Source: Chloroflexota bacterium (GTDB lineage Bacteria > Chloroflexota > Dehalococcoidia > Bin125). From it: a stretch of DNA of 64,000 nt. Both the position numbers and the translations under genes were made by a program. The first letter of the stretch is position 1. Every line of letters starts with the position of its first letter. Location of the stretch: NCBI GenBank assembly GCA_009838915.1, contig VXQT01000025.1, forward strand, positions 1-64,000, read 5' to 3'. Positions 1 to 64,000 of the stretch are shown piece by piece. The notes beneath the pieces are model-generated. The model was not told where the DNA came from. It saw only the letters and a program-made list of their open reading frames with translations, and searched no databases.

Positions 1-420
1 TGCGCCGTAGTCACTTGACCTGCGCTACGCCACGCGCATGCACTGCTGAACGAAAACCAGTCCCCGAGGTAGTTGCGCACCTCGAGGCTCCCGTTCGTGC
101 CGCACGCCGCACTGTTCCATCCCCGAGGCAAATCGGGGACCGGCCCCAGGCTGTGCCTGAGACCGAGCGCAGTCATCTCTGCATGTCATCAGAACCACAC
201 ACGTACCCCTCGCGCCTCACCGGCTGCAGCAAGCAACCGACTCACGCGAGAGTTTCCCGCAGCCCCCCTTGATGTCTCGGAGCGGGCCTTGGCGACCCGT
301 TCCAGGGGGGATGCTGTGGACGCATCTCATCACTATGTCCCTTGTCAAGGCGCATCCCGAGGTCGGTCGCCCCGACGCGTTGCGGGGACGGTCGAACGAG
401 GGGTGCAAGAGCCAATGTTA

Positions 421-442
421 GACATCCGGCTCGTCGGATGTC
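421..442. other. Perfect 8-bp inverted repeat (possible operator or terminator-like hairpin)
   Basis: GACATCCG-gctcgt-CGGATGTC; a further acatccgg occurs about 20 nt downstream. Confidence 0.45.
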
Positions 443-500
443 AACAAGCGGTTTACACATCCGGCGTTGCGTGCGGGAGCGAAATCAGGGCTCCATTCGG

Positions 501-1328
501 CTAGAACCGGTCCTGGTAGGACCTCGCCAGCGACTCGGAGGGATCGGCCTGGATGCCGAGCGGCGGGATGGGGTAGCGCAGCCCGTTGCGCGAGAGCTTG
601 TCCAGGCCGTCGAGCAGCTTGGGCAAGTAGCGCGGCGGGATCGCCATCAGCAGCTCGTCGTCTTGGACGCCGCCGAATCGGCGCTCGGCGTAACAGGGAA
701 TGCTCAGCGACGGCTCGCCGGTGCGCAGCGCGCGACCCCAGCTATCGGCGCAGGCCGACTCGCCGACCGAGGCGAACTCGAACTTCTTGAAACCCGAGAA
801 CTGCAGCCCGTTGATCAGGATGATCATCTGTCCTGGCGTGCCGTAGAGCAGCACCACGTCGGGCGGATCGAGCCGGCCGGTTGCGATCGGCGAGAGCGCC
901 AGTGCGGCGTAACGGCCGTAAGGCAGCACGTCCATGGCCTGCTGATGGGCGATCGCGTCTTCGTCGGTCTCGAACCAGACGTTGGTCATGGTCGTGCGCA
1001 GACGCCACTCGCCGTCGTCCTCGTTCGGATGCAGGCCGACAGGGGCGCCGCATTGCGCACCGATCAGGTCGTCCATCGTCACACCGAGCGTGAAGTTGAG
1101 CCAACGCGCCTGCGCGACGAGCTGGTCGAGCGCGTACTTGGTCTGCGGCCGCCGCACCCGTTCGACGGCCAGCATCTCGTCGACGGTCTCGAACATCTTC
1201 ATCCCGACCGGCGTCGCGGTCAGGCGCAGGTAGCGCTGCAATCCGGCGACGATGCCGGGCCAGTCGTAGCTGTCGGGCTCGGGCGGCGCGTCGGGGGCGA
1301 CGCCGACGGTTGCTGTGGTCATGTTCAC
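501..1328 (-). CDS. DUF169-family protein
   Basis: 275-aa ORF; overall pattern (TPVGMKMFETVDEM...CGAPVGLHP...VVLLYGTPGQMIILINGLQF...IPCYAERRFGGVQDDELLMAIPP) resembles DUF169/ArCR proteins. Confidence 0.75.
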   Translation of the reverse strand: MNMTTATVGVAPDAPPEPDSYDWPGIVAGLQRYLRLTATPVGMKMFETVDEMLAVERVRRPQTKYALDQLVAQARWLNFTLGVTMDDLIGAQCGAPVGLHPNEDDGEWRLRTTMTNVWFETDEDAIAHQQAMDVLPYGRYAALALSPIATGRLDPPDVVLLYGTPGQMIILINGLQFSGFKKFEFASVGESACADSWGRALRTGEPSLSIPCYAERRFGGVQDDELLMAIPPRYLPKLLDGLDKLSRNGLRYPIPPLGIQADPSESLARSYQDRF

Positions 1329-1417
1329 TTCTCCATCGGTGCTCTGTCGGACTGAGTGGCATGGTACGCGGTACTTCGGAGTCTCCTACTCAGTCCCACA
1401 CTTGCGGGAGCACTGTT

Positions 1418-1466
1418 TCCCTCTCCCCCCGCTTCCGCGGGGGGAGATGCCGAAGGCAGAGGGGGG
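1418..1466. repeat. Palindromic repeat family A
   Basis: tccctctccccccgcttccgcggggggagatgccgaaggcagagggggg. Confidence 0.88.
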
Positions 1467-1530
1467 CAGCCCGTACCGCTCCCTATGATGGTGAGCAGTT
1501 GCCGCCACCGGACCGCGAGAGGATTCCCCC

Positions 1531-2754
1531 ATGCCAGCACTTGACGGAATGCGCGTCCTTGACATGACCCAATACGAGGCGGGAACCTCCTGCACCCAGG
1601 CGGTGGCCTGGCACGGCGCCGACGTGGTCAAGATCGAACAACCCGGGGTCGGAGATCCGGGGCGCGGCATCGCCTGGGGCGACGGCAAGGACTCGCCCTA
1701 CTTCATCAACTGGAACGCGAACAAGCGATCGGTCACGATCAACCTCCGCGAGGAACGCGGGCGGGCGCTGCTGTTCGAGATGCTGCCTCACTACGACGTC
1801 TTCGTCGAGAACTACGGCCCCGGAGTGATGGAGAAGCTGGGGCTGACCTACGAGGCGCTCAAGGAAGTTCATCCGAGCATCATCTATGCGCGGCTCAAGG
1901 GCTTCGGGTTGACCGGTCCCTACGCCGACGTGAAGTGCTTTGATCCGGTGGCGCAGAACGCGGCCGGCGCATTCTCGGTGACCGGCACCGAGGACGGACC
2001 GCCGATGAAGCCCGGCGCGTGCGTCGGCGACTCAGGCACCGGGATGCAGCTCGCCTTCGCGATCACGTCGGCCTACGTGCAGAAGCTGCGCACGGGCGAG
2101 GGGCAGCACATCGAGATCTCAATGCAGGAGGCGATGACCTACTACATGCGCACGCCGGTCGCGAACACGCCCGGCTCCGGCTGGGGTGAGATCGCCGCGG
2201 AGCGCCGCGGCAACGCCTGGGCCGGGCCCACGGACCTCTATCCCTGCAAACCGCTGCCCGGATCCAACGGCGCCAACGACTACCTCTACATGATCGCGCT
2301 GACGACGCGGATGTGGGACACGCTCTGCGCGGCGATGGATCGTCCCGATCTGACGGTCGATCCGCGCTTCTGCGACGAGGCGGCGCGGGTCGAGCACTCG
2401 GAGGAACTCAAGGCCGAGATTCGCGCCTGGACGATGCAGCACACCAAGTGGGAGGCGATGGACATCCTGGGCAGCGCCGGGGTGCCATGTTCGGCCACGC
2501 ACGACACTTACGACCTCTTCCACAACCCGCACTTCGAGGAGCGCGGATTCATCCAGGACATCGAGCATCCCCAGCACGGCCCGATTCGCCTGCTCGGCTG
2601 GGCGCCGATCATGGAGAAGAGCAGCGTGCCGATGAAGGCCGCGCCGCTGCTCGGCGAGCACACGCAGGAAGTGCTCTGCGATGACCTGGGCATCGCTGGC
2701 GCGGAGTTCTCCCGGCTGGAAGCCGAAGGCATTGTCAGCTCTTGCGGCGACTGA
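1531..2754 (+). CDS. CaiB/BaiF (class III) CoA-transferase family protein
   Basis: MPALDGMRVLDMTQYEAGTSCTQAVAWHGADVVKIEQPGVGDPGR... ; RSVTINLREERGRALLFEML; close paralogue of 5541-6773. Confidence 0.93.
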   Translation: MPALDGMRVLDMTQYEAGTSCTQAVAWHGADVVKIEQPGVGDPGRGIAWGDGKDSPYFINWNANKRSVTINLREERGRALLFEMLPHYDVFVENYGPGVMEKLGLTYEALKEVHPSIIYARLKGFGLTGPYADVKCFDPVAQNAAGAFSVTGTEDGPPMKPGACVGDSGTGMQLAFAITSAYVQKLRTGEGQHIEISMQEAMTYYMRTPVANTPGSGWGEIAAERRGNAWAGPTDLYPCKPLPGSNGANDYLYMIALTTRMWDTLCAAMDRPDLTVDPRFCDEAARVEHSEELKAEIRAWTMQHTKWEAMDILGSAGVPCSATHDTYDLFHNPHFEERGFIQDIEHPQHGPIRLLGWAPIMEKSSVPMKAAPLLGEHTQEVLCDDLGIAGAEFSRLEAEGIVSSCGD

Positions 2755-3044
2755 TGGTCCAGTTCGCTTGCGTGAAGACACAAAGCGAAGGTACATACAT
2801 ACTGTCGGTAGACATCACAGTTACAACACAATCATGTGGGCATCTGAGCAGTCCGGAGCAGCAGTAGTCCTACATTGAGCGCTCATGTACCATACGGCGA
2901 CTGCCCCGAACTGACCATTCGGTAGGCGAGACAACGAGAGCTCGACCTTGGGAGTAGTTATGCGCCGGTTACATCGATTGAGCCCCCTCCGTTCGAGACA
3001 ATTCGCAATCGCGATCGCGCTGTTGCTGACCTTAAAGCGCGGGA

Positions 3045-5399
3045 TTGACCAGCTTCTCGCTGCTCAACGACGCGCACGCGCATCCGGGTTCCGAAGACCC
3101 AACAGTCCGCGCGTCGGTGCTCAAGAGCGATGACGGGTCGGTCCGGGTCAGCGTGCAGACGCTGGGCGCCGACGGCGAATGGGGCGAGCGGCTGTTGCCG
3201 AACAGGCGCGTGGTCCCAACCGATGCGCCGACGGACACCTGGCTGCCCAGCTCGTCCGTCGACATCGCCGGCGGCGAGCCGGCGCCGCTCTTCTGTGTGG
3301 TCGCCCACGGCGCGCCCGACGACCGATTCTGGGTCAAGTTCCGCGCCTACCTGTTCCAGTCGGCAGCCTTGACCGACACTAACCTGCGATTTGAGACCCA
3401 CCTCGACGGCGCTGACCAGGCCGCAGCGCTCGAGCGCTGCCTCGCCGACGGTGCCGCGGTCGTCGCATCGACCCTGGCCAGTCCCGACGACGTCAAGGAG
3501 ACGTTGCTCAAGGCCAGGGAGATGGAAGTGCGCGTCGTCACATTCAATGCCGGCGTCGAGCACGCTGAAGACGTGGGCTCCCAGGTCCACATCGCGCTCA
3601 ACGACCGCGCAGCCGGTGAGCTGGCCGGACGCCAGTTCAACGAGCGCGGCATCAGTGGTCAGGTCGGCTGCCTGATCCACGAGCGGGACAATCTCAGCCT
3701 CGAACACCGCTGCGACGGTCTTGAAGCCACCTACGCAGGCGCCGGCGTCACGCGCATCCAGCTCGAAGAGGTCGCGTCGCATCGGCAACACGATCCCACC
3801 GCTCATGACCTCTTCATTCAAACGATTGCGAACGAGTTCATCGACCAGGGTCGGTCGCGGTACGACGCCGTGCTCACGCTCAGCGCGGACAGCATGGAGC
3901 ACGCCCTGCGCGCCGTTGAACGCCTGGAGGGCGGAGCCGGCGACCTGCGGCTCGCCTCGGTCGGCGCCTCTCGCGAAGACCTGGCCGCGTTCCCCGATGC
4001 GTTGCTCGAACAACATCTCGACGTGTTGATCAGCGACAGCGTCGACACCCAGGGATTCTTCGTCGCAAGCGCGATGCACCTGTCCCACAAACTGCACCAC
4101 GCGGTGTACATCAACCAGCCTCAGCTCTGGCTGGCTGATCCCTCGTTGGCCGGCATGGATACGGCCGGCGAGAATGCCCAGGCGGTTGCGGCCGCCTCCG
4201 CCTCGCTCGATCGGCTCATCGCTGAGTCCATGGTCAGCGACTCTGAGGACCACGCCGCGAACGTCCGCGTCGCCGCACTCAAGCGTGCAGATGGATCGAT
4301 CGTTTTCGCAATTCAGTCAATGGATGCTGACGGTGGTTGGAACCAACGGCAGTTGCCTCAACTGCGCGTCCTGGCCGCCGACGCGCCGAGCGGCATCTGG
4401 CATCTGAGTTCCGGAGTTGAACTTCCCGCTGAGGAAGAACCGGAGGGACCGCTCTTCTGCGTGGTCGCGCACGGTTCAAAGGCGGACCGCTACTGGCAGG
4501 TCGCGCGCGCCTACATGCACGTGTCCGCGCACCTGGCCGACGCCAACTACCGCTTCGAGTCGCATCTCGACGGCGCCGACCAGGCGGCCGCGATCGATCA
4601 GTGCAGCGCCGACGGCGCGGCCGTGATCGCCTCCACGCTCGCCGATCCCGACGCAGTCACCGACTCGCTGCTGGCCGCCAAGGCGGCGGGCGCTCGAATC
4701 GTCACATTCAACTCCGGCGCGAGCTTCGCCGCTGCCGCCGGCTCCGAGATTCACGTCGCCCTCGACGACCGCGAAGCGGGCGTCCGGGCCGCCCAGCGCA
4801 TCAGCGCGCTCGGCGTCAGCGGACCGATCGTCTGCGTCATGCACGAACAGGGCAACGTCGGGCTCGAGGAGCGCTGCGAAGGACTGGAAGCCACTTACCA
4901 GGGCGAGAGCGTGCGCCGGCTGCACCTGACCGAGGGCGCATCGGATGAAGAGGTCGTCGAAGAGCTGATCGCCAAGCTGACCGATCCCGAATGGGCCGAT
5001 GTCCAGATGGCGATGACGCTGAACGCCAACACGCTGTTCAACGCGCTGAAGGCCTTCGACCGGATCTACGCCGACAGCGGCCACACGATCCGAATCCTGC
5101 CGATCGGCTCGCACGTCGATCTCCGGCTCACCGATCTCGCAGCCAGGCAGCGCCATATGGCGTCGCTGTTCAACGACAGTGTCGAGTCGCAGGGCTTCCT
5201 CGTCCTGAGCGCGATGCTGTTCGTCCAGAACAGCCACACGCCGCCCGAGCTGATCGGCAGCCCGCAACTCTGGCTGGCCACGCCGTTCGCGCTCAACGCA
5301 TCGAGGGCGCAGCAGGATGTCGCGCGGACCCGAATGTTCGTGCAAACGCTCCTGCGCTACGTGGCCGAGGCGGCCGCCGACGACGAGGAAGGTCCTTAG
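3045..5399 (+). CDS. Tandem-duplicated periplasmic sugar-binding-like (Peripla_BP) protein; probable signal peptide lies upstream in another frame (from ATG 2960)
   Basis: Two homologous halves: LFCVVAHGAPDDRFW...FETHLDGADQAAALERCLADGAAVVASTLASPD and LFCVVAHGSKADRYW...FESHLDGADQAAAIDQCSADGAAVIASTLADPD; each ends with a PQLWLA motif. Confidence 0.8.
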   Translation: MTSFSLLNDAHAHPGSEDPTVRASVLKSDDGSVRVSVQTLGADGEWGERLLPNRRVVPTDAPTDTWLPSSSVDIAGGEPAPLFCVVAHGAPDDRFWVKFRAYLFQSAALTDTNLRFETHLDGADQAAALERCLADGAAVVASTLASPDDVKETLLKAREMEVRVVTFNAGVEHAEDVGSQVHIALNDRAAGELAGRQFNERGISGQVGCLIHERDNLSLEHRCDGLEATYAGAGVTRIQLEEVASHRQHDPTAHDLFIQTIANEFIDQGRSRYDAVLTLSADSMEHALRAVERLEGGAGDLRLASVGASREDLAAFPDALLEQHLDVLISDSVDTQGFFVASAMHLSHKLHHAVYINQPQLWLADPSLAGMDTAGENAQAVAAASASLDRLIAESMVSDSEDHAANVRVAALKRADGSIVFAIQSMDADGGWNQRQLPQLRVLAADAPSGIWHLSSGVELPAEEEPEGPLFCVVAHGSKADRYWQVARAYMHVSAHLADANYRFESHLDGADQAAAIDQCSADGAAVIASTLADPDAVTDSLLAAKAAGARIVTFNSGASFAAAAGSEIHVALDDREAGVRAAQRISALGVSGPIVCVMHEQGNVGLEERCEGLEATYQGESVRRLHLTEGASDEEVVEELIAKLTDPEWADVQMAMTLNANTLFNALKAFDRIYADSGHTIRILPIGSHVDLRLTDLAARQRHMASLFNDSVESQGFLVLSAMLFVQNSHTPPELIGSPQLWLATPFALNASRAQQDVARTRMFVQTLLRYVAEAAADDEEGP

Positions 5400-5401
5400 C
5401 G

Positions 5402-5457
5402 AGGGGAGCCCCCCTCTGCCTTCGGCATCTCCCCCCGCTGCGCGGGGGGAGAGGGGA
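5402..5457. repeat. Palindromic repeat family A
   Basis: aggggagcccccctctgccttcggcatctccccccgctgcgcggggggagagggga. Confidence 0.9.
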
Positions 5458-5540
5458 ACTAGGTGTGCGGCGTCCGCTGCCGTCCGACTAGTATGCAGGT
5501 GACTCATCGGCGCGCGCCGCGCCTGTAGGAGGACCTGACG

Positions 5541-6773
5541 ATGCCGGCACTTGATGGAATGCGGATCCTTGACATGACCCAGTACGAGGCGGGGACTTCG
5601 TGCACACAGGCGCTGGCCTGGCTGGGCGCGGACGTGGTCAAGGTCGAGCAGCCCGGCGTCGGCGACCCGGGACGCGGCGTGCGCACCGGGACGCTCAACT
5701 CCCCCTACTTCATCAATTGGAACTCCAACAAGCGCTCGGTCACGATCAACCTGCAGGACCCCAAGGGCCGCGAGCTGCTGTTGGAAATGCTGCCCCACTA
5801 CGACGTCTTCGTCGAGAACTACGGTCCCGGCGTGATGGAGCGGCTCAACCTGACCTACGACGTGATGAAAGAGGTCAACCCCTCGATCATCTACGCCCGA
5901 CTCAAGGGCTTCGGACTCTCCGGACCCTGGGCCGACTACAAGTGCTTCGACATGATCGCCCAGGCCGCGGCTGGCGCGTTCTCGGTCACCGGCGAGCCCG
6001 ACGGTCCGCCGATGCTGCCCGGCTCGACCGTGGGCGACTCAGGCACCGGCGTCGAACTGGCGCTCTCGATCACCGCCGCCTACGTGCAGAAGCAGCGCAC
6101 CGGCGAGGGCCAGTTCATCGAGATCACGATGCAGGAGGCGATGACCTACTTCATGCGCACGCGGATCGCGTACGCCGAGTGGGGCGAGAAGGTCGCGCCG
6201 CGCCGAGGCAACGCGGCCGGCGCGCCGACCGACCTCTACCCCTGCAAGTCGACGCCCGAGAGCGAGGCGCGCGGCGGCAACAACGACTGGGTCTACATCA
6301 TGGTCGTGACCAGCCGCATGTGGGACACACTCTGCGCCGCCATCGACCGTCCCGAGCTGCTGGTCGACCCGCGCTTCGAGGACATGTGGAAGCGCAACGA
6401 GAACGGCAAGGAGCTCTACGCCGAAATTTCGAAGTGGACCAAAACGCGGACCAAGTGGGAAGTGATGGAGGAGCTGGGCGCGGCCGGCGTGCCTTGCTCG
6501 GCGGTGCTCGACACCTACGACCTGTTCCACAACCCCCACTTCGAGGAGCGTGGCTTCGTCCACGACCTTGAGCACCCGGCCCACGGCAACATCCGCCTGC
6601 TCGGCTGGGCGCCGAAGATGTCCAAGAGCGACGTGCCGCTCGAGCGCGCCCCGCTGCTCGGCGAGCACACGGCCCAGGTCCTCTCCGACGACCTCGGCCT
6701 CTCCGCCGGAGACCTCCAGGAGATGGAAGCCACCGGCATCATCGGCGGCGAACCGGTCTTCCCCGCCAAGTAG
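5541..6773 (+). CDS. CaiB/BaiF CoA-transferase family protein
   Basis: MPALDGMRILDMTQYEAGTSCTQALAWLGADVVKVEQPGVGDPGRG; paralogue of 1531-2754. Confidence 0.93.
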   Translation: MPALDGMRILDMTQYEAGTSCTQALAWLGADVVKVEQPGVGDPGRGVRTGTLNSPYFINWNSNKRSVTINLQDPKGRELLLEMLPHYDVFVENYGPGVMERLNLTYDVMKEVNPSIIYARLKGFGLSGPWADYKCFDMIAQAAAGAFSVTGEPDGPPMLPGSTVGDSGTGVELALSITAAYVQKQRTGEGQFIEITMQEAMTYFMRTRIAYAEWGEKVAPRRGNAAGAPTDLYPCKSTPESEARGGNNDWVYIMVVTSRMWDTLCAAIDRPELLVDPRFEDMWKRNENGKELYAEISKWTKTRTKWEVMEELGAAGVPCSAVLDTYDLFHNPHFEERGFVHDLEHPAHGNIRLLGWAPKMSKSDVPLERAPLLGEHTAQVLSDDLGLSAGDLQEMEATGIIGGEPVFPAK

Positions 6774-6786
6774 CCCGCGTTCCCCG

Positions 6787-6932
6787 CTGCCCCCTGGGGG
6801 GAAGCTCCCGCGTAGCGGGTGAAGGGGGGAACGCCCCACGAACCGCGTGCGGCGAGCCCCCCTCTGTCCCCCCGCCTTCGCGGGGGCAGGCTCTACGGGA
6901 CATCTCCCCCCGCTCGCGCGGGGGGAGAGGGG
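6787..6932. repeat. Cluster of palindromic repeats (family A and variants)
   Basis: ctgccccctggggggaagctcccgcgtagcgggtgaaggggggaa ... agcccccctctgtccccccgccttcgcgggggcagg ... catctccccccgctcgcgcggggggagagggg. Confidence 0.88.
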
Positions 6933-6938
6933 AATCAG

Positions 6939-7442
6939 ATGCTCCAAGGCCTCCCGCCAATCCTCCCCGTTGGCCCCATCCGAGCCCTGATCCTCGGCTC
7001 CTTCCCCAGCGTCCAATCGCTGGAGCGGCAGCAGTACTACGCCCACCCGCAGAACTGGTTCTGGCGCGTGTTGCAGCATTGCGGCGTCGTTGACGACGCC
7101 GGCGCACCCTACGCGGAGCGGGTCGCGCAAGTCAGGGCCAGGCAGATCGCAATCTGGGACCTGTACGAGCGAGTGCGTCGCGAAGGCTCGGGCGACGACC
7201 AGATCCGCGACGCCGTCCCCAACCGGATCGGCGACTTGCTGGAGTCGAGGGACCCGTTCCCAATCCTGCTCAACGGCCGTCGGCTGAAAGAGTTCCGCCG
7301 AGCGTTCCCCGACATCGAGGCGGAGTTGATCGCGCTGCCCAGCACGAGTCCGCGCCCGCTGCATTGGAACACCGAGGCATCGAGGTCGGCGGCGATCGGC
7401 GAGTGGTACGCGGCACTCTCCATCAACGCTGAATCGGGATAG
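6939..7442 (+). CDS. DNA-deoxyinosine glycosylase / Mug-UDG superfamily protein
   Basis: MLQGLPPILPVGPIRALILGSFPSVQSLERQQYYAHPQNWFWRVL...; LILGSFPS and YAHPQNxFW motifs. The longer ORF start at 6819 runs through a palindromic repeat, so ATG 6939 is preferred. Confidence 0.85.
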   Translation: MLQGLPPILPVGPIRALILGSFPSVQSLERQQYYAHPQNWFWRVLQHCGVVDDAGAPYAERVAQVRARQIAIWDLYERVRREGSGDDQIRDAVPNRIGDLLESRDPFPILLNGRRLKEFRRAFPDIEAELIALPSTSPRPLHWNTEASRSAAIGEWYAALSINAESG

Positions 7443-7470
7443 GGTTGCCGGACGATCGGAGAGCGTCGCC

Positions 7471-7755
7471 ATGCCGATGTACGACCCGCCGCATCCCGGT
7501 GAGAACGTCTGGTACGAGTGCATCGAACCCTTAGGCATGGCCATTGCCGAAGCCGCTGACCAACTCGACATGGACCTGCGGCAGCTCGCCGCCATTGTGG
7601 ATGGTCGCGAGCCGATCACACTCAATGTCGCCCGACGCCTGAGCCTGGTCTTCGGCAGCACGACGGACTTCTGGCTGCGGCTGCAGGACTCCTACGACAA
7701 CGCGCCGGTTCGCAAGCAAGGCAAGGCCAACGAACGCATCCACGACGCAGGGTGA
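7471..7755 (+). CDS. higA: HigA-family XRE antitoxin, no adjacent HigB toxin
   Basis: PPHPGENVWYECIEPLGMAIAEAADQLDMDLRQLAAIVDGREPITLNVARRLSLVFGSTTDFWLRLQDSYD matches the HigA pattern. Confidence 0.85.
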   Translation: MPMYDPPHPGENVWYECIEPLGMAIAEAADQLDMDLRQLAAIVDGREPITLNVARRLSLVFGSTTDFWLRLQDSYDNAPVRKQGKANERIHDAG

Positions 7756-7860
7756 ATGGCAACGCACGATCTGTTGTCCATAGCACACCAGCTTCAAACT
7801 TCTGTGCTACTCTGGTGCACGACGCAACCCGGCAATCTAATCGCACAGAGGTAGTGCCAA

Positions 7861-8946
7861 ATGGCTGCACCAGACAACAAGAAACCGACCGCATTCGTCA
7901 TCATGCCCTTTACACCCGATCTTCAATCGGTGTTCGACAGCTTCTATCGCAAGACTCTCGAGGCCAACGGCATGGCCGTCCAACGAGCCGACAACAGCCA
8001 GAACTCTCAGGCCATCACGAAGGACATTGTGCTCTCGATAAGGGGCAGCGACTTGATCATCGCCGATCTAACGGATGCGAATGCCAATGTCTATTACGAG
8101 CTTGGGCTAGCTCACGCCATGAACAAGCCGGTAATCATGTTGGCCCAGGACGTCGACGACCTCAAGTTTGACCTAAGAGCCTATCGATGTCTCATCTACT
8201 CTACGCACTTCGAAGACATGGACGAAGCCCGCCAAGCGCTGTCTGAGCGGATTGCCTCCTTCCTCAACGGGTCACTACAATTCGGGTCACCTGTCAGTGA
8301 TGCACTTTCCACACCAGTAAACGTTCCGCCACGTCAAGTTGAATTGCCAGTTGGAGAGACGCCAGACGACGACGAACTTGGATCCGTCGACTACGCCATT
8401 CGGCTGGAAGAAGGTACAACCGCATTGGCATCTAGCATTGCGCGCTTCGGCGAGGAAACGAAGTCGTTTACAGGCGAGCTGCAGATGGCCAGCGCAGAGA
8501 TGCAAGAGAAAATGGCGCAACCTCAACAGATTTCCAACAGAGAACGTCGTCGAGTCTTTCGGTCGCTGGCTGAGAAGATGGAGGATTACGCCGGTTTCTT
8601 GGCGAGAGAAAACACTTGTTATGCTCAGGGCCTGGATCAAACTGAGTCAGCCCTTGACGGTCTGTTGAACGGTAGTGAAGCCTTGTCAGGTTCCGATTCC
8701 GCAGAAGTAAAACGACTCAGGGATGTACTGGCGGAAACAGAGAGATCGACCGTGGAGTTTGAGCAATCCATCAGTGGTGCTGCCGATTCAACGGAGGCGA
8801 TGCCTAGGGTTGAGAGGACTTTGAATCGCGCAAGAAATGAGACAGTTCGCCAACTGCACACCCTTGCTGAGTTTGCGAGTCGAACGGCGTCAGTGCTTGC
8901 CCGAGCTAGAAGAACTCTTGATGCGCGTCTTGAATCCGCACCTTAG
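7861..8946 (+). CDS. TIR-like / nucleoside 2-deoxyribosyltransferase-like N-terminal domain with helical C-terminal region
   Basis: TAFVIMPFTPDLQSVFDSFY...SDLIIADLTDANANVYYELGLAHAMNKPVIML; C-terminal ~200 aa Glu/Arg/Ala-rich, predicted helical by eye. Confidence 0.65.
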   Translation: MAAPDNKKPTAFVIMPFTPDLQSVFDSFYRKTLEANGMAVQRADNSQNSQAITKDIVLSIRGSDLIIADLTDANANVYYELGLAHAMNKPVIMLAQDVDDLKFDLRAYRCLIYSTHFEDMDEARQALSERIASFLNGSLQFGSPVSDALSTPVNVPPRQVELPVGETPDDDELGSVDYAIRLEEGTTALASSIARFGEETKSFTGELQMASAEMQEKMAQPQQISNRERRRVFRSLAEKMEDYAGFLARENTCYAQGLDQTESALDGLLNGSEALSGSDSAEVKRLRDVLAETERSTVEFEQSISGAADSTEAMPRVERTLNRARNETVRQLHTLAEFASRTASVLARARRTLDARLESAP

Positions 8947-9135
8947 GGAGTTTCGAAGTCGCCTAGGAAGAGGATTAGATCATTCGAGACTCACCGCGCC
9001 AACCCCGAGAACTTGTTCACCGCTCCCACTCCCGATCCCTGTGCCAGCACCATTGATTCCCATTAGCTGAGCCACTTCTTCAGCACCTGGCAGCCGCTGT
9101 GGCAGTAGCTTCGGACTTAGAGACAGGATGTCTCG

Positions 9136-9297
9136 TTAGTCGGCGTTGTCTATGACCCAGACAGTAATCATGTCTCCGCTTTGGGTGACGCTGACTTGAC
9201 CAAGCAACACAGGCTGCCTCGCTTTGAAGTGGTCCTGAAGTTCATCGCGCTTGACGCCACGCAGGTCCTCTCTGAGCAAATCGTCTCTTGGGTTGAC
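9136..9297 (-). pseudogene. Short coding-like remnant or very small ORF (53 codons, no ATG; not in ORF track)
   Basis: Manual translation: VNPRDDLLREDLRGVKRDELQDHFKARQPVLLGQVSVTQSGDMITVWVIDNAD*; immediately preceded by an in-frame TGA. Confidence 0.3.
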
Positions 9298-9356
9298 TCA
9301 CCCATCCTTAGTGATGTCTAGTCAGGCAGCCATCAACTGGCCGCACGATCTCGCAA

Positions 9357-9920
9357 CTAGCAGGGTAAGTGCTTCCAGCTCCTGCGCAGGACAATTCGGT
9401 TGACGCTGCTTGGACTAACTCCGTAGAGGCAAGCCAGTTGCTTTTGGTTGAAGCGTCCCTCGGAGTGCAGCCGCCTGATTTCGCACACCTGCTGTTCATT
9501 CAGTCTTGCGGTATGGATCTCGCCGCCCTTCTGGTATCTCTCTTTGGCCATCTTGTCTTTGTGGTTCGACACTGTCGTTCCAGGGGCAAGGTGGTCAGGG
9601 TTTGCGCATCTGCGATTGTCGCAGAGATGCATGACCAATTCGGGCATCTTTGGACTGTCAACGTCGATTCCCAGTGCGACTGCCATCGCCCAGCGATGCG
9701 CGTAGCGGCGCCGGCCGTTTCGCATTCGCTGACAATAGCCATCTTTGGTTGTGCGGCCTTTGGCAGGTTTACAAGGCGAGGAGGGACGCTCACCTGGCTG
9801 CCAAGACTTCGGTCGCCATCGCCAGAGCAATCCTTGCACCGGCCTCTCCTTGTGGCTCGCGGCCGACGCGGCATCCCTGTGCCTCTCAGCAGCCTGGCGA
9901 AGCTCACTCACCTCGAACAC
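9357..9920 (-). CDS. HNH endonuclease with C-terminal HTH-like DNA-binding segment
   Basis: HLCDNRRCANPDHLAPGTTVSNHKDKMAKERYQKGGEIHTARLNEQQVCEIRRLHSEGRFNQKQLACLYGVSPSSVNRIVLRRSWKH. Confidence 0.85.
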   Translation of the reverse strand: MFEVSELRQAAERHRDAASAASHKERPVQGLLWRWRPKSWQPGERPSSPCKPAKGRTTKDGYCQRMRNGRRRYAHRWAMAVALGIDVDSPKMPELVMHLCDNRRCANPDHLAPGTTVSNHKDKMAKERYQKGGEIHTARLNEQQVCEIRRLHSEGRFNQKQLACLYGVSPSSVNRIVLRRSWKHLPC

Positions 9921-10863
9921 CCAGCTTCCCCACCAGAGTCGCCACCATGGCCATCATCGGGCAGGCCACTCCCAGTTCGCTCGCTCTCTGCACGGGTTGG
10001 CGGAAGATGGCGTCGAGTTCGAGGGGGCGGCCTTCGTTGTAGTCGATCACGGTGCTGGGGCGGTAGGCGCCCATGCCGAGGGTCTGGGTGAGGAACTGGT
10101 GGGCGATCCGGCCGCCGTCGATGCGGACGGACTCGCCGCGCGCTTCGAGGTCGGCGTTGCCGGCCGCGACGATCTCCATGATCAGCTCGTAGGCCGCGTC
10201 GTAGAGCGGCGGCTCGGTGATCACCTGGTCGACGCCGACGCCGCCGGCGATCACGCAGAGGCCGTTGAAGGGGATGTTCCAGCAGAGCTTCTCCCAGCGC
10301 GCCTTGAGCAGGCTCGGCTCGGGCCGAATCTCGACCTTGCTGCCTGCAAACAGGTCGACGCCGCGCTGCAGCTCGTCGGGGTCGTCGCCGTGGTGTCCGA
10401 GGTTGATCGCGCCGAACTCCATGTGCACGATCCGGCCGGGCTCGCCGCGGCTGACGCCGATGAATCCGAGCCCGCCGAAGAGCGACGTGCCGTCGGGCAG
10501 TTGCGCCGCGATCTCGTCGTCGACGGTGAGGCCGTTCATGATCGCGAGCACGCGCGTGTCGGCTGAGAGCAGCGGTCCGAGCAGCTTGGGGATGTCGGGG
10601 ATCGCGGTCGCTTTGAGTCCGACCAGGATCCAGTCGACGGGGCCGTGCGCGGCCAGTGCTTCGGGCGTGCGCTCGACGGTCGGGGCGTCGAGCGACAGGT
10701 CGCCGAGGTGGCTGGTCAGATTCAGCCCGCCGGACGTAACCGCGTCGTAGTCGCGGCGCATGAGGAAGCGGACGTCGTGCCCGACCTCGGCGAGTCGCAT
10801 GCCGAAGTAGCAGCCGATCGCGCCGGCGCCGACGACGGCGACTCGTTGCGGTTGTGGGTGCAA
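9904..10863 (-). CDS. 2-dehydropantoate 2-reductase (ApbA/PanE-like)
   Basis: RVAVVGAGAIGCYFGMRLAEVGHDVRFLMRRDYDAV...; KARWEKLCWNIPFNGL; ORF is open to 11175 through palindromic repeats; TTG at 10863 is a plausible start. Confidence 0.88.
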   Translation of the reverse strand: MHPQPQRVAVVGAGAIGCYFGMRLAEVGHDVRFLMRRDYDAVTSGGLNLTSHLGDLSLDAPTVERTPEALAAHGPVDWILVGLKATAIPDIPKLLGPLLSADTRVLAIMNGLTVDDEIAAQLPDGTSLFGGLGFIGVSRGEPGRIVHMEFGAINLGHHGDDPDELQRGVDLFAGSKVEIRPEPSLLKARWEKLCWNIPFNGLCVIAGGVGVDQVITEPPLYDAAYELIMEIVAAGNADLEARGESVRIDGGRIAHQFLTQTLGMGAYRPSTVIDYNEGRPLELDAIFRQPVQRASELGVACPMMAMVATLVGKLGVRGE

Positions 10864-11004
10864 GGGGAGCCCCCTCTGCCTTCGGCATCTCCCCCCGCAG
10901 AGCGGGGGGAGAGGGTGTGTGTTCTGGCTCGTCTCCCCCCGCAGAGCGGGGGGAGAGAATGTGTGTGTTCTGGCACGTCTTCCTCCGCAGAGCGGGGGGA
11001 GAGT
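10864..11004. repeat. Palindromic repeat locally present as three consecutive hairpin units
   Basis: ctccccccgcagagcggggggagag / tctccccccgcagagcggggggagag / cctccgcagagcggggggagag separated by near-identical tgtgtgttctggc(t/a)cgtct. Confidence 0.9.
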
Positions 11005-11014
11005 GAGTGGCTGA

Positions 11015-12193
11015 CTAGTCCCCGGCGGCGGACTGGGCCTGGAGCGGCTCGACCATGCGGTCGATGCGGAAGAGGCCCAGGTTGTGCTCGGTGCGGCGGT
11101 GCATGCTGAGGTCGGCGAGCGCCTCGCCGATGGCCGGGGCGAACTTGAAGCCGTGGCCCGAGCAGGGGCTGGCAATGACGATGTTGGGCCGCTTGGGGTG
11201 GATGTCGATCAGGAAATGGTGGTCGGGCGTGTGCGTGTAGAGACATGTCTCTGCGCGCAACAACGTCCCCGAGACGTCGGGGAACGTGTTGGCGAGGAAC
11301 TCGCGCACGCGGCGCTCGTCTGTCTCGGTGATCTCTCGGCTGTAGCCCGACGGATCGACCGTCTCCAGCGGTTGGTGCAGTCCCAGCTTGAAGCCCTTGC
11401 CGACATTGGGGAATCCGTAACCCGTGTCAGTCTCGCTGCGCTGCCACATCCAGAAGGGGATCGCGCCCAGCTCGAAGTGAGCGGGATTGGCGCGCGCCTC
11501 GAACCAGTACATCACCTGGCGGGTGACGTTGAGCGGCAGGTTGAGCTTGCCCAGCAGTCCCGCGTTCCATGCGCCCGAGGTAACGACCATGCGCTCGGCC
11601 TCGTACGTGCCGCGCGCGGTCTGGATCCTGACCGGCGATTCGAGGTCGTCCATCTCGATCGGCAGCCAGCGATCGACCGGCTCGTCGAAGTGCAGGTCCG
11701 CGCCGTGCGCGGCGGCCTGGTCGAGCTGACCGTTGAGCGCGGTATCGATGTCCAGCATCCCGGCGCGTTGCTCCAGCACGCCAACGAGGTCGTCGGTGAC
11801 GTGGATGCCCGGGTAGCGTCGGCGCAGCTCGGCGGCGTCCATCTGCTCAACGGCGATGTCGTGCTCGCGTGCGCTGTCGACGACACCCTGGACGAGGTCG
11901 TTGCCTTCCGGTCCCAGCGAGAGCGCGCCAGTCTGCGTGAAGATCGGCTGTCCGACGAGATCGGACAGTTCGTCCCAGAGTTCGTAGGCGCGGCGGACGA
12001 AGGGCACATAGGACGGGCCCTCGGTGTAGGCCTCGCGGATGCCTCGGCTGTCGCCGTGGGTCGAGCCGAACAGGTGCGGCGGTCGGAAGCGGTCGAAGCC
12101 GATCACCCGCTGTCCGCGCCGAGCCAGGTGCCAGGCCGCGGCAGAACCCATCGCTCCGAGTCCGACAACGGCGACGTCATATCTCTCAGGCAT
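11015..12193 (-). CDS. FAD-dependent N-methyl amino acid oxidase (monomeric sarcosine oxidase / N-methyltryptophan oxidase-like)
   Basis: YDVAVVGLGAMGSAAAWHLARRGQRVIGFDRF...GSTHGDSRGIREAY; SPCSGHGFKFAPAIGE. Confidence 0.92.
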   Translation of the reverse strand: MPERYDVAVVGLGAMGSAAAWHLARRGQRVIGFDRFRPPHLFGSTHGDSRGIREAYTEGPSYVPFVRRAYELWDELSDLVGQPIFTQTGALSLGPEGNDLVQGVVDSAREHDIAVEQMDAAELRRRYPGIHVTDDLVGVLEQRAGMLDIDTALNGQLDQAAAHGADLHFDEPVDRWLPIEMDDLESPVRIQTARGTYEAERMVVTSGAWNAGLLGKLNLPLNVTRQVMYWFEARANPAHFELGAIPFWMWQRSETDTGYGFPNVGKGFKLGLHQPLETVDPSGYSREITETDERRVREFLANTFPDVSGTLLRAETCLYTHTPDHHFLIDIHPKRPNIVIASPCSGHGFKFAPAIGEALADLSMHRRTEHNLGLFRIDRMVEPLQAQSAAGD

Positions 12194-12288
12194 ACTCGCA
12201 CCCTCCTCATCGGTGTCGCCATGATATCCACCGCCTCCTGGCCAACTTCAGATCTCTGGCGTTCATGGTCCACGCATAGACTTGCGCA

Positions 12289-13347
12289 ATGCGCGGGTTC
12301 GCAATCCTGACCGGACTGGTTGCTCTGGCGACAATCTTGGTGGCTTGCCGCGACGAAGTACCCACCGATGTACCCGAGCCGGAATCGGCCTCTCAGCCGC
12401 AGGCGGTCCAAGAGGCGAGGGACGTCGACGATTCGCTCTGTGTGTTGCTCGACCCGCTGGTTAACAGGGGCAGGGGACTGCGGGGAGTGAGCGCCTACAG
12501 CGCCGTGGCCGAGGCTATCGAGGAGGGAGCAGCCGTCAACGTGCGCTGCGCCGGCGGCGAGTCGCCGCTGCACTACGCAGCGGCCAGCCAGGGCGCGCCC
12601 GTGGTCGAGTTGCTGCTGGAACACGGCGCCGACGTGCATGCGGTCAACAGCGCTGGCGAGACGCCGTTGATTTATGGCGTTGTTCTCGTCGCCGGTCTCG
12701 ACACCAACAATTCCGTGCTGGAAGCACTGTTGGACGCCGGTGCGGATGTCAACGCCACGAAGGAGTTCGGACAATCCGCCTTGCACATCGCCGCATTGGC
12801 AGGCAGATCTAATGCGCTGGCAACCCTTCTGGCTTACGGGCCCGACTTGGGCTCGGTCGACAGCGGCGGCCGCACCGCCTTGCACTACGCCGCAATCCAA
12901 ACCGTAACCGCGGAGCCGGCGCGCCTACTGCTGGAAGCCGGCCTCGCTCCGAGTGCCACCGCGGCCGACGGCACGACTCCCCTGCACTTCGCTGCGGACT
13001 ATGGCAATGCAGAAGTCGCCCGTTTGCTGCTCCGGGCAGGCGCGGACGCGAATCCCATCAACGAAGTCGGCATGAGTCCGCTGCACTACGCGGCTCCCGA
13101 GGGCGGCGCGGCATTGATCCGTGTCCTCCTGGAACACGGCGCCGATCCGAATATCCGAGACACGGATGGTCGAACCGCATTGCATATCGCAGCCCGCCAG
13201 AACCCGCTGTCGGCGGTCGCGGAACTGTTGCTCGACGCCGGCGCCGACCCATCGGCGCTGGACAGGCATGGCAACACTGCCTGCGACGTGTTGAATCGCT
13301 ACCTCTCCGATCCTGAGACCCGAGAGCGCATCTGCGATCTCAGCTAG
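12289..13347 (+). CDS. Ankyrin-repeat lipoprotein
   Basis: Signal peptide with lipobox (LATILVAC); repeated G.(T/S)(P/A)LH.AA.....(V/A).LLL..GAD.N units. Confidence 0.93.
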   Translation: MRGFAILTGLVALATILVACRDEVPTDVPEPESASQPQAVQEARDVDDSLCVLLDPLVNRGRGLRGVSAYSAVAEAIEEGAAVNVRCAGGESPLHYAAASQGAPVVELLLEHGADVHAVNSAGETPLIYGVVLVAGLDTNNSVLEALLDAGADVNATKEFGQSALHIAALAGRSNALATLLAYGPDLGSVDSGGRTALHYAAIQTVTAEPARLLLEAGLAPSATAADGTTPLHFAADYGNAEVARLLLRAGADANPINEVGMSPLHYAAPEGGAALIRVLLEHGADPNIRDTDGRTALHIAARQNPLSAVAELLLDAGADPSALDRHGNTACDVLNRYLSDPETRERICDLS

Positions 13348-13786
13348 CCGCTGCAGAGCCGGCCTGCGATTTCATCTCCGATGCGACCTGCGACATTGAG
13401 TTGTGCTCCCAGTAGAGCACGTGCTCGACGTGTTCCCGGATTGACCACTCGTCGTTGGGGGCCTTGGCGTCCAGCAGGGCATCGTCCATGTGCAGGAGTT
13501 GGCCGACGAGCTCGGCGCGCTGGAAGATGAGGTCGCGGGTCAAGTGCGAGAGCGGCGACTCCTGCATCTGCTTCGCCGTGTATCGCGCGGTCGAGACGGC
13601 GCCGGCGTGCATCCGGTCGTGTTCGGCGTTGTGGACCAGCAGGCGTCGGACGCCGCCGTTCATCGCGCAGCCGTGGTCGGTTGGGAACGACAGGTCGTCG
13701 TCCGAGAGGCCGGAGAGCTGCTCAATCGTGTCGGTCAACTGGCGCAGCAGCTTGAGCGCGAGTTCGGTGGATTCGTTCATTGGCAT
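13340..13786 (-). CDS. DinB-like four-helix-bundle protein
   Basis: 148 aa; LLVHNAEHDRMHAGAVSTAR ... NDEWSIREHVEHVLYWEH, DinB-like His pattern; convergent 8-bp overlap with 12289-13347. Confidence 0.65.
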   Translation of the reverse strand: MPMNESTELALKLLRQLTDTIEQLSGLSDDDLSFPTDHGCAMNGGVRRLLVHNAEHDRMHAGAVSTARYTAKQMQESPLSHLTRDLIFQRAELVGQLLHMDDALLDAKAPNDEWSIREHVEHVLYWEHNSMSQVASEMKSQAGSAAAS

Positions 13787-13805
13787 AGTGGTCTCCTCCT
13801 CTGAT

Positions 13806-13840
13806 CCCCTCTCCCTTGAGGGAGAGGGCTAGGGTGAGGG
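13806..13840. repeat. Palindromic repeat family B; overlaps the 3' end of the minus-strand hydrolase
   Basis: cccctctcccttgagggagagggctagggtgaggg; same motif at 35643-35676. Confidence 0.85.
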
Positions 13841-14869
13841 TGTCCCGGCGAGGAACTCCAGCAGCGTCCGGTTGGTGAAGTCAGGCGCTTCCTCGGGGAA
13901 GAAGTGGCCGGCGCCGGGGACGCCGACGGCGGTCAGGTCGGGAAAGTACATCGAGAACTGGTCGAAGAACGGGTTGCCCGAGGGCGTGTCGGCGCTGATG
14001 TTCCCATCGGGCGCGAGGCGGGCATTGCCGTACATCCACAGCGCGGGCTTGTCGAAGCGCTTGTGCCGGTCCTCGGGGCCGTACTCCATGAACTCGCGGC
14101 CCCATGGGTGGTCGTTGAGTCCGCGCCGCCAGACTTCGCCGACTAACGCCGATGTCAACCGCTCGCATCGGTAGCCGCCATCGACGTTCGCATCCGGACG
14201 CATCCGGTGGAACGGCAGCGCGTGGCGGTAGTAGGAGATCGCAGCGGCGTGTGAGTCGGGGTCGGAGAAGGCCTGCTTGTAGACCTCGACATCCTCATCG
14301 GTGGCCCAGCGATTCTGCGTCAGCCGTCGTCCGGACACGTTCCAGGGCGAGGCGGGCCAGCCGGGCAGCTCGGGGTTGGACTGGCCGGTGAAGATCGTCT
14401 CGATGAACTGCTGGTGATACTCCGCGAAAAAGTGCTCGGGCAGCGGCCGCGCCTTGAACCAGAAGCCGTGGATCGCGGCCGGCGTCCACACGGTGCAGAG
14501 CGTGTCCATCAGCGCCGTCCGCGAGACGCGATCCTGGTAGTCGATTACGAGCTTGAATCCGATGATCCCGCCCCAGTCGTGTCCGACCACCGCCGCCTGC
14601 TCCACGTCGAAGTGGTCGAGCACGCCGACCATATCGGCCGCCAGGGTCGCCCTCGATACCGGTCCCGGCGGCTTGTCGGAGTCGCCAAAGCCTCGGGTGT
14701 CGGGAACGATCACCCGGTAGCCGGCGTCGACCAGCGCCGGAACCTGGTAGCGCCACTCATACGAGGTCTCGGGGAAGCCGTGGATCAGCAGAACGGGCGG
14801 CCCGTCGGACGGCCCGTCGGTGGTGACGCTGATCCGGATCCCGTTGGAATCGACGCGCTGGGTCTCCAT
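13829..14869 (-). CDS. Alpha/beta-hydrolase (epoxide hydrolase / haloalkane dehalogenase-like)
   Basis: PPVLLIHGFPETSYEWRYQVPALVDAGYRVIVPDTRGFGDSDKP...VVGHDWGG; C-terminal H in GAGHFFPEEAP. Confidence 0.9.
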   Translation of the reverse strand: METQRVDSNGIRISVTTDGPSDGPPVLLIHGFPETSYEWRYQVPALVDAGYRVIVPDTRGFGDSDKPPGPVSRATLAADMVGVLDHFDVEQAAVVGHDWGGIIGFKLVIDYQDRVSRTALMDTLCTVWTPAAIHGFWFKARPLPEHFFAEYHQQFIETIFTGQSNPELPGWPASPWNVSGRRLTQNRWATDEDVEVYKQAFSDPDSHAAAISYYRHALPFHRMRPDANVDGGYRCERLTSALVGEVWRRGLNDHPWGREFMEYGPEDRHKRFDKPALWMYGNARLAPDGNISADTPSGNPFFDQFSMYFPDLTAVGVPGAGHFFPEEAPDFTNRTLLEFLAGTPSP

Positions 14870-14943
14870 CGGCGGCTCCGATCGCTATATCGAGCAGGCT
14901 AGCGCGGGCAGTGACCGGGGTCGTCAGCGGCAAGACTCAGCGA

Positions 14944-15921
14944 TCAGTCGAAGGCCGGCAGGACCTCGTTGACGACGCGGTCGTAGGCCGACTGCTGGTC
15001 GTAGCCGACGAGGCGGAGCGTGATCGTGGTGGCGCCGGCGTCGATGTAGGACTGGATGCTTGCGATGCACTGCTCGGGCGTGCCCATCGCGACCCACAGA
15101 CCGAGCATCTCGTCGGAGTACTCGGTGTTGTAGTAGGCCTCGAGGTAGCGGCGCGATTCGGCCAGCGCGGCGTCGCGATCGTCGTTGACGTTGATGTTGT
15201 AGTAGATGCAGACCTCGAAATCATCGGGCAACTCGCGGCCTTCCTCGTCCGCGTAGCGGCGGATGTCGGCCATGTACTCCTCGACGATCGCGGGCGGCTG
15301 GAAGGTGGTCATCCAGCCGTCGCCCAGGCGCGCGGTGCGGCGCAGGCCGGCCTCGCGGTTGCGCTTGAGGTCGGGACGTGGATTGGACGTGACCCAGATC
15401 GGGATTGGACGCTGGACCGAGCGCGGTTCGATCGTGACGTTGTCGAAGTCGTTGTACTCGCCGTGGTACGAGACGTTCTCTTCGGATGTGAGCAGGCGCA
15501 TGACCTCGATCGCTTCCTCCATCCGCTTCATCCGCGACTCGGGCGCGACGCAGAAGGCGTCGAACTCGTGCAGCATGTCGCCGCCGCCGGGCGCGGCCTG
15601 TCCCATGCAGGCGGCGAAGATGGCGCGGCCGTTGGACATGAAGTCGAGCGAGGCATACTGGTAGGCGAGCAGCAGCGCGTCGCGCAGCGGGGTCGAGGCG
15701 AAGCAGGCGGGCCCGATGCGGACGCGGTCGGTCACGACAGCGAGCGCCGACATCAGGTTGAGCGCGTCCAGCCGAGGCTTGGCCAGGATCGAGTCGCCGA
15801 CCCAGATCGAGTCCCAGCGCTCGTCGGCGTCGGCGCGCTGCGCGAGGGCGATCATGTCGTCGAGTGTCGATGCCCCGGTGACGACGCCGCGGTTGGAGAG
15901 TGTGAGTCCAAAGTTGACCAT
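14944..15921 (-). CDS. LLM class flavin-dependent oxidoreductase
   Basis: MVNFGLTLSNRGVVTGASTLDDMIALAQRADADERWDSIWVGDSILAKPRLDALNLMSALAVVTDRVRIGPACFASTPLRDALLLAYQ; internal ATG 15921 chosen over longer ORF. Confidence 0.9.
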   Translation of the reverse strand: MVNFGLTLSNRGVVTGASTLDDMIALAQRADADERWDSIWVGDSILAKPRLDALNLMSALAVVTDRVRIGPACFASTPLRDALLLAYQYASLDFMSNGRAIFAACMGQAAPGGGDMLHEFDAFCVAPESRMKRMEEAIEVMRLLTSEENVSYHGEYNDFDNVTIEPRSVQRPIPIWVTSNPRPDLKRNREAGLRRTARLGDGWMTTFQPPAIVEEYMADIRRYADEEGRELPDDFEVCIYYNINVNDDRDAALAESRRYLEAYYNTEYSDEMLGLWVAMGTPEQCIASIQSYIDAGATTITLRLVGYDQQSAYDRVVNEVLPAFD

Positions 15922-15976
15922 GGCAGAACTCCCGTCATGCAGAGGCAGGGTAAGGAACTGAGGATGGAGCCTGCGT

Positions 15977-16936
15977 TCAGACGAACGCGGGCAGGACTTC
16001 TTCCGAGATACGCCGATACTGCGTCGTCTGGTCGCCGCTGCAGATGCGCAGGAGCACCGAGGTCGCGCCGGCGTCGATGTAGCGCTGAATGTCCTCGACG
16101 GCTTGCTCCGGCGGGCCGTACGAGCACCAGCGGCGGACCATCGCCTCGGAGTGGTCGAGGAAGTAGTAGTCGTCGAGGAAGCGCTTGGCCTCGGCATAGG
16201 CGGCGTCACGGTCGTCGTCGATCATGACCGAGTGGAACGCGACCACGTCGAAGTCGTCGGGCAACTCGCGTCCCGATTCGTCGGCATAGCGGCGGATGTC
16301 GGCCAGATACTCGCCGAGAAGATCGGGCGTGAGCGTGGTCGACATCCAGCCGTCGCCAAGGCGGGCGACTCGGCTGAGGCCGCGCTCTCGGTTGCGTGCG
16401 TCGTGGGGACTGGGGTTGGAGACAATCAGGATCGGGATCGGCCGCTGGATCGAGTGCGGCTCAATCGTCAGATTGTCGAAGTCGTTGTACTTGCCGTGGT
16501 AGGACGCGTCGTCCACCGAGGTCAGGAGGCGAACAATCTCAATCGCCTCCTCCATCCGTCCCGACCTAGTTATGGGGGGGATGCAAAAGTGGTCGAACTC
16601 GGACGCGTCGGCGGCGCCCATGCAGGCGGCGAATGTGAGCCGACCATTGGAGATCACATCAATCGCCGCAAGCTGATAGGCGAGCAGGATCGGAGGGCGC
16701 ACCGGAGTTGTGGCGAAGCATCCAGGCCCGATGCGCACCCGCTCGGTGCGGGCCGCGAGCGCGCTCATCAAGGACAGAGCATCCAGTCGAGGCTTGGCTG
16801 TGATCGAGTCGCCAACCCAGACCGAAGTCCAACGCTCGTCCTCGTCGACGAGGCGGGCAAGGTCGTACATCTCCTCCAGCGAGGAATCGCCGGTGACAAC
16901 GCCGCGGTTGGTCAAGGTGAGGCCGAAGTTGACCAT
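15977..16936 (-). CDS. LLM class flavin-dependent oxidoreductase
   Basis: MVNFGLTLTNRGVVTGDSSLEEMYDLARLVDEDERWTSVWVGDSITAKPRLDALSLMSALAARTERVRIGPGCF; tandem paralogue of 14944-15921. Confidence 0.9.
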   Translation of the reverse strand: MVNFGLTLTNRGVVTGDSSLEEMYDLARLVDEDERWTSVWVGDSITAKPRLDALSLMSALAARTERVRIGPGCFATTPVRPPILLAYQLAAIDVISNGRLTFAACMGAADASEFDHFCIPPITRSGRMEEAIEIVRLLTSVDDASYHGKYNDFDNLTIEPHSIQRPIPILIVSNPSPHDARNRERGLSRVARLGDGWMSTTLTPDLLGEYLADIRRYADESGRELPDDFDVVAFHSVMIDDDRDAAYAEAKRFLDDYYFLDHSEAMVRRWCSYGPPEQAVEDIQRYIDAGATSVLLRICSGDQTTQYRRISEEVLPAFV

Positions 16937-17151
16937 GGGTGCGCTCCAGTTCAAAGGACAACGTACTCCAATCTCCACCGTTTGACAGACATCTAGTGGC
17001 CATACCTGATTCTGTGATCTACATCACGGGGAATCTCCTCTTCGCCATGCTTGAGGGGAGGACTCAGCAGATGCGCGCTCAACTCAACGTCTTCTGGCAC
17101 ACGCCGGAACCGCACTGTCTCAGTCGCTTCCGCGCTCGCCTCGGGACGCTT

Positions 17152-19743
17152 TCACCACGAGCGCCCCTCAGCGCGCAAGCCTACGATGTATGCCCAAGCA
17201 TCCGGTTGTCGCTGCCAACTCATGGTCACCGATTCGCCCGCTCGCGTGACGGATAGCTCCTGGGGAGGACCGAGCGTGGTCACGAGCTGCGGCTCTGACC
17301 ATTGGAGCTGTTCAGGTCGACGTAGTTGTACTGGATCGATGTAACGCGCGAGCTGATACTCGTAGCTGGACAGAGGCTCAAGTCCCTCCAACAAACCGGC
17401 GCAGCGCCCGCCATACGCGTGGAACTCGACCGGGAATTCATGCTGATAGGACCATGTTTCCGCACCGACTACCCGCCAACGCAGGGCAGCAACGTAGCGC
17501 CCGTGGCAGTTGTCCCAAGTCAACCAGACTCGATCACGATGTACGCTCCGGGGTCCGAACGGGACATCGAATGGTCCGTAGCCGTCTTCGGTTTTGTAAG
17601 TCCAGACATCTTCACTCCCGAGTGTGTCATGCGCAATCTGGCCATTCGCATCCATCACCGACACCGGGATGGGCTTCAGCATGCCGTTAGCGCCTGTACT
17701 GCACTCGACGATGGTGAAGCCGGAGTAGCCCTCGGTCTGAAATCCCAACATGTCACCGACAGAGACAGTGAACGGCCACGCGCCACCAGAGATACTCCAA
17801 TGGACTGCCATGGGAGCACGACCGGCAGGCGGGCATAGAGAGAGCTGTGCATATGCGCGAATCTCGAGTGGTTCAGATTCTCTCGGCGGTAGACGGAGAC
17901 CTAGCGAGTTGTGAAAGAAGTGAACAACCTCGAGCGGCCCTTCGTACAGGGTCGCGACGTTAACGCCCAGATCCCTGTCAGTCGATTTGATGGGGATCTC
18001 TGCGCTGATCTGTCGGCCAACGTCAATCACTTCTGCCCTCCGGAAGTTGCGCTTGACATACAGCCGATACCCGATCACATCGGAGTCATCGGCTGGAGCG
18101 TCCCAGTAGACCTCCAGGACATCGGAGCGCTCGACCAAACGCTCGTTTCGATAAGAGTCGTTCAGGTGGGATATCTCGGCCTCCGCCGACCAGGGCGTCC
18201 ACGCACTCTCATGCAGGAGTCGGACCCGGAAGTCGGTAGGGATCTGGTTGTACGCCAAAGAGACGGAGAATTCACTAGTGCGGGTCTCGCGGACAAAACG
18301 GCGACCGTCTACTTCCCAGCTCACTTCTGCCAGGTCGGCATCCTGGTGAAACCAGCGAAAGCTCCACGTAGCCGGCCGTGGGTCTTCATGATGGAGATGC
18401 GACCAGCTCACCTTGTAGAAGTGAGGCGGCCGCGGAGGCGATCCCCGAATGGGCAGACCGGAATCGTAGGAAGGGACATGCAGGTCGATCTCCGTCGCAC
18501 CGACAGGCGAGGTCCACGTCTCGATCCCGATCGCGAATGTTCCCCCCTCTACCCACCAGTTGGAGGGAAGATGCACGCGAGACTCTCCTGGAGAGACGGT
18601 CTCGCAGCTTTGCGAGTACAGGTGCTCAGCGGGCTGAGCGCACACAGTCGTCTCGTACCGTGAACCCGTTGAGGGCGCGGTCCATGTCACTTCCAGACCG
18701 TCGTCGACGATTCTTGCGTCAACATCGGTCGGAATCCTTGACGGAGGCGACCAGGCATCTGGAGCCGGCTCCGTGCGCAACTCGAACTCGTGCTGATCGA
18801 AGCCCCCCCTTCCATCCAGCGCGACTCTCACTCGATACAACGTGTCCGGGAGCAAGTCGTCGAAGCGCGCTTCGTACAGTGGACCAGTCGTGATACGACG
18901 ACTATGACCCTGGGCGTACCGATCAGCCTCGATGGCCTGCAGCCGCGCGACGTATACCAACCCCTCCACGTGCGGACCCCAGCTCAGTGTGATGCTGTCG
19001 TGGGACGCCTCGGCTTGCAGGTTCAGCGGAGGCACCAGCGTGACGACCGTTGCGATTTCGGACCAGTTGAGCGCTTGCGGCGCCTCCAAGTCGTGGGCGT
19101 GACGGATCTGGGCGGCCTGCAGTTCAAGCTGCTCGCCTGCCGGCGAAGTCTCTATCTTCCAGGAGTGCCGGAATGTCCATGACTCAGGTTCGTCTGGGCG
19201 AAAGTGCTCGAACTGCCACTCTCCGGAGTCGGAGTCGCGCCAACGAATGGCGAAGCTCTCGGCCCGCTGCTCACGGTGCCTGTATGGGGCGCCCAACTCT
19301 GCGGTGAGTGTCGCACTCTGAGACCTGACCAACCCACTCTCGACGCGGAGACGGATGGGGGCAGGCAACGACGGGACCAGGCGATGCTCCGCAACCGCGT
19401 AGGCGCGGGCGCCGGTTGCGTCGGTGACTCGGACGATCATCCGCTGGATGTCTTCACTGCCGGGCGGCCCCAGGCGCGACCAGGGCCTGGACGATCGGCA
19501 AGGGATGTAGTGCGGGTCCGGTGACTGCTCGACTGGTTGTCCGTCGACGGTGAGCTGGTAGGGCGGCTGGCCTCCCTGGATGTGGTAGTCGAGCGTGGTC
19601 ACCGAGCCGAGCGTGCAGGTCTCGCGGTTGGCGGTAACCGCCAACGTCAGCGGCTCGTCGTCTTCGGCACCGGCGAGCGCGCCGCCGAGCAGCATCGACG
19701 AAAGGGTCAGGGGCGCCAGGAGTGCCGGCCAGAGGCGTCGCAT
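17152..19743 (-). CDS. Secreted multi-fibronectin type III-like protein
   Basis: Signal peptide MRRLWPALLAPLTLSSMLLGGALAGA; repeated FN3-like segments (VTLVPPLNLQAEASHDSITLSWGPH..., LLPDTLYRVRVALDGRG). Confidence 0.75.
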   Translation of the reverse strand: MRRLWPALLAPLTLSSMLLGGALAGAEDDEPLTLAVTANRETCTLGSVTTLDYHIQGGQPPYQLTVDGQPVEQSPDPHYIPCRSSRPWSRLGPPGSEDIQRMIVRVTDATGARAYAVAEHRLVPSLPAPIRLRVESGLVRSQSATLTAELGAPYRHREQRAESFAIRWRDSDSGEWQFEHFRPDEPESWTFRHSWKIETSPAGEQLELQAAQIRHAHDLEAPQALNWSEIATVVTLVPPLNLQAEASHDSITLSWGPHVEGLVYVARLQAIEADRYAQGHSRRITTGPLYEARFDDLLPDTLYRVRVALDGRGGFDQHEFELRTEPAPDAWSPPSRIPTDVDARIVDDGLEVTWTAPSTGSRYETTVCAQPAEHLYSQSCETVSPGESRVHLPSNWWVEGGTFAIGIETWTSPVGATEIDLHVPSYDSGLPIRGSPPRPPHFYKVSWSHLHHEDPRPATWSFRWFHQDADLAEVSWEVDGRRFVRETRTSEFSVSLAYNQIPTDFRVRLLHESAWTPWSAEAEISHLNDSYRNERLVERSDVLEVYWDAPADDSDVIGYRLYVKRNFRRAEVIDVGRQISAEIPIKSTDRDLGVNVATLYEGPLEVVHFFHNSLGLRLPPRESEPLEIRAYAQLSLCPPAGRAPMAVHWSISGGAWPFTVSVGDMLGFQTEGYSGFTIVECSTGANGMLKPIPVSVMDANGQIAHDTLGSEDVWTYKTEDGYGPFDVPFGPRSVHRDRVWLTWDNCHGRYVAALRWRVVGAETWSYQHEFPVEFHAYGGRCAGLLEGLEPLSSYEYQLARYIDPVQLRRPEQLQWSEPQLVTTLGPPQELSVTRAGESVTMSWQRQPDAWAYIVGLRAEGRSW

Positions 19744-19796
19744 ACAGACAGAACGCTAGTGACGCCGCCGAGGTTCCCTTGCTGAAGCGGCTTGCC

Positions 19797-19877
19797 GGCG
19801 GAGCGAGCGGGTCCCTGCGTGAAGCAGGGACTGAGAATCAGGCGGAGCGAGCGGGCCCCTGCGTGAAGCAGGGACTG
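19797..19877. repeat. Direct repeat of a 37-nt hairpin-containing unit (two copies, 7-nt spacer)
   Basis: ggcggagcgagcggg(t/c)ccctgcgtgaagcagggactg at 19797-19833 and 19841-19877. Confidence 0.9.
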
Positions 19878-19885
19878 GGGCGGAC

Positions 19886-20680
19886 TCAGGCAGTGACGCC
19901 GGCGAGGGCGAAGTTGCGGACGAGGTCGGCGAGGGCGGCAGGGGCTTCGAGGTCGGCGATGTGGCCGCTGCCCGCGAGCTGCACCGACTGCGCGCCTGGG
20001 ATGGCGGCCCGCCAGATGTCGCCCATCTCGTGCGCGACGACGTTGTCGTGCTCGGAAGTGGCGATCAGCGTGCGCGTGTCAATCCGCACGAGGCGGCGGC
20101 CGACGCCGGTGTCGGGGATCGGCCAGAGGAACTTGGCGGAGGCGCGCAGGTCGAGCAGCTCCTCGACGTAGGCGTCCATCGGGTCGCGGTCGGCCATCAG
20201 CAGCTCATTGCGCTTCTCGGGATCGCTGAACAGGACGGCGGTGGGGAAGCCGGGATGCTGAGCGAACGGGTCCTCGCCGGGATGGCTCTCGGACCAGAGG
20301 CCCAGCGGATTGACCAGGGTCAACGACTGTACGGCATCGGGTCGGATGGCGGCGATCTCCGCGCCGATCCAGCCGCCGATGCTGACACCGACGACGTGCG
20401 CAGAGCCGACACCGAGGGTGTTGAGCAGGTCGACGTTGAAGAGCACGAGGTCGAGACCGTCACGGACGCCGGGCAGGTCGTCCTTGGCCGGACCCCAGCC
20501 GGGCTGGTACGGCGCGATCACGCGGAAGTCGTTGGCCAAGGCTTCGAGGGCCTCGCCCCAGCGCGGAATGCCGGTGATCGGGTGGAGGAAGAGCAATGCC
20601 GGCGAGTCGGCGTCGCCGCCCTGCCAGACGTGGGCGGTCTGGCCGCCGGGGGTGAGGTCAAGGGTCTGCAGTTCTGCCAT
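19886..20680 (-). CDS. Alpha/beta-hydrolase
   Basis: MAELQTLDLTPGGQTAHVWQGGDADSPALLFLHPITGIPRWGEALEALANDFRVIAPYQPGWG...VVGVSIGGW; ATG 20680 overlaps the stop of the upstream gene. Confidence 0.87.
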   Translation of the reverse strand: MAELQTLDLTPGGQTAHVWQGGDADSPALLFLHPITGIPRWGEALEALANDFRVIAPYQPGWGPAKDDLPGVRDGLDLVLFNVDLLNTLGVGSAHVVGVSIGGWIGAEIAAIRPDAVQSLTLVNPLGLWSESHPGEDPFAQHPGFPTAVLFSDPEKRNELLMADRDPMDAYVEELLDLRASAKFLWPIPDTGVGRRLVRIDTRTLIATSEHDNVVAHEMGDIWRAAIPGAQSVQLAGSGHIADLEAPAALADLVRNFALAGVTA

Positions 20681-21927
20681 CAGTTCACTCCTGCGAGATC
20701 GCGCCTCGGCGCGCGTGATTGTTGCGTCGCAATCGGTCGTGGCGACCAGTGGTCCTCGTGATCTTCCCACAAGTGTCGCAGACGCGGGATTACCTGCTCA
20801 GCAAACAGCCGCGTGCTGCGCAGGGTGAGGTCGTGGGTCATGTCGCCGAGGTGAAAGACGCCGATCAGGTGGCCGGCGCGCAGCGATTTGACCAGGTGCT
20901 CCAGTTGCTCGGTCACGGTCTCGGGCGAGCCCGCGGCGAGCGAGCCTGCATGGAGTCGTTCCTGCCAGGTCGGGATACGCGCCGGATGCGGATTGGCCAG
21001 TTCCCGCATCGTCTGCGCGGCGCGCTCGCGGATGCCGCGCTCGGTGCGCCAGCCCGGGGCCTCGGACCAGCCGGGGAAATCGTCCTGTGTGTGACGCGAG
21101 GAGTACTCGAAGTGCGGCTCGTAGCGCTGCTGCGCTTCGTCGTCCGTCCTTGCGACGACGATGGTCTGCGAGACCGCGCCCTGGTAGGGGTTCGGCTCGA
21201 CGCCGCGCGCCTCGATCCGAGACCAGAACCCGTCCATCGCCGCCTGCGCAGCAGCGATGCCGCGGCTCGCGAGGCAGACGTAGTTGTAACCGCGTTCGGC
21301 GCAGAAGTCCCAAGTCTCCGAGGATATGCCGTCGGCGGGAATCCAGATCGGCGGATGCGGCTGCTGAATCGGCCGCGGCCAGATGTTGACGTAGCGCAGC
21401 CTGGTCGACTCGCCGTGCCAGGCGAACACGTCGGGGTCCTGCCAGGCGCGCAGGATCAGGTCGTGGTGCTCGCGGTAGACGCGACGGAAGTCGGCAGGGT
21501 TCGCGCCGTAGGCGAAGTTGGTGTCCATTGGCGTGCCCAGCGGGAATCCGGCGACGATCCGCCCGCCGGAGAGGACGTCGAGCATCGCGATCTCCTCCGC
21601 CGCGCGGGTCGCGGGGCGGTAGAGCGCGATCGACATGCCCAGCATGATGATCGCGACGCGCGAGGTACGGCGCGCCAACGCGGCGGCCATGAGCTGCGGC
21701 GAGGGCATCAGTCCGAAGACGTTCTGATGGTGCTCGTTGACGATCAAGCCGTCGAAACCGACCTGCTCGGCGTATTCCATCTGGTCGAGGTACTCGTGGT
21801 AGAGGCGGCCGCCCTCAACGGGGTCGTAGAGCGATGCATCGGCGTCGACCCAGACGGAGCGGTTGCGGTCGCGGAACTCGGCCGGCAGATGCGGCCAGGG
21901 CATCCCGTGAAACCAGTGGAACTTCAT
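20680..21927 (-). CDS. LLM class flavin-dependent oxidoreductase (bacterial luciferase-like)
   Basis: MKFHWFHGMPWPHLPAEFRDRNRSVWVD...VNEHHQNVFGLMPSPQLMAAALARRTSRVAIIMLG...RPATRAAEEIAMLDVLSGGRIVAGFPLG. Confidence 0.92.
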   Translation of the reverse strand: MKFHWFHGMPWPHLPAEFRDRNRSVWVDADASLYDPVEGGRLYHEYLDQMEYAEQVGFDGLIVNEHHQNVFGLMPSPQLMAAALARRTSRVAIIMLGMSIALYRPATRAAEEIAMLDVLSGGRIVAGFPLGTPMDTNFAYGANPADFRRVYREHHDLILRAWQDPDVFAWHGESTRLRYVNIWPRPIQQPHPPIWIPADGISSETWDFCAERGYNYVCLASRGIAAAQAAMDGFWSRIEARGVEPNPYQGAVSQTIVVARTDDEAQQRYEPHFEYSSRHTQDDFPGWSEAPGWRTERGIRERAAQTMRELANPHPARIPTWQERLHAGSLAAGSPETVTEQLEHLVKSLRAGHLIGVFHLGDMTHDLTLRSTRLFAEQVIPRLRHLWEDHEDHWSPRPIATQQSRAPRRDLAGVN

Positions 21928-21940
21928 GCGCGCGCCGGGC

Positions 21941-22474
21941 TCAGCCGCGCCAGACGACGTGTGCGGGCCGGCGCTCGGCCGGCATCTCGCGCAGGTCCTC
22001 GGGCGGGTAGCCGACGTACAGGTAGGCGACGATGCGGTCTTGCTCGCCAATGCCCAGCCAGCGCTTGGCGGCCGGGTTCTCGGCCAGTGCGCCGGTGCTC
22101 CACTTGGAGGCCAGCCCGCGCGATGTGGCGGCGAGCATCATGTTCTGCACGGCGCAGCAGACGGCGGCGTAGTCCTCGCGGTCGCGGATCGGGTCATCCA
22201 ACACGGCTTGCTGCGTGACGGCGATGAAGGTGGGCGAGCGCATCAGCTTGCCGCGCGGGTCCTTGGCGAACTCGCCGCCGCCGGCCAGGATCGCCGTGCA
22301 CATCTCCTCGCGCGCCTGCCCCGAAACCACGTGGAATTGCCAGGGCTCGGTGTGCTTGTGATTCGGCGCCCAGCGGGCCGCCTCGATCAGTTCCTCGACA
22401 ATCTCCGGCGAGACCGGGCGATCGGAGAAGACGCCGATCGTGCGGCGATCCCTAATGGCGGTGTCGACGTCCAT
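21941..22474 (-). CDS. Nitroreductase family protein
   Basis: MDVDTAIRDRRTIGVFSDRPVSPEIVEELIEAARWAPNHKHTEPWQFHVVSG. Confidence 0.9.
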   Translation of the reverse strand: MDVDTAIRDRRTIGVFSDRPVSPEIVEELIEAARWAPNHKHTEPWQFHVVSGQAREEMCTAILAGGGEFAKDPRGKLMRSPTFIAVTQQAVLDDPIRDREDYAAVCCAVQNMMLAATSRGLASKWSTGALAENPAAKRWLGIGEQDRIVAYLYVGYPPEDLREMPAERRPAHVVWRG

Positions 22475-22503
22475 TGCCACTTCCTCGGTGCCCGCCCTGC
22501 TGG

Positions 22504-22556
22504 GAGCCCCCCTCTGCCTTCGGCATCTCCCCCCGCTGGCGCGGGGGGAGAGGGGC
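22504..22556. repeat. Palindromic repeat family A
   Basis: gagcccccctctgccttcggcatctccccccgctggcgcggggggagagggg. Confidence 0.9.
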
Positions 22557-22598
22557 TTCACGCGACCCAGTTGCGCGTCCAGCATACGATCACGGGAC

Positions 22599-23900
22599 AT
22601 GATTCGCGCGGGCATCGGTCAGACGTTCGAGGCGTTTGGGGTCGGGCTGTTCCGGCTGCACTGGCTGCTGACCGTGATGGCCTTCATGGCCTTCTCGATG
22701 AACTTCACGGTGCTGCCGATCGTCGCGTTCGACCTGGGCGGCGACAACTCGTCGGTTGCACTGGCGATGGCGGGCAATGGCGTCGACTGGTTCTTCATCG
22801 GCCCGTTCGCCGGTGCGCTCACCGACCGGCTGTCCAAGCGCCGCCTGATCGTGATGGCGCAGACGGCAATCGCAATCAACTACGCGCTGATCGGCTTCCT
22901 GATCCTGATCGGCCGGATCGAAGTGATCTGGCTGACCGTGAGCACGTTGTTTCTGGGCGCCTGCTTCGCCTTCACCGGACCGTCGCGCCGGGCGTACGTC
23001 GCCGACATCGTGCCGCCCCGTCTGGTAGGCAACGGCGTGGCTCTGCTGCAGACCGGGCTGACATTCCCCCAGTCGGTCGGGCCGGTGCTGGGCTCGCTTC
23101 TGCTGTTCGCGCCGTTCATCGGCGCCGACGGCGCCTACTTCATCATGGCGGCGATCCTTGTGATCACCATCGTCTCGCTCTTCCTGATGCCGCCGGGCAG
23201 TCCGCGCAACGTGCCTCGTGGGTCGGTCGTCCGCGAACTCATCCTGGGCCTGAGATACGCCTGGCGGCAGCCGCGCCTGCGCGTGCTGCTAGCCACGCTG
23301 CTGCTCGTCTCAGCAACCGCCGGTCCGTACCAGAACGTGCTGCCCGGGCTGCTCGAGAACGTGTTCGGGATCGAGTCGCGCAACCTGGGGCTGATCACCT
23401 GGCCGATGGGCGTGGGATCGTTCGTCGTGGGCCTGTCCGTGGCCGGCGTGGTGGGCACGCGCTGGTCGGCCGGCGTGCTGCTGGTCATGAGCTGCGCCTT
23501 CGGACTCGGAGTTGCGCTGCTCGGCGTCACGCCCAATGCGCTGGTGATGCTGCCGGTCGTGTTCCTGATCGGGTCCGGGTTCTCCGCGTTCCAGACCCTC
23601 AACACGGCGGAAGTGATCCGCCAGTCCGAGCGTGAGTTCCACGGACGGGTGACCGCGCTCACGTTCCTGCCCTTCGGGGTGCAGTCGTTCACCGGTCTGG
23701 GCTTCGGGCAAGTCGCGGACATGATCGGCGAGCAGGATGTGCTGATCATCATGGGACTCAGCGCGATTGCGATCAGCCTGGTCCTGGGCACGATCTATCT
23801 GCGCATGAAGACGCCGACAATTGAGGTCCACGAAGCAGTGGAGCGAGTGGTGCGCCGGACGTTGCGGCCGGTCGCGGCGGTCATGCGACCGCAGAAGTAG
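22599..23900 (+). CDS. MFS transporter
   Basis: Multiple hydrophobic helices; ALTDRLSKRRLIVMAQTAIAINYALIGF...FTGPSRRAYVADIVPPRLVGNGVALLQTGL. Confidence 0.88.
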   Translation: MIRAGIGQTFEAFGVGLFRLHWLLTVMAFMAFSMNFTVLPIVAFDLGGDNSSVALAMAGNGVDWFFIGPFAGALTDRLSKRRLIVMAQTAIAINYALIGFLILIGRIEVIWLTVSTLFLGACFAFTGPSRRAYVADIVPPRLVGNGVALLQTGLTFPQSVGPVLGSLLLFAPFIGADGAYFIMAAILVITIVSLFLMPPGSPRNVPRGSVVRELILGLRYAWRQPRLRVLLATLLLVSATAGPYQNVLPGLLENVFGIESRNLGLITWPMGVGSFVVGLSVAGVVGTRWSAGVLLVMSCAFGLGVALLGVTPNALVMLPVVFLIGSGFSAFQTLNTAEVIRQSEREFHGRVTALTFLPFGVQSFTGLGFGQVADMIGEQDVLIIMGLSAIAISLVLGTIYLRMKTPTIEVHEAVERVVRRTLRPVAAVMRPQK

Positions 23901-25859
23901 CTACACGTAGCGATCGAACCACGCGACCAAGCGCTCGTAGTACTCCTTGACGAGCGCCGGATCGCCGACCCGCATCATCAGGTGGGAGCAGCCGGGGAAG
24001 CGGACCATCTCGGCGGTCTTGCCTCGATAACGCAGGCCGGCGAAGTACTCCTCGCCCTGGGAGATTGGCACCCGCCAGTCGTGCTCGCCGTGCAGGATCA
24101 GCACCGGGCACTGCACGTTCTGGACATAGGTGATCGGCGAGCGCTCGCGGTACCAGTCGAAGTTGTCGTCGGGCACCTCGCCCCACTGGTACGAGCCCCA
24201 GGACGGCCCGATGTCGGAGACGCCCCACATCGACCACAGGTTGACCACGGGCGCGCCGGCGACGGCGGCCTTGAAGCGGTGGTCGTGACCGATCAGCCAG
24301 GCAGTCATGTAGCCGCCGTAGGAGTAGCCGTGGACGCCCAGCCGATTCACGTCAACGTAGGGTCGCTCGCAGACCACGTCGAGCGCGTGGAGCAGATCAA
24401 GCGAGTCCTCGCCGCCCCAGTCGACCGTGACGGCGTCGGTGAACTTCGCGCCGTACGTCGATGAGCCGCGCGGATTGACGAAAAGGACGAGGTAGCCCGC
24501 GCCGGCAATGACCTGATGCAGAACATTGAAGCCTTCGCCGAAGAACCCGTTGGGTCCGCCGTGAATCTCCATGACCAGCGGATACGACTGCTTGGGGTCG
24601 AACCCGGGCGGGTAGACGAGGCCGCAGGGAATCTCCCAGCCGTCGCGCTCGACGCTGAAGAACTCGACATCGCCAATCTCGTGGGCGTCGACAAAGTCCG
24701 CGGACGACCGCGTGAGGGCGGGTCCTCTCTCCCCCCGCGAAGCGGGGGGAGAAGGGAATGTGACGACTTCTCCCGGCGCGTCGGGAGTCGTTGACACGAT
24801 GGCGATCGATTGTCCGTCGTCCGAGACGTCGAATCCATTGATTAGCTCGGCCTCGGCGCGGACGGCGTGAGTCGGTTCGGAGCCGTCCGACCTGACCCGG
24901 TAGACGCCTGAACGTCCGCGAGCGTCTCCTGCGAACGTGATCTCATCGCCGGCCCAGACCATCGTCGGCGGGCCGGCGATCGGGAAGAAGCCGGTCTGCG
25001 GGTTCACCGTGTCGTCGGTCAGGCGCGTACGCTTGCCGCTGTATCGCTCGACGCGCTCCAGGTAGGCCTGGTGACGCTGCGACATGTCGGTGACCGATAC
25101 CGCTAGCGCGGAGCCGTCGGGCGACCAGCACGGTCTTCCGCCCGACATGATGCCCGGCGTCAACCGCTCGACGTGCCCGCCGCCGGCGACTCCCTGTGTG
25201 GACATGACGCAGAGCTCGGAGCCGAACGGGCGGCGCTTCTCGCGGTCGACGTTGCGGTCGGCGGTGAACGCGACCCAGCGCCCGTCGGGCGAGACGACCG
25301 GATGGGCGTGGTTGTAGGAGCCGGTCGTGAGTTGCAGCGCGGCGCCGGTTCCGGCGTCGATGCGGAAGAGCTGGTGCCAGGCATCCTCGCGGTAGCCCAG
25401 TGCGTCGCCTCGGTAGTAGGTGTCGCGGACGACGGTCGTCTTCGAGCCGTCGCGGCGGCCGCGGTGCGGGTCGATGTCGACGGTGGCGATCATCCCCGAA
25501 CCGTCGGGGAGCCAGTCGAAGCCTGCGACCGAATGCGGCAGGTCGGTGAGCTTGCGAGCCTCGCCGCCGTCCGAGGGCAGCAGCCAGATCTGACGCGGCG
25601 CGCCGTCCTCGGAGGAGCCGGGCCGCAGTAATGCGAGCGTCGAGCCGTCAGGCGACCAAATCGGACCGGAGTCCGAGTTGCCGGACGTGAGGCGTCGGCT
25701 GTCGCCGCCGGCAAAGGGAGCGCACTCGATCCAGGACACGCGCTTGCCGTTGTCGACCTGTCCGCGCACATAGGCGACCACGGAACCGTCCGGGGAGATC
25801 GCGGGCGACGAAACACCGCCCAGCTCAAACACGATTTCCGGACCGATAGGAGTCTTCAT
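23901..25859 (-). CDS. S9 family prolyl oligopeptidase / acylaminoacyl-peptidase-like
   Basis: N-terminal WD40-like beta-propeller (SPDGSVVAYVRG, WSPDGSTLALL); catalytic GVHGYSYGGYMTAWL; FPGCSHLM. Confidence 0.93.
   Translation of the reverse strand: MKTPIGPEIVFELGGVSSPAISPDGSVVAYVRGQVDNGKRVSWIECAPFAGGDSRRLTSGNSDSGPIWSPDGSTLALLRPGSSEDGAPRQIWLLPSDGGEARKLTDLPHSVAGFDWLPDGSGMIATVDIDPHRGRRDGSKTTVVRDTYYRGDALGYREDAWHQLFRIDAGTGAALQLTTGSYNHAHPVVSPDGRWVAFTADRNVDREKRRPFGSELCVMSTQGVAGGGHVERLTPGIMSGGRPCWSPDGSALAVSVTDMSQRHQAYLERVERYSGKRTRLTDDTVNPQTGFFPIAGPPTMVWAGDEITFAGDARGRSGVYRVRSDGSEPTHAVRAEAELINGFDVSDDGQSIAIVSTTPDAPGEVVTFPSPPASRGERGPALTRSSADFVDAHEIGDVEFFSVERDGWEIPCGLVYPPGFDPKQSYPLVMEIHGGPNGFFGEGFNVLHQVIAGAGYLVLFVNPRGSSTYGAKFTDAVTVDWGGEDSLDLLHALDVVCERPYVDVNRLGVHGYSYGGYMTAWLIGHDHRFKAAVAGAPVVNLWSMWGVSDIGPSWGSYQWGEVPDDNFDWYRERSPITYVQNVQCPVLILHGEHDWRVPISQGEEYFAGLRYRGKTAEMVRFPGCSHLMMRVGDPALVKEYYERLVAWFDRYV
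24724..24756. repeat. Palindromic repeat family A embedded in the S9 peptidase CDS
   Basis: cctctctccccccgcgaagcggggggagaaggg; read in frame as FPSPPASRGERGP. Confidence 0.88.
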
Positions 25860-25866
25860 TGCTCAC

Positions 25867-25940
25867 CTCTTCCCGCTCCCCTTTGCAGAGCCTGCTCCCG
25901 CGAAGGCGGGAGGGGAGCTGCCGAAGGCTGAGGGGGTCCC
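25867..25940. repeat. Palindromic repeat, degenerate family A
   Basis: ctcttcccgctcccctttgcagagcctgctcccgcgaaggcgggaggggagctgccgaaggctgagggggtcccct. Confidence 0.7.
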
Positions 25941-26018
25941 CTCGGCCTGACCGCCGGATATCGACCCCTATCCTAGCCAGCGAGACCGCGAGCCCCAATC
26001 CGGCAACGGAGCCACACC

Positions 26019-26804
26019 ATGTCCAGCATCGACCGAGAAGGCGTCAGCATCTACTACGAAGCAAGCGGCGACGGACCGGCGATCCTCCTGTCGCACGGCT
26101 ACGGCGCGACGTCGCAAATGTGGACGGGACAGCTTGAACTGCTCTCGGCCAACCACCGGCTGATCGTCTGGGACATGCGCGGACACGGACAGACCGACTC
26201 GCCAGATGACCAGTCGCTCTACAGCGAGGCGGAGACGGTCGCCGACATGGCCGCGATTCTCGATGCCGAAGGCGTTGAGGACGCCGTGATCGGCGGGCTC
26301 TCGCTGGGCGGATACATGTCGCTGGCGTTCAACGTGGCCCATCCCGAGCGGACCCGGGCGCTGATGCTGTTCGACACCGGGCCGGGCTACAACAACCCGA
26401 AGGCTCGCGAGGGCTGGAACACGGGCATGGCGATTCCTCGCGCCGAGTCGCTGGAGCGCGACGGCCTGGCGGCGCTGGGCGGTTCGGAGGAGGTGCGGGT
26501 GTCGACGCACCGCTCGGCTGAGGGTCTGGCCAGGGCGGCTCGGGGGATGCTGGCCCAGTTCGACAACCGCATCATCCAGTCGCTGAGCGGCATCGACAAG
26601 CCGACGCTGGTGCTGGTCGGAGAGAACGACGAGCCGTTCCTCGCCGGCACCGATTACATGGCGAACAAGATCCCGGGCAGCATCAAGGTCGTGGTGCCCA
26701 ACGCGGGCCACGCCGCCAACATCGACAATCCGACCGACTTCAACGACGCCGTGTCGGCATTCTTGTCTTCGCTCCCCCTCGCAGGGGGAGCTGTCACGGA
26801 GTGA
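26019..26804 (+). CDS. Alpha/beta-hydrolase
   Basis: ISIYYEASGDGPAILLSHGYGATSQMWTGQLELLSANHRLIVWDMRGHGQTDSP...IGGLSLGGYMSLAF; VPNAGHAANID. Confidence 0.92.
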   Translation: MSSIDREGVSIYYEASGDGPAILLSHGYGATSQMWTGQLELLSANHRLIVWDMRGHGQTDSPDDQSLYSEAETVADMAAILDAEGVEDAVIGGLSLGGYMSLAFNVAHPERTRALMLFDTGPGYNNPKAREGWNTGMAIPRAESLERDGLAALGGSEEVRVSTHRSAEGLARAARGMLAQFDNRIIQSLSGIDKPTLVLVGENDEPFLAGTDYMANKIPGSIKVVVPNAGHAANIDNPTDFNDAVSAFLSSLPLAGGAVTE

Positions 26805-26813
26805 CTGAGGGGG
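26772..26813. repeat. Palindromic repeat family C overlapping the hydrolase 3' end
   Basis: ctccccctcgcagggggagctgtcacggagtgactgaggggg; matches the copy at about 44184-44229. Confidence 0.85.
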
Positions 26814-26863
26814 TCCGGCGAGACGCCGCCACAACGATCCACACCCAAGAGTTAGGAACTCCC

Positions 26864-28054
26864 ATGCAGGTCAGTCTCTTCTTCCTTCCTTCGGTTGGCA
26901 CGCGCGAGGACATTGAAGCCGGAATGGCCGGGCTGCGGCCCGAGCTGTACCAGGACATGCTCGCCGACCTGTCGGAGTTCGCGAAGGCCGGCGACGCGCT
27001 GGGCTACGACTCGATCGGGTTCACCGAGCACCACTTCCACATCGAGGGCTTCGAGGTCTCGCCCAATCCGGTCATGCTCGACCTGTACCTGGCGATGCAG
27101 ACCGAGCGCATTCGCGTGGGACAGCTCGGTCTGGTGCTGCCGGCGCAGAATCCGATCCGCGTGGCCGAGGACATCGCGATGCTCGATCACATGTCGGGCG
27201 GACGCGCCGTGGCCGGGTTCGCGCGCGGCTATCAGCGGCGCTGGGTCGACACGCTGGCGCAGCAGATTCACGGCGTCCACGCCGCGCGTCCGGGCGACCA
27301 CGACGCGATCGACGCGGCCAACCGCGCCGCCTTCGAGGAGCACTTCAACATCATCCGCAAGTGCTGGACCGAGGACATGATCTCATACCAGGGCGACGCC
27401 TGGCAGATTCCGCCCGAGGGCACGCCCTGGGACATCGAAGCGACCCGCAAATGGGGTCGCGGCTTGGACGAGCACAACATCGTGCGTGAGATCGGGGTCG
27501 TGCCCAAACCGCTGCAGAAGCCGCACCCGCCGATCTTCCAACCCTTCGCCTCGTCCGAGCGCACGATCCGCTGGTGCGCGCGCGAGGGCATCACGGCGAT
27601 CCTGCCGCCCATGTACCCGGAGCTGCAGAATCGGCTCTACGACGTCTACCAGGAGGAAGCGGCGTCGGTCGGGCGGGAGCTTGAGCCGGGCGAGGGCCTG
27701 GGCGTGCTGCGCGACGTGATCATCACGGACACGGACGAGGAGGCGATGGAGCTCTGGCGTCACTCGGCCGCATTCGCGGGCGGCGCCTGGTTCGCCCCCT
27801 TCGGCTTCGCCGAGGCGCTGCGTCCGCCGGGCGGTGAGATCATGACCCCCGAGCAGCAGCTCGAGCACGGCCTCCTCTTCGCCGGCACCCTCGACTCGGT
27901 CAAGCGCCAAGTCCAGGCGATGATGGACGTCACGCCGGTGAGTTGGATCTTCATGTACCAGTACAACGGCCTGCTGACCCGAGGTCAGATCCTGAGGTCA
28001 ATGGAGGAGTTCTCAGAGAAGGTCCTGCCGGAGTTTGGGGTGGTTGGTGCGTAG
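26864..28054 (+). CDS. LLM class flavin-dependent oxidoreductase
   Basis: MQVSLFFLPSVGTREDIEAGMAGLRPELYQDMLADLSEFAKAGDALGYDSIGFTEHHFHIEGFEVSPNPVMLDLYLAMQTERIRVGQLGLVLPAQNPIRVAEDIAMLDHMSGGRAVAGFARG. Confidence 0.93.
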   Translation: MQVSLFFLPSVGTREDIEAGMAGLRPELYQDMLADLSEFAKAGDALGYDSIGFTEHHFHIEGFEVSPNPVMLDLYLAMQTERIRVGQLGLVLPAQNPIRVAEDIAMLDHMSGGRAVAGFARGYQRRWVDTLAQQIHGVHAARPGDHDAIDAANRAAFEEHFNIIRKCWTEDMISYQGDAWQIPPEGTPWDIEATRKWGRGLDEHNIVREIGVVPKPLQKPHPPIFQPFASSERTIRWCAREGITAILPPMYPELQNRLYDVYQEEAASVGRELEPGEGLGVLRDVIITDTDEEAMELWRHSAAFAGGAWFAPFGFAEALRPPGGEIMTPEQQLEHGLLFAGTLDSVKRQVQAMMDVTPVSWIFMYQYNGLLTRGQILRSMEEFSEKVLPEFGVVGA

Positions 28055-28137
28055 CTAGGCATGGCGGAAGCGAGAGGCTCGCTGTCTGGGGTAGGTGCTG
28101 CGCAGCGACTGGAGGACGCTGCCCGAGCGCCTCTCGC

Positions 28138-29178
28138 TCACCCCAGTCGATCCATGATCAAGGCTAGATTGGCCGGATCTGAGCGGAGCTCTCCGACCGG
28201 GAAACTCCTCACCACCTCCGCGACGGCCTGGTTGACTGGGGTTGGGACTTCTACTGACTTGCCCTGCTCTACGACCCAGCCGTTGAGGGCGTCGATTTCG
28301 ACTCGGCGGCGGCGGATGACGTCCTGGAGGAAGCTGGGGCGGCCTTCTCCGAGGGCCTGGGCGCCGGCGATCAGCTCGGCGTCGAGCTCGGCGGGGTCGC
28401 TGCCGTTGGCGACATCGACGAACTTCTGCGAGTCGATGCCCCAGACGGCTTCGATCTGGTGGCCGTGGGCTCGGCCGACCTCGATCACCTCGGCGGCGAT
28501 GCGGATGCAGAGCCAGCGGGTGTCGTCGCGGGCGCGGACCTCGCCCGAGCCGTAGCCGGAGAGTCCGGCGACGGGGTTGGCCATGCAGTTGACGGCCAAC
28601 TTGCCCCAGCGCTCGCCCCAGAGATTGGTGGTCGATTCGGCCCCGGCGACGTGGTTCATCATCGCCGCGATGTCGCGCGCGCGGTCGGAGTCGGAGCCAT
28701 CCAGCTCGCCGATCTTGAATCCCAGCGTGCGCGTGTCGGTCCTCATGCAGTGGCCGGGGTCGTACATGCCCGCGCCGATCGTGATCACGCAGCCCAGCGT
28801 GCGCTCGCGGCCGACCACGGCCGCGACGCGCTCGTCGTTGATCCCGTTCTGGAAGTCGACGATTGCGCCGCCGTCGTCAGCGTCCTTGACCAGCGGCGAA
28901 ATGAAAGCGGACGCCCACTCGGTGTCGTAGCTCTTGACTGCGACGAAGCCGAGGTCGAAGGGTTCGGAGATCTCCTGCGCCTCGTAGAGGTGCTTCGCGT
29001 TGACGGGGACTCGAATGTCGCCGATCAGCGGACCGCTCAAGCGCAGGCCGTCCCGCTTCATCGCGTCGATGTGCTCGACCCAATGGTCGAAGAGGGTGAC
29101 GTCGTAGCCGGCGCGCGTGAGCATGCCGCCGACGACGCCGCCGATGGCGCCGGCTCCGATGATGCCGATTCGGGTCAT
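28138..29178 (-). CDS. 2-dehydropantoate 2-reductase-like protein
   Basis: MTRIGIIGAGAIGGVVGGMLTRAGYDVTLFDHW...; GERWGKLAVNCMANPVAGLSG. Confidence 0.88.
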   Translation of the reverse strand: MTRIGIIGAGAIGGVVGGMLTRAGYDVTLFDHWVEHIDAMKRDGLRLSGPLIGDIRVPVNAKHLYEAQEISEPFDLGFVAVKSYDTEWASAFISPLVKDADDGGAIVDFQNGINDERVAAVVGRERTLGCVITIGAGMYDPGHCMRTDTRTLGFKIGELDGSDSDRARDIAAMMNHVAGAESTTNLWGERWGKLAVNCMANPVAGLSGYGSGEVRARDDTRWLCIRIAAEVIEVGRAHGHQIEAVWGIDSQKFVDVANGSDPAELDAELIAGAQALGEGRPSFLQDVIRRRRVEIDALNGWVVEQGKSVEVPTPVNQAVAEVVRSFPVGELRSDPANLALIMDRLG

Positions 29179-29180
29179 GC

Positions 29181-29645
29181 CTATGCCCTCTTGGGCAGGC
29201 GCACCGTGGCCCAGCCCGGCGTGGTCACGCCGAGGCGGTCGTTCTCCAGCCAGACCTCGAGCTCGACCAGGCCGTGCGCGTCGTCGAGGTCGGACTTGCC
29301 CACGACTTTGCCGCGTGCGTGGACCACGTCGTCGGGGATGTTCATGCGCCGCATCTCGAAGCGGAACTTCGACATCCAGCCGCCCGGTCCGGCCCAGTCG
29401 GTGACCACGCGGCAGAGCGCGGCCTGGGTCCAACCGGTGTTATAGAAGATCGCTGGGTGGCCGGCCTCGGCGGCGAACTCGGGGTCGTGGTGAACCGGGT
29501 AGAAGTCCTGAGAGCCGGAGACTTGCTCGACCATCTTGGTCCAGTCCAGGGTCAGGTCGTAGCCCGCGATCAGGTCGCCCTCGCGGACATCGTTCCAGAA
29601 GGTCTGCTCAGTTGAGATGCTGTTCGGTGTCGTCTGGGTGGTCAT
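29181..29645 (-). CDS. MaoC-like hot-dog dehydratase
   Basis: 154 aa; QDFYPVHHDPEFAAEAGHPAIFYNTGWTQAALCRVVTDWAGPGG; 4-bp overlap with 29642-30193. Confidence 0.75.
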   Translation of the reverse strand: MTTQTTPNSISTEQTFWNDVREGDLIAGYDLTLDWTKMVEQVSGSQDFYPVHHDPEFAAEAGHPAIFYNTGWTQAALCRVVTDWAGPGGWMSKFRFEMRRMNIPDDVVHARGKVVGKSDLDDAHGLVELEVWLENDRLGVTTPGWATVRLPKRA

Positions 29646-30193
29646 AGCGGGCGCTCGCCTTCTTCTGTTTCGACTTGTTCAGGAGTCCGGTGGGTGCACA
29701 GCGTGTTCGTGCCGACGGCGACCAGTTCGCCGTCCTGGTTGGTGATTCGCATCTCGGTCTTGATCCAGACCGCGCGCGGGTCGAGCTTGATCGACTTCTC
29801 GTAGATGTCAATCACTTCGGTCTGGGTGGAGAGGTGATCGCCGACCTTTGCCGGTTGGAGATACTCCCACTCGGTGTTGAGGTTGATGTTGCGCTCGCCG
29901 CGCGTGGGAACCTGGCGCATGAGCGTGATGCCCTCATCACTTGTCGGCGGCCAGACGCCTGCGCCGGCGAAATAGCGGGTCATCACCGGCGGCGCGATGA
30001 CCGCACCCCACTCGGACTGCGCGCCGTACTCGGGATCGAGGAACAGTGGATTCGTGTCCTCGACCATGTGGCAGTGTCGGCGGATGCTGTCGTACTCGAC
30101 CGGGTAGCGTCCGCGCACGACCGGGGACTTGCGCCCGACCCACTCGCCGCGCACCGACTCAATGTCGTAGGGACCTTCCACGCGGACCATCAC
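29642..30193 (-). CDS. FAS1-like dehydratase / MaoC N-terminal-type hot-dog protein
   Basis: 183 aa; YPVEYDSIRRHCHMVEDTNPLFLDPEYGAQSEWGAVIAPPVMTRYF. Confidence 0.78.
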   Translation of the reverse strand: MMVRVEGPYDIESVRGEWVGRKSPVVRGRYPVEYDSIRRHCHMVEDTNPLFLDPEYGAQSEWGAVIAPPVMTRYFAGAGVWPPTSDEGITLMRQVPTRGERNINLNTEWEYLQPAKVGDHLSTQTEVIDIYEKSIKLDPRAVWIKTEMRITNQDGELVAVGTNTLCTHRTPEQVETEEGERPL

Positions 30194-30261
30194 CGAACTC
30201 CCGTGTGAGTCTGCCGTGTCAAGACTTGGCAGAGGCTACCAGAACCCCGACGCCAGCTGAC

Positions 30262-31134
30262 CTACTCCTGTTCGCTGCGCGGGCCGAAGGGCTCGGGAAT
30301 GAACGGTTCGTCGCGGGCTCGGAGGAAAGCGCCAAAGCCTCCGGTCTCGCGGGCTGCGTCGAGGTGCGCGACCTCGGGGCCGTCGGCGGAGGCTTCGACC
30401 ATCGTCGAGAGCATCGAGCCGACGTTGAGCGCGTTGCGCAGGCCCATCGCCTCGAGTCCGCGCGACGTGATTAGCTTGTTGTAGCGAATCGAGTGCGAGG
30501 GCACCTGGGCCAGTCGTCGAGCAAGTGCGTCAGCCTTCGCCATCAAGTCTTCCGCGGGCACGATCTCGTTGATCACGCCGATCCGCAGTGCCTCCTGGGC
30601 ATCGAAGTGGTCGCCGGTCAGCGCGTAGCGGTGAGCCGTCTTCCAACCGGCCAGCGCGGCAAAGAGGACCGAGCTGTTCGAGATCATGCGCACCTCGGGC
30701 TGGGCGAAGACGGCGCGGTCGGAAGCGAGCGTGATGTCGGCCGCCAGCGAGTACCAGAATCCGCCGCCGATGCACCAGCCATTGACTGCGGCAATGATCG
30801 GCTTCTCCAGCGTCATCAGGTGCATCATCATGTCGGGATTGCGCGAGGAGAAGCGGAACCAGCGCTCGAGGTGCTCGGAGACCGGCTGGGTTCCGCCGCC
30901 GACCTCGCTCTCGATACCTTCGGATCCGGCGATGTTGTAGCCGGACGAGAACGCACGGCCCGCGCCGGTGAAGATGATCGAGCGCGCCGAGGGATCGGCG
31001 TTGGCGACGTCGAGCGCATCGTGGAACTCGCGCTCCAGCGCCGGCGTGATCGCGTTCAGCGTCTCCGGGTTGTTCCAGGTGATCGTGACGACCGGGCCGT
31101 CCTGCTCGTAGAGGATGTTCTCGTAATCGGGCAT
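30262..31134 (-). CDS. Enoyl-CoA hydratase/isomerase family protein
   Basis: GPVVTITWNNPETLNAITPALEREFHDALDVANADPSARSIIFTGAGRAFSSGYNI; MTLEKPIIAAVNGWCIGGG. Confidence 0.93.
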   Translation of the reverse strand: MPDYENILYEQDGPVVTITWNNPETLNAITPALEREFHDALDVANADPSARSIIFTGAGRAFSSGYNIAGSEGIESEVGGGTQPVSEHLERWFRFSSRNPDMMMHLMTLEKPIIAAVNGWCIGGGFWYSLAADITLASDRAVFAQPEVRMISNSSVLFAALAGWKTAHRYALTGDHFDAQEALRIGVINEIVPAEDLMAKADALARRLAQVPSHSIRYNKLITSRGLEAMGLRNALNVGSMLSTMVEASADGPEVAHLDAARETGGFGAFLRARDEPFIPEPFGPRSEQE

Positions 31135-31229
31135 GGCGCATCTCGCTTTCGCTGCTTGATCCGAGTTGATCAGAGTCTAGGCATCCGCCTCGCGTACCCT
31201 GCGCCATTGAGGAAGCGTGAGGAGGCGAG

Positions 31230-32522
31230 ATGCCCGGACCGCTCGACGGGATCAAGGTGCTGGAGCTGGCGCAGATCATTGCCGGGCCGTTTTGCGGCAC
31301 GGCGCTCGCCGATCTGGGCGCGGACGTGGTCAAGCTCGAGTCGCCGCAGGGCGACGCCTCCCGCCGGATCGGACAGTTCGCCCCGGGTGAGAGCAAGGCG
31401 TTTCACGGCCTGAATCGCGGCAAACGGGGGATTGTGGTCGACCTCAGTTCACCGCGGGGTCAGTCCGTCGCGCATCGGTTGATTCCCCAGTTCGACGTCT
31501 TCGTGACTAATGTGCGTCCAGGGGTGGCCGAACGGATTGCGATGGACTACGACACCCTCGTGAAGCAGCGGCCGGACCTGATCTACCTGGAGGTGACCGG
31601 CTACGGCAACCGCGGACCGAGCGCGCACCGAGCCGGCTCGGATGTCGTCGTGCAGGCCTACTCGGGTCTGCTGGCCGGAGACATGAAGGTGGACAAACGC
31701 GGCGCGCCGGAGCCGATCACGGCGTCGGCGCCGTCCGACTACGTGGCCGCGCTGGGCGGCGCGATGGGCGTCTGCGCGGCGCTGTTTCATCGCCAGCGCA
31801 CGGGCGAGGGCCAGCACATTTCGACCACGCTGCTTGGAGCGGGGCTTACTCTGCAGGCTCCCTGGGCGGGCGAGGTGCCGGTCTCCGACTCGATCCTGGT
31901 CGACCCCTTGCGGAGGATGATGTCGGAGATGCGCGAAGCAGGTGCGTCCTATGCCGAGCTGATTGAGGCTCGGCGTAGCCGACCGAACCAGGGGATGGCG
32001 TTTCGCATCTACTACGCCGGTTACCCGGTAAAGGACGGCGCGATCATTCTTGGAGCGCTCACACCACAGAATCGCGACCAGATCCGGGAGGCGCTGGGCA
32101 TCGTCGACGATCCCACGGACGACGACGATTTCAACGCCATCGGTCCGGAGGCTGACGCCGTCGTGGCCCGGGTCGAGGAACAGGTCCGATCAACGCTTGC
32201 AAGCGGCACCATGGCCGAGTGGATCGCGAAGCTGGACGCCGTCGGCGCGCCCGCTTCGCCGGTCAACTGGCTGGAGGACATGGCCGACGATCCGCAGGTC
32301 CGGGCCATGGAAATGATGCCCTCCATTGACCATCCCCTGACCGGTCCCGAGCGCCAGGTCGGCCCGCTGGTGCGGATGTCGAAGACCGCTACCGGCTCGG
32401 ACCGTTCGTCGCCTCCTCTGGATGCCGATACGGACGACATCCTTCGCGAACACGGCTTCAGCGACGACGAGATCGCCGGTTTGCGTTCCGCAGGCATCAT
32501 CGGCGCCGACGCAAACGGCTAG
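31230..32522 (+). CDS. CaiB/BaiF CoA-transferase family protein
   Basis: MPGPLDGIKVLELAQIIAGPFCGTALADLGADVVKLESPQGDASR; LNRGKRGIVVDLSSPRG. Confidence 0.94.
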   Translation: MPGPLDGIKVLELAQIIAGPFCGTALADLGADVVKLESPQGDASRRIGQFAPGESKAFHGLNRGKRGIVVDLSSPRGQSVAHRLIPQFDVFVTNVRPGVAERIAMDYDTLVKQRPDLIYLEVTGYGNRGPSAHRAGSDVVVQAYSGLLAGDMKVDKRGAPEPITASAPSDYVAALGGAMGVCAALFHRQRTGEGQHISTTLLGAGLTLQAPWAGEVPVSDSILVDPLRRMMSEMREAGASYAELIEARRSRPNQGMAFRIYYAGYPVKDGAIILGALTPQNRDQIREALGIVDDPTDDDDFNAIGPEADAVVARVEEQVRSTLASGTMAEWIAKLDAVGAPASPVNWLEDMADDPQVRAMEMMPSIDHPLTGPERQVGPLVRMSKTATGSDRSSPPLDADTDDILREHGFSDDEIAGLRSAGIIGADANG

Positions 32523-32566
32523 TTGCCTATCCTCACTCAAACTCGCTCTGCAGAAGGGAGACTCCG

Positions 32567-33862
32567 ATGCCCGGTGCGCTCGTTGGAATCAAGGTTCTTG
32601 AGGTCACGCAGATCATTGCCGGTCCGTTCGCCGGCGTGCTGCTCTCCGACATGGGTGCGGACGTAGTCAAGATCGAACCGCCGACCGGCGACGGAATGCG
32701 GCTGCTGGGCCAGTTCGCGCCCAACGAGTCGAAGGGATTCCACGCGTTCAATCGCGGCAAGCGCGGGATGGTCGTGAACCTCGCCTCGGACGAAGGGCAA
32801 GCCATCGTCCACCGCATGATCTCCGACTTCGACGTGTTCCTGATCAACGCCAGGCCGGGCGTGCCCGAGCGCATCGGCGTCGACTACGACACCCTGAGCG
32901 CGCTCAATCCCGGGCTGATCTACCTGGAGAACACCGCCTATGGACCCGACGGGCCGTCGGCGCACCGTGCCGGCGCCGACATCATTGCGCAGGCCTACTC
33001 GGGACTGATGGCGGGCGACGAGAAGGTGGACGAGCACGGCGGACCCGACCTGATCACCGCGACCACCCCGGCCGACTTCTCGGCCGCCTGGATCTCGGCG
33101 ATGGCCGTCTGCGCGGCGCTCTATCACCGTGAGCGCACGGGCGATGGCCAGAAGATCGACACGTCGTTGTTGGGAGGCGCATTGACGCTGCAGAACGCCT
33201 TCGTGATGCGGTTGCCCGCGGTCGACGCGGTGATCCAGCAACCAATACTCGACCGCCTGAATGAGATCCGCTCGCGGGGCGGCTCCTACCGCGAGATGGT
33301 CGGCGCGCGCGGCGGCCTGCGCTCGCTGGTAGGCGGCGCGTTCATGCTCTACTACGGCGGCTACGAGACCTCGGACGGCGCGATCATGCTGGGCTGCGTC
33401 TCGCCCGCCAACCGCCAACAGGTGCGCGAAGCGATCGGCCTCGCGGAGGACCCAACGTCCGCACCCGATTTCAATCCGTTCGACGAAGGCTCAGAGGAGA
33501 TCGTGGCGAAGGTTCGGTCGGAGATCGCGGCGCTGTTCAAGTCTCAGTCCACCGAGCACTGGGTCGCCCGGCTGGACGAGGTGGGCGCGCCGGCGTCGCA
33601 GGTCAACTTCGGCGAGGAGATCCTGGACGACCCGCAGGTCCAGGCGCTTGGCATCATCAGCGCGCTCGACCATCCGATGACCGGACCCGAAGAAGCGATC
33701 GGCCCCGCCTTCCGCATGTCGGCGACACCGACCGAGGCCTCAGGCCCGTCGCCAATGCTGGACGCCGACACCGACGAGGTGCTCGCCCAATACGGCTACA
33801 GCGCCGAGGAGATTGCCGCGTTGCGAGCCTCCGGCGCGGCGGGCGTGCCGTCGGATGGCTGA
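32567..33862 (+). CDS. CaiB/BaiF CoA-transferase family protein
   Basis: MPGALVGIKVLEVTQIIAGPFAGVLLSDMGADVVKIEPPTGDGMR; tandem paralogue of 31230-32522. Confidence 0.94.
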   Translation: MPGALVGIKVLEVTQIIAGPFAGVLLSDMGADVVKIEPPTGDGMRLLGQFAPNESKGFHAFNRGKRGMVVNLASDEGQAIVHRMISDFDVFLINARPGVPERIGVDYDTLSALNPGLIYLENTAYGPDGPSAHRAGADIIAQAYSGLMAGDEKVDEHGGPDLITATTPADFSAAWISAMAVCAALYHRERTGDGQKIDTSLLGGALTLQNAFVMRLPAVDAVIQQPILDRLNEIRSRGGSYREMVGARGGLRSLVGGAFMLYYGGYETSDGAIMLGCVSPANRQQVREAIGLAEDPTSAPDFNPFDEGSEEIVAKVRSEIAALFKSQSTEHWVARLDEVGAPASQVNFGEEILDDPQVQALGIISALDHPMTGPEEAIGPAFRMSATPTEASGPSPMLDADTDEVLAQYGYSAEEIAALRASGAAGVPSDG

Positions 33863-34366
33863 TCACTCATCTGCGGGGTAGGGATCGGCGGCGCTGGAGT
33901 CCTGCTGGTATTGCAGGAGGGCGATGCCGTCTCGCTGCTTGCCTTCCCAGAGCGACTTGACGTACTCCAGCACTGCGATGATCTGCTCGCGGGTCAACTG
34001 GTCCTTGAAGGCGGGCATGTTGCTGCCGAAACCGAGGCCCAGCCCCCCGTCGCTGACGATCCCGTAGAGCACGCCGTCGGAGTGGTGCCAGGTGTGGCCG
34101 TCGCCGTTGAGCGGAGGCGGCGGCAGGCGGCCGTCGGCGCCCCGCTCCGTCCAGTTGTCGGCGCCCTCGCCCTCGGATCCGTGGCATGAAGCGCACGTCA
34201 TGGCGAATATCTGCTCGCCGGTTCGCGCAACGCTGTCGTCGTCCGATCGTTCTTCGGACGGCATTGCGACCGATTCAGGCTCGCCGCAAGCGGCGGGCAG
34301 AAGGGCCATCGTGACCAACGCGATCAGCGAGAGCAACGCGAGACGGTTCTGAAGCCGGCGCTTCAC
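33863..34366 (-). CDS. c-type cytochrome lipoprotein
   Basis: GTG start; VKRRLQNRLALLSLIALVTMALLPAACGEPES lipobox; heme motif CASCHG; distal Met in GSNMPAF. Confidence 0.85.
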   Translation of the reverse strand: MKRRLQNRLALLSLIALVTMALLPAACGEPESVAMPSEERSDDDSVARTGEQIFAMTCASCHGSEGEGADNWTERGADGRLPPPPLNGDGHTWHHSDGVLYGIVSDGGLGLGFGSNMPAFKDQLTREQIIAVLEYVKSLWEGKQRDGIALLQYQQDSSAADPYPADE

Positions 34367-34456
34367 CTCATCCTCCGTGGGCCAAGGGTATCCAGTGGCT
34401 GAACGGCGGATCGCAAGTACCCTCCATGCACAGCAAGGCGAGATTGGAGGTCGATC

Positions 34457-35629
34457 ATGGTGCAACCGACCCAGGCAGCGCAGAATCTCGGCACTGAGAC
34501 CGCATTCGAGGTGCTGGCGCGGGCGAACAGGCTGGCCGCCGAGGGGCGCTCGATCATCAACCTCGGCATCGGACAACCCGACTTCGCCACACCCGACAAC
34601 ATCGTCGACGCCGGCTCTCGCGCCCTGGCCCAAGGCAAGCACGGGTACACGCCTGGCGCGGGGATCCCCGAGCTGCGCGAGGCAGTCGCGCGCGACCTGC
34701 AGCGTCGGCATGGGGCGGTGGTTGACCCGGAGTCGGTGCTGATCACACCCGGGGCCAAGCCGGTGATGTTTTTCGCCGCGCTGCTGATGGGCGAGCCGGG
34801 CGCCGAGATCATGTACCCGAATCCCGGCTTCCCGATCTACGAGTCGGTGATCCGCTTCTCGGGCGCGACGCCCGTGCCGATTGAGCTGCACGAGTCGGAC
34901 GGCTTCACCTTCGATCCGGACCAGGTGCTGAGCCAGATCAATGAGCGCACGCGGCTGATCATCCTCAACAGCCCGGCCAACCCGACCGGCGGCGTCTACT
35001 CTCGCGAGCAGGTGGAGCGTCTGGTCGAGGGTCTGGAACGCTGGCCGGACGTGGTCGTCCTGAGCGACGAGATTTACTCGCGCATCCTCTATGAAGGCCT
35101 CGAGCACACGTCCTGGCTCAACTATCCGCAGCTCCGCGACCGCCTGATCGTGCTCGACGGCTGGAGCAAGACCTACGCGATGACCGGCTGGCGGCTAGGC
35201 TTCGGCGTCTTCCCGCCCGACCTCTTCCCCTTCGCTGAGCGCCTCGCAATCAACAGCTACTCATGCCCTAATGCCGCTACCCAGTTCGCGGCGGTTGAAG
35301 CGCTGGACGGTCCGCAGGAAGCGGTCGACATCATGACGACCGCATTTGACGAACGGCGCAAGGTGATCGTCAAGGAGCTCAACGACGTCCCGGGCGTGAG
35401 CTGCGTCACGCCGCTGGGCGCGTTCTACGCGTTCCCCAACATCTCCGAAACCGGCATCGACGCGCGCACGCTGCAGGAGCGGCTGCTGGAGGAAGCAGGT
35501 CTGGCCGTGATCGCCGGTACCAGCTTCGGGCACCTGGGCGAGGGCTACCTGCGCTTCAGCTATGCGGCCTCGCTCGATGAAATCGTGGAAGGCGTCGACC
35601 GAATGCGTACCCTGTTGGCCAACAGCTAG
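34457..35629 (+). CDS. PLP-dependent aminotransferase class I/II (aspartate aminotransferase-like)
   Basis: IINLGIGQPDFATPDNIVDAGSRALAQGKHGYTPGAGIPELREAVA; NSPANPTGGVYS; VLDGWSKTYAMTGWRLG. Confidence 0.95.
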   Translation: MVQPTQAAQNLGTETAFEVLARANRLAAEGRSIINLGIGQPDFATPDNIVDAGSRALAQGKHGYTPGAGIPELREAVARDLQRRHGAVVDPESVLITPGAKPVMFFAALLMGEPGAEIMYPNPGFPIYESVIRFSGATPVPIELHESDGFTFDPDQVLSQINERTRLIILNSPANPTGGVYSREQVERLVEGLERWPDVVVLSDEIYSRILYEGLEHTSWLNYPQLRDRLIVLDGWSKTYAMTGWRLGFGVFPPDLFPFAERLAINSYSCPNAATQFAAVEALDGPQEAVDIMTTAFDERRKVIVKELNDVPGVSCVTPLGAFYAFPNISETGIDARTLQERLLEEAGLAVIAGTSFGHLGEGYLRFSYAASLDEIVEGVDRMRTLLANS

Positions 35630-35642
35630 GCATCACTGCTGT

Positions 35643-35676
35643 CCCCTCTCCCTCTGGGAGAGGGTTAGGGTGAGGG
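35643..35676. repeat. Palindromic repeat family B
   Basis: cccctctccctctgggagagggttagggtgaggg. Confidence 0.88.
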
Positions 35677-35697
35677 CCTCCCCTGTTAGGAGTTCAC

Positions 35698-45575: not shown

Positions 45576-46493
45576 CTAACTCTTGCGACGATCCTCATAG
45601 GTGTCGAAGAAGCGGTTCTTGACGGTTTTCTGGTTTTCGTAGATTGAGCCTTGCTTGGGCGAGGCCGGCAGTGGCAGATAGGCGGGGACGTTGGTCTGGC
45701 GCGGCTGCTCGACCGGTTCCCCGGCGCACATGAAGCTCCAGTATTGCTCCAGCGACTGCGGGCCCAGGCCCATGATCGGCCAGGCGTCGGCGGCGGCGTA
45801 GCCGAAGAGCAGGAGGCGGCGCGGATTCTCCGAGCGGTTGAGCGCCGAGCCGTGCATGATCCGCACGTGGTGGAAGGAAACCGAACCGGCCGGACCCTCC
45901 AGCGCAACCAGGTCCTTCTCCATATCCCAGTCGAAGTTTTCGGGCTCGACCGCGCCGGTGAAGTATCGCTCCTCGGGGTGGTGGTGGTCGTAGATCGGGC
46001 GCTTGTGCGAGCCGGGCACGACCAGCAGCGGACCGTTGATCGCGTAGCAGTCGTCGAGCAGGATGCCGGCGGCGAGCAGATCGTCGTTGGTGTGCGGGTA
46101 GAAGGGCCAGTCCTGGTGCCATTCGACCGGCGCGCCATACTCGGCCGCCTTCATGTTCAGCTTGTCGTTCTGCAGCCGCACGTTGGGGCCGATCAGCGCG
46201 GTCACGACTTCCATCAGCACGGGGTGCTGGGCCAGCTCGCGGAAGAACGGCCAGTGCCATGACGGCGACTTGAGCCGCCGCACGCGCGGCTCCTCCGGCG
46301 TGTGCGAGTCCTCGAGGTCGTACTGCGCGTTGTGGTCGGTCAACCCTGCCGCCTCGGCGACGATCCGGTCGGTCTCGTCGCGCAGTGCCTGCAGTACGTC
46401 GTCGGGCAGCAGCTTGGGCATCAGCAGGTAGCCGTTCTCGTGGTAGAAATCGACCTGCTCCTGGGTGATCGTCGGCGCGGCGGCGGTGGTCAT
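45576..46493 (-). CDS. Phytanoyl-CoA dioxygenase family protein
   Basis: QEQVDFYHENGYLLMPKLLPDDVLQALRDETDRIV...EWHQDWPFYPHTNDDLLAAGILLDDCYAINGPLLVVPGSHKRPIYDHH. Confidence 0.94.
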   Translation of the reverse strand: MTTAAAPTITQEQVDFYHENGYLLMPKLLPDDVLQALRDETDRIVAEAAGLTDHNAQYDLEDSHTPEEPRVRRLKSPSWHWPFFRELAQHPVLMEVVTALIGPNVRLQNDKLNMKAAEYGAPVEWHQDWPFYPHTNDDLLAAGILLDDCYAINGPLLVVPGSHKRPIYDHHHPEERYFTGAVEPENFDWDMEKDLVALEGPAGSVSFHHVRIMHGSALNRSENPRRLLLFGYAAADAWPIMGLGPQSLEQYWSFMCAGEPVEQPRQTNVPAYLPLPASPKQGSIYENQKTVKNRFFDTYEDRRKS

Positions 46494-46557
46494 GTCTGCT
46501 CCTCAAGCATTGTCGATTCACAGGATAGACACCGAGATCAGAGCGACGCCGGCTTGG

Positions 46558-46611
46558 TCCTCTCCCCCCGCTCCGCGGGGGGAGATGTCCCGCAGGGACA
46601 GAGGGGGGCAC
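46558..46611. repeat. Palindromic repeat family A
   Basis: cctctccccccgctccgcggggggagatgtcccgcagggacagaggggggca. Confidence 0.88.
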
Positions 46612-46625
46612 CGCCGTTGCCTAGA

Positions 46626-48269
46626 ATGTCCCACATGACAAACCTCCCCGAACACCCCTTCCGCTTTGAATCTCGACGCTCGCCCGTGCTCTCGCGCAAG
46701 GGCATTGTCGCCAGCAGCCAGCCGCTGGCGTCGCTGGCCGGACTGCGCATCCTGCGCGAGGGCGGCAACGCCGCCGACGCCGCCGTCGGTGCGGCGGCGG
46801 CACTGGCGGTGGTCGAGCCGACCTCGACCGGCATCGGCGGCGACTGCTTCTGCCTCTTCTACCGGACCGACGATCAGTCTGTCTCGGCGATGAACGGCAG
46901 CGGACGCGCACCGGCGGCGCTGGACCTCGACGTGGTCGAGCGTTGCGGCGGCTGGGACCGGCAGGGCCCTCACGCAGTCACGGTGCCGGGATCGATCATG
47001 GGCTGGCACGACACGGTGTCGCGGTTCGGACGGATGACGCTTGCCGACGTGCTCCAGCCCGCGATTGAGATCGCCGAAGAGGGCTTCGTGATGACGCCCG
47101 CGATCGCTCGGGGCTGGGCTGGTCAGGCCGAGCTGCTGGCGGACACGGGACCGGCCGGCCAGGACCTGCTGCTGGACGGCGCAGCGCCGCGCGCGGGCGA
47201 GGTCTGGGTCAACCCGCTGATCGCGAGGGTGATGCGCGAGGTCGCCGAGGGTGGTCCCGACGCCTTCTATCGGGGACCGCCGGCGGAGCGCATCGTCGAG
47301 GCGCTGGAGGGGCACGGCGGCGTGATGGCGCTCAGCGATCTCGCCGGTCATTGCTCCACGTTCGACGACGCGATCTCGACGACATACCGACGTCACCGTG
47401 TCTGGGAGTGTCCGCCCAACGGTCAGGGGATCACCACGCTGATGGCGCTCAACATCCTCGAGGGATTCGAGATCGACCGGCTCGAGGCGCGCTCGCCTGA
47501 GGCGCTGCACCTGATCATTGAGTCGCTGCGCCTGGCCTTCGCCGACGCCCGCGCGCTGGTCGCCGATCCCGCCAAGACCGATGTGCCGATCGACGAGATG
47601 CTGAGCAAGGCGTACGCAGCGAAGCGGCGTCAGTTGATCTGCGAGGATCAGGCGATCGAGCTCGCCTCGTCCGGCTTCCTGCCCGGCAAGTCGGACACGG
47701 TGTATCTCTCCACCGCCGACGGCGAGGGCAACGCCTGCTCCTTCATCAACTCCAATTACGAAGGTTTCGGCAGTTGCATCGTCCCGAGCCAGTGCGGATT
47801 CAGCTTGCAGAATCGTGGCGCAGGATTCGTGGTCGACGACCCCGACCATCCCAACGCGCTGGCCGGCGGCAAGCGGCCCTACCACACGATTATGCCCTCG
47901 ATGATCACGCGTCCCGACGGCGGCCTGTTTGCCAGCTACGGCGTGATGGGCGGCTGGAATCAGCCCCAGGGACAGACGCAGGTGGTCGTCAACCTGCTCG
48001 ACCGGGGCATGGACGCGCAAACCGCGATCGATGCGCCGCGCGTCTCGATGTACGAGGAGCCGCCCAACGGCCGCATCTACGTCGAGGACACGTTCGGCGT
48101 CGAGGTGCTCGCGCTTCTGTCCGAGCTGGGTCATTCTGTGGTACCGGCGTCGGGCGCGATCCGCACCGGCGTCGTGGGCAAGGGCCAGATCATCTACCGG
48201 GACCCCGACTCCGGCGTCCTCTGGGGCGGCAGCGATCCCCGAGCCGACGGCTGCGCCGTCCCGTTGTGA
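46626..48269 (+). CDS. Gamma-glutamyltransferase family protein
   Basis: SPVLSRKGIVASSQPLASLAGLRILREGGNAADAAVGAAAALAVVEPTSTGIGGDCFCLF; NGQGITTLMALNILEGF; SFINSNYEGFGSCIV. Confidence 0.94.
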   Translation: MSHMTNLPEHPFRFESRRSPVLSRKGIVASSQPLASLAGLRILREGGNAADAAVGAAAALAVVEPTSTGIGGDCFCLFYRTDDQSVSAMNGSGRAPAALDLDVVERCGGWDRQGPHAVTVPGSIMGWHDTVSRFGRMTLADVLQPAIEIAEEGFVMTPAIARGWAGQAELLADTGPAGQDLLLDGAAPRAGEVWVNPLIARVMREVAEGGPDAFYRGPPAERIVEALEGHGGVMALSDLAGHCSTFDDAISTTYRRHRVWECPPNGQGITTLMALNILEGFEIDRLEARSPEALHLIIESLRLAFADARALVADPAKTDVPIDEMLSKAYAAKRRQLICEDQAIELASSGFLPGKSDTVYLSTADGEGNACSFINSNYEGFGSCIVPSQCGFSLQNRGAGFVVDDPDHPNALAGGKRPYHTIMPSMITRPDGGLFASYGVMGGWNQPQGQTQVVVNLLDRGMDAQTAIDAPRVSMYEEPPNGRIYVEDTFGVEVLALLSELGHSVVPASGAIRTGVVGKGQIIYRDPDSGVLWGGSDPRADGCAVPL

Positions 48270-48277
48270 ACCGACGG

Positions 48278-49612
48278 CTAGCGGCCGCCGCCTGCGGGCG
48301 GCTTGTCCGAGAGGGTTCCGTCCTCTATGAACGCGTCAATCTCCTCTGACGAGAAGCCCAGCTCCTGGCAGATTGCACGATTGTCGCCGCCGAGCGTCGG
48401 CGCGGGCCGCATTTCGGGACGCTCCAGATCGCTGAAGTCGATTGGGAAGCCGCCGTACTCGTAGACGCCGACGCCGGGTTGATCCCACTCGACGATGAAA
48501 CCGCGCTCGCGCAGATGGTGCGACTGCATGAGGTCGCCGTTGGTCAGCACTGGCAACGCCGTGATCTCTGCTGCTTGCAGCCGTTCGCTCAGCTCGAATC
48601 GGTCCTGCGTGCGTGTCCACGCGGAGATCATCCGGTCCAGCTCGTCGTGATGCGCGAACCGACCGGCGACCGTCTGGTACTGCTTGCGTTCAAGCCGGTG
48701 ATCGCCGACCAGAGACGTGAAGCGACGCCAGGCATCGTCGTCCTCGACGGTGATCGCGATCCACATATCCATAGACTCGCGCGCGTCGGGGCGCTCATCG
48801 CGACAGCGGTAGACGCCCTGCGGCGCGCAATCGCGGGCTCGATTGCCGCGCGTCGGCGGCTGACCGTGTAGGGAGGTTTCGAGCAGCAGCTCGCCGGAGA
48901 TCGCGGCGTAGGTCTGAAGCTGCGAGAGGTCGACGAAGCAGCCCTGTCCTGTCTCTTCCCGCTCCCAGAGCGCGGCGAGCACCGCGAAGGTCCCATGCAG
49001 TCCGCCGACCGGATCGGGAAAGGCGTGTCCCATCTTCATCGGTCCGCCCTCGGCGTAGCCGGTCGCCGAGGCCGCGCCCGAGTGCGCCTCCAACACCGGA
49101 CCGTAGGACACGCGCTGGCGGAACGGGCCGCTGTGGCCGTAACCGGTGCAAGAAACTGAGATGATGCGCGGGTTCCACTGTTTGACGGTCTCGTAGTCGA
49201 TGCCCAGGCTCTTGACGCCGCGCGGACTGAAATTATCGACGATTACATCCGACGCTTCGACCAGCCGCCGCCAGATGCGCTTTCCCGACTCCGTCTTGAG
49301 GTCGGCGCAGAGTCCTCGCTTGTTGCGATTGAGCTTGTTGAAGATCCCAGCCCGATTCCACGGATCCGGCCCCGGCTGGCTCTCGGGAAAAACCGATGCC
49401 CGCAGCGTCGGCTCGACCTCTTCGCCGCGCCGCCAGTCGTCGAGCGCTGCGCGCAGGGAGGGATCGTCGGGCAGCCGGCCGCCCCGGGCCGTGCCCTGCT
49501 CGACCTTGATCACGTCCGCGCCGAGGTCGCCCAGCATCCGGCCAACGAGCGGTCCCGCCCAGGCATAGCCAAACTCGAGCACGCGAATCCCGGAGAGCAT
49601 GCCTTCAGCCAT
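48278..49612 (-). CDS. CaiB/BaiF CoA-transferase family protein
   Basis: MLSGIRVLEFGYAWAGPLVGRMLGDLGADVIKVEQGTARGGR; KLNRNKRGLCADLKTESGKRIWRRLVEASDVIVDNFSPRGVKSLGIDYETVKQWNPRIISVSCTGYG. Confidence 0.94.
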   Translation of the reverse strand: MAEGMLSGIRVLEFGYAWAGPLVGRMLGDLGADVIKVEQGTARGGRLPDDPSLRAALDDWRRGEEVEPTLRASVFPESQPGPDPWNRAGIFNKLNRNKRGLCADLKTESGKRIWRRLVEASDVIVDNFSPRGVKSLGIDYETVKQWNPRIISVSCTGYGHSGPFRQRVSYGPVLEAHSGAASATGYAEGGPMKMGHAFPDPVGGLHGTFAVLAALWEREETGQGCFVDLSQLQTYAAISGELLLETSLHGQPPTRGNRARDCAPQGVYRCRDERPDARESMDMWIAITVEDDDAWRRFTSLVGDHRLERKQYQTVAGRFAHHDELDRMISAWTRTQDRFELSERLQAAEITALPVLTNGDLMQSHHLRERGFIVEWDQPGVGVYEYGGFPIDFSDLERPEMRPAPTLGGDNRAICQELGFSSEEIDAFIEDGTLSDKPPAGGGR

Positions 49613-50804
49613 CGTTCGCTCCCAGTTTCACCACGCCCGACTCGACCAACCGCGCAATCTCGCTATCCGAGAAACCGGCCCCGGCCAGCACTTCGGTGGA
49701 GTGCGCGCCCAGTTCCGGAGCGGCTTGCAACGACTCGGGAGCCGAGGGCAACGCGAACGGGATGCCTGGCATCTTTGCCGAGCCACCGAGCGCTTCCGGG
49801 TATGCCCAGTACGCCCGCGCCTGGAGCTGTTCGTCCTCTAGCACTTCGTCCAGCGCGAGCACGGCGCTGGCCGGGACGTGATGCGATTGCAGATGCTCGA
49901 CGACTTCGGTGCGCGTGCGAGCCATGAGGAAGGGAGCGAACCGGCCGTCGATTTCTTCGGCCGCGTCGAATCGCAGTCCGGCAGTCGCGTAGCGGGGATC
50001 GTTCGCCATCTCGGGCAGATCCAGCGCGATGCAGAGGTTGATCCACTGCGCCAGCGTGGGCGCAGCAATGCAGACCGAGCCGTCACGAACCGGCATCAGG
50101 GAGACGGGATGATGCGCCTCGGCGTGGCGGTTGTTGGCGCGGTGCTTGATCCGTCCCTGGTGCGACCACATGACCAGGCTCCACTGATGCGAGGAGGCCA
50201 TCGCCTCCATCGCGCCCACGTCGACGAGCTGCCCGCGGCCGGTCGCCCGTCGCGACCAGAGAGCGGCCAGTGCCCCGACGGCGGCTGTCACACCGGCCAC
50301 ATATGTCGCCCACGGTCCAGCGCCCTGCAGCGGCTCGCGCAGCGGGTCGCCAGTCAAGTAGAGGTATCCCCCGGCTGCCCAGTCGGTCAGGTCGGAGGAT
50401 CGCCAACCGGCCCACGGTCCGGTCAGTCCGTACGATGTGGCCGAAACGTGGATCAGCGCTGAACGCGAGGCCCGCGCGATCTCGTCGAACGCCAGCGCTT
50501 CCGAAGCATGCATCGAAGTGATGACAATGTCCGCCGCGTCGAGCAGTCGCGATAGCGCATTGCGCCCCGCTTCGCCGCTCCGATCGAGCGCGATGCCTCG
50601 CTTCCAGGCCGAGAGATACTCGAAGGCGGCGCTGCGCCGCGGCGCGGACGAGGTGAGCAGCGGCGGTCGCGAACGCAGCGCGGAGCCGTGGATCGGCTCA
50701 ACCAAGGTCACTTCCGCGCCGGCGGTTGCCAGCAGTCGGCCGCAATAGGATCCGGCGACCGTTTCGCTCAGGTCGAGCACTCGCAGCTTCGACAAGCCCG
50801 ACAT
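49605..50804 (-). CDS. CaiB/BaiF CoA-transferase family protein
   Basis: MSGLSKLRVLDLSETVAGSYCGRLLATAGAEVTLVEPIHGSALR; AWKRGIALDRSGEAGRNALSRLLDAADIVI; SYGLTGPWAGW. Confidence 0.92.
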   Translation of the reverse strand: MSGLSKLRVLDLSETVAGSYCGRLLATAGAEVTLVEPIHGSALRSRPPLLTSSAPRRSAAFEYLSAWKRGIALDRSGEAGRNALSRLLDAADIVITSMHASEALAFDEIARASRSALIHVSATSYGLTGPWAGWRSSDLTDWAAGGYLYLTGDPLREPLQGAGPWATYVAGVTAAVGALAALWSRRATGRGQLVDVGAMEAMASSHQWSLVMWSHQGRIKHRANNRHAEAHHPVSLMPVRDGSVCIAAPTLAQWINLCIALDLPEMANDPRYATAGLRFDAAEEIDGRFAPFLMARTRTEVVEHLQSHHVPASAVLALDEVLEDEQLQARAYWAYPEALGGSAKMPGIPFALPSAPESLQAAPELGAHSTEVLAGAGFSDSEIARLVESGVVKLGANDG

Positions 50805-50815
50805 GCGCTCGCCCC

Positions 50816-51694
50816 CTACACCTTCGCCACCGGGACGACGCCCTCATAGATGCCGGGCAGCCACTGACCCTCAACGTCGAGCGCCTGGTCGATCATGACC
50901 GGCGCCATGTCTTTGGCGGCGGCGTACAGCTCCTCCACGTCGTCGAACGCACCGAACGATGCGGCTCGCAGGCCCGGTCGCCAGACCACCGTCGGCACTT
51001 CCGAGCCAAACTGGTCGATCTCAGCCTTGGTTCGCTCCTGCACGGCGATCTCCATCGAGCGCATCAGCAGGTCGACCAGACCTCGCGGTTTGTAGGGCGA
51101 AGGCTGGACGCCCAGGTCGACTGCCAGCGTATGTGTCGCACCCTGAAACAATGCCGTCTCCAGGTCGAGCCCGGAGGAGAGCCCGCCGTCGACGCACCAG
51201 TCGCCCTCGAGCCGCACCGGCGGAAACAGTCCCGGCACGGCAATGGAGGCCATCACCGAGGCCAGCAGTTCACCGCTTGAGACCACGTGCTTGCGACCGC
51301 TGGAGAGGCTGGTGGTCACGATGAACATGGGAATCTCCGTGGCCGACACCTCATCGATGGTGACGTGATGTTTGAACAGTTCGCGCAGGAATCGATTGGA
51401 GTACAGCGACGTGCCGCGAGTCAGGAGGTTGCGACCGATTCTGAGTAAGTTGCGGTGCCAAAGCCGGGTGCTGCGCAGCTCCATCCAGAGCTCGGCCAGT
51501 CCGTCGATGTCGTTCGGGTGCAGGGCAAGAAACGCCCCGTTGACTGCGCCGACAGATGACCCCACGATCAGCTCGGGGCGTACGCCGCGTCGGACGAGTT
51601 CCTCGAGAAAGGGCACCTGGACGATTCCGGAAGCTCCGCCGCCGCTCAGCACGAGTGCCAGGCGCTGCCTGTCGGCGGGTGGGCTCCCGCGCAT
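50816..51694 (-). CDS. Patatin-like phospholipase
   Basis: LALVLSGGGASGIVQVPFLEELVRRGVRPELIVGSSVGAVNGAFLALHP; catalytic dyad context DGGLSSG. Confidence 0.93.
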   Translation of the reverse strand: MRGSPPADRQRLALVLSGGGASGIVQVPFLEELVRRGVRPELIVGSSVGAVNGAFLALHPNDIDGLAELWMELRSTRLWHRNLLRIGRNLLTRGTSLYSNRFLRELFKHHVTIDEVSATEIPMFIVTTSLSSGRKHVVSSGELLASVMASIAVPGLFPPVRLEGDWCVDGGLSSGLDLETALFQGATHTLAVDLGVQPSPYKPRGLVDLLMRSMEIAVQERTKAEIDQFGSEVPTVVWRPGLRAASFGAFDDVEELYAAAKDMAPVMIDQALDVEGQWLPGIYEGVVPVAKV

Positions 51695-51696
51695 GC

Positions 51697-52131
51697 CTAC
51701 GCCTGCGGCCGCCGGTCGGGGACGATTTCGGTGAGAATCCCGTCGGTCGTCTTGGGGTGGAAGAACGAAGCCGTGATTTCGTCGATCGGCCCGCCGAAGT
51801 CGATGTACTGCAGTCCGCGCTGCATGAACAGCTTGGTGTCGCCGACGACATCCGTGGAGCCGTAGCCGAGATGATGCAATCCCGGCCCACGCCGCTCGAG
51901 GAATCGTCCGATCCCGCTCTGGTTATCGTCGGGCAGCAGAATCTCGATCCGCGTCTCGCCCAGGTTGACTTTGACGAAGAAGATCTTCGTCCGCTCGGGT
52001 GCGAAGTAGCCGCCCTTTGGATATGGAGTACGCTCTGTGTCTCGCTCGAGGCCAAGTTGATCCACGAGCACGGCGAGCGACTCCTCCAGCGTGTGCGCGA
52101 CGATGCCCACGTGATCGAGATAGGTAATCAT
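51697..52131 (-). CDS. VOC family protein (methylmalonyl-CoA epimerase-like)
   Basis: MITYLDHVGIVAHTLEESLAVLVDQLGLE...YFAPERTKIFFVKVNLGETRIEILLPDDNQSGIGRFLERRGPGLHHLGYGSTDV. Confidence 0.88.
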   Translation of the reverse strand: MITYLDHVGIVAHTLEESLAVLVDQLGLERDTERTPYPKGGYFAPERTKIFFVKVNLGETRIEILLPDDNQSGIGRFLERRGPGLHHLGYGSTDVVGDTKLFMQRGLQYIDFGGPIDEITASFFHPKTTDGILTEIVPDRRPQA

Positions 52132-52178
52132 GCGTGCTCCAAGCCATGGCCGTTCACTGGCGCCAAGATAATCGACGC

Positions 52179-53408
52179 CTACTGCAGCCTTCTGAGGGTC
52201 GGCGAGAAGAGCCCGAAGAGGGCGAGCGCGCCGAGCAGCATGATCGCGACGACAAACACAGCCAGGCGGATGCCGACCAACTCGGCGACGATGCCGAGCA
52301 CGAAGACGCCGCCCTGCATGACGGCGAACTGCATCATCAGCACCGACATCGCGCGCCCGCGATAGGCCGGCTCGGCCTGTTCCTGGATCAGGGCGGACGC
52401 CATGGCCATGCGTCCCGACTGGCCGATTCCCATCAGGATCATGATCGGCAGGCTCAGCCAGATCCAGGGCGAGATCGCCATGCCGAGGATCGAACCGCCA
52501 AGGAATACGCCCATCAGGATCAGCAGCTTGCCGCGGCCGCTGCGACGGAGCGAGGCGATGATCAGGGCGGCCAGGAACGCGCCGATGGCGGAGAAGGTCA
52601 TGAACAGTGCGGCCAGCGCTGGCCCGGCATCGAAGGCGTCCTGGACGAATCCGGGCAAGAGGCCCTGGAAGGGCGTGCCGAGCATAGAAATGAAGAAGGC
52701 CAGCAGCAAGATCATGCGCAGTACGCGATGCCGCGCGATGTAGCGGAAGCCGTCGCCGATGTCGCGGAATGCCTCGCGCACGCCGCCGCGTCCTCGACCG
52801 GCCTGGGCCGACACGGCGGGAATCGGCAGCATCGTGAGGATCGCCACGGCGTAACAGCCGGCCATGGAGAAGAACGTCACCCCGGCGCCGGCGGTGGCCA
52901 GCAGGACGCCGCCGATCAGTGGCGCGCCGAACTGCATCATGTTCATCGCCGCCGTGTTCAGCGCAACGCCGTTCATGATTCGCTCGGGCGGCACGATCTC
53001 GGAGACCATCGCCTGCCGCGCCGGCACCATCAGGGCGACGAGGATGCCCTGGGACACGGACGAGATCAGCAGGTGCCAGAACTCGAGAATGCCCATGATT
53101 GCCAGCGTGCCAATCACGAAAGCGTTGAGCAGGCCGACGAACTGGAAGACCTGCGTCACGGTCTTCTTGGGAAAGCGGTCGGCCAGCACGCCACCGTATG
53201 GTCCAAGCAGGAACTGCACGATGCCGCTGACCAGCGCGACCAGGCCCACCGCCGCATAGGACTCGGTCAGTTCATAGACCAGAAAGGTGCGCACAAACAT
53301 CTGCCCGATGGCCGAGTACATCTGGGCCAGCGTCGAAACGAAGAACCAGCGAAAGGCAGAGTCGCGGAAGGACTCAAAGGTCCGCACTCGCCGTCCAAAC
53401 ACGCGCAT
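52179..53408 (-). CDS. MFS transporter
   Basis: FRDSAFRWFFVSTLAQMYSAIGQMFVRTFLVYELTESYAAVGLVALVSGIVQFLLGPYGGVLADRFPKKTV; ATG 53408 preferred because upstream ORF extension runs through a repeat. Confidence 0.9.
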   Translation of the reverse strand: MRVFGRRVRTFESFRDSAFRWFFVSTLAQMYSAIGQMFVRTFLVYELTESYAAVGLVALVSGIVQFLLGPYGGVLADRFPKKTVTQVFQFVGLLNAFVIGTLAIMGILEFWHLLISSVSQGILVALMVPARQAMVSEIVPPERIMNGVALNTAAMNMMQFGAPLIGGVLLATAGAGVTFFSMAGCYAVAILTMLPIPAVSAQAGRGRGGVREAFRDIGDGFRYIARHRVLRMILLLAFFISMLGTPFQGLLPGFVQDAFDAGPALAALFMTFSAIGAFLAALIIASLRRSGRGKLLILMGVFLGGSILGMAISPWIWLSLPIMILMGIGQSGRMAMASALIQEQAEPAYRGRAMSVLMMQFAVMQGGVFVLGIVAELVGIRLAVFVVAIMLLGALALFGLFSPTLRRLQ

Positions 53409-53432
53409 CGGCGGCTCGGCGACGCGGGCCGA

Positions 53433-53510
53433 GCCCCCGGCCCCCTGCGTACGCAGGGGCTGGCGCTGCGGCATCTCCGCCCGCTCTGCGGGGGGAGAGA
53501 GGAGGGCTTG
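53433..53510. repeat. Composite palindromic repeat (family A variant)
   Basis: ccccctgcgtacgcaggggctggcgctgcggcatctccgcccgctctgcggggggagagagg. Confidence 0.75.
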
Positions 53511-53577
53511 AGAAGCAGCAGGCGTCCGGTAGTCGTGCTGGCGGGCGCGTCGCACGACAATGGAGTCGGAAGGCGGC

Positions 53578-54369
53578 CTAACCGCCATAGTGCCATCCGG
53601 TGTAGAGCGAGGTCAGCGGGCCCTCGTCGATCGGCAGCGCATCGCCGTCGAAGACGCGGCAGAGTGCGAGCACGTGCTCACCGATCGGAATGAACTGCTG
53701 GGCCTCGGCGGCGACCCAGGCGAGGGAGTCGTCCAGCACCGGCGCGCCGGCCTCGAGCGAGGGATGCTCGAGTCGTTGATATGCGACGCCGCGCATCTTG
53801 TCGGGCGCGGCGAACTCGGCCGAGCGGCCCTCGATCTTGGAGGGGTCGGAGGGCTGCAGGAAGCGCGCGGCGAGGTCCATACCCGACTCTGGCAGCAGGC
53901 TGACCGTGAGCTGCCGCGTCTCGCGCAGGTTGCGCAACGAAGTCGCGTCGCGCTCGAAGGAGACGCAGAGGATGCGCGGCTTGAACGAGACCTGCATCAC
54001 CCAGTCGGCGACCATTGCGTTCGCCGTTCCTTCTGACGTCACGGTGCCGATCACGTAGATGCCATATGGCAGATGCTGCAGTGCGGAGCGAATCCGCGCA
54101 TCGCGCCGCCGTTCCCGCGGACTGAGCGCGCGATCCCGCGCCTGCGGCTCGAACTCGATCTCCACCGTCGGCGTGTCCGAGCCGAGCAACAGGTCGATCG
54201 CGGCGTTCAGTTCCAGCATCCTTACGCCGGCAGCGTCGTCGTCAGGGTTGGCGTCGGGATGGTAGATGCGAGCGAGCCGCCGGTAGCGGTCGCGGATCGT
54301 GTCGCGGTCTGCGCTCACGCCGACGCCGAGCAACGCTGCAGCGTCGGCCGGCGTACTCGGAATCGGCAT
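53578..54369 (-). CDS. Fusion of N-terminal DnaJ-like J domain and C-terminal flavin reductase-like FMN-binding domain
   Basis: DAAALLGVGVSADRDTIRDRYRRLARIYHPDANPDDDAAGVRMLELNAAIDLLLG (HPD present) then PYGIYVIGTVTSEGTANAMVADWVMQVSFKPRILCVSFERDATSLRNLRETRQLTVSLLPE. Confidence 0.87.
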   Translation of the reverse strand: MPIPSTPADAAALLGVGVSADRDTIRDRYRRLARIYHPDANPDDDAAGVRMLELNAAIDLLLGSDTPTVEIEFEPQARDRALSPRERRRDARIRSALQHLPYGIYVIGTVTSEGTANAMVADWVMQVSFKPRILCVSFERDATSLRNLRETRQLTVSLLPESGMDLAARFLQPSDPSKIEGRSAEFAAPDKMRGVAYQRLEHPSLEAGAPVLDDSLAWVAAEAQQFIPIGEHVLALCRVFDGDALPIDEGPLTSLYTGWHYGG

Positions 54370-54376
54370 CGTCTGC

Positions 54377-64000: not shown

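Follow-up and report, generated by a model that had tools for sequence, protein, structure and literature searches.

A dispersed hairpin repeat carried in frame in an exposed loop of a predicted S9 peptidase in a Dehalococcoidia genus

Protein-embedded palindromes are best known so far from Rickettsia and some Proteobacteria. The Rickettsia palindromic elements (RPEs; Ogata et al. 2000, reviewed in PMC2229807), 105-146 bp in length, are the classic palindromes found inside proteins, and the RPEs of R. conorii end in CGTC (PMC3733652). REPs of the GTAG/CGTC type also occur inside many ORFs, with DnaE2 among the targets, and two recB genes from two Xanthomonas species were invaded by a REP at about the same site; GTAG repeats have been reported from Chloroflexi as well (PMC3733652). 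For the element family considered here, no literature report was found in open-access papers.

The window analyzed in this study is a stretch of 64,000 nucleotides from contig VXQT01000025.1 of a Dehalococcoidia bacterium (genome G000). The features of the locus of interest are as follows:

23901-25859, minus strand: gene of the S9 (prolyl oligopeptidase) family, a single intact ORF of 652 aa, Pfam PF00326
24717-24758, minus strand: repeat-derived codons 368-381 (FPSPPASRGERGPA), delimited by the ortholog alignment and by a low-confidence turn in the AlphaFold model
24728-24752, strand-neutral: hairpin 1 of the element, from the sequence, compared with 122 full elements

The product of this gene matches Pfam Peptidase_S9 (E=5e-50), and propeller repeats are found in its N-terminal part. 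Pfam, homologues, AlphaFold and Foldseek place it in the S9 family as a beta-propeller joined to an alpha/beta hydrolase with a Ser-Asp-His triad. S513, D594 and H626, the catalytic residues, do not vary among the 24 homologues compared. The AlphaFold model, based on an alignment of 24 sequences, has a mean pLDDT of 86, and its best PDB match in Foldseek is 8wt1, the solved S9 carboxypeptidase of Geobacillus (TM-score 0.90). With the insert left out, dN/dS against relatives is ~0.08 (range 0.05-0.14), and the gene, by these codon comparisons, is under purifying selection.

The initial annotation had reported a palindrome at 24724-24756, in frame within this gene and in the linker between the two domains. 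The in-frame position holds, the gene being one open frame over its whole length; the coordinates are right within a few bases, the perfect hairpin being that at 24728-24752, and the quoted minus-strand peptide is correct. The location needs refinement: the insert indeed lies just before the hinge but, in the AlphaFold model, it forms the turn after strand 361-369 in the last propeller beta-hairpin (block pLDDT ~57) and not the interdomain linker itself. It immediately precedes the helix leading to the catalytic domain. Sequence and model together confirm that the hairpin repeat is now part of a predicted functional S9 peptidase, in an apparently exposed loop.

The hairpin is 25 nt long and perfect, TCTCCCCCCGC-GAA-GCGGGGGGAGA, with 11-bp arms and a 3-nt loop. 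Codons 368-381 stand in place of a shorter turn of the orthologues (IGDDTQAV), with a net gain of 18 nt, and the peptide encoded at the insert is FPSPPASRGER (stretch FPSPPASRGERGPALT). The repeat was never produced by shuffled windows. The arms of the window copy have stayed perfect despite ~0.3 silent substitutions per site per lineage, the probability of no change in 22 nt being ~0.001.

The full element is ~50 nt long (46-53) and consists of two hairpins; oriented copies read CTCTCCCCCC-GC-NNN-GC-GGGGGGAG, followed by ATG, hairpin 2 and CAGAGGGGGGC, the element ends being CTCTCCCCCC and GAGGGGGGC. Hairpin 2 has five stem types (CC/GG, TCCC/GGGA, TCAC/GTGA, TCGC/GCGA and TCTC/GAGA); its stems are complementary in 117 of 122 full elements and covary. 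No constant end tag was found in oriented copies, GTAG occurring only inside some hairpin 2 loops, and no structured RNA of Rfam matched in the window. The embedded S9 copy is devoid of hairpin 2 and of the GAGGGGGGC end. We regard it as very probable that the S9 segment is a copy of this dispersed, non-coding, REP-like element, an account that as a whole explains the data best. Compared with random 50-mers from the genome, the elements have somewhat fewer stop codons in five of the six frames, and the translations are short peptides rich in proline, glycine and charge. An in-frame copy in an exposed turn would be tolerated, having few stops in any frame and giving short, turn-forming peptides that are presumably neutral, while selection, as a putative filter, would remove copies elsewhere in coding DNA.

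Same-genus orthologues of the peptidase were gathered by two routes (n=13). Nine lack the segment, as was to be checked according to the initial annotation, and have a short turn such as EIVAIGDDTQAVLT, with a length conserved throughout the genus and also in its deep branch G006. The inserted residues are absent from all orthologues that are free of the repeat. A repeat-derived peptide occupies the same turn in the window genome and in G010, G013 and G008, and these four proteins differ from the others at this single place, which reads EVVTFPSPPASRGERGPALT in the window genome. Their lengths are 652, 660, 667 and 674 aa, compared to 642-647 aa without the insert.

Two repeat copies are found at the turn in G010, and a remnant of hairpin 2 is kept in G013, which suggests that the window copy has lost its own hairpin 2. 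In G000, G010 and G013 the element lies head first on the coding strand and is preceded by similar codons (GTCACATTC); a single arrival in their common ancestor is therefore likely. The G008 element is tail first, in the opposite orientation, and thus arrived separately. The rpoB tree groups G000, G003, G010 and G013 with support 99 and leaves G008 outside. Most simply, the short turn is ancestral, and the repeat reached this position on at least two occasions. The suggestion that the repeat is or was mobile can be upheld in the evolutionary sense, given a dispersed, lineage-specific family and the independent arrivals marked by the orientation in G008. In the ancestor of G000, G010 and G013, the element very probably entered the last propeller beta-hairpin turn, by insertion or by replacement of the turn, and has since been remodeled. 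No target-site duplication, a hallmark of MITEs, was readable in 61 filled/empty pairs at 23 sites, the flanks being too diverged; exact insertion points are blurred because the divergence between species is high (dS ~0.6 or more).

The same comparison bears on two other explanations. A multi-copy repeat in a draft genome could be an artefact of assembly or sequencing, which is barely credible for a site that is occupied by different inserts in four independently assembled genomes, at exactly the same position, with unique flanks and one frame, and the window copy of which lies deep inside the contig. The insert could also be an adaptive linker that alters domain movement or substrate access, as it is kept in three related genomes near the propeller/catalytic hinge; however, its length and sequence differ in all four genomes, which fits weak constraint, and we consider such a role highly improbable. 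The copied, tolerated repeat remains our preferred reading.

Other copies in the window, in order of position, are:

1421-1467, plus strand: full two-hairpin element, intergenic
5405-5457, minus strand: full two-hairpin element, intergenic
6853-6933, minus strand: element whose hairpin 2 contains a second, nested palindrome (CCCCCCGCCTTCGCGGGGGCAG; at, e.g., 6866)
10870-11003, minus strand: element followed by two more hairpin 1 copies at ~45-nt spacing (three head-to-tail hairpin 1 copies at 10888-11003)
22506-22554, minus strand: full two-hairpin element upstream of a transporter gene, the start of which is over-called in the ORF list
42975-43024, plus strand: two-hairpin element, slightly diverged
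46560-46607, plus strand: full two-hairpin element, second stem of the TCCC/GGGA type
53474-53503, minus strand: copy of hairpin 1 close to where a called gene begins; the true start probably lies downstream of it

The second palindrome family (CTGCCCCCGCCTTCGCGGGGGCAG) was also seen nested in hairpin 2 outside 6853-6933, at L159 11098, L174 9901 and L161 3233.

The GC-stem form of the element was found in all 15 genomes of the genus, with 1-176 sites each, and in none of the 46 other genomes sampled in the class. The loose pattern gives 176 sites, and the element is thus a short, high-copy, mainly extragenic palindrome. Strand-specific matches in the window's genome number 142, compared with 0 for the reversed-pattern control. 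In the census, which covered 751 kb of this genome and used gene calls from a simple codon-usage script, so that the classes are approximate, 110 of the 142 copies are intergenic, as the initial annotation had described the family, 25 are located at the borders of genes or in linkers and 7 fall unambiguously within coding DNA. The coding fraction is 0.80, and copies are depleted in coding DNA (binomial <1e-48) even when all 32 non-intergenic copies are counted. Some species, such as G005, carry their own variants of the same plan without the GC stem, because of which strict-pattern counts understate some genomes; G005 was dropped as a repeat-poor reference for holding such a variant. The relaxed pattern, applied across the phylum, retrieved palindromes from other Chloroflexota families that look related yet differ and, among the matches listed, one genus-type copy outside the genus, in G234.

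Most copies are single. G000 has 14 inverted tail-to-tail doublets, of which 13 are spaced by 23-24 nt, and among the ten genus genomes searched such doublets were found only there and in the sister genome G003. The G000 doublets with this spacer are concentrated on few small contigs (C9, C12 and C2).

Copies are enriched in convergent and depleted in divergent gaps (odds ratio 3.9, p=0.003). This distribution, the perfect arms of the window copy and the family-wide covariation of the stems would be consistent with a regulatory mRNA hairpin acting in ribosome pausing or decay, the coding role of the embedded copy being a by-product. Nine orthologues do without the hairpin, however, and where present the hairpins differ by lineage and occur in either orientation, which makes this function quite improbable at the S9 site.

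In-frame copies are not restricted to the S9 gene. Further carriers are a DNA polymerase III alpha subunit of the error-prone type, a terminase-like protein, a DUF885 protein and two adjacent hot-dog-like paralogues (a name read from the sequence, with no match in Pfam). Palindromes also occupy the interdomain linkers of four double CaiB/BaiF CoA-transferase genes (L161 8662-11094, L181 16065-18548, L154 10501-13044 and L164 13276-15924). In G005, the linker of the counterpart of the first of these genes holds that species' own variant.

The hot-dog turn, ITTRV-TPTDSG-VEFTM, is filled by different variants in G000, G003, G005 and G008 and is empty in six other genomes, which suggests at least three gains. 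The hot-dog gene of G003 contains several nested or serial copies. The second hot-dog-like paralogue of G000 (L161 17148-17999, minus strand, contig C24) combines an in-frame repeat with a TGA outside the insert (WLDEG*VEF) and is either a pseudogene or affected by a sequence error; therefore, not every decorated gene is clearly functional.

The polymerase loop preceding RLGLGMIKDIG is filled in G000, G003, G010 (which has three copies), G013, G008, G011 and G007, and is empty in the neighbours G009 and G006 and in the outgroup G025. At least four gains are indicated, less firmly since the genus has polymerase paralogues, which also disqualified this gene as a species marker. Two genomes, G009 (contigs C25 and C35) and G025 (contigs C21 and C25), each contain two paralogous genes for polymerases of the error-prone type. 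Across related bacteria, several proteins show repeated entry of such elements into the same loop. The few permissive loops, namely the S9 turn, the hot-dog turn and the polymerase loop, have each received lineage-specific variants on several occasions.

Recurrence of this kind could reflect targeting and not only tolerance, if the loops are true insertion hot spots where the machinery favours particular DNA sites or palindromes already in place, with renewal of the copies. The gains at the same loop (at least two, three and four in the three gene families), the nested or serial copies in the S9 and polymerase genes of G010 and the hot-dog gene of G003, and the perfect arms of the window copy, with their chance of ~0.001, would all fit. 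Yet no motif is evident among the empty target sites, the hairpins predicted at them stand out within their genes only at the polymerase loop, and survivors would gather in few loops under tolerance alone as well; we treat hot spots as a tentative and rather doubtful possibility. Folding energies of the empty sites fall at percentiles 0.06-0.77 within genes for S9 and 0.08-0.84 for the hot-dog genes, and lower, at 0.01-0.14, for the polymerase loop. The empty S9 site of some species (GTCGCC-ATC-GGCGAC) and the empty hot-dog sites resemble small inverted repeats; with their unexceptional folding energies, hairpin targeting finds no general support. It is unlikely, going further, that certain protein loops are lasting DNA-level landing pads at which a RAYT-independent process repeatedly deposits or refreshes palindromes particular to each lineage, always at the same codons; if true, the loop length and composition of conserved enzymes would be driven by a DNA repeat.

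With in-frame arrival followed by tolerance as the preferred reading, spread of the element would occur mainly between genes, possibly via single-strand hairpin copying by some enzyme. The candidate suggested by REP biology, RAYT, was rejected as the mover: G000 lacks the Y1_Tnp domain (PF01797), as do 13 of the 14 other genus genomes, all drafts. The sole trace of a Y1 transposase in the genus is a borderline match at G008:C5:81494-81673. This raises the question of what moves REP-like repeats without a REP-type transposase. The genus, with its many species, offers filled and empty loops in several enzymes and independent arrivals, a record that makes it testable whether such repeats are merely tolerated or steered, and whether new loops really arise from them.

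The parallel with the Rickettsia RPEs drawn in the initial annotation is apt for the outcome, an in-frame palindrome in a tolerant place of a retained protein, but does not demonstrate kinship. In both cases a dispersed palindrome lies between genes and in frame in conserved protein genes, is absent from orthologues and leaves an apparently functional product. The element described here differs in being ~50 nt long, GC-rich and built of two small hairpins, with a different sequence and without the CGTC end, and it belongs to another phylum. Some of its copies resemble REPINs or BIMEs with RAYT (PMC3116915, PMC2817692) in being arranged as inverted pairs whose spacer is fixed at 23-24 nt; here, however, doublets are a minority, seen in two of the ten genus genomes searched, and the Y1 transposase is missing from 14 of the 15 genomes. 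Intragenic REPs (PMC3733652) are likewise short and mostly intergenic, with some in-frame copies, including those in error-prone DnaE2, whereas our element has no GTAG/CGTC tag, is a two-hairpin unit with a varied second stem and recurs in the same loops. The kind of phenomenon is thus already documented, and it is seen here with an unusually clear record of filled and empty sites and with recurrence in three gene families.
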